Below are positions 1 through 64,000 of a stretch of DNA of 64,000 nucleotides, one piece after another. This DNA comes from Blastochloris viridis (lineage in GTDB: Bacteria > Pseudomonadota > Alphaproteobacteria > Rhizobiales > Xanthobacteraceae). Within the stretch, counting starts at the first letter, position 1, and each line of letters starts with the position of its first letter. The position numbers were made by a program, and so were the translations under genes. The notes below the pieces were generated by a model. It was given only the letters and a program-made list of their open reading frames with translations, did not search any database and had not been told where the DNA came from. The stretch lies in the NCBI RefSeq assembly GCF_001402875.1, contig NZ_CP012946.1, forward strand, positions 412,001 through 476,000. Direction: 5' to 3'.

Positions 1-986
1 TGTCCTTTCAGCAGGCGCTCGACGGCCTCAAGGCGGCCGGCGAGGCGACGCGGCTGCGTCTGCTCGTGCTGCTCGCCGAGGCCGAACTGACGGTGACGGA
101 ACTGGTCGATATCCTGCGCCAGTCCCAGCCCCGCATTTCCCGCCATCTCAAGCTGCTGGCCGAGGCCGGCCTGGTCGACCGCTTCCGCGAAGGCGCCTGG
201 GCGTTCTACCGCAAGGCCGGCCGCGGTCCCGGCGCGCGGGCCGCCGACGCGCTGCTCGGCCTGGTCGATCCGGCCGATCCGGTGGTGGTGCGCGACCGCG
301 CGCGGCTGACCGAGGTACGGGCGGCGCGCGCCGCCGCGGCGCTGGCCCATTTCGCCCGCCTCGCCCCGGAGTGGGACCGCATCCGCTCGCTGCACGTCTC
401 CGAGGACGCCGTCGAGCAGGCGGTGGTGGAGGCGGTCGGTGCGCGGCAGGCCGACACCCTGCTCGATCTCGGCACTGGAACCGGCCGCATGCTGCAGTTA
501 TTGGCGCCGAAGGTGCGCCGCGCCGTCGGGCTCGACGCCAGCCACGCCATGCTGGCGATCGCGCGGGCCAACCTGGAGAAGGCGGGCCAGCGAAATGTCG
601 AGCTGCGCCAAGGCGATGTGTTCGCGCCGCCGTTCGGTCCCGCCGCGTTCGACCTCGTGGTGGTGCACCGGGTGCTGCACTATCTCGACGATCCGGCCGG
701 GGCACTGCGCCAGGCGGCGGCGCTGGTCGCGCCGGGCGGGCGGCTGCTGGTCGTCGACTTTGCGCCGCACGGCCACGAGTTTCTGCGCGCCGAGTTCGGC
801 CACCGCCGGCTGGGCTTCGCGCCCGAGGAGGTGGCCGGCTGGATGGCCGCGGCCGGCCTCGAGGTCGAGCCCGAGCGCGCGCTCCAGCCGCCGGGCGGCG
901 CGGACGACAAGCTTACCGTTCTTTTGTGGGTCGGACACGATCGGCGCACCGCCCGCTCCGAAACTTCGCGCCGGGAGGTTGCCTAG
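1..986 (+). CDS. ArsR-type regulator fused to SAM methyltransferase (5' partial)
   Basis: The frame is open to the first base, so the true start lies upstream; the GTG at 66 is internal. The N-terminal part is an ArsR/SmtB winged helix, with a recognition helix around QPRISRHLKLL. From about codon 150 a class I methyltransferase follows, with the SAM motif LLDLGTGTGRML and a later VAPGGRLLVVDF strand. This ArsR-methyltransferase fusion is commonly found just upstream of metF in Hyphomicrobiales, where a role in methionine/SAM control is inferred. Its stop is followed directly by the metF ATG, so the two are probably co-transcribed. The methyl acceptor is unknown. Confidence 0.85.
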   Translation, partial: SFQQALDGLKAAGEATRLRLLVLLAEAELTVTELVDILRQSQPRISRHLKLLAEAGLVDRFREGAWAFYRKAGRGPGARAADALLGLVDPADPVVVRDRARLTEVRAARAAAALAHFARLAPEWDRIRSLHVSEDAVEQAVVEAVGARQADTLLDLGTGTGRMLQLLAPKVRRAVGLDASHAMLAIARANLEKAGQRNVELRQGDVFAPPFGPAAFDLVVVHRVLHYLDDPAGALRQAAALVAPGGRLLVVDFAPHGHEFLRAEFGHRRLGFAPEEVAGWMAAAGLEVEPERALQPPGGADDKLTVLLWVGHDRRTARSETSRREVA

Positions 987-1895
987 ATGACCGGTTCGTC
1001 CTCACGCCCGTCGCGGTTCACCGGCGGGCCGGGCATCAAAGTCTCGTTCGAGTTCTTCCCGCCCAAGACCGCGGAGATGGACCTGCAGCTGTGGGAGTCC
1101 ATCACGCGTTTGGCACCGCTTGGCCCCGACTTTGTCTCGGTGACGTATGGCGCTGGCGGTTCGACCCGCGCCCGCACCCACGCCATCGTCAAGCGCATCG
1201 TCGATGACACCTTGCTCAAGCCGGCGGCGCACCTCACCTGCGTTGCCGCCACCTGCGATGAGATCGACGCCGTGATCGGCGACTATTGGGCGGCCGGAGT
1301 CCGCCACATCGTGGCGCTGCGCGGCGACCCGCCGGCCGGTCCCGGTAGCCGCTACGAGCCCCACCCCGGCGGCTACGGCTGTTCGGCCGACCTCGTCGCC
1401 GGCATCAAGCGGATCGCCGACTTCGAGGTGTCGGTGTCGGCCTATCCCGAGAAGCATCCCGAGAGCGGCTCGATCGACCTCGACCTCGACGTGCTCAAGG
1501 CCAAGATCGACGCCGGTGCCGGCCGCGCCATCAGCCAGTTCTTCTTCGACAACGCCCATTTCCTGCGCTATCGCGATCTGGTTGCGGCGCGCGGCATCTC
1601 GATCCCGATCGTGCCGGGCATCCTGCCGGTGCTGAACTTCAAGCAGGCCAAGAGCTTCGCCGAGCGCTGCGGCACCGAGATGCCGGGCTGGCTGGCGCGG
1701 CGGTTCGAGGGGCTCGACGACGACGCCAAGACCCGCCAGCTCATCGCCGCGGCGGTGGCGGCCGAGCAGGTGCTGGACCTGGTCGACCACGGCGTTACCG
1801 AGTTCCACTTCTACACCATGAACCGGGCCGACCTGGTCTATGCCGTTTGTCACCTGCTTGGCCTCCGGCCCGAGGCGGCGCAGGCGGCGGCGTGA
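987..1895 (+). CDS. metF: methylenetetrahydrofolate reductase [NAD(P)H]
   Basis: Product of 302 residues, the usual bacterial MetF length. It reduces 5,10-methylene-THF to 5-methyl-THF, the methyl donor for MetH, using FAD as cofactor. Family motifs visible are SFEFFPPKT near the N-terminus, the FAD-contacting ALRGDPP segment around residue 110, and QFFFDN around residue 185. The ATG follows the TAG of the upstream regulator-methyltransferase without a gap. With metH 350 bases downstream it forms a methionine/one-carbon block. Confidence 0.95.
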   Translation: MTGSSSRPSRFTGGPGIKVSFEFFPPKTAEMDLQLWESITRLAPLGPDFVSVTYGAGGSTRARTHAIVKRIVDDTLLKPAAHLTCVAATCDEIDAVIGDYWAAGVRHIVALRGDPPAGPGSRYEPHPGGYGCSADLVAGIKRIADFEVSVSAYPEKHPESGSIDLDLDVLKAKIDAGAGRAISQFFFDNAHFLRYRDLVAARGISIPIVPGILPVLNFKQAKSFAERCGTEMPGWLARRFEGLDDDAKTRQLIAAAVAAEQVLDLVDHGVTEFHFYTMNRADLVYAVCHLLGLRPEAAQAAA

Positions 1896-1935
1896 GCGTT
1901 CCCATATAATGGGGGCAGGAATTCGGGAGATCGCC

Positions 1936-2187
1936 ATGGCCGAGCCGGACAATCTGGTGCTGTCGCTGCTGCGGGACCTTCGTAGCCGTATGGAGGCGAG
2001 GTTCGACAAAGTCGATGCCAAGCTCGCCGAGCATGACCTGAAGTTCGAGACGATCGAAAAGAAGATTGAGGGCGTCAAGCAGGCGGCGTTCGGCGAGTCG
2101 GTGCTCGGCCGCTATGCCGCCGCCGAGGTCGAGGAACGCCTCGCCGAGATCGAGCGTCGCCTTCAGGCGCTGGAAACGCGCTCCTGA
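1936..2187 (+). CDS. small coiled-coil protein
   Basis: An 83-residue acidic and basic helical protein. Two heptad-rich stretches ([20 protein letters not shown] and the C-terminal [15 protein letters not shown]) predict a coiled coil. There is no signal peptide or membrane segment. I chose the ATG at 1936 because GGGAGA lies at ribosome-binding distance; longer in-frame starts would overlap metF. Similar short coiled-coil proteins are scattered through Hyphomicrobiales, but I know of no function. It lies between metF and metH on the same strand and is probably carried on that transcript. Confidence 0.6.
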
Positions 2188-2249
2188 CCATAGCTTTATG
2201 TCATTACGCTGCCGCCGCCGTGAGCGCGGCGGCCGATCGAGGTTCTATC

Positions 2250-5984
<3,735 letters not shown>

Positions 5985-6168
5985 GCGCCGCCGTCGTCGT
6001 CGTCCGGTGGCCGGACGGTCCGGTTGGCGCCCGATTCGCCGAACGGCCGGGCCGCGCGGCGCGGCTTCTCCCTCGCACCGTGCTGGAGAGGGTGGCGGGC
6101 GATCGTTGGATCGCTCAGTGGGCGATGTCGGCGGCGTTTGGGCTTGGCCTTCCGCCGACGCCGGCCCG

Positions 6169-6186
6169 CCTCCTCAGCATGAGGCC
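6169..6186. repeat. 18-bp dispersed repeat, copy 1
   Basis: This 18-mer is the exact reverse complement of bases 39596-39613. It contains the imperfect palindrome CCTCAGCATGAGG. It sits in the metH downstream gap, next to a 7-bp stem (AGGCCGA/TCGGCCT) that may end transcription of the small minus-strand gene. Confidence 0.6.
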
Positions 6187-6215
6187 GAAAAAGGTCGGCC
6201 TTCAGGGCTCGGGTA

Positions 6216-6299
6216 TCACAGCATTCGCAGCAGAATGGCGCCGATGAAAGCTACAGCGGTTCCTGTGGCCAGGATGTTCAGCTTGCCGGAAATGTCCAC
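6216..6299 (-). CDS. 27-residue single-span membrane peptide
   Basis: A very short gene starting GTG, with an excellent Shine-Dalgarno (GGAGGTGAC) ending four bases before the start. The product begins MDISGKLNILATG, continues with a hydrophobic helix (TAVAFIGAILL) and ends RML. The GKLN(I/L)L start followed by one membrane span resembles tiny hypothetical proteins I recall from Bradyrhizobium relatives; their function is unknown. It lies on the strand opposite metH and the extensin-like gene, so it needs its own promoter. Confidence 0.6.
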   Translation of the reverse strand: MDISGKLNILATGTAVAFIGAILLRML

Positions 6300-6428
6300 G
6301 TGTCACCTCCCGCTGATTGACCTTCGACAGGATACCCAAAAAATCGGACCGGTCGAAACAAATCGATGGCTGCGGTGCAGCAAAGACTGCGGCAACTCGC
6401 CGTAAAACGGTGCTGAACCTCGGATTAT

Positions 6429-6511
6429 GCCGATAGGTGAGGCCGAGTTATTTTGCGGCGCAACATGAAAGCGCGCCGGTCGTGCGCGGCGCAACGCCCG
6501 ATAGGTTGAGG
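6429..6511. repeat. paired direct repeats upstream of the extensin-like gene
   Basis: CGATAGGT(T)GAGG occurs at 6431 and again near 6499. GCGGCGCAAC occurs at 6455-6464 and 6486-6495, 31 bases apart. These lie in the 245-base gap before the gene at 6545 and may be regulator sites. Confidence 0.4.
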
Positions 6512-6522
6512 ATTCCTCAACC
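6504..6522. promoter_or_regulatory. 19-bp perfect palindrome, candidate operator
   Basis: GGTTGAGGA-T-TCCTCAACC has two perfect 9-bp arms around one central base. It ends 22 bases before the ATG of the extensin-like lipoprotein gene, a position suited to a repressor site or to a 5' UTR hairpin. It has no U-tract. Confidence 0.45.
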
Positions 6523-6544
6523 ATATCGACGGCATTCTCCGCGC

Positions 6545-7414
6545 ATGTTGCGTTCAATTCTCCGGATCGCGGCGGCGATGGCCGTCGCCAGCGTGGTGTC
6601 GAGCTGCGGGCTGAGCATGTTCGAGCAGCGCGAGCCGTGGCGCACCGAGGCCGAGATTGCCTGCGTGGCCGAAGGCGCGGTGACGCCGAGCGAGCAGGTG
6701 CGGCTGGTGTCGGAAATCAACGGCTCGGGCACCTGCGGCATGACCAAGCCATTCAAGATCTCGGCGCTGGCCGATGGGTTCGTCGCGCTCAAGCCGCAGG
6801 CGACGCTGGCCTGTCCGATCGTCCCGCAGCTTCAGGCCTGGATCGCCGAGAGCATCCAGCCGGCGGCGATGCGCTGGTTCGGCCAGCCGGTGGTCGAGGT
6901 CCGGCAGATGTCGGCCTATTCCTGTCGCAACCAGAACGGCCAGGCCCACACCCGGATTTCCGAGCATGCCTTTGGCAACGCGCTCGACATCGGCTCGTTC
7001 AAGCTGGCGGACGACCGCGTGGTCTCGGTGCGCGACCATTGGAGCCGCGGCACGCCGGAGGACAAGGGCTTTCTGCGTGAAATCGCCGGTGCAGCCTGCA
7101 AGCGCTTCACCACCGTGCTCGGCCCCGGCTCCAACGTGTTCCACTACGACCACATCCATGTCGATCTCGCCCGCCGCAAGTCGCGCGACATCTGCAATCC
7201 GGGCGTGCTGCCGACCGGGCCCTCGCCGGCCGATCTGATCGTGCGCAAGAGCCCCGACGGTCCAGTGCCGGCCGGAGCTGCGGCCGACATGATGCCGACC
7301 GGCTCGATCCGCGCTGCGGCGCCGCTGCCGCCGCGCCGGCCGACCGAGCGCCGAGCGCTTGACGAGGAGATGCCCGGCGGGCGGCTGGCGACGGCGGTGC
7401 CGGGAGCGGACTGA
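6545..7414 (+). CDS. extensin-like (M15-fold) lipoprotein
   Basis: A 289-residue protein. The start at 6545 gives a lipoprotein signal (MLRSILRIAAAMAVASVVSSC) with Cys of the VSSC lipobox at about residue 21. The rest matches the extensin-like C-terminal family, including a conserved Cys pattern. It also contains SEHAFGNALDIGSF near residue 140 and FHYDHIHVD near 200, which are the SxHxxGxAxD and HxH zinc-site patterns of the M15/VanY carboxypeptidase fold. A role in peptidoglycan trimming is therefore inferred, not shown. The Pro/Arg-rich C-terminus is probably disordered. A palindrome precedes the gene. Confidence 0.8.
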   Translation: MLRSILRIAAAMAVASVVSSCGLSMFEQREPWRTEAEIACVAEGAVTPSEQVRLVSEINGSGTCGMTKPFKISALADGFVALKPQATLACPIVPQLQAWIAESIQPAAMRWFGQPVVEVRQMSAYSCRNQNGQAHTRISEHAFGNALDIGSFKLADDRVVSVRDHWSRGTPEDKGFLREIAGAACKRFTTVLGPGSNVFHYDHIHVDLARRKSRDICNPGVLPTGPSPADLIVRKSPDGPVPAGAAADMMPTGSIRAAAPLPPRRPTERRALDEEMPGGRLATAVPGAD

Positions 7415-7510
7415 GCCGGCGACCGGGCGACGCCCTGCGCCGCCGCCGATACCGGGCGCGGAGGTTCGAGCGCCGGCGGGCGGCGCGATCCGGCGGGTGG
7501 TGGAGAAGGT

Positions 7511-7897
7511 GCCAGCCGGCCTGTAAGCCGGGTTCTGTAGGGCCCGGGGTTGCCCCCGGACGTGACGGCCATTCCTCTGGGACGACGCTTGCGCGCCGCC
7601 TCAAGCAACCAACCCGGGCGGCGACCCGGAGACGGGCCTGGACGCGACCCGAAGGCCCGTCCGCGCCACCCCTATTCGGTTTTGCTCCCGGTGGGGTTTG
7701 CCGTGCCGTCCCCGTTGCCGGGTCCGCGGTGCGCTCTTACCGCACCTTTTCACCCTGACCTCGGCAATAGGCCGAGGCGGTCTGATTTCTGTGGCACTTT
7801 CCCTAGGGTTGCCCCCGCCGGACGTTATCCGGCACCGTGTCTCCATGGAGCCCGGACTTTCCTCCGCGAAAGCGGCGGCCGTCCAGCCGACTGGCAG
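7511..7897 (-). ncRNA. rnpB: RNase P RNA (class A)
   Basis: Read on the minus strand this has the conserved RNase P RNA landmarks. These are GAGGAAAGTCCGGGCTCC near the 5' end, AGGGTGAAAAGGTGCGGTAAGAGCGCACCG in the middle (given here as two adjoining parts: AGGGTGAAAAGGTGCGG, then TAAGAGCGCACCG), and ACAGAACCCGGCTTACAGG at the 3' end. The ends pair as P1 (CTGCCAG with CTGGCAC region). The length of about 390 nt is normal for alphaproteobacteria. It is the catalytic RNA for tRNA 5' maturation. Ends are approximate to within about 10 bases. Confidence 0.95.
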
Positions 7898-7901
7898 CGC
7901 T

Positions 7902-7930
7902 GCAATGGGGGTGTCGGCGGGCCGCGTCAA
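7902..7930 (-). promoter_or_regulatory. promoter of rnpB
   Basis: On the minus strand there is TTGACG (7930-7925), a 17-base spacer, then CATTGC (7907-7902). The RNA begins about 6 bases on. The -35 element is near consensus and the spacing is ideal. Confidence 0.6.
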
Positions 7931-8003
7931 GGGCGAGGGTGGCCGGAAACGGCCGGGGGCACAGCTTTCGCCATGCCCCCGGCGGCGTTTCGCGCTGTCC
8001 CGC

Positions 8004-8219
8004 TCAGCAGCAGCGGCGGATGCCGCTCCATTTGCGGGTGATCTCGACCTTGAAATAGCTCTTGCGGTCGACCGGCGGCAGGTCCGGGTGGGTGCGGGCA
8101 TGCCGCTCGAGGTAGCGCTCGTATTCGTCGTCGCCGGTCATGGTGCGCAAGAAGGCCCAGCCGGCCTTGAGCGTGGCTCCGAGCCGGCCGGCCAAATCGC
8201 GCAGGGTGATGCCGTCCAT
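8004..8219 (-). CDS. ybdD: YbdD/YjiX family protein (DUF466)
   Basis: A 71-residue protein of the small YbdD family, with the family features YxRYLxRHxRTHPDxPP and a Cys-ending C-terminus (KWSGIRRCC). YbdD is nearly always encoded directly after cstA and is thought to be a helper of the CstA-type peptide/pyruvate transporter. Here its ATG lies 13 bases after the cstA stop. GAGGGA upstream supports the ATG at 8219. Confidence 0.9.
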   Translation of the reverse strand: MDGITLRDLAGRLGATLKAGWAFLRTMTGDDEYERYLERHARTHPDLPPVDRKSYFKVEITRKWSGIRRCC

Positions 8220-8232
8220 CGTGGCGTGTCCC

Positions 8233-10302
8233 TCACTCGCCTGCCAGCGCCGCACCCGGCGGGTGCGGCCGCCAGGCCTGCTCGCTCGAGGGCCGCACCG
8301 CGACGCCGCGACGCTGGTTGAGGTACATCCGCCCGACCTCGAACAGCGTGATCGCCAGCACGATCAGGAACAGCGCCGACAGTGCCGCGTCGAGCCGCTG
8401 GTTGAAGATGATCTGCGGTGCCACCTCGGCGGCCCGCCCGGTGAGCTGGCCGCTGGCCAGCTTGGCCGCCATGGCGTCGGCGCCGGCCAGGAAGCCGATC
8501 CGCGGGTTGGAGGAGAAGATCTTCTCGATGCACGCCCAGCTGGTCATGAACGACAGGAACACCATCGGCGCCGCCGTCACCCAGGCATAGCGGCGCTGCG
8601 CGCTCTTGAGGATGATCGCGGTGGCGATGGCCAGCGCGATGGCGGCGAGCATCTGGTTGGAGAACGCGAACAGCGGCCACAGGATGTTGATGCCGCCGTT
8701 GGGGTCGATGGTGCCGATGTAGAGGAAGTAGCCCCACATCGAGCAGAACACCGCGGACGCCACCACCGTGGCCGGGTAGGACGACACGTTGCCGGCCGCC
8801 TTCCACACGTTGCCCGCCATGTCCTGCAGCATGAAGCGGCCGACGCGGGTGCCGGCGTCGACGGCGGTGAGGATGAACACCGCCTCGAACATGATGGCGA
8901 AGTGGTACCAGATCGCCAGCATGCTCTGGCCGAAGGCGGAGGCGAAGATGGTCGCCATGCCGACCGCCAGCGACGGCGCGCCGCCGGTGCGGGCGAGCAG
9001 GGTGGTCTCGCCCATCTCCTTGGCGAGATAGGTCATGGTGTCGGCGGTGACCGGGAAGCCCCAGCTCGAGATGGTGGCGGTGGCATCGGCCACCGTGGCG
9101 CCGACGATGGCGGCCGGGCTGTTGATGGCGAAATAGACGCCGGGGTCGAGCACGCAGGCGGCGATCAGCGCCATCACGCCGACGAACGATTCCATCGCCA
9201 TGCCGCCATAGCCGAGCAGCGGAATGTCACGCTCGTTGGCGACCATCTTCGGCGTGGTGCCGGACGAGATCAGCGCGTGGAAGCCGGAGACCGCGCCGCA
9301 GGCGATGGTGATGAACAGGAATGGGAACCACGAGCCGGCGAACACCGGGCCGGTGCCGTCGACGAACTTGGTGATCGCCGGCATCTTGATGTCGGGCTGC
9401 AGCGCGATGATCGCGATCGCGAGCAGAAAAATGGTGCCGAGCTTGATGAAGGTGGAGATGTAGTCGCGCGGCGCGAGCAGCAGCCACACCGGCAGAATCG
9501 AGGCGAAGAAGCCGTAGACGATCAGGATGATCGCGGTCTCAGGCCCATCGAACAGGAAGAAGGTGCGAAGGTAGGGATCGGCGTCGACCCAGCCGCCGGC
9601 GACGGTGGCGAAGATCATGGCGAGGAAGCCGATCGAGGAGGCCTCCAGCACCCGGCCGGGGCGGAAGTGGCGCATGTAGAGGCCGACCACGATCGCCACC
9701 GGCACGGTCATCGCGACGGTGAAGGTGCTCCACGGCGAGTTCTTCATGGCGTTGACGACAACAAGGCCGAGCACGGCGATGATCAGCACCATGATCAGCA
9801 GCGTGCCGAGCAGGGCGGCGGAGCCGGCGATTGGCCCGAGTTCGTCGCGCGCCATCTGGCCGAGGCTCTTGCCGTTGCGGCGGGTGGAGCAGAACAGCAC
9901 CACCATGTCCTGCACGCAGCCGGCCAGCACGGCGCCGACCAGCAGCCAGAGATAGCCGGGCAGATAGCCGAACTGCGCGGCCAGCGTCGGGCCGACCAGC
10001 GGCCCTGCGCCGGCGATGGCGGCGAAGTGGTGGCCGAACAGCACCACGCGGTGGGTCGGCACAAAGTCGCGGCCGTTGTTGATCAGTTCGGCCGGGGTGG
10101 CGCGGGAGCCATCGACGCCCAGCACCTTGGTGGCGATCCACCAGCCATAGAAGCGGTAGGCGATCAGGTAGGTGCAAACGGCGGCGGTGATAAACCACAG
10201 CGCGTTGACGGTCTCGCCGCGATTGATGGCGATGCCGGCAAAGCTGGCAGCGCCGAGGATGGCGAGAGCCCCGAAGAACAGCGGCGTCAGGCGTGAGGAC
10301 AT
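8233..10302 (-). CDS. cstA: carbon starvation protein A, peptide/pyruvate transporter
   Basis: A 689-residue integral membrane protein with some 16 hydrophobic spans. It carries the hallmark CstA segments: NNGRDFVPTHRVVLFGHHFA near residue 75, the GAGPLVGP segment, and SSGTTPKM near residue 345. CstA family members import pyruvate or peptides when carbon is short. It is transcribed with ybdD. The start gives the expected short N-terminal membrane segment. No CRP-like site was recognised upstream. Confidence 0.95.
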   Translation of the reverse strand: MSSRLTPLFFGALAILGAASFAGIAINRGETVNALWFITAAVCTYLIAYRFYGWWIATKVLGVDGSRATPAELINNGRDFVPTHRVVLFGHHFAAIAGAGPLVGPTLAAQFGYLPGYLWLLVGAVLAGCVQDMVVLFCSTRRNGKSLGQMARDELGPIAGSAALLGTLLIMVLIIAVLGLVVVNAMKNSPWSTFTVAMTVPVAIVVGLYMRHFRPGRVLEASSIGFLAMIFATVAGGWVDADPYLRTFFLFDGPETAIILIVYGFFASILPVWLLLAPRDYISTFIKLGTIFLLAIAIIALQPDIKMPAITKFVDGTGPVFAGSWFPFLFITIACGAVSGFHALISSGTTPKMVANERDIPLLGYGGMAMESFVGVMALIAACVLDPGVYFAINSPAAIVGATVADATATISSWGFPVTADTMTYLAKEMGETTLLARTGGAPSLAVGMATIFASAFGQSMLAIWYHFAIMFEAVFILTAVDAGTRVGRFMLQDMAGNVWKAAGNVSSYPATVVASAVFCSMWGYFLYIGTIDPNGGINILWPLFAFSNQMLAAIALAIATAIILKSAQRRYAWVTAAPMVFLSFMTSWACIEKIFSSNPRIGFLAGADAMAAKLASGQLTGRAAEVAPQIIFNQRLDAALSALFLIVLAITLFEVGRMYLNQRRGVAVRPSSEQAWRPHPPGAALAGE

Positions 10303-10814
10303 CGAGGTTGATCCGAGCTTGCGGAGGAAAGGGCGGACGCTCCGGTGCCGCCGCCGTGGGCGCCGGACACGGGAGCCGTTCTAGAACCTAAGGCAGCGTC
10401 TTGATCCGACCACCTTCCGACAGGCGTCAACGTGACTGAAGGCGGTGAATCCCTCATGTGGTTTACCGATGGATACGTCGTGATCGCAGCAACAACTTCC
10501 GCGAAATGCCATTGATCGGAAAGGGAATTTTTGGAGTCCGGACGGCAAATCTCCGGCCGGATCGGCCGATTTTCGCACCAGGCGAGCTTTGCCGACGCGA
10601 CGATTTTGGCGCTGACGTAACGGTGGCCGGCGGCGCAGAGTTCCCATAGGTTATCTCGCTGCCGGCGCGGCGGCTCGACTATGCGGCACTGCGGCGGCCG
10701 GCGCCGCCGCGCCGCTGCCGAGGCGCCGGTCCGGGCCGAGTTGCCGGCTGTGCCAGGTGCTCGCCATTGTCGCCGGGTGCCGGCCGGCCTAATGACCATG
10801 CAACGTCCTTGCGA
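10303..10814. other. 512-base intergenic region
   Basis: Divergent promoter region between cstA and the WD40 gene. It holds copy 1 of a dispersed repeat (10519-10575). I see no tRNA or convincing small gene. Confidence 0.5.
10519..10575. repeat. 57-bp dispersed repeat, copy 1
   Basis: It aligns with 48809-48865. Both run GAAAGGGA...CCGGA...CTCCGGCC-GATCGGCC--TTTCG in the same orientation, with many scattered mismatches. Both copies are intergenic. Confidence 0.5.
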
Positions 10815-11906
10815 GTGAGCGCTTTGGCAGATCAAGATCAGGCGGACCACGGCCGCGACCAGCCGAACATCGAGCGGGCCGGTTCCGCCAGCGGCGGGCC
10901 GGCTTTCACCCACACGTTCGCAAACGCCGCCATCGGCGCGGCGTTCGCCCGCACCGGCAATCGGCTCGCGGTGGTGCTCGCCAATGGCGAGGTGGCGCAT
11001 CTGACGCTAGGCGAGCCGGGCGAGCCGACGCGAACGGTCGCCCACGCCGAGGCGACGCTGCACTGGCTCGCCACCGCCGATGGCGTGATCACCGGCGGCG
11101 ACGACGGGCGGGTGGTGTTCACCCCGTTCGTGGGCGCCCCGCGGCTGCTGCTGTGCGAGCCGGGCCGCTGGATCAACGCGCTGGCGTTCGAACCCGATAC
11201 CGGGCGGATCGCGGTCGCCATCGGCCGCTCGGTGCGGGTGGTGGGCGAGGGGGCCGAGCAGTCGCGGTTCGAAACCCACCCCAGCACGGTGGCGGCGCTG
11301 GCCTTCACCCCCGCTGGCGAGGCGCTGGCTGCGGCGCATTACGGCGGCGTCACGCTGCACGTGTTCGGCCGCGGCTCCCGCCTGTTCGCGCGCAAGGGCT
11401 CGATGGTGGCGGTCACCGTCAGCGCCGACGCGCGGTTCATCGTGGCGGCGGCGCAGGATCGCGAGGCGGTGACCTGGCCGGTGGCGGGCGGCGAGCCGAT
11501 GGAGATGGCGGGCTATGGCGGCAAGCCGACCTCGCTGTCGTGGGCGGGCGATGGCCGCCACCTCGCCACCAGCGGCGCCGACGGTGTCATCGTGTGGCCG
11601 TTCGACGGCCGCACCGGCCCGTTCGGCCGGCGAGCGCTGGAACTGGCACCCGAACGCAAGGAGCTGGTGACGACGGTGGCGTTCCACCCGCGCCTGCGCC
11701 GCATCGCTTACGGTTACCGGGATGGCTTCGCCGCGGTGATCGATTTCAAGGGTGAGCCGCAAACCGTGGTCGAGGCGGACGGCGAGGCGGTCGCCGCGCT
11801 GGCGTGGTCGCCGGATGGCTTGCGGCTCGCCGTCTGCGGCGAGAGCGGACGGGTCATGGTGCGGACGTGGCCAAAGCCGGGGTTGCTCAAGCGGCTGTTC
11901 GGATGA
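10815..11906 (+). CDS. WD40 repeat protein
   Basis: A 363-residue protein made of degenerate WD40 blades (for example LAFTPAGEALAAAHYGGVTLHVF, quoted in part, and LAWSPDGLRLAVCGESG). It should fold as one seven-bladed propeller, a scaffold without enzyme activity. I chose the GTG at 10815 because upstream sequence does not look coding. In Hyphomicrobiales a WD40 protein of this type often neighbours a CobW/zinc GTPase, but none is present here. Its partner is unknown. Confidence 0.75.
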   Translation: MSALADQDQADHGRDQPNIERAGSASGGPAFTHTFANAAIGAAFARTGNRLAVVLANGEVAHLTLGEPGEPTRTVAHAEATLHWLATADGVITGGDDGRVVFTPFVGAPRLLLCEPGRWINALAFEPDTGRIAVAIGRSVRVVGEGAEQSRFETHPSTVAALAFTPAGEALAAAHYGGVTLHVFGRGSRLFARKGSMVAVTVSADARFIVAAAQDREAVTWPVAGGEPMEMAGYGGKPTSLSWAGDGRHLATSGADGVIVWPFDGRTGPFGRRALELAPERKELVTTVAFHPRLRRIAYGYRDGFAAVIDFKGEPQTVVEADGEAVAALAWSPDGLRLAVCGESGRVMVRTWPKPGLLKRLFG

Positions 11907-12213
11907 TCGTCGCCGCGCTCGCCGTCATCCTCGGGCGAGGCCTTGGCCGCGACCCGAGGATCGATGGACGGCGACGTCGGCAGGCTGCATCAACGTCCGG
12001 CAGTGTCTCAGTTTGAATTTTGGTGGCATATGGACCGAAGGCACAGAACTGCGTTTACCGCAAGCCTGCAACTCAAAACTGCGTGTTGTAATTTTGCCAC
12101 ATTAACTATTTATTAGCGCGCCCTAGATCGTAATGGATCGATCTGATTGGCGCCTTCGCGCACAAATGGTAACGACCGCGTGAACTTATGGCGCCATAAC
12201 TGGAGGATGGGAT
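11907..12213. other. intergenic region leading into an AT-rich island
   Basis: The first 90 bases have the local high GC. From about 12010 composition becomes AT-rich (runs such as TTAACTATTTATTAG), marking the left edge of a foreign-looking island. A 10-bp palindrome ATGGCGCCAT lies at 12188-12197. No gene was recognised. Confidence 0.45.
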
Positions 12214-12405
12214 ATGGAGCTTAGCGCATTGGTCGTAAGAGATGAGCGCGCTCCTTGCGCGACCCTTAGAGGATATTTCGCCCAGCAGATCACTGCTGGG
12301 AAGCGCCCCAGCTACGGCTATCCAGAGAACCATCTTCCTAAGACCACGGCCGATTCCATGGATATGGAGACTGGGTTTATAACTGCTGCCCACAAGGGGA
12401 AGTAG
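12214..12405 (+). CDS. unrecognised 63-residue protein
   Basis: The ATG at 12214 is preceded by GGAGGATGGGAT, a good ribosome binding site. The product is hydrophilic, with no membrane span; it has one Cys (residue 15) and a polar tail rich in T, D, K and H. Its base composition is lower in GC than the flanks. The coding region contains a perfect inverted repeat, CCCAGCAG-ATCA-CTGCTGGG (12281-12300), so the transcript is structured. It ends 10 bases before a 13-bp hairpin and 54 bases before the next gene. I do not recognise the family. It could be a small regulator, an antitoxin-like partner of the next gene, or a structured RNA mistaken for a gene. Confidence 0.5.
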   Translation: MELSALVVRDERAPCATLRGYFAQQITAGKRPSYGYPENHLPKTTADSMDMETGFITAAHKGK

Positions 12406-12415
12406 ATTTTTCCTG

Positions 12416-12453
12416 AGCCCCGCGCTACACGAGTGATTCTGTAGCGCGGGGCT
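12416..12453 (+). other. perfect 13-bp hairpin between two island genes
   Basis: AGCCCCGCGCTAC (12416-12428) pairs exactly with GTAGCGCGGGGCT (12441-12453) around a 12-base loop. It has no T-run on either strand, so it is not a standard intrinsic terminator. It ends 6 bases before the ATG at 12460. The G-rich 3' arm could hide the ribosome binding site, or the stem could be an RNA processing site. Confidence 0.6.
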
Positions 12454-12459
12454 GTTGGG

Positions 12460-13017
12460 ATGCGTATTTACAAAGGCTTCCTGGACGCAATTCGGGATGA
12501 AGAAGTTTTCATCGACGAGTTTAAGAAATTTGCCGGAGAAGTCTTCGGGGCTTGTCGGCTTTATCCAGTAGTTTCAGATGCCCGATTAATTGAGGTTAGG
12601 GGCGCTTGGCTGCACGACATTAAGCGCGTCGGAGATCATGAGCCAAACTTAACTAAAGGCTTGGATCACTTTAAGCAGTGCGGTCATTTGAGCTTTTGGA
12701 TTAGACGATTGTCGCCAGTAGTCGAGGCGACTGATGTAAAATCAGACATTGCAGACGCAGTGGGTTACGACCTGTCGCCAACAGAGATCGAGCTTCGCGA
12801 TATGCTGTTCGGATACGCTAACGAGTATTTGGCGTTCGATTACTGTTTCATGATATGCAAGTATTACGAGGCAAATCGCGATGATTATCCGTCCGAATTT
12901 GCAAGGAATCTTGTGGTTTCGCGCGATTATTATAAGATTATGCGTCAATTTTTGAAATATAAAAGCGTATCGCCTCATGCAATGCAGTTAATATATAGAT
13001 CTCTGTTTATGCACTAG
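12460..13017 (+). CDS. unrecognised 185-residue protein of foreign composition
   Basis: A strongly AT-rich gene in a GC-rich neighbourhood, using TTA, ATA and AGA codons that nearby genes avoid, which points to horizontal transfer. The protein is soluble and mixed in charge, with aromatic-rich helices near the C-terminus (YANEYLAFDYCFMICKYYEA). No catalytic motif or signal peptide was recognised. Its last codons overlap, tail to tail, the end of a decayed transposase gene, so the natural C-terminus may have been changed by that insertion. The start sits just after a 13-bp hairpin. Defence or toxin functions are possible for such islands, but nothing in the sequence shows one. Confidence 0.6.
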   Translation: MRIYKGFLDAIRDEEVFIDEFKKFAGEVFGACRLYPVVSDARLIEVRGAWLHDIKRVGDHEPNLTKGLDHFKQCGHLSFWIRRLSPVVEATDVKSDIADAVGYDLSPTEIELRDMLFGYANEYLAFDYCFMICKYYEANRDDYPSEFARNLVVSRDYYKIMRQFLKYKSVSPHAMQLIYRSLFMH

Positions 13018-13406
13018 GGCGCTTCTTGTGCGACCCGCGCTTGCCAGGCTTCTTTGTCCGCGCGTAGATCAGCGTGGCGATGTCTTCCGTGGTCATCAGG
13101 CGTGTTGGTGAGGCCCGCGGCCATGGCCGGGGTCGCGGTCGCGGTCGCCGACCATGTACGACAGGATGAGCTTGGACTCGGCATCAATCGCCGTCCACGT
13201 CCACACGTCGCCGGCCTGATCCGGAGCGGCCTTGGCCTTCCCCGACCTTGCTTTTCCTTGGCGTACCAGAACGACCAAATCGCATCGCACTGGACGCGCT
13301 TGGCCTTCACGCAGCGCACCTTGTCGTAATTGAAAGCCGAGCACGCCTCCCCGGCCTCCACAAGCAACTTTGCCACCGTGGCATCCCTATGTTTGACCCA
13401 AAGCAC
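13007..13406 (-). pseudogene. IS1-family transposase remnant
   Basis: Three pieces of one transposase lie in different minus-strand frames. The N-terminal side gives TVAKLLVEAGEACSAF and VKAKRVQCDAIWSFWYAK. The middle gives GDVWTWTAIDAESKLILSY and VGDRD. The end gives TTEDIATLIYARTKKPGKR followed by a basic tail and stop at 13007. The order matches IS1-family transposases, but the start is missing and most of the core between VGDRD and the tail has been deleted, so it cannot be active. It abuts the ampD stop on one side and the AT-rich island on the other. Confidence 0.8.
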
Positions 13407-13442
13407 ACTACGCTGGAGCCGCGCTTGTCCGGAACGACCGGA

Positions 13443-14228
13443 TCAGCGGCGTCGCGCGACATCCCGCGCCGCCAGCAGATCGCGCAGCGTGGTGACGGTC
13501 GAGGCGTCGGCGACGCCGTCGACTTTGGCCGGGCGGAAGTGACGCTGAAACGCCGTCACGACCGCCGCGGTGGCGTCGTCGAAGGTGCCGGTGAGGTCGA
13601 TGCCGTAGCCGTAGAGCGCCAGCATTGCCTGCAGCGCCTCCACCGGCCGTCCGGCGTCGCCGCGGGCGAGGAAGCGGCCGTCGGCCAGCGGTGCCGGCGG
13701 CACCCACAGCCCGACTCCGGCTTGCGCCAGTGCTGCCCATGGGAATGTCTCGCCGGGGTCGCGCTTGCGCAGCGGTGCGACGTCGGAATGACCGAGCACG
13801 CGGTCGGGCCGGATGGCGTGGCGGGCGGCGATGTCGCGGCACAGCGCCGCCACCGCCGCGATCTGCGGTTCGGGAAAGTCAGGGCAGCCGAAATCGTGGC
13901 CCGGATTGGCGATCTCGATGCCGATCGAGCGCGAATTGACGTCGGTGTCGCCGGCCCAGCACGATTCGCCGGCGTGCCAGGCCCGCCGGCGCTCCGGCAC
14001 CAGCTGCAGCACCCGGCCGGACTCCTCGACCACGTAATGGCAGGACACCGCGCCGTCGGGACCGGCGAGGCAGCCGAGCGCCGCCTCAAGCGAGGCGAGG
14101 CCGGTGTAGTGCAGCACGATGATGTCGGCTCCGCCGCCGCCCCGCCGCTCGCCGTGGCGGGGCGAGGGCAGGATGTCGGCGGCCAGGGGGGAATCGGGCG
14201 CAAAGCCCGTCGTCGGGTCAGTGGTCAT
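13443..14228 (-). CDS. N-acetylmuramoyl-L-alanine amidase, AmpD type
   Basis: A 261-residue protein. An Amidase_2 domain spans about residues 30-175, with zinc ligands in IVLHYTG, the second motif RAWHAGES, and LGHSDVAPLRKRDPG. A C-terminal peptidoglycan-binding module follows (ALQAMLALYGYGIDLTGTFD). There is no signal peptide, so it should act on cytoplasmic anhydro-muropeptides in cell wall recycling, as AmpD does. Its ATG overlaps the stop of the DnaJ-domain gene upstream (ATGA), so the two are translationally coupled. I leave the symbol blank because several amidases share this architecture. Confidence 0.88.
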   Translation of the reverse strand: MTTDPTTGFAPDSPLAADILPSPRHGERRGGGGADIIVLHYTGLASLEAALGCLAGPDGAVSCHYVVEESGRVLQLVPERRRAWHAGESCWAGDTDVNSRSIGIEIANPGHDFGCPDFPEPQIAAVAALCRDIAARHAIRPDRVLGHSDVAPLRKRDPGETFPWAALAQAGVGLWVPPAPLADGRFLARGDAGRPVEALQAMLALYGYGIDLTGTFDDATAAVVTAFQRHFRPAKVDGVADASTVTTLRDLLAARDVARRR

Positions 14229-14953
14229 TTCAGCCGCATCCGCTCGGCGCGGATGGTCTCATAGGCGGCGTTGATGGCCGCCAGCTTGTCGGTGGCGATC
14301 CGGATGGCTTCGGCCGGCAGGCCCTGGCCGATCAGCCGGTCGGGATGGGTCTCCTGCACCAGTCGCCGCCACGCCTTGGCGACCTCCGCGTCGCTGGCCT
14401 GTCGGGTCACGCCGAGCGCGAGGTAGGGGTCGCCCTTGCCGGGCGCGACGTGGCGGGCCTCGATCGTGGCGAACTCGTGCTCGGAAAAGCCGAAGATGGC
14501 GGCGACGTCGCGCAGGAACGCGCGCTCGCGCGGGTGCACCGCGCGGTCGGCCTTGGCGATGTGGAACAGGGCGTCGATCAGCTCCTCCTTCACCTCCGGC
14601 GCGTCGGCGAAGATGTCGGCGAGCTGGCGGGCATAGGCGTCAAAGCCGGCGACCGAGCCCTTGGCGAGGTCGAACACCCGGCGCACATTGGCCATCTCGT
14701 CGTCGGGCACCTCGAACACCTCGTGGAAGGCCTCGACCTCCAGCGGCGTCACCACGCCGTCGGCTTTGGCCATCTTCGCCGACAGCGCCACCACGCCGAT
14801 GGTGAAGGCGAGCGACCTGGCCTGCGGGTCGGCGGGGCGCCCGAACGGCAGATCGATGATGAAATGGCCGGCGATGCCGCCGACCAGCGCGCCGAGCGGT
14901 CCGCCGACGGCAAGGCCGACACTGGCGCCGCTCAGCTTTCCCCAGATCGTCAT
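14225..14953 (-). CDS. TerB/DnaJ-domain protein (DjlA-like)
   Basis: A 242-residue protein. It has a glycine-rich hydrophobic N-terminal segment (ASVGLAVGGPLGALVGG), a TerB-like helical domain at about 40-150, and a C-terminal J domain containing the HPD triad (THPDRLIGQG). The architecture is that of DjlA-like co-chaperones that stimulate DnaK at the membrane. ATG 14953 has GGAG-like bases just before it. It is coupled by an ATGA overlap to the amidase gene, a pairing that I recall is common in Hyphomicrobiales. Confidence 0.88.
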   Translation of the reverse strand: MTIWGKLSGASVGLAVGGPLGALVGGIAGHFIIDLPFGRPADPQARSLAFTIGVVALSAKMAKADGVVTPLEVEAFHEVFEVPDDEMANVRRVFDLAKGSVAGFDAYARQLADIFADAPEVKEELIDALFHIAKADRAVHPRERAFLRDVAAIFGFSEHEFATIEARHVAPGKGDPYLALGVTRQASDAEVAKAWRRLVQETHPDRLIGQGLPAEAIRIATDKLAAINAAYETIRAERMRLK

Positions 14954-15098
14954 CTCCAAGGTCCCCCACCCCGCCGCCGCGGCACGGCGGGCCACGCGTC
15001 GGGCAACAGTTCCTTAACCTTCAGAGAGCGTAAATCCAACGCCGACCTGGTGCGCTATCAGCCGGGAGTGCGCCCCCATTCCATTGACGACCACAATA

Positions 15099-15123
15099 TC
15101 CCATGATATCCCAAACCATCCCG
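15099..15123 (-). promoter_or_regulatory. MraZ operator (three repeats)
   Basis: TCCCA at 15099, TCCCA at 15109 and TCCCG at 15119 recur every 10 bases. Read on the minus strand this is GGGA/TGGGA-N5-TGGGA-N5, the known repeat pattern bound by MraZ upstream of dcw clusters. It lies 146 bases before mraZ, in an otherwise empty 315-base gap (14954-15268), and predicts autorepression of the cluster. Confidence 0.75.
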
Positions 15124-15268
15124 TTGATACGCGGCATGCCGTTCCTTGATGGGGGCGGTACGGGATCGCAGCGCCCTGCCAGGGGCTGCGGCACGCGGGT
15201 TATTGTTGGGCCGGCCTCGGCGCCGGTGCCCGTTTGTTCGCGTATCAACCAGGGAGGGGGTCTTCGCG

Positions 15269-15748
15269 ATGGATCGCTTCGTGTCGAGCTACACGATGCG
15301 GCTGGACGCGAAGGGTCGGGTTTCGATCCCGGCGCCCTACCGGACGGTTCTCACCAAGGATGGATTCGACGGGGCCTTCTGCATCCCGGCGCTCGACACC
15401 ACGGCGATCGACGCCGGGGGACGGCGGCTGATCGAGGAGATCGACCGGCTGGTCGAATCCCTGCCGCCCTACTCGGACGAACGCGACGAGATGTCGACGG
15501 CGCTCTTTGGTTCGAGCGAGCTTCTGAAGCTCGATTCGGAGGGCCGCGTCGTCCTGACCGAGACCTTGAAGGGCCACGCCCGGATCAAGGACGGCGTGAC
15601 GTTCGTGGGGCTCGGCCACAAATTCCAGATCTGGGAGCCGGATCGCTTCCGTGCGCATCTCGACGAGGCCAAGACGAGAATGCGGGACTTGCGGAAGCGG
15701 CTCGGACACCCGGATGCGCCAGCGCGCGTCGCAGGAGCACGGGAGTGA
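15269..15748 (+). CDS. mraZ: transcriptional regulator MraZ
   Basis: A 159-residue protein with two SpoVT/AbrB-like MraZ repeats. The DNA-contacting motifs are [16 protein letters not shown] near residue 10 and [15 protein letters not shown] near 85. ATG 15269 follows AGGGAGGGGG. MraZ forms rings that bind repeats upstream of its own operon, and such repeats are present at 15099-15123. The stop overlaps the rsmH start (TGATG). Confidence 0.95.
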
Positions 15749-16779
15749 TGGCGGGCAGCGGTTCGGGCAACCGGACCGCTGGCGGACCGGCCCGCCACGT
15801 TCCCGTGCTCGTACGCGAGGTGGTGACGGCGCTCACGCCGCAGGCGGGCGACGTCATCATTGATGGCACCTTCGGCGCCGGCGGCTACAGCCGCGCCATC
15901 CTGCAAAGCGCAGACTGCCGCGTGGTCGCGATCGACCGCGACCAGAGCGCCATCCTCGGCGGCTGGGAGCTGGTCAATGACGCGGCCGGCCGGCTGACGC
16001 TGGTCGAGGACCGCTTTTCGCAACTCGACGCCGTCGCCGCCCGCGTCGGCCATCCGAAGGTCGACGGCGTGGTGCTCGACATCGGCGTGTCGTCGATGCA
16101 GCTCGACCAGGCCGAGCGCGGCTTCTCGTTCCGCGCCGACGCCGCCCTCGACATGCGCATGTCGAACGACGGCGACAGCGCCGCCGATGTTATCGCGCAG
16201 CTGGATGAAACCACGCTGGCGAACGTGATCTACGCCTTCGGCGAGGAGCGCCATTCCCGTGCGGTGGCGCGGGCCATCGTTGCCGCCCGTACCGAGGCGC
16301 CGATCACCACCACCCGGCAGCTCGCCGATATCGTCGCCCGCGTGGTGCGCTCCAAGCCGGGCGACATCCATCCGGCCACCCGCACCTTCCAGGCGCTGCG
16401 CATCGCGGTGAACGAGGAGCTGGACGAGCTCGCCACGGCGCTGCTGGCGGCCGAGCGGGTGCTGAAGCCCGGCGGCCGGCTGGCGGTGGTGACGTTCCAC
16501 TCGCTGGAGGATCGCATCGTCAAGACCTTCCTCACTGAGCGCTCGCGCACCTCGGCCGGCGGCTCGCGCCACCGGCCGGAAACCGCCGTCGCGCCCGCCA
16601 CCTTCACGCCGCTGTCCAAGAAGCCGGTGGAGCCATCGGAGGCGGAGGTCGCCGCCAATCCGCGGGCGCGCTCGGCCAAGCTGCGCGCGGCGCTGCGCAC
16701 CTTGGCGCCGGCACGCGACGAGCCGCCGGCACCGGGCTGGGTGCCCGACCCGTTCGCCGGCGCCCGCCGGCGGCGCTGA
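15748..16779 (+). CDS. rsmH: 16S rRNA (cytosine(1402)-N(4))-methyltransferase
   Basis: A 343-residue RsmH (MraW) that methylates C1402 in the 16S decoding centre using SAM. Visible are [10 protein letters not shown] near residue 17, the SAM motif [11 protein letters not shown] near 42, the [18 protein letters not shown] block near 110, and [13 protein letters not shown] near 245. It is translationally coupled to mraZ. As in most bacteria it is the second gene of the dcw cluster. Confidence 0.96.
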
Positions 16780-16790
16780 CGGAGGGGCCG

Positions 16791-17153
16791 GTGGGACGCA
16801 TTCTCAACATCATCGTCGTGCTGGCGCTGATCGGCGCCGCGGTCGGGGTCTATCGCGTCAAGTACGAATCGACGCTGCAGGCCGAGCGGATCGCCAAGCT
16901 CAGGGGCGAGATCCGCAAGGAGAAGGAAGCCATTGCGCTGCTGCGCGCCGAATGGAGCCAGCTGTCGCGGCCGGACCGCATCCAGGAGCTGGCGAGCCGC
17001 CACCTCGCGCTCAAGAGCTTCGAACTCGATCGGCTCGACAAGCTCGACAAGCTGCCCGAGAAGCCGAAGCCGCCGGGCGATCCGATCGGCGACATGATCG
17101 AGGAGATGGACCCGCTCGACATCACCAGTTCCATTCCGGGGGCTGTCCAATGA
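16791..17153 (+). CDS. ftsL: cell division protein FtsL
   Basis: A 120-residue bitopic protein starting GTG. A short cytoplasmic tip is followed by one membrane span (ILNIIVVLALIGAAVGVY) and a periplasmic leucine-zipper coiled coil (ERIAKLRGEIRKEKEAIALL). Sequence identity in this family is low; the call rests on topology and on its place between rsmH and ftsI. It would act in the FtsQLB complex that activates FtsWI. The stop overlaps the ftsI start (ATGA). Confidence 0.85.
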   Translation: MGRILNIIVVLALIGAAVGVYRVKYESTLQAERIAKLRGEIRKEKEAIALLRAEWSQLSRPDRIQELASRHLALKSFELDRLDKLDKLPEKPKPPGDPIGDMIEEMDPLDITSSIPGAVQ

Positions 17154-18940
17154 GCGATGCCGCCCGCCGCTCCTCAAAGCCGGGCCGCCTTGCCGCCGGC
17201 GTGGCCGCCCGCGTGCAGGACGTTGTCGCACGGCTGGCCAAGCCGCCGAGCGCCGACCCGCAGACGGTGTCGCGCGGGCGGCTCAGGCTGGTGATCGGCG
17301 TGTTCGCGCTGATCTTCGCCGTCATCGCCGGCAAGACCGCCTATCTCGCCGCCGGTGCCGACGGCAGCGCCGGCCGGCGCGGCACGCCCAGCGATGCGAT
17401 GTCCTCGGTGCGGCCGGATATCCTCGACCGCAACGGCGAGATCCTGGCCACCGACGTCAAGACCGCCTCGCTGTTCGCCGAGCCGCGCCGCATCATCGAC
17501 GTCGACGAGGCGCTGGAACTGCTGTCCGCCGTGCTGCCCGATCTCGACATGGCCGAAACCCGCGAACGGCTGTCGTCGAAGAAGGGCTTCGCCTGGCTCA
17601 GGCGCGAGATCACCGCGCAGCAGCAGGCGCAGATCCACCGGCTCGGCATTCCCGGCATCGGCTTCCTGCGCGAGAACAAGCGGGTCTATCCCGCCGGCGC
17701 GGTGGCCGGCCACGTGCTCGGCCACGTCAATATCGACAACCAGGGCATCGCCGGCATCGAGCGCTGGGTCGATTCCAGCGGGCTGGCCTTCCTGCACCAG
17801 ATCGGGCTCGCTACCGACCGCGCCCAGAACCCGGTCCAGCTCGCGGTCGATCTGCGGGTTCAGCACGCCATGCGCGACGAGCTGATGCAGTCGAAGACGA
17901 AGTTCAAGGCCAAGGCCGCCTCCGGCGCCATCCTCGACGTCAATTCGGGCGAGGTGATCGCCATGGTGTCGCTGCCGGACTACGATCCCAATAAGCCGGC
18001 GAGCTCCAAGGACGACGCCTCCATCAACCGCCTTACCACCGGCGTCTACGAGATGGGCTCGACCTTCAAGGCGCTGACGCTGGCGATGGCGCTGGACTCC
18101 GGCAAGATCTCGCTGAACTCGACCTGGGACGCCCGCGCGCCGCTGCGCTACGGCCGTTTTTCCATCGACGACTTCCACGCCACCCGCCGCATCCTGTCGA
18201 CGCCGGAGGTGTTCACCCACTCCTCCAACATCGGCACCGCGCGCATGGCGCTGGCGATCGGCGTCGACGGCCACAAGGCGTTCCTCAAGAAGATGGGCCA
18301 GCTGGAGCGGCTGCGCACCGAATTGCCCGAGAGCGCCGAGCCGATCGTTCCCAAGCGCTGGGGCGAGCTCAACACCGTCACCATCGCGTTCGGCCACGGC
18401 CTGTCGGTGGCGCCGATGCAGGCTGCCGCCGCGGTGTGCGCGCTGGTCAATGGCGGCGCCCTGATCCCGCCGACCTTCCTCAAGCGCTCGGCGGCGGAGG
18501 CGCGCAAGCTCGGCGTCCAGGTGATCAAGCCGGAGACCTCCGACAAGATGCGCTATCTGATGCGCCTCAACGCCGAGGTCGGCTCGGCCACCAAGGCCGA
18601 GGTCAAGGGCTATTACGTCGGCGGCAAGACCGGCACCGCCGAGAAGGTGATCAATGGCCGCTACGCCAAGAACAAGGTGATGGCGGCATTCATGGCGATA
18701 TTGCCCGCCGACGCGCCGAAATACCTCGTGCTGGTGATGCTCGACGAGCCCCAGGGCCTGCCCGAGACCCATGGCTTCGCCACCTCCGGTTGGAACGCCG
18801 CGCCGACCACCGGCAAGATCATCGCCCGCGTCGCGCCGATGCTCGGCCTGGAGAAGCGCGAGGACCTGCCGCCCGCAGAAGCGCTGCTCAAGGGCGGGCC
18901 ACGCATCACCGCGGCGCGATCTGGTATAGGTCCGCAATGA
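17150..18940 (+). CDS. ftsI: peptidoglycan transpeptidase FtsI (PBP3)
   Basis: A 596-residue class B penicillin-binding protein for septal cross-linking. The first 50 residues are a basic cytoplasmic extension. The span LVIGVFALIFAVIAG follows, then the PBP dimer domain (RPDILDRNGEILATDV) and the transpeptidase. The active-site Ser is in GSTFK near residue 304, SSN near 359 and KTGT near 493. The N-terminal extension is longer than in E. coli. Coupled by ATGA overlaps to ftsL and murE. Confidence 0.95.
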   Translation: MSDAARRSSKPGRLAAGVAARVQDVVARLAKPPSADPQTVSRGRLRLVIGVFALIFAVIAGKTAYLAAGADGSAGRRGTPSDAMSSVRPDILDRNGEILATDVKTASLFAEPRRIIDVDEALELLSAVLPDLDMAETRERLSSKKGFAWLRREITAQQQAQIHRLGIPGIGFLRENKRVYPAGAVAGHVLGHVNIDNQGIAGIERWVDSSGLAFLHQIGLATDRAQNPVQLAVDLRVQHAMRDELMQSKTKFKAKAASGAILDVNSGEVIAMVSLPDYDPNKPASSKDDASINRLTTGVYEMGSTFKALTLAMALDSGKISLNSTWDARAPLRYGRFSIDDFHATRRILSTPEVFTHSSNIGTARMALAIGVDGHKAFLKKMGQLERLRTELPESAEPIVPKRWGELNTVTIAFGHGLSVAPMQAAAAVCALVNGGALIPPTFLKRSAAEARKLGVQVIKPETSDKMRYLMRLNAEVGSATKAEVKGYYVGGKTGTAEKVINGRYAKNKVMAAFMAILPADAPKYLVLVMLDEPQGLPETHGFATSGWNAAPTTGKIIARVAPMLGLEKREDLPPAEALLKGGPRITAARSGIGPQ

Positions 18941-20388
18941 CCACCGTTGCCGAACTGTTCGCCGCCGACCTGCCGCCCGGCCACCGCGCCGGCGGCCTCA
19001 CCGTCACCGGGCTCGCGGTCGACAGCCGCAGGGTGGCGCCCGGCCATGTCTTCGTCGCGGTGCCTGGCACCCACGCCGACGGCCTCGCCTACGCGCCGGC
19101 CGCGGTCGCCGCCGGCGCAGTGGCGGTGGTCGCCGCCACCGCGCCGCCCGGCGATCTCGGCGTGCCGGTGGTGGTGCTCCAGGATGTCCGCGGCGCACTG
19201 GCGCGGGCGGCGGCGCGGCTCTTCCCGCGCCAGCCGGCGCTGGAAGTCGCCGTCACCGGCACCAGCGGCAAGACCTCGGTCACCTCGTTCGTGCGCCAGG
19301 TCTGGAGCGCGCTCGGCCACGCCGCCGCCAGCATCGGCACCATCGGGGTGGTGGCGCCGTCGGGGGCCGATTACGGCTCGCTGACCACGCCCGACCCATT
19401 GAGCCTGCACGCCACGCTCGACCGGCTGGCCGGCGAGGGCGTCAGCCACCTCGCCATCGAGGCGTCCTCGCACGGGATCGACCAGCGCCGGCTCGACGGC
19501 ATGCGGTTCGCGGCCGGCGCCTTCCTCAACCTGTCGCGCGACCACCTCGACTATCACATCACCCTCGACGCCTACTTCGCCTCCAAGCTCCGGCTGTTCG
19601 AGGTGCTGCTGCCGCCGGGCGCCGGCGTGGTGGTCGATGCCGACCTGCCGGAGGCCGACCGGGTGCGCGCGGTGGCGCGGCCGCGCGGCCTCAGGGTGTT
19701 CTCGGTCGGCCGCAGCGGCGCCGGCATCCGCCTCATCTCCGCCGAGGTCGAGGGCTTTGCCCAGCGGCTGGAGGTCGAGACCTCAGGCCGCCGCTACCGG
19801 ACGCTGCTGCCGCTGGCCGGCGCCTTCCAGGTGTCGAACGCGCTCGCGGCGGCCGGGCTTGCCATTGTCACCGGCTCGGAGCCGGGCGCGGTGTTCGCGG
19901 CGCTGGAGCACCTTGAGGGCGCCAAGGGCCGGCTGGAGATGGTGGCCGAGACCGGCGGCGCGCTGGTGTTCGTCGACTACGCCCACAAGCCCGACGGCCT
20001 CGACAAGATGCTGGCGACGCTGCGCCCCTTCACCACGGGCCGGCTGGTGGTGCTGTTCGGCGCCGGCGGCGACCGCGATCCCGGCAAGCGCCGCATCATG
20101 GGCGAGGTGGCCGCCAGGCTCGCCGACCGCGTGATCGTCACCGACGACAACCCGCGCAGCGAGGACCCGGCGGTGATCCGCCGCGCGATCGTTCAGGGCG
20201 CGCCGAATGCCGAGGAGATCGCCGGCCGCGGCGAGGCGATTCGGACCGCTGTTGCCGGCCTGAAAGCCGGGGATGTGCTGGTAGTGGCCGGCAAGGGTCA
20301 CGAAACCGGCCAAATCATCGGCGATCGAGTGCTGCCTTTCTCCGACCATGACGAGATCGCTGCGGCGGTACGTGCCCGCAACGGTTGA
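18937..20388 (+). CDS. murE: UDP-MurNAc-tripeptide ligase (meso-DAP adding)
   Basis: A 483-residue Mur ligase that adds meso-diaminopimelate to UDP-MurNAc-L-Ala-D-Glu. The ATP loop GTSGKTS is near residue 107. The DNPR motif ([10 protein letters not shown], near residue 405) is the signature of DAP rather than lysine selection. The start overlaps the ftsI stop. In most relatives murF follows directly, but here the next gene is mraY after a 154-base gap with no recognisable murF sequence. Confidence 0.95.
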
Positions 20389-20542
20389 GCCATTGCCGAT
20401 TTCACACCGGATGGACCTTGCCCAACCTGCGGCGGGGCGATTATGCGGGGCCCCGTTCGCTGGGGCATGGACCCTTGAACGAACACCTCAACGAGCATCT
20501 GAACGGGCACCGGATCGGGCCTTTGGAGGACGGGAGAGCGGA

Positions 20543-21628
20543 ATGCTGACGTGGCTGGTGGAACTCTCCAACACGGTGTCCGCCTTCAACGTGTTCCGCT
20601 ACATCACCTTCCGCACCGGCGGGGCGATGCTGACGGCGCTGCTGTTCGTGTTCCTGTTCGGCCCGATGATCATCTCGGCGCTGCGCATCCGCCAGGGCAA
20701 GGGCCAGCCGATCCGCGAGGACGGGCCGAAGTCCCACATCCTGTCGAAGAAGGGCACGCCCACCATGGGCGGGCTGATGATCCTGTCGGGGCTGCTGGTC
20801 TCCACCATGCTGTGGGCCAACCCGGCCAACCCCTATGTCTGGATCGTGTTGTTCGTCACCGTCGGCTTCGGGCTGGTCGGGTTCTACGACGATTATCTGA
20901 AAGTCACCAAGCAGAGCCACAACGGCTATTCCGGCAAGGCGCGCATCGCCATCGAGGCGCTCATCGCCGGCATTGCGGTGTTCGCCATCGTCGCGGTCGC
21001 CAAGGCGCCGCTCGGCACCTCGATCTCGTTTCCGTTCTTCAAGGAGGTGCTGATCAATGTCGGCTGGTTCTTCTTGATCTTCGGCGGGTTCGTGATCATC
21101 GGCGCCGGCAACGCGGTGAATCTCACCGACGGTCTCGATGGCCTGGCCATCGTGCCGGTGATGATCGCCGCCGCCACCTTCGGCCTGATCGCCTATCTCT
21201 CCGGCAACGTGATTTTTGCCGACTACCTGCAGATCCAGCACGTGCCCGGCACCGGCGAGCTGGCGGTGATCCTGGGCGCGGTGGTCGGCGCCGGCCTCGG
21301 CTTCCTGTGGTTCAACGCGCCGCCGGCGCAGATCTTCATGGGCGACACCGGCTCGCTGGCGCTCGGCGGCATGCTGGGCACCGTTGCGGTGGCAACCAAG
21401 CACGAGATCGTGCTGGCGGTGGTCGGCGGGCTGTTCGTGCTGGAGGCGCTGTCGGTCATCATCCAGGTGACGAGCTTCCGCCTCACCGGCAAGCGCGTGT
21501 TCAAGATGGCGCCGATCCACCATCATTTCGAGCAGCTCGGCTGGACCGAGCCGCAGATCGTGGTGCGATTCTGGATCATCGCGGTGGTGCTGGCGCTGGC
21601 CGGCCTCGCCACGCTGAAGCTGCGGTAA
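20543..21628 (+). CDS. mraY: phospho-MurNAc-pentapeptide transferase MraY
   Basis: A 361-residue polytopic membrane enzyme that makes lipid I from UDP-MurNAc-pentapeptide and undecaprenyl phosphate. Catalytic and conserved motifs are [35 protein letters not shown] and the MAPIHHHFE loop. ATG 20543, with GGAGGACGGGAG upstream, gives the canonical MLxWLVxLS start. An in-frame extension to 20348 overlaps murE and is rejected. Confidence 0.96.
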
Positions 21629-21646
21629 ACCCTGTTGGTGTCTCTC

Positions 21647-21755
21647 GTCGTCCCGGGCAAGCGGCGCCAGCCGCGCGAACCGGGACCGGGCGACACGAGA
21701 GCACGAATTCCTGCAAACGGCCCCGGGTCTCGGCTCTGCCTCGCCCGGGGCGACG
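21647..21755. repeat. REP-like palindromic repeat
   Basis: Interleaved short palindromes fill the mraY-murD gap (CGTCCCGGGC...GAACCGGGACC and CCCCGGGT...CGCCCGGGGCGACGA). The core CGTC(G/A)TCCCGG resembles the elements at 44691 and 45382. Confidence 0.5.
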
Positions 21756-21766
21756 AGACCTGGGTC

Positions 21767-23176
21767 ATGATCCCCGTCACTTCGTTCAAGAACCGCACCG
21801 TCGCCGTGTTCGGGCTCGGCGCCTCCGGGCTTGCCACCGCCGCGGCGCTCAAGGCCGGCGGCGCCCATCCCATCCTCGACGACGATACCGCGGCGCGGCG
21901 GGCGGAGGCGCAGGCACAGGGCTATGACGTGCGCTCGCTGCGCGACATCGATTGGAACGGCGTCGCCGCGCTGGTGCTCAGCCCCGGCGTGCCGCTGACC
22001 CACCCGGCGCCGCACTGGAGCGTCGGGCTCGCGCGCAATGCCGCGGTCGAGGTGATCGGCGACATCGAGCTGTTCGCCCGCGAGCGCCGGCTGATGCAGC
22101 CGGACAGTCCCTTCATCGCCATCACCGGCACCAACGGCAAGTCGACCACCACCGCGCTGATCGCCCATGTCCTCAAGGCTGCCGGGCGGGACGTGCAGCT
22201 CGGCGGCAATTTCGGCACCGCCATCCTGTCGCTGGCGCCGCCGGCGCCGGGGCGGGCGCACGTGGTGGAGTGCTCTTCGTTCCAGATCGACCTCGCCCCC
22301 ACCCTCGACCCCGCGGTCGGGGTGCTGCTCAACCTCACCCCCGACCATCTCGACCGCCACGGCACCATGGCCGATTATGCCGCCATCAAGGAGCGGCTGG
22401 TCCAGGGCGTCCAGCCCGGCGGCACGGCGGTGGTCGGCGTCGACGACACCTGGTGCCAGGCGATCGCCGACCGGCTGGAGCGCGCCGGCACCAAGGTGGT
22501 GCGGCTGTCGGTGCGGCGGCCGCTGGCCGACGGGCTCTATCTCGACGGCAACGAGATCGTGCTGGCCGAGGGCGGCGCCAAGCGGTTCTCGGTCGGGCTC
22601 GCCGGCATCGGCTCGCTGCGCGGCGTCCACAATGCCCAGAACGCCGCCGCCGCGTTCGCCGCCACCACCGCCAGCGGCGTCGCGCCGGCGATTGCAGCCG
22701 CGGCGCTGAAGAGCTTTCCCGGCCTCGCCCATCGCATGGAGGAGGTCGGCCGCCGCGGCAATGTGCTGTTCATCAACGATTCCAAGGCCACCAACGCCGA
22801 TGCCGCGGCGCGCGCGCTGGCCTCGTTCGAGGACGTCTACTGGATCGCCGGCGGCAAGCCCAAGGCCGGCGGCATCGCCTCGCTCACCGGCTTCTTTCCG
22901 CGCATCGCGAAAGCCTATCTGATCGGGGCCGCCGCCGAGGAGTTCGCATCGACGCTGGGCGATCGCGTGCCGCACGTCATCGCCGGCACGCTCGACAACG
23001 CGGTCGAGCTTGCCGCGGCGGATGCTGCCGCCGAGCGGCGGGCGCACCCGGTGGTGCTGCTGTCGCCGGCCTGCGCCTCCTACGACCAGTTTCGCCATTT
23101 CGAGGAGCGCGGCGCGCGCTTTGCCGCGCTGGTCGGGGCGCTGCCCGAAACCGGCGCCTCGGGAACCGCCAGTTAA
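21767..23176 (+). CDS. murD: UDP-MurNAc-L-alanine:D-glutamate ligase
   Basis: A 469-residue Mur ligase adding D-Glu. The N-terminal Rossmann motif is [14 protein letters not shown], the ATP loop [14 protein letters not shown] is near residue 120, and the C-terminal [10 protein letters not shown] segment near 340 binds substrate. The start follows a REP-like repeat, so it may rely on read-through from mraY. The longer frame back to 21635 would translate that repeat and is rejected. Confidence 0.95.
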
Positions 23177-23248
23177 CGGTTTGTTGGGCATGTTGAGGCG
23201 CTGCGCCTGCGGCGCCGTGTGGTTTTTGGCTGATCGGCGCGGCTTTTC

Positions 23249-23286
23249 GTCCCTCTCGCACTCGTCCCTCTCGCACCAGGAGAGGG
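23249..23286. repeat. tandem 15-bp repeat with hairpin
   Basis: CGTCCCTCTCGCAC is repeated at 23249 and 23264. The second copy starts a CCCTCTC/GAGAGGG stem (23266-23286). It lies in the murD-ftsW gap and has no U-run. Confidence 0.45.
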
Positions 23287-23366
23287 GGAAAGAGTGGCAC
23301 CCGGCTGGTCGACTATTCCGAGTCGATGAGCCGGAAACCGTATGAATCCTGTCGACGAGGCCGGCG

Positions 23367-24527
23367 ATGGTATCGAGGCGCGAGAAAACGAGGTTCGGCG
23401 AGTGGTGGTGGAGCGTCGACCGCATCACCTTGTTCGCCATCGGCGCGCTGATCGTGTTCGGCATCGTGCTGTCGCTGGCGGCGAGCCCGGCCGTCGCCCA
23501 GCGCATCGGGCTTGAGCCGTTCCATTTCGTCAACCGCCAGGCGCTCTACCTGGTGCCGGCGATCTCGGTGATGATCCTGACGTCGCTGCTCAGTCCGCGC
23601 GACCTGCGCCGGCTGTGCGTCATCGTGTTCGCGGTCAGCGTGCTGATGGTGTTCGCCACCCTCGGTTTCGGCGCCGAGATCAAGGGCGCGCGGCGCTGGC
23701 TGGTGATCGCCGGCATCAACATTCAGCCGTCGGAGACGCTGAAGCCGGCGTTCGTGGTGCTGGCGGCGTGGCTGTTCGCCGAATCGACCCGGCGCACCGA
23801 CATGCCGGCGCTGCCGCTGGCGTTCGCGCTGCTCGGCGTCTCGGTGGTGCCGCTGGCGCTGCAGCCGGACATCGGCCAGACCATCTTGGTGGTGACGGTG
23901 TGGTCGGCGCTGTTCTTCCTCGCCGGCCTGCGCTGGATCTGGATGGTGGGCCTGGGCGGTGCCGCCGTGGTCGGGCTGATGGCGGCGTACGCGTTGGTGC
24001 CGCACGTCACCAAGCGCGTCGACAAGTTCCTCAACCCCGACGCCGCCCACGACGGCTTCCAGATCGAGACCGCGCTCGGCAGCTTCGCTTCCGGCGGCTG
24101 GTTCGGCCGCGGGCCGGGCGAGGGCACCGTCAAGCGCATTTTGCCCGACAGCCACGCCGATTTCATCTTTGCGGTGGCGGCGGAGGAGTTCGGCTCGGTG
24201 CTGTGCCTTGCCATCGTCGGGCTGTTCGCCATCGTGGTGCTGCGCTCGCTCGTCATCGCGCTGCGCGACGAAGACCCGTTCACACGCTTCGCCACCGCGG
24301 GGCTCGCGCTGTTGTTCGGCATGCAGGCGGCGATCAACATGTCGGTCAACCTGCATCTGATTCCGGCCAAGGGCATGACGCTCCCGTTCATCTCCTACGG
24401 CGGCTCCTCGCTGATCTCGCTGGCGTTCGGCACCGGCATGCTGCTGGCCTTCACCCGCCGCCGGCCGCGCGCCGAGGTGGCGGCGGAGGCGGAGACCGCG
24501 ATGCGGCTGGCGGAGCGCCCGGCATGA
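23367..24527 (+). CDS. ftsW: septal peptidoglycan glycosyltransferase FtsW
   Basis: A 386-residue SEDS protein with about ten membrane spans, which polymerises lipid II at the septum with FtsI. SEDS motifs visible are EIKGARRWL, PSETLKP, the QPDIGQT loop, LPDSHADFIFAVAAEEFG and PFISYGGSSL. It starts ATG after a 190-base gap with repeats. The stop overlaps the murG start. Confidence 0.95.
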   Translation: MVSRREKTRFGEWWWSVDRITLFAIGALIVFGIVLSLAASPAVAQRIGLEPFHFVNRQALYLVPAISVMILTSLLSPRDLRRLCVIVFAVSVLMVFATLGFGAEIKGARRWLVIAGINIQPSETLKPAFVVLAAWLFAESTRRTDMPALPLAFALLGVSVVPLALQPDIGQTILVVTVWSALFFLAGLRWIWMVGLGGAAVVGLMAAYALVPHVTKRVDKFLNPDAAHDGFQIETALGSFASGGWFGRGPGEGTVKRILPDSHADFIFAVAAEEFGSVLCLAIVGLFAIVVLRSLVIALRDEDPFTRFATAGLALLFGMQAAINMSVNLHLIPAKGMTLPFISYGGSSLISLAFGTGMLLAFTRRRPRAEVAAEAETAMRLAERPA

Positions 24528-25645
24528 GCCCGCCGCTGATCCTGCTCGCCGCCGGCGGCACCGGCGGCCACCTGTTCCCGGCCGAGGCGCTGGCGACCGA
24601 ACTGGTCCGCCGCGGCGCCGCGGTCGAGCTGGTCACCGACGCCCGCGCCGCCGCCTATGCCGGCTCGTTTCCCGCCCGCGCCCGCCACGTCGTCGCCGCC
24701 GACACCGTGCGCGGCCGCGACCCGCTGGCGCTGGCCCGTTTCGGCCTCACCATGGTGCAGGGGCTCGCCGCCGGCTGGCGGCTGATGGGCAGGGTGCGGC
24801 CGGACGCCGTGGTCGGGTTCGGCGGCTATCCCACCGTGCCGCCGCTGCTGGCGGCGGCGTGGCGCGGCATCCCGACCGTCATCCACGAGCAGAACGCCGT
24901 GCCCGGCCGCGCCAACCGCTGGCTGGCGCCGCGCGCCTCCCGCATCGCCACCGGCTTTCCCGGCGTGTTCGCCGGCGCCCCGGCGCTGGCGGCCAAGGCC
25001 GCTTTTACCGGCAACCCGACCCGGCCGGCGGTGATTGCCGCCTCCGCCACCGCGTATGACGCTGACGGCGCGGCCGACACCTTGCGCCTGCTGGTGTTCG
25101 GCGGCAGCCAGGGCGCACGGGTGATGAGCGAGATCGTGCCGGAGGCGATCACCCGTCTTCCGCCCGAGTTGCGCGGCCGGCTCGCCATCGTGCAGCAGGC
25201 GAGGCCGGAGGATCTCGACGCCGTCGCCACCGCCTATCGCACCTTGGGGGTTCGGGCCGAGGTGGCGCCGTTCTTCTCCGACCTGCCGGCCAGGATGGCG
25301 CGCGCCCACCTCGTGGTGTGCCGCGCCGGGGCCTCGACGGTGGCGGAACTGGCGGTGATCGGCCGCCCGGCCATCCTGGTGCCGCTGCCCGGCGCGCTCG
25401 ACCAGGACCAGCTCGCCAACGCCCGTTCGCTGGCGGGCGCCGGCGCCGCCCTCTTGGTGCCGCAATCGGACTTCACCCCGATCCGCCTCGCGGACCTCGT
25501 CGCCGATCTGGCCCGGGCTCCGGCGCGCCTCGCCGGCATGGCGGCGGCGGCGGCCGGCCAGGGCCGGCCCGACGCCAGCGCCCGCCTTGCCGACCTCGTG
25601 CTCGCCACCACGGCGGCAGGGTCGACCGGAGTCACCACATCATGA
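24524..25645 (+). CDS. murG: lipid II synthase MurG (GlcNAc transferase)
   Basis: A 373-residue GT28 enzyme that transfers GlcNAc to lipid I on the inner membrane face. It has the N-terminal [13 protein letters not shown] loop near residue 10, the [15 protein letters not shown] segment near 120, GGSQGAR near 190, and the UDP-sugar region [10 protein letters not shown] near 265. It overlaps ftsW and murC by ATGA. Confidence 0.95.
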
Positions 25646-27057
25646 AACTTCCGCGCCAGCTTGGACCGATTCATTTCGTCGGCATCGGCGGCATCGGCAT
25701 GAGCGGCATTGCCGAGGTGCTGGTCAATCTCGGCCACACCGTGCAGGGGTCCGACCTCGCCGAGAACGCCAACGTCAAGCGGCTGCGCGAGAAGGGCGTC
25801 AAGATTGCCATCGGCCACGCCGAGGCCAATCTCGGCTCGGCCGAGGTGCTGGTGGTGTCCTCGGCGGTCAAGCGCGACAATCCCGAGCTGTTGGCGGCGC
25901 GGGCGCGACGGCTGCCGGTGGTGCGCCGCGCCGAGATGCTGGCCGAGCTGATGCGGCTGAAGAGCTGCGTCGCCATCGCCGGCACCCACGGCAAGACCAC
26001 CACCACCTCGATCGTGGCCTCGCTGCTCGACGCCGCCGCGTTCGACCCCACCGTGATCAATGGCGGCATCATCAACGCCTACGGCACCAATGCCCGCCTC
26101 GGCGGCGGCCAGTGGATGGTGGTGGAGGCGGACGAGAGCGACGGCACCTTCCTCAAGCTGCCGGCCGACGTCGCTGTCGTCACCAATGTCGATCCCGAGC
26201 ACCTCGACCATTTCGGCAGCTTCGAGGCGGTGAAGGACGCCTTCCGCGACTTCGTCGAGAACGTGCCGTTCTACGGCTTCGCGGTGATGTGCATCGACCA
26301 CCCCACCGTGCAGGAGCTGGTCGGCCGCATCGAGGACCGCCGCGTCATCACCTATGGCGAGAACCCGCAGGCCGACGTCCGCATCTACGACATCGAGCCC
26401 AACGGCATGCAGACCCGGTTCTCGGTGCAGATCCGCGACCGCGCCGGGACCGTGGTCAAGACGCTGGAAGAGCTGGTGATGCCGGTGCCGGGCGTCCACA
26501 ACGCCCTCAACGCCACCGCTGCCGTCGCGGTGGCGCACGAGCTCGGCATCCCGGCCGAGACCATCCGCACCGCGCTGGCCGCGTTCGGCGGCGTCAAGCG
26601 CCGCTTCACCCGCACCGGCGAGTGGAATGGCGTCACCATCATCGACGATTACGGCCACCACCCGGTCGAGATCGCCGCGGCGCTGAGGGCGGCGCGCAGC
26701 GCCAGCGCCGGGCAGGTGGTCGCGGTGGTGCAGCCGCACCGCTACTCCCGGCTGCAATCGCTGTTCGAGCAGTTCTGCACCTGCTTCAACGATGCCGACA
26801 CCGTGATCGTGGCGCCGGTCTATCCGGCCGGCGAGGCGCCGATCGAGGGTATCGACCGCGACGCGCTGGTGGCGGGGCTGCAGGCGCGCGGCCACCGCCG
26901 GGTGCTGCCGCTGGAAGGCGCGCCGCAACTGGCCGGGCTGGTGGCCGGGCTGGTGCAGCCGGGCGACTACGTCATCTGTCTCGGCGCCGGCTCGATCTCG
27001 CAATGGGCCTACGCGCTGCCGGGCGATCTGGCGGCGACACGCACCGCGGCGGAGTAG
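25642..27057 (+). CDS. murC: UDP-N-acetylmuramate:L-alanine ligase
   Basis: A 471-residue first Mur ligase, adding L-Ala to UDP-MurNAc. [14 protein letters not shown] near residue 11 is the Rossmann loop and [14 protein letters not shown] near 113 the ATP loop. [10 protein letters not shown] near 335 is the MurC signature. The start overlaps murG. It is followed on the opposite strand by vapC, with only 9 bases between the two stops. Confidence 0.96.
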
Positions 27058-27066
27058 GGGCAGGTC

Positions 27067-27477
27067 TCAAACCCGAAACGGGTTGACGATTGCAACGTCC
27101 GCGATCCTTTGGCCGTGGGCCATGTCTTCGCTGAGAAGCTCGTGGCAGCCCAGCGCAGACGCGGCTGCGATTATCGCGGCGTCCCAGTACGACAAGCGGT
27201 GCCGTGCGTGGATATCGAGTGCGGCAGCCAGAACTGGCAGCGTGATCTCCTGGACAGGAAAGCGCAACCAACTGCGGATCAATGTGACCGCGAGTTCGCA
27301 AGGCAACGGGTCGGCTCGGGAGGTCCGTGTCGCCTGGACGTAGAATTCTTGCAGCACCTGAACTGACAAGGCGAGATCGTCATGGTCGAGGATCGCCTCG
27401 GCGGCTTGGCGCTTTCGCGCCTCGGCTGGTGCACGGCTGATGGAATAAAGCAGGATGTTGGTGTCGACGAACCGCAT
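27067..27477 (-). CDS. vapC: VapC-type PIN-domain toxin
   Basis: A 136-residue PIN endoribonuclease-like protein. Acidic site residues are visible in [11 protein letters not shown] (Asp 5), LQEFYVQ (Glu), RLSYWDAAIIAAA (Asp) and the LLSEDM segment, as in active VapC toxins that cleave tRNA or rRNA. I chose ATG 27477, which overlaps the antitoxin stop by one base. It lies on the strand opposite the dcw cluster, between murC and murB, where relatives have no such genes, so it looks like an insertion. Confidence 0.88.
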   Translation of the reverse strand: MRFVDTNILLYSISRAPAEARKRQAAEAILDHDDLALSVQVLQEFYVQATRTSRADPLPCELAVTLIRSWLRFPVQEITLPVLAAALDIHARHRLSYWDAAIIAAASALGCHELLSEDMAHGQRIADVAIVNPFRV

Positions 27478-27722
27478 CACGGTTCGTCGTTGCGGCAATG
27501 CACGGCGTCGCGGTCCAGCCGGTCGGCGGCGCGGAATGCGGTGATTTGGGCGCGGGCCGCAAGTTCAAGACGTTTCAGCCGCTCACGTTCGCTATCGGCG
27601 GCGGTGGCGTAGTCCGCAAGGAACATGCGGACGACGGCGGACAACGATGTGTCCTGCGACGCCGCCCGCGTTCGCGCCATACGATAGGTGTCGTCGTCCA
27701 CTGAAACTGTGATATTTCTCAT
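27477..27722 (-). CDS. ribbon-helix-helix antitoxin of the VapBC pair
   Basis: An 81-residue protein whose N-terminus reads [20 protein letters not shown], a ribbon-helix-helix-like DNA-binding arm, followed by a helical, charged C-terminus suited to covering the toxin. A GGAGGGA ribosome binding site precedes the ATG at 27722. Translation is coupled to vapC (TGATG). By analogy it binds its own promoter, which would lie in 27723-27825 and overlap the region just upstream of murB. Confidence 0.82.
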
Positions 27723-27825
27723 ATTTTCACAGTATCCCTCCACCCGATTTGCGTCAATCGACCGCTCCGCGGTATCGCCGCACAACGACCTTGCTCCCGC
27801 GCTGGTGTCATCGGCAGTCTTGAAC

Positions 27826-28794
27826 ATGTCCTTTCCCGATCTCGTTCCCGACCTCGCCCGCCTGATGCCCGGCTTGCGCGGGCGGCTGGTCGCCAACCAG
27901 TCGATGGCCGAGCTGACCTGGTTTCGGGTCGGCGGGCCGGCGCAGGTGATGTTCTCGCCCGTTGACGCCGACGACCTCGCCTATGCACTGGCCCATCTGC
28001 CCAACGACCTGCCGGTCACGGTGGTGGGAGTCGGCTCCAATCTGATCGTGCGCGACGGCGGCATTCCCGGCTTCGTGATCCGGCTGACGCCGAAGGGGTT
28101 CGGCGCGATCGAGCGCGTGGGCGAGGCCGGCCTTCGCGTCGGTGCCGCCGCGCTCGACAAGCGGGTGGCGACCATCGCCGCCGAGGCGGGCCTTTCGGGC
28201 TTGGAGTTCCTGTCCGGAATTCCCGGCACCATCGGCGGTGCCCTGCGGATGAACGCTGGCGCCCACGGCCGCGAGATGAAGGACGTCGTCGAGCACGCCT
28301 GTGCGGTCGGTCCCGATGGCGCGCGCCTGGTGTTCACTCCGGCGGACCTTGGCTTCTCGTACCGCAAGAGCGCGGTGGCGGAGGGGGTGATTTTCACCGC
28401 CGCGCTGCTGGCCGGCGAGCCGGACGAAATTCCGGCGATCAAGGCCCGCATGGCCGACATCGCCCGCCATCGCGAGGAGTCCCAGCCGGTTCGCGAGCGC
28501 ACCGGCGGCTCGACCTTCAAGAACCCGCCGGGCGTCAGTGCCTGGAAATTGATCGATGCGGCCGGCTGTCGCGGCCTGCGGGTCGGCGGCGCCATGGTGT
28601 CGGAGCTGCACTGTAACTTTCTGATCAACTTCGCCGCCGCCAGCGCCAGCGATATCGAGGCGCTGGGCGAGACCGTTCGGCGCCGCGTGCTGGAAAGCTC
28701 CGGCGTGGTGCTGGAGTGGGAAATCAAGAGGATCGGGATACCGCTCGAATTGGTTCAAACTCGAGCGGTTCGGTTAACCGGTCCTAAATCCTAA
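27826..28794 (+). CDS. murB: UDP-N-acetylenolpyruvoylglucosamine reductase
   Basis: A 322-residue type I MurB flavoenzyme that reduces enolpyruvyl-UDP-GlcNAc to UDP-MurNAc with NADPH. FAD-binding motifs [12 protein letters not shown] and [17 protein letters not shown] are near residues 65 and 130. The proton-donor Ser is in [10 protein letters not shown] near 228, with a late Glu in [11 protein letters not shown] 27826 follows the vapBC insertion, which may have separated it from the upstream operon. The stop overlaps a CtrA-like site. Confidence 0.94.
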
Positions 28795-28807
28795 ACGCTT
28801 TGTTAAC
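28792..28807 (+). promoter_or_regulatory. CtrA-like binding site upstream of ftsQ
   Basis: TAAA-N7-TTAAC matches the CtrA consensus TTAA-N7-TTAAC at all but one position. A further half-site, GGTTAACCGG, lies about 18 bases upstream (28772-28781). CtrA control of an ftsQA promoter is established in Caulobacter; here it is inferred. Confidence 0.5.
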
Positions 28808-28980
28808 CGACACCCTTCAAGACTCGTCGAGACGGCGCACCGTGTTCGGGGTCGCAAGGGGCGTGGTCGCGGATCACCGGCCGTCCCGGTGACGACCGGC
28901 GACGTCCGCAGCCCGCGGCGACCCTTGCTTTGACGAACTTGGCGCGCTCTGGCGGCACACGGCAGCCGCAGGGAACGGGT

Positions 28981-29946
28981 ATGGAACGGGTCGGACGCAA
29001 ACCGCGCAAACCGACTCCGCCGGGACTCCGGGCGGGGCCGGACGATCGCGTGGGTCCTGCGGCACCTCATTCGGGGTCGCCCGCCGGAGCCGCCGCGCTC
29101 GGCGCGGCCGTTCATGCCGTTGCGGGCAGGATCAACGCGCTGCGCTTGCCGCGCGGCATCGGTTATATCGGGACGGCGCTCTTGTTCATTGCGACCGGCA
29201 CTTACGGCGTGATCGTCGGCGGCCACGTTCCGGCGCTGGCAACCGCCATCCAGGATGGCGCCGACGCCGGCGCCCGCGCTGCCGGCTTCGGGCTCACCAC
29301 CGTCGCCATCACCGGGCGCAAGTATCTCAGCGAGGCCGAGATCCGCCACGCCGCCGGCATCGGTCCGGGCACCTCCGTGCTGTTTTTCGACGCCGCCGCC
29401 TCCCGCGAGGGCCTGCTGACGATTCCGTGGATCGCCGAAGCCCAGGTCCGCAAGCTCTATCCCGACCGCGTCGACATCGAGATCGTCGAGCGCGAGGCGT
29501 TCGCGCTGTGGCAGCTCAAGGGCAAGGTCCAGGTCATTGCCGAGGACGGCACGGTGATCGCCCCAGGCGAGGCGGCGCCGCGCACCGGCATGCCGCTGGT
29601 GGTCGGTGTCGGCGCCGACAAGCGCGCGAAAAGCATCGTTGCCCTGCTCGCCAGGTTTCCCGACATCGCGGCCCAGACCCATGCCGCCGTGCTGGTGGCC
29701 GAGCGCCGCTGGAACCTCAGGATGAAGAACGGACTCGACGTGCGGCTGCCCGAGCTCGACCCGGCCGCCGCGCTCGCCGAGCTGGTGGCGCTCGACCGCG
29801 AGAAGAAGCTGCTCAGCCGTGACCTGGTGGCGATCGACCTGCGCCTCAAGGACCGCGTCACCGTCCGGCTGTCCGACGCCGCTGCCAAGGCCCGCGAGGA
29901 CGCCAGCAAGACCAAGACCGTCAAGCGCAAGGGGTCCGAAACGTGA
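28981..29946 (+). CDS. ftsQ: cell division protein FtsQ
   Basis: A 321-residue bitopic division protein. About 60 cytoplasmic residues rich in Pro/Arg are followed by one span (GYIGTALLFIATGTYGVIVG), a POTRA domain (TTVAITGRKYLSEAEIRHA, near 106) and the FtsQ domain. It links FtsL/B to the divisome. ATG 28981, with AGGGAACGGG upstream, is preferred to a TTG at 28930. In most relatives ddl sits between murB and ftsQ; it is absent here. The stop overlaps the ftsA start. Confidence 0.92.
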   Translation: MERVGRKPRKPTPPGLRAGPDDRVGPAAPHSGSPAGAAALGAAVHAVAGRINALRLPRGIGYIGTALLFIATGTYGVIVGGHVPALATAIQDGADAGARAAGFGLTTVAITGRKYLSEAEIRHAAGIGPGTSVLFFDAAASREGLLTIPWIAEAQVRKLYPDRVDIEIVEREAFALWQLKGKVQVIAEDGTVIAPGEAAPRTGMPLVVGVGADKRAKSIVALLARFPDIAAQTHAAVLVAERRWNLRMKNGLDVRLPELDPAAALAELVALDREKKLLSRDLVAIDLRLKDRVTVRLSDAAAKAREDASKTKTVKRKGSET

Positions 29947-31265
29947 CCCAGCGCTTCGATCTCACTCCCCGTCTGCGTCCGCTGTCGTCGCGGCGCGGCG
30001 CCATCATGTCGGTGCTGGACGTCGGCACCACCAAGATCGCCTGCCTGATCGCCCGGCTGAAGCCGCGGCCCGCCGGCGAAGCCTTGAAGCGCCGCACCCA
30101 TTCGATCGAGATCCTCGGCGTTGGCCATATCCGCTCACGCGGCGTCAAATGCGGCACCGTGGTCGACCTCGCCCTGGTCGAGGACGCCATCCGCCACGCC
30201 ATCGATGCCGCCGAGCGCTCGGCGCGGCTGCAGGTCGAGCAGGTGATCGTGTCGCTCACCGCCGGCCGGCTGCATTCGGAGGCGTTCCAGGCGGCGATCC
30301 AGCTCAAGCGGCCGGCGGTGGCCGAGAGCGACATCGAGCGGGTGCTGTCGGCGGCCGGTGCCTACGCCGTGCAGGGCGGCCGCACCGTGCTGCACGCGCT
30401 GCCGATGGGGTTCTCGGTCGACGACAACACCGGCATCAAGGAGCCGCGCGGCATGCTCGGCCGCCGGCTCGGCGCCGACCTCTCCGTCATCACCGCCGAC
30501 ATGGCCGGTGCCCGCAACCTGATGCTGGCGGTCGAGCGCAGCCACCTCGACGTCGCCGGCGTGGTGGCCGCGCCCTATGCCAGTGCGCTGGCGACCCTCA
30601 CCGACGACGAGGCCGAGATCGGCGTCGCCTGCGTCGACATGGGCGGCGGCACCACCACCATCGCGGTGGTGTCGGAAGGTCAGATCGTCCACGCCGACGC
30701 CGTCGCCATCGGCGGCCATCACGTCACCATGGATCTGGCGCGCGGGCTGTCGTGCCGGATCGGCGACGCCGAGCGGCTGAAGACGCTGTTCGGCGGGGTG
30801 ATCGCCGCCCGCACCGACGACCACGACTCGGTCACCGTGCCGGTGCTTGGCGAGGACGACCGCACCCACCGCAACTCGGTGACCAAGGCGCAGCTGGTGC
30901 GGATCGTCCGCCCGCGCGTCGACGAAATCCTGGAACTGGTGCGCGATCGGCTGGTGCGCTCCGGCTTCGCCGGCATCGCCGGCGGGCGGATCGTGCTGAC
31001 CGGCGGCGCCGCCCAGCTCACCGGCATCGCCGATCTCGCCACCCACATGCTCGGCCGCCAGGTGCGGATCGGCCGGCCGCTGGGCATCGCCGGCCTGCCG
31101 GAATCGGCCAAGGGGCCGTCGTTCGCGGCAGCGTGCGGCCTCCTGGTCTATCCCCAGGTGGCGGCGTGCGAGCACTTCGATCCCCGCGCCTCCCATGGCG
31201 GCGGCGGCCGGATCTCGGGCAGCTACGTCGCGCGGGTCGGGCGCTGGCTGAAGGAAAGTTTCTAA
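29943..31265 (+). CDS. ftsA: cell division protein FtsA
   Basis: A 440-residue actin-fold ATPase that anchors FtsZ to the membrane. GTG start. Actin-family phosphate motifs are SVLDVGTTKIACLIA near residue 20 and CVDMGGGTTTIAVV near 230. The last 14 residues (YVARVGRWLKESF region) form the amphipathic membrane helix. The SHS2/1C subdomain follows the first phosphate loop. Coupled to ftsQ by a GTGA overlap. Confidence 0.95.
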   Translation: MTQRFDLTPRLRPLSSRRGAIMSVLDVGTTKIACLIARLKPRPAGEALKRRTHSIEILGVGHIRSRGVKCGTVVDLALVEDAIRHAIDAAERSARLQVEQVIVSLTAGRLHSEAFQAAIQLKRPAVAESDIERVLSAAGAYAVQGGRTVLHALPMGFSVDDNTGIKEPRGMLGRRLGADLSVITADMAGARNLMLAVERSHLDVAGVVAAPYASALATLTDDEAEIGVACVDMGGGTTTIAVVSEGQIVHADAVAIGGHHVTMDLARGLSCRIGDAERLKTLFGGVIAARTDDHDSVTVPVLGEDDRTHRNSVTKAQLVRIVRPRVDEILELVRDRLVRSGFAGIAGGRIVLTGGAAQLTGIADLATHMLGRQVRIGRPLGIAGLPESAKGPSFAAACGLLVYPQVAACEHFDPRASHGGGGRISGSYVARVGRWLKESF

Positions 31266-31421
31266 GCGTCCACAAGGCATTGTGGCGCGATGACGTGAGT
31301 TATGGGCCGATTCTCCGGCGTCGGAAGAAAGGCTCGGCAAGACGACCCCGGCCGGCGGCGGTCCGGCCCTCAGGACTGAGCATGACGGTGCCCGCCGGCG
31401 CCGGAGACGAGGTGGAGACCC

Positions 31422-33101
31422 ATGACGATCAACCTGAAGAAGCCCGATATTCGGGAGCTGCGGCCGAGAATCACGGTTTTCGGCATCGGTGGCGCCGGCG
31501 GCAACGCCGTCAACAACATGATTTCGGCCGGGCTCGCAGGGGTCGAGTTCGTGGTCGCCAACACCGATGCCCAGGCGCTGGCTTCGACCAAGTCAGAGCG
31601 CGTGGTGCAGATGGGCCTGCAGGTCACCGAGGGCCTCGGCGCCGGCTCGATGCCGGAAGTCGGCCGCGCCGCGGCCGAGGAGGTTCTCGACGAGATCCGC
31701 GACCACCTGTCGGGCTCGCACATGGTGTTCGTGACCGGCGGCATGGGCGGCGGCACCGGCACCGGCGCCTCGCCGGTGATTGCGCGTGCGGCGCGTGAAC
31801 TGGGCATCCTGACGGTCGGGGTCGTCACCAAGCCTTTCCATTTCGAAGGCGCGCGCCGGATGCGCGTCGCCGACGCCGGCATCACCGAACTTCAGAAGAA
31901 CGTCGACACCCTCATCGTCATCCCGAACCAGAACCTGTTCCGGGTTGCCAATGAGCGCACCACCTTCGCCGACGCCTTCGCCGTGGCGGACCAGGTGCTG
32001 TTCTCGGGCGTCGCCTGCATCACCGACCTGATGGTGAAGGAAGGCCTGATCAACCTCGACTTCGCCGACGTCCGCGTGGTGATGCGCGAGATGGGCAAGG
32101 CGATGATGGGCACCGGCGAGGCCTCCGGCGACCGCCGCGCCATCAACGCCGCCGAGGCGGCGATCGCCAACCCGCTGCTCGACGAGACCTCGATGCGCGG
32201 CGCCCGCGGCCTCTTGATCTCGATCACCGGCGGCCGCGACCTCACGCTCTACGAGGTCGACGAGGCGGCCACCCGCATCCGCGAGGAGGTCGACCCCGAC
32301 GCCAACATCATCCTTGGCGCCACCTTCGATCAGAACCTCGAAGGTATCGTCCGCGTTTCGGTGGTTGCCACCGGCATCGACCCGTCGGTGATGCCGGACG
32401 CGGTGACCCCGATCACCGACCGCCAGCGCTCCAACGCCGGGCGTATCCTGCTCGAGAGCGGCGGCACCATTCCCGAGATCGTCACCGATCCGCTGGCGGC
32501 GGCGCCGTCCGCGGGCTTCGTCCGCTCGCCCGAGCCGGGGGTGCGGCCGCGCCCGGGTGCGGCGATCGACGACGTCACCATCCGCCCGCTGCCGCCCAAG
32601 CCGGCCTACTTCCTGGACGAGGCGCCGCAGGCGCCGGGCGCGCCGGTGTCCGAGCCGGAGCCGGAGACCTTCATTCCGCCGCTGCCGGAACGTCCGGGTG
32701 CCTCCCGCCCCCCGGTGCGGATGCCGCGGCCGGATGAGTTTCCGCTGCCGGGGCAGGCCCAGCTCGCCGCGGCGCACAACGCCGGCGCCGATGGCCATGA
32801 CAAGAAGAAGATGACGCTGCTGCAGCGCCTCGCCGCGGTCGGGCTCGGTCGCAAGGACGGCGAAGACGAGCCGCCGGCCCACCAGCGCCCGGTGATCCGC
32901 GACATCCAGCCCTCACTGGACGCGCCGCGGGCGCCGCGCCCCCAGGCATCGCCCGAGATCCTGTCCGAATACGGCAAGCGGCCGGCTGCGCCGCGGCCGG
33001 CGCCGCAGGGACTCGACCAGCACGGCCGGCCCGCAACTTTGCCGGCAATGGACGAGGATCACCTCGACATCCCGGCGTTCCTGCGCCGCCAGGCCAATTG
33101 A
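31422..33101 (+). CDS. ftsZ: cell division GTPase FtsZ
   Basis: A 559-residue tubulin homologue that forms the Z ring. Nucleotide motifs are [14 protein letters not shown] near residue 22 and the tubulin signature [13 protein letters not shown] near 107. After the core (about 320 residues) a long Pro-rich linker of about 200 residues leads to the conserved C-terminal peptide [11 protein letters not shown], which binds FtsA. The long linker is typical of Hyphomicrobiales. The 156-base gap from ftsA can hold its own promoter; one GATTC (CcrM-type) site lies near 31312. Confidence 0.97.
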
Positions 33102-33120
33102 GGCCGAGCCATCACGCCCG

Positions 33121-33149
33121 TGCATCCGGCCAGAATATGGCCGGATGCA
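33121..33149 (+). terminator. hairpin downstream of ftsZ
   Basis: TGCATCCGGCCA and TGGCCGGATGCA form a perfect 12-bp stem with a GAATA loop, 19 bases after the ftsZ stop. It has no clear U-tract, so it may attenuate transcription or protect the 3' end rather than fully terminate. The rest of the 296-base gap to lpxC shows nothing else I can name. Confidence 0.55.
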
Positions 33150-33397
33150 ACCGCTTGATTCATCATCTGTTCGGCCGCAGGTCGGCGCGTCGCCGGCAGG
33201 GTGTGGACAGTAACAAAGCGAAAAGAACCGTGACTTGGCCTCCCCCGGCACCACACTTAAGGTGCAGAACATCAAACGGCCTGATTCGCGCAACAGGTGC
33301 GGCACTTGTCGGACCAGGGCGCGACGAAAAAACGGCCAAGCGAGAGGGGGGGTGGCGAGACGTCCGTATTCCGGGCGATCTGTCCACCTGTGGGTAT

Positions 33398-34351
33398 ATG
33401 AAGGCAGACCGACAGACGACGGTTCGTGACCGTATCGTTCTTACGGGCTTCGGCGTTCATTCCGGTTCTCTTGCAACGCTATCTCTTTTACCTGCCGATG
33501 CCGGTAGCGGCGTGGTGTTCGTCCGTTCGGGCGAAGACGGCGAACGCTCGGTGAAGGTCGGCCCGGACGCGGTCAACGCCACCGAACTCGCCACCGTGCT
33601 CGGTGATTCGTCGGGCGCCGTCGTGGCCACCGTCGAGCACCTGATGTCGACGCTGTCGGCGCTCGGCGTCGACAACGTGATCTGCGAGATCGACGGCCCG
33701 GAAGTCCCGATCATGGACGGCTCGGCCGGCGCCTTCGTCGAGGCGATCGATCAGGTCGGGCTGCGCACGCTGACCAAGGCGCGCCGCTACATCAAGGTCC
33801 TCAAGCCCATCAAGGTTATGATGGGGCGCGGCTGGGGCGAACTGCGCCCGCGCGATGGCGGCTTCCGCGTCGAGACCGAGATCGATTTCGACAACCCGCT
33901 GATCGGCCGCCAATCCTTTGCCGGCGATGTCGGCCCGGCGATGTTCCGCCGCGATCTCGCCCGCGCCCGCACCTTCGGCTTTCTCTCGGACGTCACCCGG
34001 CTGTGGAGCGCGGGCTACGCGCTCGGCGCCTCGCTCGACAACACGCTGGTGGTCGGCGACGACCGCGTCCTCAATCAGGACGGCCTGCGCTATGCCGACG
34101 AATTCGTCCGCCACAAGGCGCTCGACGCCATCGGCGATCTCGCGATGGCCGGCGCGCCGCTGATCGGGCTCTACCGCTCCTATTGCGGCGGTCATCGCCT
34201 GAACCACATGGTGCTGCGGGCGCTGCTGGCCGACGCCAGCGCGTGGTGCTGGACCGACAAGCCGGTCGAACACGCCGCCGCGCCGCGCCGCGCCTATGCC
34301 GGCCGCGGTGCCGAACTGGCGATGCCGGCGTTCCGCGCCGATCACAGCTGA
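33398..34351 (+). CDS. lpxC: UDP-3-O-acyl-N-acetylglucosamine deacetylase
   Basis: A 317-residue zinc amidase, the committed step of lipid A synthesis. Zinc ligands are His in VATVEHLMSTLSALG (near residue 78), and His and Asp in HKALDAIGD (near 238). The general-base region GGHRLNHMV follows near 265. ATG 33398 matches the family start; the longer frame to 33098 runs into the ftsZ 3' end and is rejected. Its place after ftsZ is conserved in Proteobacteria. Confidence 0.96.
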   Translation: MKADRQTTVRDRIVLTGFGVHSGSLATLSLLPADAGSGVVFVRSGEDGERSVKVGPDAVNATELATVLGDSSGAVVATVEHLMSTLSALGVDNVICEIDGPEVPIMDGSAGAFVEAIDQVGLRTLTKARRYIKVLKPIKVMMGRGWGELRPRDGGFRVETEIDFDNPLIGRQSFAGDVGPAMFRRDLARARTFGFLSDVTRLWSAGYALGASLDNTLVVGDDRVLNQDGLRYADEFVRHKALDAIGDLAMAGAPLIGLYRSYCGGHRLNHMVLRALLADASAWCWTDKPVEHAAAPRRAYAGRGAELAMPAFRADHS

Positions 34352-34734
34352 CGGCTGTCCTGCGTTTCGCCTTGCGCGTCGCGAGCGTCGCGGCGGCAGA
34401 TGCTGCCGCGCGTGGCGGCGACGACGCTTGCGCCATCGTGCGGTCGCGGACTGTGGACAACTTCGCCACAATCCCGTCCCGTTGTCGCGATAGCGCCTAG
34501 GCAGGGTTTTCGAACCTGGCCATCACGGGGCGGGTGCGGTCAAATCATCCTCGTCATGCCTTGAAGGACGGCGCGGCCCGCGGTCCATCACGCAATTTCG
34601 CACGGAGTCGTTCCATTGCGACGGCAGCTCGTCGGCACCTCTCGGACGCCGGACCGCATGACGGGTCAATGCCGGGTCCCGATGGTGGCGGCGGCCGCTC
34701 TCGACGTTGGACTATTGGGGATCTGCTGAAGGTG
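34352..34734. other. 383-base intergenic region
   Basis: It lies between lpxC and bamD. Only short GC-rich inverted repeats are visible (for example GCGGCAGATGCTGCCGC near 34393). No gene or recognisable regulatory RNA was seen. It presumably holds the bamD promoter. Confidence 0.4.
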
Positions 34735-35589
34735 ATGCGTCGATCTGCTCCGCTTCAATCGCGCCTGCGCACCGTCATTCGCGGGCTCGCCATCGGCCTT
34801 CTGGCCGTCTCGCTTGCCGCTTGCGCCATCTTCGACAAGAAGCCCGAGCAGCTGCTGCCGGACGAGCCGGCCGACAGGCTCTACAATGAGGGCCTGACGC
34901 TGGTGGCCAAGAAGGAATACAAGGCCGCCGCCAAGAAGTTCGAAGAGATCGACCGCCAGCACCCCTATTCGGAATGGGCGCGCAAGGCGCTGCTGATGAC
35001 CGCCTTCGTCCATTATGAAGCGAGCGAGTACGACGAGGCGGTCACGTCAGCCAAACGCTACGTCGCGCTTCACCCCGGCAGCCCGGATGTCGCCTACGCC
35101 CAGTACCTGGTCGGCGCCTCCTATTTCGACCAGATCGCCGACATCACCCGCGACCAGGCGCGCACCGAGCGGGCGATCCAGGCGCTCGACGAGGTGGTGC
35201 GCAAGTATCCCGACAGCGAGTACGCCGAGAGCGCCAAGCGCAAGATCACCATCGCTCGCGACCAGCTCGCCGGCAAGGAGATGGCGGTCGGCCGCTATTA
35301 CCAGGAAAAGCGCAACTACATCGGCGCCATCAACCGCTTCAAGACGGTGGTGATCCAGTACCAGACGACGCGCCAGGTCGAAGAGGCCTTGATGCGGCTG
35401 GTGGAGTGCTACATGGCGATGGGCATCACCCACGAGGCACAGACCGCCGCCGCCGTGCTCGGCCACAATTTCCCGGACAGCCCCTGGTACAAGGACGCCT
35501 ACAAGCTGCTGCAGTCCGGCGGGCTTGAGCCGCGCGAGGACCAGGGCTCCTGGATCAGCCGCTCGTTCAAGAAGCTGGGCCTGGGCTGA
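34735..35589 (+). CDS. bamD: outer membrane assembly lipoprotein BamD
   Basis: A 284-residue lipoprotein of the BAM complex. ATG 34735 gives a signal sequence ending in the lipobox SLAAC (Cys near residue 32). Five TPR-like helical repeats follow, beginning DRLYNEGLTLVAKKEYKAA. Family motifs include HPYSEWARKALLM and HPGSPDVAYAQYLVGAS. A longer frame back to 34534 would put about 67 charged residues before the signal and is rejected. The order lpxC-bamD-recN is usual in this group. Confidence 0.93.
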   Translation: MRRSAPLQSRLRTVIRGLAIGLLAVSLAACAIFDKKPEQLLPDEPADRLYNEGLTLVAKKEYKAAAKKFEEIDRQHPYSEWARKALLMTAFVHYEASEYDEAVTSAKRYVALHPGSPDVAYAQYLVGASYFDQIADITRDQARTERAIQALDEVVRKYPDSEYAESAKRKITIARDQLAGKEMAVGRYYQEKRNYIGAINRFKTVVIQYQTTRQVEEALMRLVECYMAMGITHEAQTAAAVLGHNFPDSPWYKDAYKLLQSGGLEPREDQGSWISRSFKKLGLG

Positions 35590-35705
35590 GCGCCCGGCCG
35601 CGGCGCCGGGCCGATTGATCCCCCGCGATCTGTGTTAGAACGGGCCGGACCGGCACCGTCGCGGCGGGCCGGACGCGACACCCCGATGGACGTACCGTTC
35701 CGCCC

Positions 35706-39487
<3,782 letters not shown>

Positions 39488-39595
39488 TTTCCGTCAGCTG
39501 TTTGGTGAGCCCGGCTCATCCAATGGAGCGGCCGAACACCGCGTCGCCAAGGATGATGTCGGGTTACATCAGTGGCCCTGATGAGCGACCATTCT

Positions 39596-39613
39596 CGGCC
39601 TCATGCTGAGGAG
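39596..39613. repeat. 18-bp dispersed repeat, copy 2
   Basis: GGCCTCATGCTGAGGAGG is the inverted copy of 6169-6186. It is part of a larger palindrome-rich tract (39590-39660) just downstream of the LuxR gene. Confidence 0.6.
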
Positions 39614-39670
39614 GCTGCGAAGCAGCCGTCTCGAAGCATGGGCCGGGCAGGCCGAACCTCAGGACGCGTA

Positions 39671-40393
39671 TCAGGCGATGTGGCCGTGGCGGATGGCCTC
39701 GGCCACCGCCTGGGTGCGCGAGCCGGCGCCCAGCTTGCGCATCGCGGCGTTGAGGTGGGCGATCGCGGTGAATTCGCTGATCAACAGCCGGTCGCCGATC
39801 TGGCGGGAGGTGAAGCCTTCCGAGCACCACGCCAGGCACTCGCGCTCGCGCGGGGTCAGCGGACCCGGCTCGCTCGCGGTCGGCAGCCCGGCGGCGGCGG
39901 CGTGCAGCGCCGGGGCGACCAGCTCGATCACCGCCGATTCCGTCGGCGAGAACGCCTCGTGGCGGTAGATCACCACGGCGCCGACCGGCCGGCCGAAATG
40001 GCGGATCGGCACGCCGACGAAATGACGCCCGGCGCCTTCCTTCACGGTTTGCAGCCGGCGGGCGGCGATGAGGTCGGGCGTCGCATCCGCCAGCACGGTG
40101 TCGGAAAACAAGCCGGGCGACCGCCGCATCACCAGCACGGTGGGGTCGGTCTCGAACCAGCGAGCGCCGAGATAGTCGTGCAGCAGCCCCTCGGGCCAGG
40201 TGCTGGCGAGCACCGTGCCGGTGCCGATGCCCCGTCCGGGCTGCGGCAGGCCGGCCATCGAATAGCGCTCGAACGGCGCCATCCGGTGCAGCGCCGCGAG
40301 GTGGGCCGACAACAGCCTCCCACCCTCGCTGCCCGCTTGTGGGGCGGCGAGGATGGCGGCAACCTTCTCGGCAACGACGCCGCACGCCTGCAT
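39671..40393 (-). CDS. LuxR-family regulator with autoinducer-binding domain (LuxR solo)
   Basis: A 240-residue protein. The N-terminal half matches the autoinducer-binding domain, and the ligand-contact pair Asp-Pro is kept in ARWFETDPTVL. The C-terminal LuxR HTH is LTPRERECLAWCSEGFTSRQ followed by IGDRLLISEFTAIAHL. ATG 40393 lacks a clear ribosome binding site; a TTG at 40429 is the alternative. No acyl-homoserine-lactone synthase gene occurs in the window, so it is a solo, sensing a foreign or distantly encoded signal, or none. Target genes are unknown. Confidence 0.85.
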   Translation of the reverse strand: MQACGVVAEKVAAILAAPQAGSEGGRLLSAHLAALHRMAPFERYSMAGLPQPGRGIGTGTVLASTWPEGLLHDYLGARWFETDPTVLVMRRSPGLFSDTVLADATPDLIAARRLQTVKEGAGRHFVGVPIRHFGRPVGAVVIYRHEAFSPTESAVIELVAPALHAAAAGLPTASEPGPLTPRERECLAWCSEGFTSRQIGDRLLISEFTAIAHLNAAMRKLGAGSRTQAVAEAIRHGHIA

Positions 40394-40481
40394 AATTACG
40401 GATGATATTTGATTGGCGGCGTTTTGCAACCTTTCGGCGAAACGCGGGCGTCGCCCACGAGGCGCCGCCGGCGTCCCGCCG

Positions 40482-41384
40482 TCAGCGGAACACCACGGTC
40501 TTGGTCCCGTTGGGCAGCACGCGGTGCTGGGTGTGCCAGCGCACCGCGCGCGACAGCACCCGGGTCTCGATGTCGCGGCCGATGGTGATCAGCTCGTCCA
40601 CCGTCAGGGTGTGGTCGACCCGCTCGACGTCCTGCTCGATGATCGGGCCCTCGTCGAGGTCCTTGGTGACGTAGTGGGCAGTGGCGCCGATCAGCTTCAC
40701 GCCGCGGGTGTGGGCCTGATGGTAGGGCATGGCGCCCTTGAAGCTCGGTAGAAACGAGTGGTGGATGTTGATGGCGCGCCACGCCAGCGCTTCGCACAGC
40801 TTGGGCGACAGGATCTGCATGTAGCGGGCGAGCACGATCAGGTCGATCTTGAGGTCGTCGACCAGCTTGATGATCTTGTCCTCTTGCTGGGCGCGGGTCT
40901 CGTTGGTCACCGGCAGATGGTAGAACGGAATGCGGTGCCAGCCGCTCATCTGCTCAAGGTCGCGGTGGTTGGAGATGATCGCCGGAATCTCGATCCGCAG
41001 GCTGCCGCTGAGGTAGAGATACAGCATATTGTTGAGGCAGTGGCCCTGCTTGGAGACCAGCAGCAGCACGCGGTCCTTGCGGCGCTCGTCGTGAAAGCCC
41101 CACTTCATCGAGAACTTGCTGGCGATCGGCGCGAACTTCGGGGTCAGATCGGCGAACGACAGCCCCGGCGGCAGCAGGAACGCCGTGCGCATGAAGAACT
41201 GGCCGGTCTCGATGTCACCGAAGTGCGACGACGAGGTGATGAAGCACTCGTGATGGGTCAGAAATCCGCTGACCTCCGCCACCACGCCGATGCGGTCGGG
41301 ACAGGAGATCGTCAGCGTGAACTGCGGTTGCGCCGGCTCGGAAGAAGCCTGCACGATCTGGGACTGCGGGAGCGGTAACTGCAT
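40482..41384 (-). CDS. purU: formyltetrahydrofolate deformylase
   Basis: A 300-residue PurU that hydrolyses 10-formyl-THF to THF and formate, balancing one-carbon pools. An N-terminal ACT domain (about 20-100, TISCPDRIGVVAEVSGFL) senses ligands. The formyltransferase fold carries the catalytic pattern HHSFLPSFKGA and LDEGPIIEQDV. Together with metF and metH at the left end the window holds much of the one-carbon circuit, though far apart. Confidence 0.95.
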   Translation of the reverse strand: MQLPLPQSQIVQASSEPAQPQFTLTISCPDRIGVVAEVSGFLTHHECFITSSSHFGDIETGQFFMRTAFLLPPGLSFADLTPKFAPIASKFSMKWGFHDERRKDRVLLLVSKQGHCLNNMLYLYLSGSLRIEIPAIISNHRDLEQMSGWHRIPFYHLPVTNETRAQQEDKIIKLVDDLKIDLIVLARYMQILSPKLCEALAWRAINIHHSFLPSFKGAMPYHQAHTRGVKLIGATAHYVTKDLDEGPIIEQDVERVDHTLTVDELITIGRDIETRVLSRAVRWHTQHRVLPNGTKTVVFR

Positions 41385-41686
41385 AATCGCGTGTCCGTAC
41401 TCGAAGCCGCCGGGTTAGCGGGCGGGATCGATGCAACGGAACCCCGGGGGTCGGGCTCTGCCGCGTCGAGGGATGGAGTCGCGTATCATCGACGAGCAGA
41501 ACGCGCCTGGGGCCGACCTCGGCGCGGCAATGCCCGCGGCCACGGATTAGCACTCTCCGCGGCCGCTGGCACCCGGATTTCGCCCGGCATACGCATCATG
41601 ACCGAGACCATGATGTCGCGCCGGCGGTATTTGCGGCGAAACGCCGGGGGCCTGCGTGCCGTTTTTTGGCAGGGCGGAGACCGGGG
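41385..41686. other. 302-base intergenic region
   Basis: It holds the purU promoter region and the 3' region of rpsU. GCCGTTTTTTGGC near 41660 is a short stem with a run of six T. I see no gene. Confidence 0.4.
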
Positions 41687-42043
41687 TCAGGTCAGCGTGC
41701 CCGTGGTGTCACCGATGGCCTCGGGCGAGCCGGGCGCTGCGGTGACGGGACGCGGACGCGGCGGGGCGCCAAAGCCCGGACGTGCTCCGAAGCCCGGCCG
41801 ACCGCCACGAGCGTCACGCGCCGGGCGCTTGGGCGCCGGCAGCAGACCTTCGCGCTGGGCCTGCTTGCGAGCGGCCTTGCGCATGCGACGAACGGCCTCG
41901 GCCTTTTCGCGGGTCTTGCGCTCGGAGGGCTTCTCGTAGGCCCGCCGCTGCTTCATCTCGCGGAAGACGCCTTCCCGCTGCATCTTTTTCTTGAGGACTT
42001 TGAGGGCTTGTTCGACATTGTTGTCGCGGACGAAAACCTGCAA
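41687..42043 (-). CDS. rpsU: 30S ribosomal protein S21
   Basis: A 118-residue S21. The core [20 protein letters not shown] and [20 protein letters not shown] matches the alphaproteobacterial form. No ATG or GTG exists at the expected place; the family alignment starts at TTG 42043 (TTG CAG GTT), with CGGAAC about 8 bases upstream. After the usual end (about residue 75) there is a Gly/Arg/Pro-rich tail of some 40 residues ([16 protein letters not shown]), probably disordered. A weak start codon could help set S21 levels. Confidence 0.9.
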
Positions 42044-42400
42044 ACGATGTTCCGATCTTTGGGTTGTGCTGCGCGGCCAGCCGGGTACGACGGCGGCAGC
42101 CTGGGAAATGCGGTTGCTTATCACGTCCGGCGGGCAACGCTGCGAGAAAACGCGGCCTGCCGCCGAAAATTCGCCATTCTACCTACTCCAGGGTGTTCCT
42201 CTGCGAGGAAACCCTTGTGGCTCGGGCCGCCAGCGCCTATATCCCCGCCGGTATCGAACTTTGGCCGGACGATCGGGCCGTTCCGCCCAGGCTTAGCCGG
42301 GCGCACGTTCTCAAGTCTTTCCAAACATCGACGAACCTGGAGTTGCGGAACGCGCGCTGTTCTGCGATCACGTGCACCTGACTGGCGGAGGAGACACCAC
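42044..42400. other. 357-base region between rpsU and a cold shock gene
   Basis: Divergent region. The right part is the long 5' leader of the cold shock gene, ending in GGAGGAGACACC. Such leaders often fold as thermosensors, but I cannot show a specific structure here. Confidence 0.4.
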
Positions 42401-42610
42401 ATGATTACCGGCACCGTGAAATTCTACAACGACCAAAAGGGCTATGGCTTCATCCGTCCCGACGACGGCAGCAAGGACGTGTTCGTCCACGCCACTGCGC
42501 TCGAGCGTGCCGGCATCCGCGGCCTCGCCGAGGGCCAGAAGGTGACCTTCGACACCGCCGAGGACCGTCGCACCGGCAAGGTCGCGGTCAACAACATCCA
42601 GCCGGCGTGA
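42401..42610 (+). CDS. cold shock domain protein
   Basis: A 69-residue single cold-shock domain. RNA-binding motifs RNP1 (KGYGFIRPD) and RNP2 (DVFVHA) are intact. It should bind single-stranded RNA as a chaperone or antiterminator. GGAGGAG precedes the ATG. A strong terminator follows at 42764. A second family member lies at 49363. Confidence 0.94.
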   Translation: MITGTVKFYNDQKGYGFIRPDDGSKDVFVHATALERAGIRGLAEGQKVTFDTAEDRRTGKVAVNNIQPA

Positions 42611-42763
42611 TCGCCGGCGGCCCGGCATGCCTTGAGGGTCGGGCCGCGGCTGTTGCGCGACGGATCTGACGCAAGGGAACTTGCGTAACGGATTTTCCGC
42701 GGAGGCCTGCCCTGACCCAGGGCGGCGCTGAGTGCGCGCGGAGAAACTCCACAGTCGACTCAC

Positions 42764-42796
42764 AACGGCCGCGCCCGGTTACCGGGCGCGGCCGTT
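42764..42796 (+). terminator. 15-bp stem downstream of the cold shock gene
   Basis: AACGGCCGCGCCCGG and CCGGGCGCGGCCGTT pair perfectly around TTA, then GCCGTTTCG. It isolates the riboswitch-controlled unit downstream from cold shock gene transcription. The U-tract is weak. Confidence 0.65.
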
Positions 42797-42847
42797 GCCG
42801 TTTCGACCGGGCGATTGACGGCGCCGGCCCGGCCGGGTTAGCTGGCG

Positions 42848-43030
42848 GCATAGTTCCAGCATCCCGGAACACGGTGAAAATCCGTGGCGGACCCGCCGCT
42901 GTAATCGGGGACGCCGCTTCGACGGCGAGAGCCAGCCACTGACGGGGACCACCCGGTCGGGAAGGCGCGAGGCGGCGGTCGATCCGAGAGCCAGAAGACC
43001 TGCTGGAACGTCAGATCGGGCGAAATCCGA
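42848..43030 (+). promoter_or_regulatory. cobalamin riboswitch
   Basis: The conserved cobalamin aptamer order is clear. It runs ACGGTGAAAATCCGTG (stem P3/P4 region), GCGGACCCGCCGCTGTAAT, GAGAGCCAGCCACTGACG (with the GCCACTG box), then GGGAAGGCG and GAGAGCCAGAAGACCTGC closing the aptamer. Ends are approximate. Downstream, CGGCAG (43044) and CTGCCG (43075) can form a hairpin that may be the expression platform. The first gene after it is a 48-residue peptide gene, not a B12 synthesis or transport gene. Bound cobalamin normally lowers expression. Confidence 0.93.
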
Positions 43031-43111
43031 TGGCAAAGGGTTTCGGCAGTCCCGCGTGCGCTTGCGCGCGGCCGCTGCCGAACGCCCGGTCGCCAACATG
43101 GAGCCCGAGGA

Positions 43112-43258
43112 ATGGACCACACCGCCACTGCCACCACCCGCCCCGCCGCCGCTCAGCCGGCGCCGCGCCCCGCCGTCATCGCCATCCGCAAGAGTTGCGA
43201 CAGCGAGGGCACCGGCCTGTCGCACTTCGTGCTGATGGACAAAGAGGCTTTGAAATGA
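43112..43258 (+). CDS. cbpA: RiPP precursor peptide, CbpA-like
   Basis: A 48-residue peptide. The first 20 residues are low-complexity (Thr, Ala, Pro); the second half, RKSCDSEGTGLSHFVLMD followed by KEALK, looks like a conserved core with one Cys at position 29. GAGG lies close before the ATG. Its stop overlaps the ATG of the radical SAM gene (ATGA), which fixes the reading frame and implies coupled synthesis. It lies about 80 bases after the cobalamin riboswitch. I recall a protein family pair called CbpA (modified peptide precursor) and CbpB (radical SAM enzyme) with just this context; the name needs checking. There is no obvious GG cleavage site. A competing frame from ATG 43099 lacks the overlap and is rejected. 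Confidence 0.75.
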   Translation: MDHTATATTRPAAAQPAPRPAVIAIRKSCDSEGTGLSHFVLMDKEALK

Positions 43259-44679
43259 ACGCGCCGTTCGATCCGACGGCGCTCGGGACGGCCCCCTCGC
43301 GGGGCCGTTTCGTCAACAGCGGCATGGGGCCTCAGCTTCAGCCCTACGACATCGGCCACCCCACCCATATCGCGCTGATCTCGCCCGACACCGCGTTCTG
43401 GGCGCTGATCGCCAAGGACCAGCTCGCCGACACCCTGGCCGGCGGCGCGCTGCTCGAAGGCTATCGCGCCAGCGCCGACGCCTTCGGCCGCGAGATGGCG
43501 GCGCTCAGGTTCGGGCTCAAGCCCTCGGCGGTCTATGTCAACGCCACCGAGCGCTGCAACCTCAACTGCACCTATTGCTACATCCCGGCCGAGATGCGGC
43601 GGGACGGCACCGACATGGATGCGCCGACCCTGCTCGACGCACTGTCGCGGCTCGAGCGCTATTTCCGCCGCCACATGCCGGAGGGGCGCAAACCGCAGAT
43701 CATCTTCCACGGCGCCGAGCCGATGATCGCGCGGGACGCCATCTTCCAGGGCATCGACGCCTTCAAGGACCGCTTCCGCTTCGGGGTGCAGACCAACGCC
43801 ACGTTGCTCGACGACAAGGCTATCGCCTTCCTTACCAGCCGCGGCGTCGGCATCGGCCTGTCGCTCGACGCCCCGGTCGCGGCGATCGCCGACCGCACCC
43901 GCGCGAACTGGAGCGGCGCCGGGGTCTATAACAAGGTGGTCGAGGCGATCGAACGGCTGAAGGGCTATCCGGCCTTCAACGTCATCTGCACCATGAGTTC
44001 GCAGAACCTGGACCAGCTCGATGCCATGGTCGAGTTCCTGCACGCCCGCGAGGTGCCGGCATGCATGCTCAACGTCATCCGCTGCACGCTGCCCGGCGCG
44101 CGCACGGTGCGGCCCGACGATGCGCCGCTGGCCGAGGCGTTCATCGCCGCGCTGGAGCGCAGCCACGCGCTCTATCGCCAAACCGGCCGCAAGCTGGTGG
44201 TGGCGAACTTCGCCAACATCCTGATCGGCATCCTGGCGCCGACCGCGCGGCGGCTGATGTGCGACATCTCGCCGTGCGGCGGCGGGCGGGCGTTCTTCGC
44301 GTTGGTGCCGAACGGCGATCTGTTCCCGTGCAGCGAGTTCATCGGCCTGCCTGAGTTCAAGGGCGGCAACCTGTTTGCCGACGACATCGACGAGGTGCTG
44401 GCGCAGCCGGCCTTCACCAAGGTCTCCGGCCGCAAGGTCGAGGACATCGCGCCGTGCCGGGGCTGTGCCATCCGCCATTTCTGCGGCTCGCCGTGCCCGG
44501 CCGAGGCGCACGAGATGAACGGCGGCATGGATCGCACCGGCGCCTATTGCGAGTTCTACGAGGAGCAGACGCGCTACGCCTTCCGGCTGATCGCCGAGGG
44601 CCGCCACGCCGACTTCCTGTGGGACGGCTGGGACGACGGCACCGAGACGGTGTTCGACGCAGCTCGGCTGGGCTGTTGA
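43255..44679 (+). CDS. cbpB: peptide-modifying radical SAM/SPASM enzyme, CbpB-like
   Basis: A 474-residue radical SAM maturase. The SAM-cluster motif CNLNCTYC (Cys 101, 105, 108) follows a 100-residue N-terminal region that could bind the leader peptide. The barrel continues with FHGAEPM and GVQTNAT. The C-terminal SPASM region has many Cys (336, 341, 359, 401, 404, 410, 414, 432), enough for two auxiliary 4Fe-4S clusters as in sulfur-to-alpha-carbon or C-C crosslinking maturases; the final residue is also Cys. There is no B12-binding domain, so the cobalamin link is regulatory only. It is translationally coupled to the precursor gene, its likely substrate. No protease or exporter gene is adjacent. 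Confidence 0.9.
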   Translation: MNAPFDPTALGTAPSRGRFVNSGMGPQLQPYDIGHPTHIALISPDTAFWALIAKDQLADTLAGGALLEGYRASADAFGREMAALRFGLKPSAVYVNATERCNLNCTYCYIPAEMRRDGTDMDAPTLLDALSRLERYFRRHMPEGRKPQIIFHGAEPMIARDAIFQGIDAFKDRFRFGVQTNATLLDDKAIAFLTSRGVGIGLSLDAPVAAIADRTRANWSGAGVYNKVVEAIERLKGYPAFNVICTMSSQNLDQLDAMVEFLHAREVPACMLNVIRCTLPGARTVRPDDAPLAEAFIAALERSHALYRQTGRKLVVANFANILIGILAPTARRLMCDISPCGGGRAFFALVPNGDLFPCSEFIGLPEFKGGNLFADDIDEVLAQPAFTKVSGRKVEDIAPCRGCAIRHFCGSPCPAEAHEMNGGMDRTGAYCEFYEEQTRYAFRLIAEGRHADFLWDGWDDGTETVFDAARLGC

Positions 44680-44690
44680 CGTCCGCCGCA

Positions 44691-44790
44691 TCATCCCGGC
44701 CGAAGCGCAGCTTCGTGCCGGGATCGGGTGCGGCAGGGAAACGATACTGAAAACGGTCCCGGCTCGGCGCTTCGCGCCGTCCGGGATGGA
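44691..44790. repeat. REP-like repeat, copy A
   Basis: CATCCCGGCCGAAGCGCAG...GCCGGGATCGGGTGCGG...GATACTGAAAACGGTCCCGG is about 80% identical to 45382-45495 in its first 75 bases. Palindromic; the two copies flank the gene at 44911. Confidence 0.7.
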
Positions 44791-44910
44791 CGAAATCGAA
44801 CGGCTGCCTGAATTGGATTGAAGGCCCCGGTGTTTTGAGCCGAGTCGCTTTGCCAGCGCGGCGTTCGGGTCTATCGCAGGGCCGATGTCCATTTGGCGGA
44901 TAATTGCTGG

Positions 44911-45345
44911 ATGATCGGCCGCGTTGTTCTCAGCCTTCTCGGCATCCTGCTGCTCGTTTGGGGCCTCGGCACGCCGCTGGTGGCGATGTTCGGCGCCGAG
45001 GCTGAGGGCCGCGTCACCCACGTCCGCCGCCAGGGCGGCGAGCGCGGCGAGGCGGTGCCCAACCGCTACACCTACGCCATCGCCTATGAGTTCCGCTTGC
45101 CGGACGGTACCACCGCCGAGGGCGTCACCCAGCGCGTGGGCGATGCGTTTTCGCCCCGCCTTTCCGAAGATGGCCGCCCGCTCAAGGTGCGCTACCTGCG
45201 GCATTTTCCGCGCATCAGCACGCTGGGCTGGCGGTGGGAGAACGCGATCGAGAACCTGATCGTTGGCGCAGTGGGAGGCCTCCTGATCGTGCTGCCGTGG
45301 CGCAGGCGAAAGGTGGCCGCAACGCGGGCGTGCCGTCAGGCGTGA
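44911..45345 (+). CDS. DUF3592-like membrane protein
   Basis: A 144-residue protein with two membrane spans, at about residues 5-25 (VLSLLGILLLVWGLGTPLV) and 112-128 (LIVGAVGGLLIVLPW). Between them is a beta-rich extracytoplasmic domain (YTYAIAYEFRLPDGT and FSPRLSEDGRPLKVRYL), the usual DUF3592 pattern. Function unknown. A TTG at 44893 is an alternative start. REP-like repeats bound it on both sides, so it may be an independent unit. Confidence 0.7.
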   Translation: MIGRVVLSLLGILLLVWGLGTPLVAMFGAEAEGRVTHVRRQGGERGEAVPNRYTYAIAYEFRLPDGTTAEGVTQRVGDAFSPRLSEDGRPLKVRYLRHFPRISTLGWRWENAIENLIVGAVGGLLIVLPWRRRKVAATRACRQA

Positions 45346-45381
45346 CGGGGCGTTGCTGCTTTGAAGCGTCTTCGAGCTTCG

Positions 45382-45495
45382 TCATCCCGGCCGAGCGCAG
45401 CGAGAGCCGGGATCGGGTGCGGAAGGGGCGCGATACTGAAAACGATCCCGGCCAAGCGCCGGATGCGGGGCATCCGGCGCCCGGCCGGGACGATG
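45382..45495. repeat. REP-like repeat, copy B
   Basis: It matches 44691-44790 through CATCCCGGCCGAGCGCAG, GCCGGGATCGGGTGCGG and GATACTGAAAACGATCCCGG, then ends with a different palindrome (GCGCCGGATGCGGGGCATCCGGCGC). Confidence 0.7.
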
Positions 45496-45551
45496 ACCTC
45501 GTCCGCTGCAATCCGTCCCAGCGCCGCGGCTTCAGACTCGGCGCGCTGCGC

Positions 45552-45956
45552 TCAGCTCATCAGCCGCGGCATCGCCGGCTCCGCGGGGCCGGCGATCTCG
45601 GCGCGGATGTCGATGATGGCGTTCTTCCCGTCGACCCGCACCACGGTCGGGCAATGGCCGCGAGCCTCCTCGGCGGTCATGTCGGCGAAGGTGGCGAGGA
45701 TGACGAGGTCGCCCGGCTGGTTGCCGTGCGCCGCCGCGCCGTTGATGCAGATGACGCCGGAGCCGCGCGGCCCGTCGATGGCGTAGGTGACGAGGCGGGT
45801 GCCGCGCGTCACGTTCCACACGTGCAGTTCCTGGTTCGGCAGCATGCGCGCGGCGTCCATCAGGTCGGCGTCGATGGTGCAGCTGCCCTCGTAATGAAGG
45901 TCGGCGTGGGTGATGGTGGCGCGATGGATCTTCGACCAGAACATCCGCAGGTGCAT
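45552..45956 (-). CDS. panD: aspartate 1-decarboxylase proenzyme
   Basis: A 134-residue PanD that makes beta-alanine for pantothenate. The self-cleavage site is Gly-Ser in HYEGSCTID near residue 25, where Ser becomes the pyruvoyl group. KIHRAT near residue 9 carries the catalytic Lys, and the later [10 protein letters not shown] region is conserved. ATG 45956 gives the canonical start. It is the last gene of a likely pepP-SDR-panD run. Confidence 0.94.
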
Positions 45957-45991
45957 GGGGGCGCCCTTCAATCTATCTTTCGCCGTGCCGC

Positions 45992-46681
45992 TTACCACGC
46001 CAGCGGCGTGCCGTCATAGTTGAAGAAGCTGCCGGTCTGCGCCAAGGTCAAGGCGTCGATGGTGGCGATCAGGTTGCGGGCCGACTCGGCCACCGCCAGC
46101 GGCGCCTGCGGCCCGCCCATGTCGGTCTTGACCCAGCCCGGATGCACCGCGGCCACCGCGATGCCGGCGTCCTTCAGCTCCAGCGCCAGCGCCTGCATCA
46201 CCTTGTTCAGCGCGGTCTTGGAGGTGCAATAGGCGACGTCGCCCGGCATCGGCCGCGCCAACTGCCCCATGATGCTCGAGATCATGACGATGCGCGGCTT
46301 GATGCCGGCCTCAAGGTTGGACACCAGCGCCTGCGACACCCGCAGCGGGGCCAGGGTGTTGACCGCCAGCGTCCGGGCGAACCCTTCGAAGTCCATGTCG
46401 AGCGCGCCCTGGCGCTCGGGGCCGTGGATGCCGGCATTGTTGATCAGCACGTCGAGCGGCTGACCGGCGATGGCATCGGCCAGCGCATCGACGGAGGCCT
46501 GATCGGTGACATCCAGGCGGTGAAGGGTAACCTGGCCGGGGTGTTTGCCGGCCAGCACGGCGAGAGGGTCGACGTCCGGGTTGCGGGCGCAGACGAACAC
46601 GCGCTCGCCGCGCAGCACCAGCTGCTCGACGATGCCAAGGCCGATGCCGCGATTGGCGCCGGTGATCAGATAACTGGCCAT
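45992..46681 (-). CDS. short-chain dehydrogenase/reductase
   Basis: A 229-residue classical SDR. The nucleotide motif TGANRGIG is near residue 7, NNAG near 85, catalytic Ser in MISSIMG, and YCTSK near 150. The length and start resemble cell-signalling-type SDRs (CsgA-like). The substrate is unknown. AGGAGGCTCCC before ATG 46681 is a strong ribosome binding site. It starts 16 bases after the pepP stop. Confidence 0.88.
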
Positions 46682-46697
46682 GGGAGCCTCCTTACGC

Positions 46698-48521
46698 TCA
46701 GCATATGGGGCGGGTGGCGGCCGCAAGCCAGGCCGCGGTCTGCGCATCGACCAGCGGGCCGATCTCGGCGGCGACGCGGCCGTGGTAGGCGTCGAGCCAG
46801 GCGATTTCCTCCGGCGTCAGCAGGGCGGGCTCGACCAGCTGGCGGTCGATCGGCGCCAGCGTCAGCGCCTCGAAGCCGAGCAGCGGCCGCTCGCCGCCCG
46901 CGGGGGTCGGCACCTCGCGCACCAGCTCCAGGTTTTCGATGCGGATGCCGTAGGCGCCGGCACGGTAATAGCCCGGCTCGTTGGAGAGGATCATGCCCGG
47001 CTCGAGCGCGGTGTGGCCGAGGCGGGAGATGCGCGCCGGGCCCTCGTGGACCGAGAGGTAGCTGCCGACGCCGTGGCCGGTGCCGTGGTCGAAGTCGAGC
47101 CCGGCCGCCCACAGCGCCCGCCGTGCGAACGGGTCGAGCTGGGCGCCGGTGGTGCCGGCCGGAAACACCGCGGTGGCGATGGCGATGTGGCCCTTCAGCA
47201 CCAAGGTGAAGTGGCGGCGCATGGCGGCGGTCGGCGCACCGATGGCGATGGTGCGGGTGATGTCGGTGGTGCCGTCCTGATATTGGCCGCCGGAATCGAC
47301 CAGCAGGATGCCGGGCTCGACCCGACGGTTGGTCGCGGTGGTGACGCGGTAGTGCGGCAGCGCCGCGTTCGGCCCGGCGCCGGCGATGGTGGGGAAGGAG
47401 ATGTCGCGCAGGAGCCCGCTGTCGCGCCGGAAGCTCTCCAGCGCCTCGGCCACCGCGACCTCGGTGAGTTGGCCGGCCGGCGCCTCGCGATCGAGCCAGG
47501 CCAGGAAGCGGACGATGGCGGCGCCGTCGCGGCGGTGGGCGGCCTTGCTGCCGGCGATCTCGACCGCGTTCTTGACCGCCTTCAGCCGGGCGATCGGGTC
47601 GGCCCCGACGTCGGCGATGCCGCCGGCGCGCTCGACCACGCCGGCAAGCCGGTCGGGGGCGCTGTCGCGATCGAGCCGCACGGTGGCGCCGGTGGCCGCC
47701 AGGATCGAAAGCTGGGTCTCCAGCTCCGCCGGCTCGGCGAGGCTTGCCACCTCCGCCAGCGCGGCGCGAACGTCGCCGGCGAGCTTGCGATGGTCAAGGA
47801 ACAGCTGCAGCTCGCCCTCGCACGGGATCATCGCCCAGCCCAGCGGCAGCGGGGTGTGGGCGACGTCGCCGCCGCGGATGTTGAACACCCAGGCCAGGGC
47901 GTGCGGGTCGGTCACCAGCAGGCAGTCGGCCCGGGCCTCGGCCAGGGCGGCGCGGACGCGGTCGAGCTTGGCGCTCGCGGCTTCGCCGGCAAATTCGAGC
48001 GGGTGGAGCACGACCGGCGCGCAGGGCGACGCCGGCCGGTCGGTCCACACCCGGTCGATCGGGTTCGGCTCGACCGCGACCAGGCTGCCGCCGGCGGCCT
48101 TGGCGGCGGCGGCGAGCTTGCGCGCCTGCTCGCGGGTGTGCAGCCAGGGATCATAGCCGAGCCTGCCGCCGGCGAGGTTGGCGGCGATCCAGGCATCCGG
48201 CGTGCGGTCGACGATATTGATGGGCTCGAACCGCGCGGTATCGACCTCCAGGCCGACCTGGAGGGTGTAGCGGCCGTCGACGAAGATCGCGGCGCGCTCC
48301 CGCAGCACAACCACGGTGCCGGCCGAGCCGGAAAAGCCGGTCAGCCACCGCAGCCGCTCCTCGGCGGGCGGGACGTATTCGTTCTGGTAGGCGTCGGCGC
48401 GCGGCACCACGAAACCGTCAAGCCCGAGCCGGGCGAGTTCGGCGCGCAGCAGCTCAAGGCGCGGACCGCCCAATGCAGGGTCGGGGATGGCACTGAAGGA
48501 TTGGAATCTGGCTTCAAACAT
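46698..48521 (-). CDS. Xaa-Pro aminopeptidase (M24B)
   Basis: A 607-residue aminopeptidase P that removes N-terminal residues preceding proline. Two creatinase-like N-domains precede the pita-bread catalytic domain. Metal ligands are Asp in LLVDSGGQY and DGTTDITRT, His in DHGTGHGVGS, Glu in ILSNEPGYY and Glu in GIRIENLELV. The length matches the three-domain long form seen in alphaproteobacteria and eukaryotes. First gene of a likely operon with the SDR and panD. Confidence 0.93.
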   Translation of the reverse strand: MFEARFQSFSAIPDPALGGPRLELLRAELARLGLDGFVVPRADAYQNEYVPPAEERLRWLTGFSGSAGTVVVLRERAAIFVDGRYTLQVGLEVDTARFEPINIVDRTPDAWIAANLAGGRLGYDPWLHTREQARKLAAAAKAAGGSLVAVEPNPIDRVWTDRPASPCAPVVLHPLEFAGEAASAKLDRVRAALAEARADCLLVTDPHALAWVFNIRGGDVAHTPLPLGWAMIPCEGELQLFLDHRKLAGDVRAALAEVASLAEPAELETQLSILAATGATVRLDRDSAPDRLAGVVERAGGIADVGADPIARLKAVKNAVEIAGSKAAHRRDGAAIVRFLAWLDREAPAGQLTEVAVAEALESFRRDSGLLRDISFPTIAGAGPNAALPHYRVTTATNRRVEPGILLVDSGGQYQDGTTDITRTIAIGAPTAAMRRHFTLVLKGHIAIATAVFPAGTTGAQLDPFARRALWAAGLDFDHGTGHGVGSYLSVHEGPARISRLGHTALEPGMILSNEPGYYRAGAYGIRIENLELVREVPTPAGGERPLLGFEALTLAPIDRQLVEPALLTPEEIAWLDAYHGRVAAEIGPLVDAQTAAWLAAATRPIC

Positions 48522-48880
48522 GGTGCGTCAACGTAGAGGCAAGGCGGGCTTTGGTGCAATCGGCCGAAGTTGCACGCCGCCGTGATCGGGCGAGGGGACG
48601 CCGGCGACAGTTCCCGGCGTCGCATTTCGTCGTCGATAGCGTCACCTTGACCGGATAGGGTTCTGGCGTCGCGGTTGCCGACACATGCGCAGCGGCAACG
48701 CCCGCGGTTCGCGGGGGGGCGCGGCAGGCGGATGCGACATGCCGTGATCCGGTTTCCGGGATCACGAAGCGATCATCCGGAAACAACCGCGCCGAAAAAT
48801 CTTGAGCTGAAAGGGATTTTTCGGCAACCGGACAACGAAGCTCCGGCCTGATCGGCCACATTTCGTATGATCCATGGGCC
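48522..48880. other. 359-base intergenic region
   Basis: Divergent promoter region of the peptidase and SemiSWEET genes. It contains GATCCGGTTTCCGGGATCA, a palindrome near 48746, and copy 2 of a dispersed repeat (48809-48865). No gene seen. Confidence 0.5.
48809..48865. repeat. 57-bp dispersed repeat, copy 2
   Basis: It aligns with 10519-10575, with scattered mismatches; see that entry. It ends just upstream of the SemiSWEET gene. Confidence 0.5.
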
Positions 48881-49141
48881 ATGACAGACACCGCCATCGA
48901 AGCCATCGGATTTGCCGCCGCCGCCGCCACCACGCTGTGCTGGCTGCCGCAGGCGATCCGGCTGATCCGTACCCGCAACACGCAGGCGATCTCGCTGGCG
49001 AGCTACGGCTTCTTTTCGGCCGGGGTGGCGCTGTGGCTGGTCTACGGCCTGTTCCTCGGCAACGCCCCGATGATCGCCGCCAATGTCGTCACGCTGGCGC
49101 TGACGCTGACAATCGTGGCGATGAAGCTGCGCTATGGCTGA
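48881..49141 (+). CDS. SemiSWEET-type transporter (PQ-loop)
   Basis: An 86-residue protein with three membrane helices and the PQ motif in CWLPQAIRLIRTRNT. This is the half-size SWEET unit that dimerises to move sugars by facilitated diffusion. The length is exactly that of known SemiSWEETs. The substrate is unknown. It is transcribed alone. Confidence 0.9.
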   Translation: MTDTAIEAIGFAAAAATTLCWLPQAIRLIRTRNTQAISLASYGFFSAGVALWLVYGLFLGNAPMIAANVVTLALTLTIVAMKLRYG

Positions 49142-49311
49142 CTGCGGCGGGGCGGATCCGGAGGGACGGGAGGGGTCCGGTCCGTCTGCTTTGAGGGAGC
49201 CCGTTCTGCCGCCCGCTCGGCTGCTGTCGTGGCCGCTTGCCGGTCGGCGGCACCGGGCGATGCCGAGTTTGCCGACCTTTTCGTTGGTCAGGCCGGTCCG
49301 TTCAAGCCCGC

Positions 49312-49342
49312 CAAAAACAAAAAGCCCCGCCAGGGCGGGGCT
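49312..49342 (-). terminator. intrinsic terminator of the cold shock gene
   Basis: On the minus strand AGCCCCGCC-CT-GGCGGGGCT is followed by TTTTTGTTTTT, a textbook Rho-independent terminator, 21 bases after the stop of the cold shock gene. Confidence 0.9.
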
Positions 49343-49362
49343 CTAAAAGGGAGAGGCACGCC

Positions 49363-49566
49363 TCAGCCGACGCGGAGGTTCTCCGCCGCAGTCTTGCCGC
49401 GGTTGGTCACCAGATCAAAGGTGACAGTCTGACCCTCGTTCAGGGTCGTCAGCCCGGCCCGCTCGACCGCGCTGATGTGGACGAACACGTCCTTTCCGCC
49501 GGTGGCCGGCTGAATGAACCCGTAACCTTTGGTCGGGTTGAACCACTTGACGGTGCCCTTTTGCAT
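49363..49566 (-). CDS. cold shock domain protein (second copy)
   Basis: A 67-residue cold-shock domain with RNP1 (KGYGFIQP) and RNP2 (DVFVHI). ATG 49566 has GGAGA upstream. It begins [17 protein letters not shown], closer to the E. coli CspA type than the protein at 42401. A clear terminator follows. The long region upstream (49567-49875) is probably its regulated leader. Confidence 0.95.
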
Positions 49567-49875
49567 CGTCGGTCTCCGAAGTGAGTGAAGTCTCGACACC
49601 GCGCGTGGTCGTTCTCCACGCTCGCCGCCACACCCGGTGATTTTGGGGGTCCGAGAGACGTCAAAGGCCGTTCGGCGAAAGACGAGGCCGGAACGGCCAA
49701 AATCCGTATGCAACAAAATCGTGCTTCATTCCTGCGAGGAAAACAAGGCTCTTGTTGAACTCCCGCCGATTGATGCGGTTCGCAGCTACCGTCATCCGGC
49801 CGGCGGTCGGGGCCGCCCGGCCGGCTTCGAGGCCTCACTGCCCGGCCCCATAAGGCCACGCTCGAGGCTTCCGCC
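49567..49875. other. 309-base region with cold shock leader
   Basis: It contains the upstream leader and promoter of the minus-strand cold shock gene and the 3' end of the glucosaminidase gene region. Only short GC palindromes (GGCCGGCGGTCGGGGCCGCCCGGCC) are visible. No gene recognised. Confidence 0.4.
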
Positions 49876-50721
49876 TCAGTTCATCAGCTTGCGGAACAGG
49901 CTGGTCCGCACGCTTCCGGTCGGGGCCGGGTCGGGCGACAGCGTCACCGTGGCCGCCACCGCCGGCGCCATCATGGCTGTGGCGGGCGCCTCGGTTGCGG
50001 CCGGCTCGTCGACCTCGGTGCCGTCCGCCGCATCCGCTGTGTCGTTGCGGGCGTAGCGCACGGTGCAATGGTTCTCGAAGAACTGTGCGGCCACGGCGGC
50101 GATGTCGTCGGAATAGCCGCGGTCGTGCGGCGACCACTTGCGGGTCAGGTCGGTGAAGGTGATCGGGCGGCGCAGGCGGTGCGCCCAGTTGGGGATTTCG
50201 CCCCAGCCCTGCACCAGCCGGGTGCGGTTGGCGACCGGTTGGTCGACGTCCTCACCGGCATACATCGAGACATGCTGGAGGTGGGCGAGCACGCCGGTCG
50301 AGACGTCGGCGAAGGCCTCGCCGCTTTGGCCGCGGCCGGTGGCGCCGATGCCGGCGAAGTTGTTCTGACCCGGCGACACCAGGCCCGGGCGGCCGTTGGC
50401 CTGGAAGAACCGCAGCCAGTTGGTCTCCACCACCATCTGGAAGAAGGCATAATCCCAGCGCAGGCCGAGCGCGCGGCCGTGCTGGGCGTAATGCTGCGCG
50501 ATGGTCTGAAGGCGCGGGTCGAGGTCGTGGTGGCGCGTCTTCAGGAATCGGGTCAGCTGGGCCGGGGTGACGCAGGCGGGCACCTGGTTGCCGGGTCCGG
50601 CCTTGATGGCGGGGAGCTGCGCCGCGGCGAGCGGCGCGGGGCCGACAGTGGCGCCGCACAGGACGACGGCGACGATGGCGGCGACCTCGCGAAGACGGCT
50701 GTGGTCGCGACGGATGGTCAT
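49876..50721 (-). CDS. secreted glucosaminidase (Bax/FlgJ-like)
   Basis: A 281-residue protein. A Sec signal (VAAIVAVVLCGATVGPAPLAAA) is followed by a glucosaminidase domain with IAQHYAQHGRALGLRWDYAF, the catalytic Glu in MVVETNWLRF, and NNFAGIGATGRG. It should cut the glycan backbone of peptidoglycan in the periplasm. The C-terminal 60 residues are Ala/Thr/Pro-rich and likely unstructured. ATG 50721 is preferred to a TTG 18 bases upstream. Confidence 0.85.
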   Translation of the reverse strand: MTIRRDHSRLREVAAIVAVVLCGATVGPAPLAAAQLPAIKAGPGNQVPACVTPAQLTRFLKTRHHDLDPRLQTIAQHYAQHGRALGLRWDYAFFQMVVETNWLRFFQANGRPGLVSPGQNNFAGIGATGRGQSGEAFADVSTGVLAHLQHVSMYAGEDVDQPVANRTRLVQGWGEIPNWAHRLRRPITFTDLTRKWSPHDRGYSDDIAAVAAQFFENHCTVRYARNDTADAADGTEVDEPAATEAPATAMMAPAVAATVTLSPDPAPTGSVRTSLFRKLMN

Positions 50722-50735
50722 GCGGGTCCCGGGAT

Positions 50736-50873
50736 TCAAATCACCAGACTCCGCTTATCCTCCGTCAAGGTTAACGAACAATTTACGATTGCGGTAAGGG
50801 GACGCTTCGCGGTCCCGGCCGCCACAACGGCCCGCGCACCGGCGTTGTGCCGGCGCTCGCTCGAATTCGTCAT
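50736..50873 (-). CDS. possible 45-residue peptide
   Basis: A short frame with GAGAGGGG before its ATG, ending 14 bases before the glucosaminidase start. The product is basic, without membrane span or known motif. It may be a leader or chance frame; base use is compatible with coding but not decisive. Inside it, GTAAATTGTTCGTTAACC resembles a CtrA site. Confidence 0.25.
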   Translation of the reverse strand: MTNSSERRHNAGARAVVAAGTAKRPLTAIVNCSLTLTEDKRSLVI

Positions 50874-50897
50874 CTGATCGCCCCTCTCGACAGGTGC

Positions 50898-50928
50898 GAC
50901 CCGGTCGGTCACCGCGTGACGCCGGGTC
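50898..50928 (-). terminator. nested hairpin downstream of hisZG
   Basis: GACCCGG/CCGGGTC outer arms enclose GTCAC/GTGAC around CGC. It lies 215 bases after the hisG stop, in a 421-base gap. No U-tract, so termination is tentative. Nothing else in the gap is recognisable. Confidence 0.35.
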
Positions 50929-51142
50929 GGGGCGCACCGGAAATCCTCATTTGGCGGGATTTCGCGGCGGCCGAACTGCGCGTCCCTCCGGCATGCTCGG
51001 CCGAAGGTCGTGCCACTGTGCGGGAGACGGTGTCCGTCGTTGCGGAGCGGGCGAACCTCGCCGCTCCGACCAAGGACATCGGAGCGGGTTCGTCGAACTG
51101 GCGTTTCGTGCGTCCGCCCGCAAACCGGTTGCGGATGCGCTG

Positions 51143-52120
51143 TTACCCCAGCCGTGCCTCTAGCGTCTCCCACAAGGGATTTGAGGCGGTGAAGACGTAC
51201 TCGATCGGTGCCACCGTCACTGCCTCCGCTCCTCGTTCGCGCAGGAATGAGGCGAGAGCATGGATCGCCACTGGCGGGCAATGCAGCGTCACCATGCCGG
51301 TCGAGGTCGGCGCGCCGAACGGCGCGGTGACGCCGAATTTCGCCGTGGCGTCCTCGATCATCTCGGCGGTGAGCTCGGGGAAGCGGGTGCGCACCTCGCG
51401 GATCGAGCGGGCGAGCCCCTCGGCGGCGATGCGGTCGAGGATGGCGGCGGCGGCGGTGCGGTTGTCGTCGGTCCAGGTGGCGGTGAGCGAGGCGACCAGG
51501 TTCGCCTCCGAGCGCAGGATCACGCCGTCGTCGAGCACCTTCAACGCGTTGGCGGCGAGGGTGCCGCCGGTGGTGGTGATGTCGACGATGAGCTCGGCGG
51601 CGCCGGTCGCCGGGGTGCCCTCGGTGGCGCCGAGGCTTTCGACGATGCGGTAGTCGACCAGGCCGTGGCGGGCGAAGAACCCGCCGGTGAGGTTGAGATA
51701 CTTGGTGGCGACGCGCAGTTTCCGGTCATGCTTGGCGCGGAAGGCGGTGGCGACGTCGTCGAGGTCATGCATGGTGGCGACGTCGATCCAGGCTTGCGGC
51801 ACCGCCACCACCACATTGGCGTAACCGAAGCCGAGCGGCGTCACCATCGCCACGCGGGCGTCGGCGTCGGGGATGGTCTCGCGCACCAGGTCTTCGCCGG
51901 TGACGCCGAAATGCACGGTGCCGGCCGCAACTTCCTTGGCGATCTCGGAGGCGGACAGATACGCCACCTCGACGCCGGGCACGCCGGCCAGCGCGCCGCG
52001 ATAGTCGCGGGCGCCGCGCCCCTGCACCAGCGCCATGCCGGCGCGGCCGAAGAAGGCGTGGGTGTTCTCCTGCAGCCGGCCCTTCGAGGGCACGGCGAGA
52101 ACCAGCGGGGATTTGTTCAT
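51143..52120 (-). CDS. hisG: ATP phosphoribosyltransferase catalytic subunit
   Basis: A 325-residue HisG for the first step of histidine synthesis. The core contains [11 protein letters not shown] near residue 10, [11 protein letters not shown] near 70, and the PRPP loop [16 protein letters not shown] near 175. After about residue 225 there is a further 100-residue region ending in a ferredoxin-like stretch ([19 protein letters not shown]), longer than classic short HisG. It works with HisZ, encoded just upstream with an ATGA overlap. Confidence 0.95.
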
Positions 52121-53259
52121 GCCAGACCTCCCGCCTTGGTGAGCCGATCGATCCAGCACGCCAGCCCGACCGCCGCCACCTTCGTCTCGCTGCCGAGCAG
52201 CGTGCACAGTTCGTCGTAGCGGCCGCCGGCGACCAGCGGGCCGGGCTCGGCGCCGTCCGGGTCGTGCAACTCGAACACGAAGCCGGAATAATATTCCAGG
52301 CCGCGGCCGAACGCGGTCGAGAACCGCATGCGGGAGACCTCAAGCCCCTGCGCGGCGAAGAAGCCGGTGCGCTGCTCGAAGGCGTCGATGGCCGGCGTAA
52401 GGTCGATGTCGGCCTCGCGCGCCAGCGTGCGCAGCGCGTCGGCGGCTTCGTCGGGGTCGCCGCTGATCTGCAGGAACTGCTCGATCACCCCGAGCGCGGC
52501 CGCCGGCATCGCCGCGGTGGCGCCGAGCGCGGCCTGCTCCAGGAAGCGTTCGGCGATTTCGCCGGCGGATCTGCCGCCGACGGTGGTGATGCCGGCAATC
52601 GACAACAGGTCGGTGACCACGGCGCGGGCGGCCTTGGGGTCCTGGCCCGCCAGCGCGGCCAGCACGCCGGCGTAGGGCATGGACGGCTGCGCCGAGCCGA
52701 TCCGTTCGAGGTCATCGGTCAGCGAGCCGCCGCGGTTGAAATCCTTCAACAGCCGCCGCCGCCACTGCGGCGGCAGGTCGAGCGCCTCGATCAGCGCGGC
52801 GAACAGGCTGCGGTCGCCGATCAGAATTTCGGGACGGGCGATGCCAAACTGGCCGGCGGCCTCGCAGCCCAGTGCCAGCACCTCGGCGTCGGCGGCCTCG
52901 CGGTCCTGGCGGCCGAGCGACTCGATGCCGGCCTGAAGGAATTCGCCGGGTGCCTCGCCGCGGAAGCGGAACACCGGGCCGAGATAGCAATAGCCGACCG
53001 GCCCGCCGCCGCGGCCGGCGGCGAGGTGGTCGCGGCACACCGGGATGGTGAGGTCGGGCCTGAGACACCATTCGCGCCCGCCGGCGTCGGTGGTGAGAAA
53101 GATCCGCCGCCGCATGTCCTCGCCGGCGAGGTCGAGCACCATGTCGGCCGGCTGCAGGATGGCGGGCGCGACATAGCGGTAGCCGGCGCGCTCGAACTGG
53201 GTGAGCAGAGTCTGCGCCGGCGTCTCGCCGGCCTCATCCGCGGAAATCGGACCGTCCAT
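52117..53259 (-). CDS. hisZ: ATP phosphoribosyltransferase regulatory subunit
   Basis: A 380-residue HisRS-like protein without tRNA charging function. It keeps class II synthetase folds ([13 protein letters not shown] near 67, [18 protein letters not shown] near 95, [15 protein letters not shown] near 310) but lacks the anticodon-binding domain. HisZ is needed by short HisG and confers histidine feedback. It overlaps hisG. Confidence 0.93.
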
Positions 53260-53392
53260 GCCTGTCTTTTGCCCCGTTTACGGCCTCTTAGCAAAGGCTG
53301 GGCGCGGGCTCTATCGCCGTTCGGGGTTAGGATGAACGGCGGCCTGCGGCGCCATGGTATCTGGCGGTGGGCAACAATGGCAGGCGGGGCAG

Positions 53393-53704
53393 ATGGCACG
53401 GTTCTTCTTCACCCGGCGCGGCGGCATCGAGGACGACCAGCGCGACCGCGTTCGCCGCCTCGCCGAGTTGACGCGGGCGCACCTCGCTTTGCCGGAGGCG
53501 GCGACGGTGTCGGTCACCGAGCTTGCCTGCGGCGATCCCGGCTGCGCCGGCGGGGCGGAGACGGTGATTTTGGTGATGCGGCCGGGCCGGCGCACCGCGG
53601 CGGCCAAAATTCTCAAGGCGGTCGCCCATGTCGAGGACGCCGACCTCTACGGCGCGCTCGAAGGGCTGGTCGAGGCGCCGGCCGGGCCGTTCGGGGGGGA
53701 TTGA
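53393..53704 (+). CDS. conserved hypothetical protein with CxDPGC motif
   Basis: A 103-residue soluble protein. The middle reads VSVTELACGDPGCAGGAETV, a CxxPGC-type motif seen in small hypothetical proteins, followed by a beta strand and a helix. The two Cys could bind a metal or form a disulfide, but nothing is established. ATG 53393 is preferred over a start 39 bases upstream. It begins a three-gene run with the phosphatase and fructosamine kinase genes. Confidence 0.65.
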   Translation: MARFFFTRRGGIEDDQRDRVRRLAELTRAHLALPEAATVSVTELACGDPGCAGGAETVILVMRPGRRTAAAKILKAVAHVEDADLYGALEGLVEAPAGPFGGD

Positions 53705-53738
53705 GCCGGCTTGCCGGGGCCGGCGCGATCGGGACATC

Positions 53739-54251
53739 ATGGCCGGCATATCCGCAACCAGCCGAACGGGGGATGGGGTGTCGAAAAAGCCGGCGGTGCT
53801 GTTCGTTTGTCTTGGCAATATCTGCCGTTCGCCGCTGGCGGAGGCGGCGTTCCGGCGCGAGATCGGGCGCCTCGACCTCGACGTCGAGGTCGATTCGGCC
53901 GGCACCGGCAACTGGCACGTCGGCGAGCCGCCTGACAGCCGGGCTCAGGCGGTGGCGCGGAAATACGGCATCGACATCAGCACCTACCGTGCCCGCCAGG
54001 TGAAGCCGGACGATTTCCGCCGCTTCTCCCACATCGTCGCGCTCGACCGCGACAACCTCGCCACGCTTCAGCGCATGCGTCCCAACGACGCCGCGGCCGA
54101 GCTCAGCTTGCTGCTCGACCATGTGCCGGGGCGCCACGGCCAGCCGGTGGCCGACCCCTATTTCGGCGGCGACGACGGCTTCGCCATCACCTGGGCCGAC
54201 GTCACCACCGGCGCCGAGGCGTTGGCGAAACGCCTCGTGGCCAGCGGATGA
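53739..54251 (+). CDS. low-molecular-weight protein-tyrosine-phosphatase family
   Basis: A 170-residue LMW-PTP fold enzyme. The P-loop CLGNICRS (C-x5-R) and the late acidic DPYFGGDDGF loop (general acid Asp) are intact. GTG 53778 would give 157 residues, nearer the family norm, and is an equal candidate. The stop overlaps the fructosamine kinase start. In several bacteria this pairing marks protein deglycation, where the phosphatase acts on sugar-phosphate adducts such as ribulosamine 5-phosphate; that role is inferred here over tyrosine dephosphorylation. Confidence 0.9.
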   Translation: MAGISATSRTGDGVSKKPAVLFVCLGNICRSPLAEAAFRREIGRLDLDVEVDSAGTGNWHVGEPPDSRAQAVARKYGIDISTYRARQVKPDDFRRFSHIVALDRDNLATLQRMRPNDAAAELSLLLDHVPGRHGQPVADPYFGGDDGFAITWADVTTGAEALAKRLVASG

Positions 54252-55054
54252 CCGCGCTCGCGGGCGCGGGCGCGGCGCTGCTCGGCGGCCGGCTGGTCCG
54301 GGCCGAGCCGCTGTCCGGCGGGGACCTGTCGCAGATCGTCCGCATCACGCTTGCGGATGGCCGCGTCGCCATCGTCAAGAACGGCCCGGCGCCGAGGACC
54401 GAGGCGGCGATGCTGGCTGCCATCGGTGCCGCCGGCGCGCCGGCGCCAATGGTGCTGGCGGCGAGCGACGACGCGCTGGTGATCGAGGCGCTGCCGGCCG
54501 GCGGCTCCCTGCGCAACGCCTGGGGCAGCCTCGGTGCGGCGCTCGCCGGGCTGCATCGCTGCGTTGGTCCGCGCTACGGATGGGACGCCGATTTTGCGTT
54601 CGGCCGCGTCGCCATCGAAAACACCTGGACCGACGACTGGCCGACATTCTGGGCCGAGCGGCGGCTGCTCACCAGCCTGTCGCAGGTGCCGGCGGCACTG
54701 GCGCGCCGGCTCGAAGCGCTCGCCGCCGATCTGCCGAACCGTCTGCCCCGCCATCCGCCGCCTTCGCTGCTGCACGGCGATCTGTGGGGCGGCAACGTGC
54801 TGGTCGAGGACGCCCGCGTCAGCGGGCTGATCGACCCGGCCTGCTATTTCGGCCACGCCGAGGTCGATCTTGCCATGCTGACGCTGTTCGACCGGCCGGG
54901 CCCGGCGTTTTATCATGCCTACGGCGTGCTGGAGCCCGGCGCCGACGACCGGCTCGTCATCTACCGGCTGTGGCCGGCGCTGGTCCATCTTCGCCTGTTC
55001 GGCGGCGGCTACCGCGGCATGGTTGAGGGCTTTTTGGCCGCGGCGAGGGCGTGA
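54248..55054 (+). CDS. fructosamine/ribulosamine 3-kinase family protein
   Basis: A 268-residue aminoglycoside-phosphotransferase-fold kinase. The ATP-binding Lys is in VAIVKNGPAPRTEAAML, the catalytic Asp in LLHGDLWGGNVLV and the metal Asp in GLIDPACYFGHAEVDLAML. The HGDLWxGN and DPACYxGHxExDLAM pattern is the FN3K signature. It phosphorylates ketoamine adducts on proteins so that they fall off. Coupled to the phosphatase gene by ATGA. Confidence 0.92.
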   Translation: MTALAGAGAALLGGRLVRAEPLSGGDLSQIVRITLADGRVAIVKNGPAPRTEAAMLAAIGAAGAPAPMVLAASDDALVIEALPAGGSLRNAWGSLGAALAGLHRCVGPRYGWDADFAFGRVAIENTWTDDWPTFWAERRLLTSLSQVPAALARRLEALAADLPNRLPRHPPPSLLHGDLWGGNVLVEDARVSGLIDPACYFGHAEVDLAMLTLFDRPGPAFYHAYGVLEPGADDRLVIYRLWPALVHLRLFGGGYRGMVEGFLAAARA

Positions 55055-55097
55055 TTCGGTTGCCGGATGAGCGGACAGAGCGGCTGCACGCCGCGCT

Positions 55098-56876
55098 TCA
55101 CTCCCTCGGCATCGCGCCGAGCCGGCGCATCAGCCTGATCCAGCCCGGCGGCCGCGGCTGTTCGGTAAAGCCAGGCAGGCGCAGGCCGGCCAGGGCAACG
55201 CGGCCGTCGAGGTCGACCCGGCGCGCGATCAGTACCGCCGCGCCGAGGCTGATGCGGTCGCCGGGGCGGGCGCGGTCGGCGAAGCGATCGGCGAAGGCGT
55301 CGGCCACGGTGGCGACGGGCTCGCCATCGACCTCAAGCCCGTAGAGCGCGGCGATCTCGGCAAGCGGGGCGTCGCCGATCAGGGGCAGTTCTGCGAAGGC
55401 GATCTGGGCGGTGGTGGGGTCCTCGACGTTGGCGGCGAACAGCGCATCGAGCCGGTTGACGCGGGCGGGCGCCACCAGAACGTAGACGTAGTCGCCGCTG
55501 CGGACGTCGCCGGCGTCGCGCGGATTGAGCACGTTGCCGTTGCGCACCACCAGCGCCGCCTGCGCCCATGGCGGAATTCGGCCGCCGCGCGCCAGCGGAC
55601 TTTCGGGCTCGACCGGATAGCCGACCAATTCACGCCCGGTATCTCCGGGCATGTCGATCTCCATCCGCTGCACCGGCCGCGAGGTGGCGGGGGTGGCGAC
55701 GCCGCTCCAGCGGCCGGCGAGGTTCACCGTCCAGCCCTGCACCAGCAGCGACACCAGCACCGCCACGAAGGCGTAATTGAAATAGTCCTCCGCGCCCGGC
55801 AGGCCGGCCAGGGTCGGGATGGCGGCGAGGAAGATCGACACCGCGCCGCGCAGGCCGACCCAGCCGATGAACGCGGTTTCGCGCCAGGGCATGCGGAACG
55901 GCAGCAGGCACAGCCACACCGCCAGCGGCCGGCCCACCAGCATCAGGAACACCGCGATGGCGGCGGCCGGCAGCCCGTCATGGACGAGGTCCGATGGTGT
56001 CACCAACAGGCCCAGCATCAAGAACATGACGATTTGGCACAGCCAGGTCGCCGCGCCCTGGAAGCTCTCGATGGCGGGGTAGGCCTTGACCGGCCGGTTG
56101 CCGACCACCAGGCCGGCGAGGTAGGCGGCGAGCAGGCCGGAGCCGCCGCTGACCGAGGCGAAGCCGAAAATGGCGACCGCGGCGGTGGCGACGAACGGCG
56201 AGTGCAGGCCAGGCGGCAGGTCGAGCCGGTTCAGCGCCCGCACCACCAGGAGGCCGCCGCCGACGCCGACGACGGCGCCGATGGCGAAATCGACCACCAC
56301 CTCGACCATCACCGTCGCCGCGGTCGTCTCGCCGGCGAGCGCCAGCCGGGTCAGCAAAATGACCAAGAACACCGCGATCGGATCGTTGGTGCCGGACTCG
56401 ATCTCGACGGTGGCGCCGACCCGCGGGCTCAAGGTCAGGCCGGAGGTGCGCAGCAGAAACATCACCGCGGCGGCGTCGGTCGAGGCGACGATCGAGCCGA
56501 CCAGGAACGCTTCGATCCAGGTGCCGCCGAGCAGGAACTTGACGAAGGCGCCGGTCAGTGCCGCGGTCAGAATCACGCCGGCGGTGGCCAGCACCAGCGC
56601 CGGCACCAGTGCCCGGCGCACCAGCCGGAGCTTGGTGCGCAGCGCGCCGTCGAACAGGATGACCGAGAGGGCGAGCGAGCCGACCAGATAGGTCGTTTCA
56701 TAGTCGCCGAAGGTCAGTCCGCCCGGGCCGTCCTCGCCGGCCAGCATGCCGATCGCCAGGAACACCAGCAGCAACGGTGCGCCGAAGCGCTTGGCGACCA
56801 GGCTCGAAAGAATGCCCGCAAGCACCATGCCGGAGCCGATGAACAGGGTCCAATCGATAGCGGAGAGCTTGTCCAT
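55098..56876 (-). CDS. K+/H+ antiporter, NhaP2/CvrA type
   Basis: A 592-residue CPA1 antiporter. About twelve membrane spans fill the first 400 residues, with the family segments GSIVASTDAAAVMFLL and VEIESGTNDPIAVFLV. It ends with a cytoplasmic RCK_C/TrkA-C domain (VLNPRDAGDVRSGDYVYVL) and a CorC-like domain. It exports K+ in exchange for protons. Its stop converges on the fructosamine kinase gene. Confidence 0.92.
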   Translation of the reverse strand: MDKLSAIDWTLFIGSGMVLAGILSSLVAKRFGAPLLLVFLAIGMLAGEDGPGGLTFGDYETTYLVGSLALSVILFDGALRTKLRLVRRALVPALVLATAGVILTAALTGAFVKFLLGGTWIEAFLVGSIVASTDAAAVMFLLRTSGLTLSPRVGATVEIESGTNDPIAVFLVILLTRLALAGETTAATVMVEVVVDFAIGAVVGVGGGLLVVRALNRLDLPPGLHSPFVATAAVAIFGFASVSGGSGLLAAYLAGLVVGNRPVKAYPAIESFQGAATWLCQIVMFLMLGLLVTPSDLVHDGLPAAAIAVFLMLVGRPLAVWLCLLPFRMPWRETAFIGWVGLRGAVSIFLAAIPTLAGLPGAEDYFNYAFVAVLVSLLVQGWTVNLAGRWSGVATPATSRPVQRMEIDMPGDTGRELVGYPVEPESPLARGGRIPPWAQAALVVRNGNVLNPRDAGDVRSGDYVYVLVAPARVNRLDALFAANVEDPTTAQIAFAELPLIGDAPLAEIAALYGLEVDGEPVATVADAFADRFADRARPGDRISLGAAVLIARRVDLDGRVALAGLRLPGFTEQPRPPGWIRLMRRLGAMPRE

Positions 56877-57136
56877 GGTTGTCGGCTTAAGCGCCCCTCA
56901 AGGTCCGGTGCTGCCGCAGCCGTCGGCGGGAAGCGGCACGCGGGGTTGGCCCGGCGATGGCAGCGAAGGCGAACGAGGGCCGCATAGACTGTCCTTTGGC
57001 CGCGCACCCCTCCAGGGCGTGGTCCGAATCTCACCTTAAGGCGGCGCCGCGGCGGGCGGGTGCAGAAATCCGTCTTGTCGGGGGATTTGATCGCGCCCCT
57101 TGGCGTGGTGTAGCCGGCGACGCCCGAAATGCAAAA

Positions 57137-57158
57137 CTCCGGCCTTCAAGGGCCGGAG
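57137..57158 (-). terminator. intrinsic terminator downstream of the EAL gene
   Basis: Minus strand: CTCCGGCC-CTTGAA-GGCCGGAG then TTTTGC, 107 bases after the EAL gene stop. It lies in a 388-base gap (56877-57264) that otherwise shows no gene. Confidence 0.7.
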
Positions 57159-57264
57159 GTTGGCATTTCCATCGCAGGTTCGCCGCGGGCGCGGCAGCGC
57201 GTCAGGCCACCGGCCCCGGATTAGGACGCAGCGAGCGATGCCGCGCAGCGCGCACGGTTTCTGT

Positions 57265-58767
57265 TTAAACGCGGCGGATGGTGGTCTTGGCGAGGTCGGC
57301 CAGCGTCCCGGTCCGGCGTGGCGGCGGCGTCTCGCGCTTGTGGTCGCTGGTGCCGAGTTCGACCCGCTGCATCGGGGCGGGTGCCGCCTCGACCGGCTCG
57401 CGCGCCGGCCGCCGGTCGGCCGGGCCGAGCACGTCGGCGCGCACCGGCTTGGGCGGGGCGAACAGGTTGCCCTGGCCGAACTTGACGTCGTAGTCGAGCA
57501 GGTCGACCACTTGGCCTTCGGTGTCGATGGCCTCGCCAACCAGGTCGATGCCATGCCGGCTGAGCAGGTCGGCCAGATCGGCCGGGTGGATTTCGGCGCC
57601 GATGTCGCGCGTACGGTCGAGCAGCCCGATCGCCGGCACCTTGACGAACTTGACGCCGCGCTCAGCGAGGTCGCGGGCGTCGAAGCGCAGGTCGCGGATG
57701 CGGTGAAGCGCCAGCTTGAAGCCGCGCTCGACCACGCCAGCCATTGCCTCCGCCTCGACCGGCCCGATCATGCGCATCTGCTCCTGGGCGATTTGCAGCA
57801 CCAGGGTGGGGGCGAAGGCGCGGTTGGTTTCGAGGAACTCGGTGTAACGCCCCATCGCCTCGCTATCGACGAGGGTGTCGGCGGAGAGGTCGAGGAACAG
57901 GCCGATCTCGCGGTTGCGGGTGGCCAGCCGGCGGATCACCTGCACGCTGCGCAGCAGCACCTGGAGGTCGATCTCCGCCTGCAGGCGGCCGCTGCGGGCG
58001 ATTTCGGCATAGTCGTCGGGCTGCAGCAGCGAGCCGTCGTCGGCACGGAGCCGCGGCGTCGCTTCGTAGTAACGTACTTTGCGCTGCGGCAGCGTGACGA
58101 TCGGCTGCAGGAAGATCTCGACCCGCCCGCCCTTCACCGCACGCTGCACCAGCGCCAGAGCGTCGGGCTCGGCGAGCCCCGCCAGCACGCCATGGCGCAC
58201 CACCGGGGAGGTCGCCGCCGACGCGGCTGTCTCGGCAGCGGGGCCGGTCGACGCCGTCGCTGCGGCCGAGGCTGCCGGCGCCATGATCACCTGCGGGCGC
58301 GCGGCGAGGTTCTGCATCTCCTGGCCGTGCAGTGCCAGGGTCTGTTCGTGCACGGCGGCGGCCTCGGCGATGTCCTTGATCAGGCCGGTCAGCACTGCCA
58401 ATTCCTTGGCGAGCGGATGCACGGTCTTCTCCGCCGCTTCGGTCGCAGCCGCCTCAATGGAGGATTCGCGGCGCTCGACCGCCTGCAAGCGGTGGGAGAG
58501 GTCCGACACCCGGCGCGAGATGTCGGCCAAGGCGCGGGCGACGTCGGTCACCGTCGACGACAGATCGCCGATCTGGCGTCCGAGGTCGGCGCGGTCGGCG
58601 GTGCGCAGAGCAGAAAACTGCCACCACGCCAGCGCCAACAGCAAGGTCAGCGAAACGAGACCGGAAATGGCGGCCGGAATGCCGGCGACGAGAAACAGCA
58701 ACGCGCCGAGCGATCCCGACGCAATTACCATGCAAAAGGCTATAAACAACGTACCAATGCGTTGCAT
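57265..58767 (-). CDS. TipF-like membrane protein with degenerate EAL domain
   Basis: A 500-residue protein. Two N-terminal spans (TLFIAFCMVIASGSLGALLF and a second at about 35-50) are followed by a coiled coil at 60-140, an Ala/Ser linker, an EAL fold at about 190-430 and a Pro-rich tail. The EAL site is degraded: the EAL motif reads YEATPRL, the metal-binding Asp pair (DDFG in active enzymes) is missing, and only the Lys of FVKVPAIG and the Glu of GEAIDTE look kept. It should bind, not cut, c-di-GMP. Caulobacter TipF, a c-di-GMP receptor for flagellar placement, has the same layout. Confidence 0.85.
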   Translation of the reverse strand: MQRIGTLFIAFCMVIASGSLGALLFLVAGIPAAISGLVSLTLLLALAWWQFSALRTADRADLGRQIGDLSSTVTDVARALADISRRVSDLSHRLQAVERRESSIEAAATEAAEKTVHPLAKELAVLTGLIKDIAEAAAVHEQTLALHGQEMQNLAARPQVIMAPAASAAATASTGPAAETAASAATSPVVRHGVLAGLAEPDALALVQRAVKGGRVEIFLQPIVTLPQRKVRYYEATPRLRADDGSLLQPDDYAEIARSGRLQAEIDLQVLLRSVQVIRRLATRNREIGLFLDLSADTLVDSEAMGRYTEFLETNRAFAPTLVLQIAQEQMRMIGPVEAEAMAGVVERGFKLALHRIRDLRFDARDLAERGVKFVKVPAIGLLDRTRDIGAEIHPADLADLLSRHGIDLVGEAIDTEGQVVDLLDYDVKFGQGNLFAPPKPVRADVLGPADRRPAREPVEAAPAPMQRVELGTSDHKRETPPPRRTGTLADLAKTTIRRV

Positions 58768-59106
58768 GGCTCGCAGTCCTGTGGGCCGAAACACGGCAAA
58801 ATATGAGCGATTCGTCGTTCAGGGGCGACTGCCCCGACGACGGAGATGGATCGGGTCTCGCACCCGGCGACGAGAATCAAGTGCCGCAAGCCCCACCGTG
58901 AGCAACACAAGGAAACACGCCAAAATGCAAGAAAAACACGCAAGAAACTGACCTCACGAAATAGGGCATTACGCAACGTTTCTTGTTGGCGCACATCTGT
59001 CAAGGGCCTGATCAGCGGGGCAGGGCGTCGGCAAAAAGTCTGAGATGCACCGCCGTGCCGGCTTCAGATACCGCTGCAGGGTCGTCCCCAATGGCAATAG
59101 GACGGT

Positions 59107-59119
59107 TGTCGTGACGACA
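59107..59119. promoter_or_regulatory. 13-bp palindrome, candidate operator
   Basis: TGTCGT-G-ACGACA is a perfect inverted repeat placed just before TACAAT (59127-59132), a plausible -10 for the HMA gene. A metal-sensing repressor is a reasonable guess. Confidence 0.4.
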
Positions 59120-59139
59120 CTGTTGTTACAATGTTCGCA

Positions 59140-59148
59140 TTATCCACA
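59140..59148 (+). promoter_or_regulatory. consensus DnaA box
   Basis: TTATCCACA is the exact DnaA 9-mer. It is single, with no cluster or AT-rich unwinding element, so it is not an origin; it could titrate DnaA or regulate the next gene. Confidence 0.4.
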
Positions 59149-59250
59149 GCCTAGTGGCAGACGGTGGGCTGCTTATTTGCGAAACAACACCGCGCGCGCC
59201 GGCAAGGGCGCCTCGAACCATCGGCGCAGGATCGATTGGGAGCACATCGA

Positions 59251-59448
59251 ATGGTGACGCTGACCGTGACCGGAATGACCTGCGGCGGCTGTGCCGCGAC
59301 GGTCGAGAAGCTGATCAAGCGCGAGGATGCCGCGGCGAAGGTCGCCGTCGACCTTGCCTCCGGCCGGGTCGAGGCCGACACCAGCGCGCCGGCCGAGGTC
59401 CTGATCAAGGCGATCGAGGACGCCGGGTTCGGCGCCAGCGTGGCGTAG
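59251..59448 (+). CDS. heavy-metal-associated (CopZ-like) protein
   Basis: A 65-residue HMA domain with the metal motif GMTCGGCAATVEKL (Cys-x-x-Cys) and the usual beta-alpha-beta ending (IEDAGFGASVA). It should carry Cu(I) in the cytoplasm. ATG 59251 follows GGGAGC. No copper ATPase or CueR-type regulator gene is nearby, so it is an orphan. A palindrome upstream may be its operator. Confidence 0.88.
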   Translation: MVTLTVTGMTCGGCAATVEKLIKREDAAAKVAVDLASGRVEADTSAPAEVLIKAIEDAGFGASVA

Positions 59449-59537
59449 GCCAGCCGCGGCTGTGCCGCAAAATCTGGAGATCGACCGGGCTGCCGCCGCG
59501 GCCGTGACGGATGCGCCGACGCGGGCCGTCGTGCGAA

Positions 59538-60467
59538 TCAGCGGGCGGCGTCGTCGCCGTGGCCGTTGGCGCCCGTGCGCGGCTGGATGGCGCCGCGGTT
59601 GCTCGCCAGTTCGGCGGCGAGGCGGTGGCCGGCGAGCGCGGCCGCGTCCGGCCCCTGTTCGGCGAGCCGGGCGGCAAGATAGCCGGCGTTGAAGGCATCG
59701 TCGGCCGCGGGGTCGGCCGGGTCGCGGTGCGCTGCCGCCGGCACACGGACGGTTTCGCCGCCGCGGCGCAGCAGCACGCCGTCGGCGCCGGTCTTGAGCA
59801 CGATCTCGCCGATGCCGGCCGCGGCGAAGCGCTCGAACGTCGCCTCGGGCGAGGCCTCGCCGAACAGCAGCGCCTCGTCGGCGAAGCGCAGCAGTGCGAT
59901 GTCGATCCGCTTGAGCGATTCGGCATAGACGGCGCGGGCGCGGGCGATGTCGCCGCCCCAGTGCGAGGGGGCGAAATTGCCGTCGAACGCCACCTTGGCG
60001 CCGCGCTCGCGCGCCACTTCCAGGGTGGCGAGCAAGCGGCCGAGGCCGACATTGTCGAACAGCGACAGCGTGGCGCCGGACAGATAGATCAGGCTGGCCT
60101 GGGTCATCGCCTCGGCCAGCAGGCCCCAGCCTTCGACCGTGAACAGATGGCGCACCGACGCGCCGTCGCGCCAGTGCTGGACGCGGCGCTCGCCGCCCTC
60201 GTCGGTGTCGACCAGCACCAGGCCGGGCTTGCCGCCGGCGATGCGGACGGTGAGGCCGGTCGCCAGCCCCGCGGCCTCGGCGGCGGCGATGATGGCGCGC
60301 GAATAGGGATCGTCGCCGAGCGCGGTGGCGAACGCCGTGGGAACGCCGAGCCGGGCGAGATAGACCGCGGTGCTGAAGCAGTCGCCGCCGAACGACAGGC
60401 CGTAGCGGCCGTCGCCGCCGCGCGACAACTCGACCAGCACTTCTCCGATGGCGACGACGCGAGACAT
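59538..60467 (-). CDS. PfkB-family sugar kinase (KDG kinase-like)
   Basis: A 309-residue ribokinase-fold kinase similar to 2-keto-3-deoxygluconate kinases. The N-terminal VVAIGEVLVELSRGG and GGDCFSTAVYLARLG bind sugar. The C-terminal signature reads PAADDAFNAGYLAARL: the catalytic Asp is kept, but the Gly before it (family TAAGDxFNAGYLA) is Asp. This could weaken the anion hole, so activity is uncertain. ATG 60467 is preferred. The substrate is inferred. Confidence 0.85.
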   Translation of the reverse strand: MSRVVAIGEVLVELSRGGDGRYGLSFGGDCFSTAVYLARLGVPTAFATALGDDPYSRAIIAAAEAAGLATGLTVRIAGGKPGLVLVDTDEGGERRVQHWRDGASVRHLFTVEGWGLLAEAMTQASLIYLSGATLSLFDNVGLGRLLATLEVARERGAKVAFDGNFAPSHWGGDIARARAVYAESLKRIDIALLRFADEALLFGEASPEATFERFAAAGIGEIVLKTGADGVLLRRGGETVRVPAAAHRDPADPAADDAFNAGYLAARLAEQGPDAAALAGHRLAAELASNRGAIQPRTGANGHGDDAAR

Positions 60468-60620
60468 GGCACCCCCTCTTGCGGTTGGCGGCACAATGGC
60501 CGCCCGAAGCCCGGGTGTCCATGTCGGACGAGTTCCGCTAGACCAACCTCGCGGTCCGCCGCCCCGGTCGCGAGGCGGGATCGCCAAGCGACGTTACGAG
60601 ACCTCAGTCAGGAGACCGCC

Positions 60621-61307
60621 ATGGGCGATGCCGCTTTCGCCGTGTCCGCCGATCTTTCAGGGTGGGAGCGCCGGCCGCTGCCGGACGGCCGCTCGCTGGC
60701 CGGTCGCCTCGTGCGGCTGGAAAAACTGGACGGTGGCCGTCATGGCGCCGACCTTGCCGCCACCACGGCGGCGCCGGCCTCGCTCTATGACTATCTGTTC
60801 GAGCCGCCGCCGGTGCTGCCGGCCGAGGTGATCGGCTGGGCGTCGGAGGCGGCGGCAAGCCTCGATCCATTCTTCTATGCCATCGTCGATCAGGCCTTGG
60901 GCCGCGCGGTGGGGCGCCTTGCCTTGATGCGCATCGACGCCAAGCACGGGGTGATCGAGGTCGGCAGTGTCCTGTTCGGGCCGCTGCTGCAGCGGACCGC
61001 CGGCGCCACCGAGGCGATCGCGCTCCTCGCCGGCCACGTGTTCGACGATCTTGGCTACCGCCGCCTGGAGTGGAAGTGCAACGACCGCAACACGCCGTCC
61101 AAGCGCGCCGCCGTGCGGTTCGGCTTCCAGTATGAGGGGCTGTTCCGCCAGCACATGGTGCAGAAGGGCAAGAGCCGCGACACCGCCTGGTTCGCCATGC
61201 TCGACTGCGAGTGGCCGGCGCGCCAACGCGCCTTCGCCGCCTGGCTCGATCCGGCGAACTTTGACGCCGGCGGCCGCCATCTGCGGCGGCTCGAGGAGTT
61301 TCGCTGA
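60621..61307 (+). CDS. GNAT-family N-acetyltransferase
   Basis: A 228-residue protein of the RimJ/RimL-like acetyltransferase group. Visible are the beta4 region GVIEVGSVLFGPLLQRT, the helix with LLAGHVFDDLGYRRLEWKCN and the terminal NxxSKRAAVRFGFQYEGLFR, which is the acetyl-CoA and acceptor layout of this group. The acceptor is unknown. GGAGACC precedes the ATG. Confidence 0.88.
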   Translation: MGDAAFAVSADLSGWERRPLPDGRSLAGRLVRLEKLDGGRHGADLAATTAAPASLYDYLFEPPPVLPAEVIGWASEAAASLDPFFYAIVDQALGRAVGRLALMRIDAKHGVIEVGSVLFGPLLQRTAGATEAIALLAGHVFDDLGYRRLEWKCNDRNTPSKRAAVRFGFQYEGLFRQHMVQKGKSRDTAWFAMLDCEWPARQRAFAAWLDPANFDAGGRHLRRLEEFR

Positions 61308-61523
61308 CGCGCAGTCGGCGGGCGCGGTGCCGGGTCGACGCGAGTCCTGGAACATCCGCCACGATTTGCCATTCGAGACATGACCGCCGCGTTGGCTGTT
61401 GAAAGCTGGCGTCACGGCCGGGCGTGTTCGTAAAAGGGACACGTTCGCGCCCAACAGCCGGACCAGCGAAGACGGGCGCCGATTCGGAGTGGTTCGAAAC
61501 GGCGTCGGGACAGGGAGAGCCGA

Positions 61524-63059
61524 ATGCGACGCCGTCAATTGGTCATGGGTGCCGCCCTGCTGCCGGTGGTCGCCGCCGCCTATCTGCCGCTGATCCCACG
61601 CCTGACCGACGAGGTGTCGGCCCAGGACGCCGGCGGCACGCCGTTCGATGCCCACGTGGTGCGGCGGATGGCGCGCGAACTCGCTGCCAATCCCTACAAG
61701 GCTGGCAGCCAGAGCCTGCCGCGTCCGCTCGACGCCCTCAGCTACGACGCCTACCGCAACATCCGCTTCAACGCCGAGCGCGCGCTGTGGCATGGCGAGG
61801 GGTTGCCGTTCGAGGCGCAACTGCTCCACCGCGGCTTCTTGTTTCGCGACCGCGTCGACATTTTCGTTGTCACCGACGGCCGGGCGACGCCGGTCGCCTA
61901 CAGCCCCGATTTCTTCCGCTTCGAGCACGGCGTCGAGCGGCCCGACCCGAGCGCCGATCTCGGCTTCTCCGGCTTCCGCCTGCACGGCCTGCTCAACCGG
62001 CCCGATTATTACGACGAGGTCGTGGTGTTCCAGGGCGCGAGCTATTTCCGCGCGGTGGGCAAGGGCCAAAGCTACGGTTCCTCCGCGCGCGGCCTGTCGA
62101 TCAAGACCGGGGACGCTGGCGGCGAGGAGTTCCCGGTTTTCAAGGCGGTGTGGATCGAGCGCCCGCGCCCCGGCGGCGATTCCGTCGTGGTGCACGCGCT
62201 GCTCGACAGCCCGAGCGCGGCGGCGGCCTACCGCTTCACCATCCGGCCGGGCGATGCCACGGTGATGACGGTGGAGATGGCGCTCTACCCGCGGGCCGAC
62301 GTCGACCAGCCGGGTTTGGCGACGCTTACCAGCATGTTCCTGTTCGGCCCCAACGACCGCGACGGCATCGACGATTTCCGGCCGGCGGTGCACGACGCCC
62401 AGGGCCTCGCCATCCTCAACGGCAAAGGCGAGTTGCTGTGGCGGCCGCTGACCAATCCGCGCCGGCTCCAGGCGTCCGCCTTCGTCGACACCAATGTGCG
62501 CGGTTTCGGCCTGATGCAGGCGCAGCGCTCGTTCTTCGACTACCAGGATTTGGAGGCGCGCTACGAGCGGCGGCCCAGCGTGTGGGTCGAGCCGATCGGG
62601 GATTGGGGCGAGGGCGCGGTGCACCTGTTCGAGATCCCGACCCCGGAAGAGGTTCACGACAACATCGTCGCGTTCTGGCGGCCGAAAGACCCGCTGCGCA
62701 AGGGCGCCGAATACATCTACACCTACCGTCTGCACTGGACCTGGGACATGCCGGGCCGCGACGCTCGCGCCCGCTTCGCCGCCACCCGCGTCGGCGGCAA
62801 CGCCGAGCGGCGGCTGTTCGTGCTGGACGTCGTCGGCGACAACCTGCGCGGCGTCGCGGCCGAGGCGCTGCGGGTGGACGTCGGGGCGAGCGGGGGGGCG
62901 GTCACCAACGTCGTGCTGCAGCCCAACCCCGACATCGAGGGCTGGCGGCTGTCGTTCACGCTCGACACCGCGGGCCAGGATCTGGTCGAGCTGCGCGCCG
63001 AGGTGCTGCGCGGCGAGGAGCGCATGAGCGAAGCGTGGATCTATCGATGGACGCGGTAA
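61524..63059 (+). CDS. opgG: periplasmic glucan biosynthesis protein OpgG/MdoG
   Basis: A 511-residue periplasmic protein for synthesis of osmoregulated periplasmic glucans. The N-terminus MRRRQLVMGAALLPVV has twin arginines and could be a Tat signal, as in OpgD. The MdoG domain fills the rest (YDAYRNIRFNAERALWHGEG, SYFRAVGKGQSYGSSARGL). The stop overlaps the opgH start by 13 bases. OpgG is thought to modify the linear glucan made by OpgH. Confidence 0.94.
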   Translation: MRRRQLVMGAALLPVVAAAYLPLIPRLTDEVSAQDAGGTPFDAHVVRRMARELAANPYKAGSQSLPRPLDALSYDAYRNIRFNAERALWHGEGLPFEAQLLHRGFLFRDRVDIFVVTDGRATPVAYSPDFFRFEHGVERPDPSADLGFSGFRLHGLLNRPDYYDEVVVFQGASYFRAVGKGQSYGSSARGLSIKTGDAGGEEFPVFKAVWIERPRPGGDSVVVHALLDSPSAAAAYRFTIRPGDATVMTVEMALYPRADVDQPGLATLTSMFLFGPNDRDGIDDFRPAVHDAQGLAILNGKGELLWRPLTNPRRLQASAFVDTNVRGFGLMQAQRSFFDYQDLEARYERRPSVWVEPIGDWGEGAVHLFEIPTPEEVHDNIVAFWRPKDPLRKGAEYIYTYRLHWTWDMPGRDARARFAATRVGGNAERRLFVLDVVGDNLRGVAAEALRVDVGASGGAVTNVVLQPNPDIEGWRLSFTLDTAGQDLVELRAEVLRGEERMSEAWIYRWTR

Positions 63060-64000
63060 CTGTGCCGGCCGGCGTCGCGCCGGAATCCCCCGCCCCGGCG
63101 CTGCCGCCGGACTCGCCGCTGGCGATGCCGGTGCAGTCGCTCCGCGCCGCGCCGGCGGCGCGCCTGCGCCCGACCACGGCGCCGGCAAGGCTCGCCGCCC
63201 GGCGGGCGTTCGTGTTCGGCGGCGCGCTCGCGCTCACTGCGCTGGCCGCGGAGGAAATGTACGCGGTGCTCAACGTCGCCGGCCTCACCGTGCTGGAAAC
63301 GGTGGTGCTGGTGCTGTTCGTGGTGCTGTTCGCCTGGATCGCGTTCTCCTTCACCAACGCGCTGGGCGGCGCCATCGCCATGGCTCGGCGCGGCGATGGC
63401 GGGCTCGGCATCGATCCGGCATCGCCGCTGCCCGAACTGACCGGCCGCATCGCGCTGTTGATGCCGACCTACAACGAGGCGCCGGCGCGGGTGTTCGCCG
63501 GGCTGGAGGCGACCTGGCAGTCGCTGGTGGCGACCGGGCGGAGCGCGGCGTTCGACCTGTTCATCCTGAGCGACACCACCGACGCCGACGTCTGGGTCGC
63601 CGAGGAGGCCGGCTTCCTGGCGCTGCGCGCGCGCGCCGGCGGCGATGGCCGCATGTTCTATCGCCGGCGGCCGCGCAATATCGATCGCAAGGCCGGCAAC
63701 ATCGCCGATTGGGTGATGAGGTTCGGCGGCGGCTATGACAGCATGATCGTGCTCGACGCCGACAGCGTCATGACCGGCGAGGCGATGGTGCGCATCGCCG
63801 CGGCGATGGAGCAAAACCCCGGCGTCGGCCTGATCCAGACCTTGCCGGTGATCGTCGGCGGCCGCAGCCTGTTCGCCCGGGTGCAGCAGTTCGCCGGCCG
63901 GCTCTACGGCCCGCTAATCGCCCACGGGCTGGCGTGGTGGCATGGCCCCGACGGCAATTACTGGGGGCACAACGCCATCATCCGGGTGAGGGCGTTTGCC
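63047..64000 (+). CDS. opgH: glucan glucosyltransferase OpgH (3' partial)
   Basis: The first 318 codons are present; the gene continues past the window. After a Pro/Ala-rich cytoplasmic N-terminus there is a membrane span (TVLETVVLVLFVVLFAWIAF), then a GT2 domain with LMPTYNEAPARVF, the acidic pair in VLDADSVMTGEAM, and RRRPRNIDRKAGNIADWV. It is an inner-membrane enzyme that elongates beta-1,2 glucan from UDP-glucose. It begins inside the opgG 3' end, so the pair is translationally coupled. Confidence 0.93.
   Translation, partial: MDAVTVPAGVAPESPAPALPPDSPLAMPVQSLRAAPAARLRPTTAPARLAARRAFVFGGALALTALAAEEMYAVLNVAGLTVLETVVLVLFVVLFAWIAFSFTNALGGAIAMARRGDGGLGIDPASPLPELTGRIALLMPTYNEAPARVFAGLEATWQSLVATGRSAAFDLFILSDTTDADVWVAEEAGFLALRARAGGDGRMFYRRRPRNIDRKAGNIADWVMRFGGGYDSMIVLDADSVMTGEAMVRIAAAMEQNPGVGLIQTLPVIVGGRSLFARVQQFAGRLYGPLIAHGLAWWHGPDGNYWGHNAIIRVRAFA

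Follow-up and report, generated by a model that had tools for sequence, protein, structure and literature searches.

A cobalamin-riboswitch-linked gene pair for a short peptide and its probable radical SAM/SPASM maturase, with a possible role in cobalt handling

The window, a stretch of 64,000 nucleotides from the genome of Blastochloris viridis (3.72 Mb, single contig), contains a cobalamin riboswitch aptamer followed by a gene for a short peptide, cbpA, and a gene for a radical SAM/SPASM protein, cbpB (Table 1). A cmscan search matched the aptamer to RF00174 with 72.8 bits (E 5e-16), which exceeds the gathering score of 31.5. This is the only cobalamin riboswitch match of Rfam in the 64 kb and one of six in a scan of the whole host genome. 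The preliminary description of the locus had claimed a full cobalamin aptamer and had named rejection by a covariance model as grounds for doubt. The model accepts the aptamer, and its core is enclosed by an 8-bp stem, GTTCCAGC/GCTGGAAC (42853-42860 / 43002-43009), that we read from the sequence and that the model does not match. The word "full" holds only in part, however, in that the alignment covers model positions 47-167 of 189; the host's other five riboswitches match positions 1-189. As described, the peptide gene and the maturase gene overlap by ATGA (TTGAAATGA / ATGAACGCG).

Table 1 Features of the cbpAB locus and other cobalamin-riboswitch regions of the host
Feature	Position	Strand	Remarks
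Cobalamin riboswitch aptamer	42853..43009	+	Rfam core 42866-42999 plus 8-bp enclosing stem
Short conserved hairpin	43021..43045	+	CGAAATCC / loop GATGGCAAA / GGGTTTCG; read from sequence
Longer hairpin	43042..43082	+	Predicted by RNAfold of the leader; competes for the 3' arm of the short hairpin
cbpA, precursor peptide, 48 aa	43112..43258	+	TIGR04164; conserved part 43175-43249
cbpB, radical SAM/SPASM peptide maturase, 474 aa	43255..44679	+	TIGR04163; CNLNCTYC cluster motif, residues 101-108
Host cobalamin-riboswitch regions	G000:C1:2328001-2362000 (L059, L060); 1386001-1404000 (L061)		

Both proteins are members of their NCBIfam families by score. CbpA reaches 54 bits with TIGR04164 over residues 22-46 (cut-off 35 bits), CbpB reaches 713 bits with TIGR04163 (cut-off 375 bits), and CbpB also exceeds the Pfam cut-offs for Radical_SAM and SPASM. 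The aptamer, the peptide gene and the maturase gene are thus confirmed, and the names CbpA and CbpB, which the preliminary description had given, proved correct; the first interpretation of the locus as a whole is partly supported. The host has two weaker TIGR04163 matches, neither of which lies at any of the six riboswitches, and the co-occurrence of riboswitch and cbpAB is therefore not a matter of chance. A weakly DUF3592-like open reading frame and, on the other strand, panD lie 3' of cbpB; neither seems to belong to the cbpAB unit. The DUF3592-like frame is flanked by a 54-nt direct repeat (44717-44770 and 45406-45459, 689 nt apart), the copies of which are 85% identical.

The family is already catalogued in NCBIfam as TIGR04164 cobo_pep (CbpA) and TIGR04163 rSAM_cobopep (CbpB), in tables that hold names only. 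Searches with the family names and accessions found no paper in the open-access literature, which omits most subscription papers. Broader open-access searches yielded no description of the product or role of CbpA/CbpB among the matches listed, which agrees with the preliminary description. Matches to "cbpa" in PMC5682303, considered as a possible literature record, turned out to be journal DOIs. What is new here is the comparative picture of gene pairing, core conservation, B12 linkage and gene order.

A scan of genome contigs provided a first set of 39 CbpB loci in 38 genomes of Alpha-, Beta-, Gamma- and Deltaproteobacteria, Planctomycetota, Nitrospirota, Nitrospinota, Chloroflexi, Verrucomicrobiota and Bryobacterales. 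The nearest named relative among the matches is Blastochloris sulfoviridis, with 90% identity in CbpB. A CbpA-like peptide is encoded 5' of cbpB in 37 of the 39 loci; the other two, L042 and L044, run off the ends of their contigs and were excluded from the totals for pairing and riboswitches. A second set comprised 51 new loci from the family of the Propionivibrio locus L039 (19 loci), the phylum of L012 (3) and the phylum of L024 (29). A regular expression recovered the peptide in 50 of these, and the peptide of L155 was read by eye. With a slightly wider pattern, cbpA stands just upstream of cbpB in all 89 intact loci, window included. The preliminary description had allowed for maturase homologues that lack a peptide gene; none turned up among the 88 intact relatives, all of which carry it directly upstream. 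These counts omit repeats of first-set loci (L049, L052-L054, L056 and L057), short loci (L046 and L063-L130) and four loci with short flanks (L050, L051, L055 and L058), each of which has a peptide and its own riboswitch.

Within taxonomic groups, carriers are scattered: 11 of the 398 sampled genomes of the host's phylum, 23 of 249 in the family of L039, 5 of 343 in the phylum of L012 and 32 of 345 in the phylum of L024. Two of the last 32 were already among the loci collected, and G1452 and the second copy in G1470, both fragments, were excluded to leave 29 new loci. Among 8000 candidate proteins scored, 2339 matched at E 1e-30 or better, some of which may not be CbpB. Azoarcus sp. Aa7 carries two copies of cbpAB (L015 and L018), which are located on separate contigs and both have a riboswitch of their own.

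Linkage to a cobalamin riboswitch takes two forms in the genomes compared. An own riboswitch precedes 81 of the 89 intact pairs, window included, and the other eight lie inside co-directional runs of cob/cbi genes with a same-strand riboswitch upstream. In the first set, RF00174 matches placed through contig coordinates revealed an own same-strand upstream riboswitch in 33 of 39 loci. These were confirmed with R1, a covariance model trained on 21 cbpA aptamers; as 20 of those come from the first set, R1 is an independent check for 13 loci only. The weakest aptamer, L021, scores 26.9 bits by R1 and 51.9 by RF00174. The remainder consists of the two cut loci and of L023, L029, L031 and L036, which lie in cob/cbi runs where the same-strand riboswitch precedes cbpB by 3.3 to 9.6 kb. 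Among the 51 second-set loci, R1 detected an own riboswitch in 47; the other four, L150, L152, L155 and L156, again belong to cob gene runs that are preceded by a riboswitch on the same strand. In L150 and L155, this riboswitch is about 10 kb upstream, outside the fetched stretch, and is the only one found in either genome. Judged by strand and order, the cob/cbi runs that hold cbpAB are probably single operons. Pairs lack a private switch only if their gene run is preceded by one, which is good evidence that B12 control matters for cbpAB. At least one cobalamin riboswitch is present in all 38 first-set genomes, all 51 second-set genomes and the host. Counted apart from these totals is the single exception encountered, L062, an annotated plasmid pair of Methylovirgula sp. 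HY1, for which neither R1 nor Rfam detected a cobalamin riboswitch. On this plasmid, pHY1, narHJI lies about 12 kb upstream of cbpAB (L062 14843-16422) and pqqADE about 2 kb downstream.

The preliminary description had proposed that the product is made when cobalamin is scarce. The host's other riboswitches precede genes for the anaerobic ribonucleotide reductase NrdD/NrdG2, the B12-independent methionine synthase MetE and a BtuB-like receptor that scores below its family cut-off; two more stand upstream of a run with CbiM, CobW, CobN and a further protein. All of these genes fit a need at low B12, which favors an OFF switch for cbpAB as well. Production at low B12 is likewise favored by the sharing of cob gene runs with cbpAB in other genomes, and the proposal is therefore the preferred inference from the gene contexts. 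The protein beside CbiM in one host region (L060 1163-1996) has no NCBIfam match at E 1e-20.

Between aptamer and cbpA, the expression platforms of most relatives look like terminator-type switches similar to those of neighboring riboswitches. A short hairpin with covarying arms and a conserved GG-N-AA loop was recognized in 52 of 71 distinct platforms, and its 3' arm coincides with the 5' arm of a terminator in 43 of 71; both counts come from a permissive script, and several of the hairpins are chance stems on reading. The loop is present in 82 of 90 platforms, a number that includes L049-L058 before identical platforms were merged. When the analysis was anchored on the loop, native arms paired over at least 6 bases in 47 of 59 distinct platforms, compared with 31% for arms swapped between loci. 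Competition between hairpin and terminator was found in 62 of 71 cbpA platforms, in 15 of the 19 terminator-bearing members of a comparison group of 20 cobalamin riboswitches located elsewhere in these genomes, and in about 35% of shuffled upstream sequences. A cobalamin ON switch, in which B12 favors read-through, had been considered on the basis of this competition and was dropped, since the competition is also common in the comparison group (15 of 19). Pairing with the L5 loop was possible in 54 of 73 cases versus 35.6 after shuffling, a difference confounded by clade. Most relatives have an intrinsic terminator, whereas in the window no U-run follows the longer hairpin. The short hairpin is present there, and the RNAfold prediction pairs part of the ribosome-site region, so that control in the window may be exerted on translation. 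Riboswitches unlinked to cbpA (L182-L201) mostly carry a G-rich GCTGGGTGCAATCC-like segment in the terminator-competing stretch, in place of which cbpA riboswitches have GATGGyAAAGGG-like loops.

A comparison of precursor cores across genomes, as advised in the preliminary description, disclosed one motif, R-x2-C-x5-7-G-L-[SA]-H-[YF], shared by all 72 distinct cores from the 89 intact loci. All 72 cores share the Arg at Cys-3, the Cys and, within GL[SA]H, the Gly, Leu and His; the search pattern demanded the Gly, the His and a Cys shortly before, and no intact locus failed it. Ser of GL[SA]H is replaced by Ala in one core and Tyr by Phe in five, and an Asp is mostly conserved. The distance from the motif Gly to the C-terminus is 12 to 14 residues in 80 of 89 loci. 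The conserved C-terminal part contains exactly one Cys in 89 of 89, and the entire 48-residue peptide of the window has only this one. The N-terminal part varies freely across relatives. PQQ and mycofactocin are cofactors that arise by conversion of conserved precursor peptides. Such a fixed core, maintained across phyla, resembles these cofactor or housekeeping peptides more than it does bacteriocins, and the combination of a near-invariant core with a radical SAM/SPASM enzyme is common to both systems and cbpAB. Unlike the PQQ and mycofactocin pathways, cbpAB showed no recurring neighbor for further processing, by eye or by ORF clustering, and it is under cobalamin-riboswitch control.

The preliminary description had also placed the riboswitch at this locus instead of before a B12 gene. 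This view is too narrow, because 20 of 90 relatives have the pair in or beside a cobalamin-biosynthesis cluster (10 of 39 in the first set and 10 of 51 in the second). In the other 70, no B12 gene cluster was found in the stretch examined, which extends up to about 10 kb on each side and less at contig ends. Neighbors were named by tblastn with 21 reference proteins from the loci, most of which had been named by NCBIfam; weak or distant B12 neighbors (L017, L159 and L169) were not counted. In seven of the eight embedded loci (L023, L031, L036, L150, L152, L155 and L156), the gene 3' of cbpB encodes a CbiX-like cobaltochelatase, assigned by PF01903 in the six tested and by homology to L036 in L023, whose protein is below the cut-off of the NCBIfam chelatase models matched. 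In the eighth, L029, this position is occupied by the cobalt transporter gene cbiM.

Two gene orders account for the CbiX-adjacent loci. L023, L031 and L036 have the order cbiF-cbpA-cbpB-cbiX, and L152, L155 and L156 have cbiC-cbpA-cbpB-cbiX-cbiM; L150 is alike, with CbiC read by eye only. The latter order is extended in L155 and L156 by cobB 5' of cbiC (cobB-cbiC-cbpA-cbpB-cbiX-cbiM); in L152, tblastn found cobA and no cobB. Pairs with their own switch can also adjoin B12 genes, though with other neighbors, which speaks against a fixed link to the chelatase. In L039 and L149, cobT lies 3' of the pair, followed by cbiMNQ with a second riboswitch; L013 and L147 have bluB 3' of the pair; and in L010 and L012, the pair diverges from a cob cluster with its own switch on the other strand. 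In a FastTree phylogeny of the 89 CbpB sequences, the embedded state requires 5 changes, at least 3 by the starred branches, and copies with their own riboswitch are nested among embedded ones. Adjacency to cobalt genes is thus confined to few lineages, in about two independent arrangements, and is suggestive only. In Aromatoleum evansii (L035), the gene 3' of cbpB on the other strand (11420-13000, minus strand) encodes a presumably trimethylamine-methyltransferase-like protein, to go by its sequence.

Dependence of cbpAB on one chelatase type was considered and found no support. Among the 39 first-set carriers, CobQ is present in 32, CbiD in 23 and CobN over the cut-off in 6; in five carrier genomes, all of them MAGs, none of the three was found. 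In the host, late cobalt insertion is the task of CobN, and CobW is available as well, so that CbpAB is not tied to CbiX in general.

The predicted fold of CbpB is closest, among solved structures, to CteB, and the whole predicted model aligns with CteB from residue 26. The N-terminal 70-residue domain, examined as a candidate leader-binding domain (RRE), has when taken alone a predicted b-b-b-a-a topology and no PDB match at E 0.001. In excerpts of PMC8326336, CteB is a thioether-forming maturase that acts on a conserved, probably non-antimicrobial peptide. Ranthipeptides have a thioether from Cys to a non-alpha carbon, and cbpAB offers the invariant Cys together with a CteB-like predicted fold. 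We infer that CbpB modifies this Cys, most simply by forming one thioether. The likeness to the SCIFF ranthipeptide system CteA/CteB is otherwise limited. SCIFF peptides have six cysteines in 45 residues, whereas the conserved part of CbpA has one; cbpAB is controlled by B12 riboswitches; and its named carriers, among them Proteobacteria, Planctomycetota and Nitrospirota, include no Clostridia.

These findings suggest a model in which cbpAB is a two-gene RiPP module of the cobalamin-supply regulon and the mature peptide is probably a cobalt ligand or chaperone, a reading to which we assign a probability of roughly 45%. When B12 is low, the riboswitch would permit production of CbpA and CbpB. 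CbpB, in the manner of CteB, would modify the single invariant Cys of CbpA, most simply by linking it through one thioether to a residue close by in the Cys-x5-7-Gly-Leu-Ser-His-Tyr stretch. The mature peptide would act inside the cell and deliver Co(II) for cobalt insertion. In essence, the model describes a housekeeping RiPP that serves B12 supply, with cobalt handling as its most likely, though unproved, role; the argument for cobalt is chiefly the position of the pair beside cbiX and cbiM. Gene pairing, riboswitch linkage, the conserved core and the gene orders are seen in the sequences themselves, whereas the chemistry, the site of action and the part of cobalt belong to the model. No processing or immunity gene was seen to recur near cbpAB. 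It is tempting to go further and place the RiPP in B12 biosynthesis itself, as a peptide that passes cobalt from the transporter to the cobaltochelatase for both early (CbiX) and late (CobN) insertion; we regard this extension as conceivable and more tentative than the model as a whole.

A peptide that leaves the cell could also explain B12 control. Methanobactin is a RiPP that serves the supply of a single metal, and the product of cbpAB might be its cobalt counterpart, a secreted cobaltophore or corrinoid-scavenging peptide that is exported at low B12 and re-imported via a TonB receptor. The conserved Cys and His and the mostly conserved Asp would suit such a ligand, and five loci with B12 clusters encode BtuB-like proteins, L023 within the gene run of the pair and L044, L144, L146 and L156 close by. 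However, neither inspection of 27 loci by eye nor ORF clustering of 40 and 26 loci revealed an exporter, protease or receptor that recurs at a fixed place, and we consider secretion unlikely. Generic ABC-transporter ATPases, CbiO-like ones included, cluster in nine first-set loci at varied distances. The proposed link to one metal's supply would be shared with methanobactin, whereas the maturase is a different one and the loci inspected have no recurring gene for a dedicated exporter or receptor. No client enzyme was seen by eye or by ORF clustering to recur beside the pair either, which counts against a peptide-derived cofactor or activator that bypasses a B12-dependent reaction. PQQ and mycofactocin are precedents for such a cofactor, and the host's switches at metE and nrdDG2 show that B12-independent isozymes fall under the same type of control; yet in eight loci the pair lies inside B12-biosynthesis runs, where it adjoins the cobaltochelatase or the cobalt transporter. 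A bypass seems to us as doubtful as secretion.

The remaining readings fare worse. A signal reporting B12 or cobalt status would accord with the likeness in fold of CbpB to the SCIFF maturase CteB, inasmuch as such a role has been proposed for SCIFF ranthipeptides, which a table in PMC8326336 enters under quorum sensing. The CbpA core is, however, near-constant between phyla, unlike strain-specific signals, and neither inspection nor ORF clustering pointed to a recurring receptor gene; signalling is thus improbable. The usual RiPP layout of a radical SAM/SPASM enzyme beside a short peptide and the patchy distribution in the sampled genomes would be equally natural for an orphan RiPP of bacteriocin type that acquired a B12 riboswitch by chance, but the core is conserved instead of variable and riboswitch linkage, direct or through a gene run, extends to 89 of 89 intact loci. 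We therefore hold this last account to be very improbable.

If the cobalt ligand or chaperone model is true, the B12 pathway gains a ribosomal peptide as a component, and a family that occurs in many phyla and is catalogued though unexplained acquires a testable role. With its conserved core, its one-enzyme maturase and the option of a riboswitch reporter, the system lends itself readily to experiment. The model touches on the live question of how scarce cobalt reaches the corrin ring when other metals compete with it, for which CobW is the worked example in an excerpt of PMC7689651. There, CobW and the His-rich tail of CbiX-L are presented as delivering cobalt to chelatases for corrin metalation, and supply of Co(II) for this reaction is the role proposed here for CbpA. 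CobW is a GTPase and the CbiX-L tail a protein domain, whereas CbpA would be a small modified peptide; in B. viridis, CobW and CbpAB are present together.
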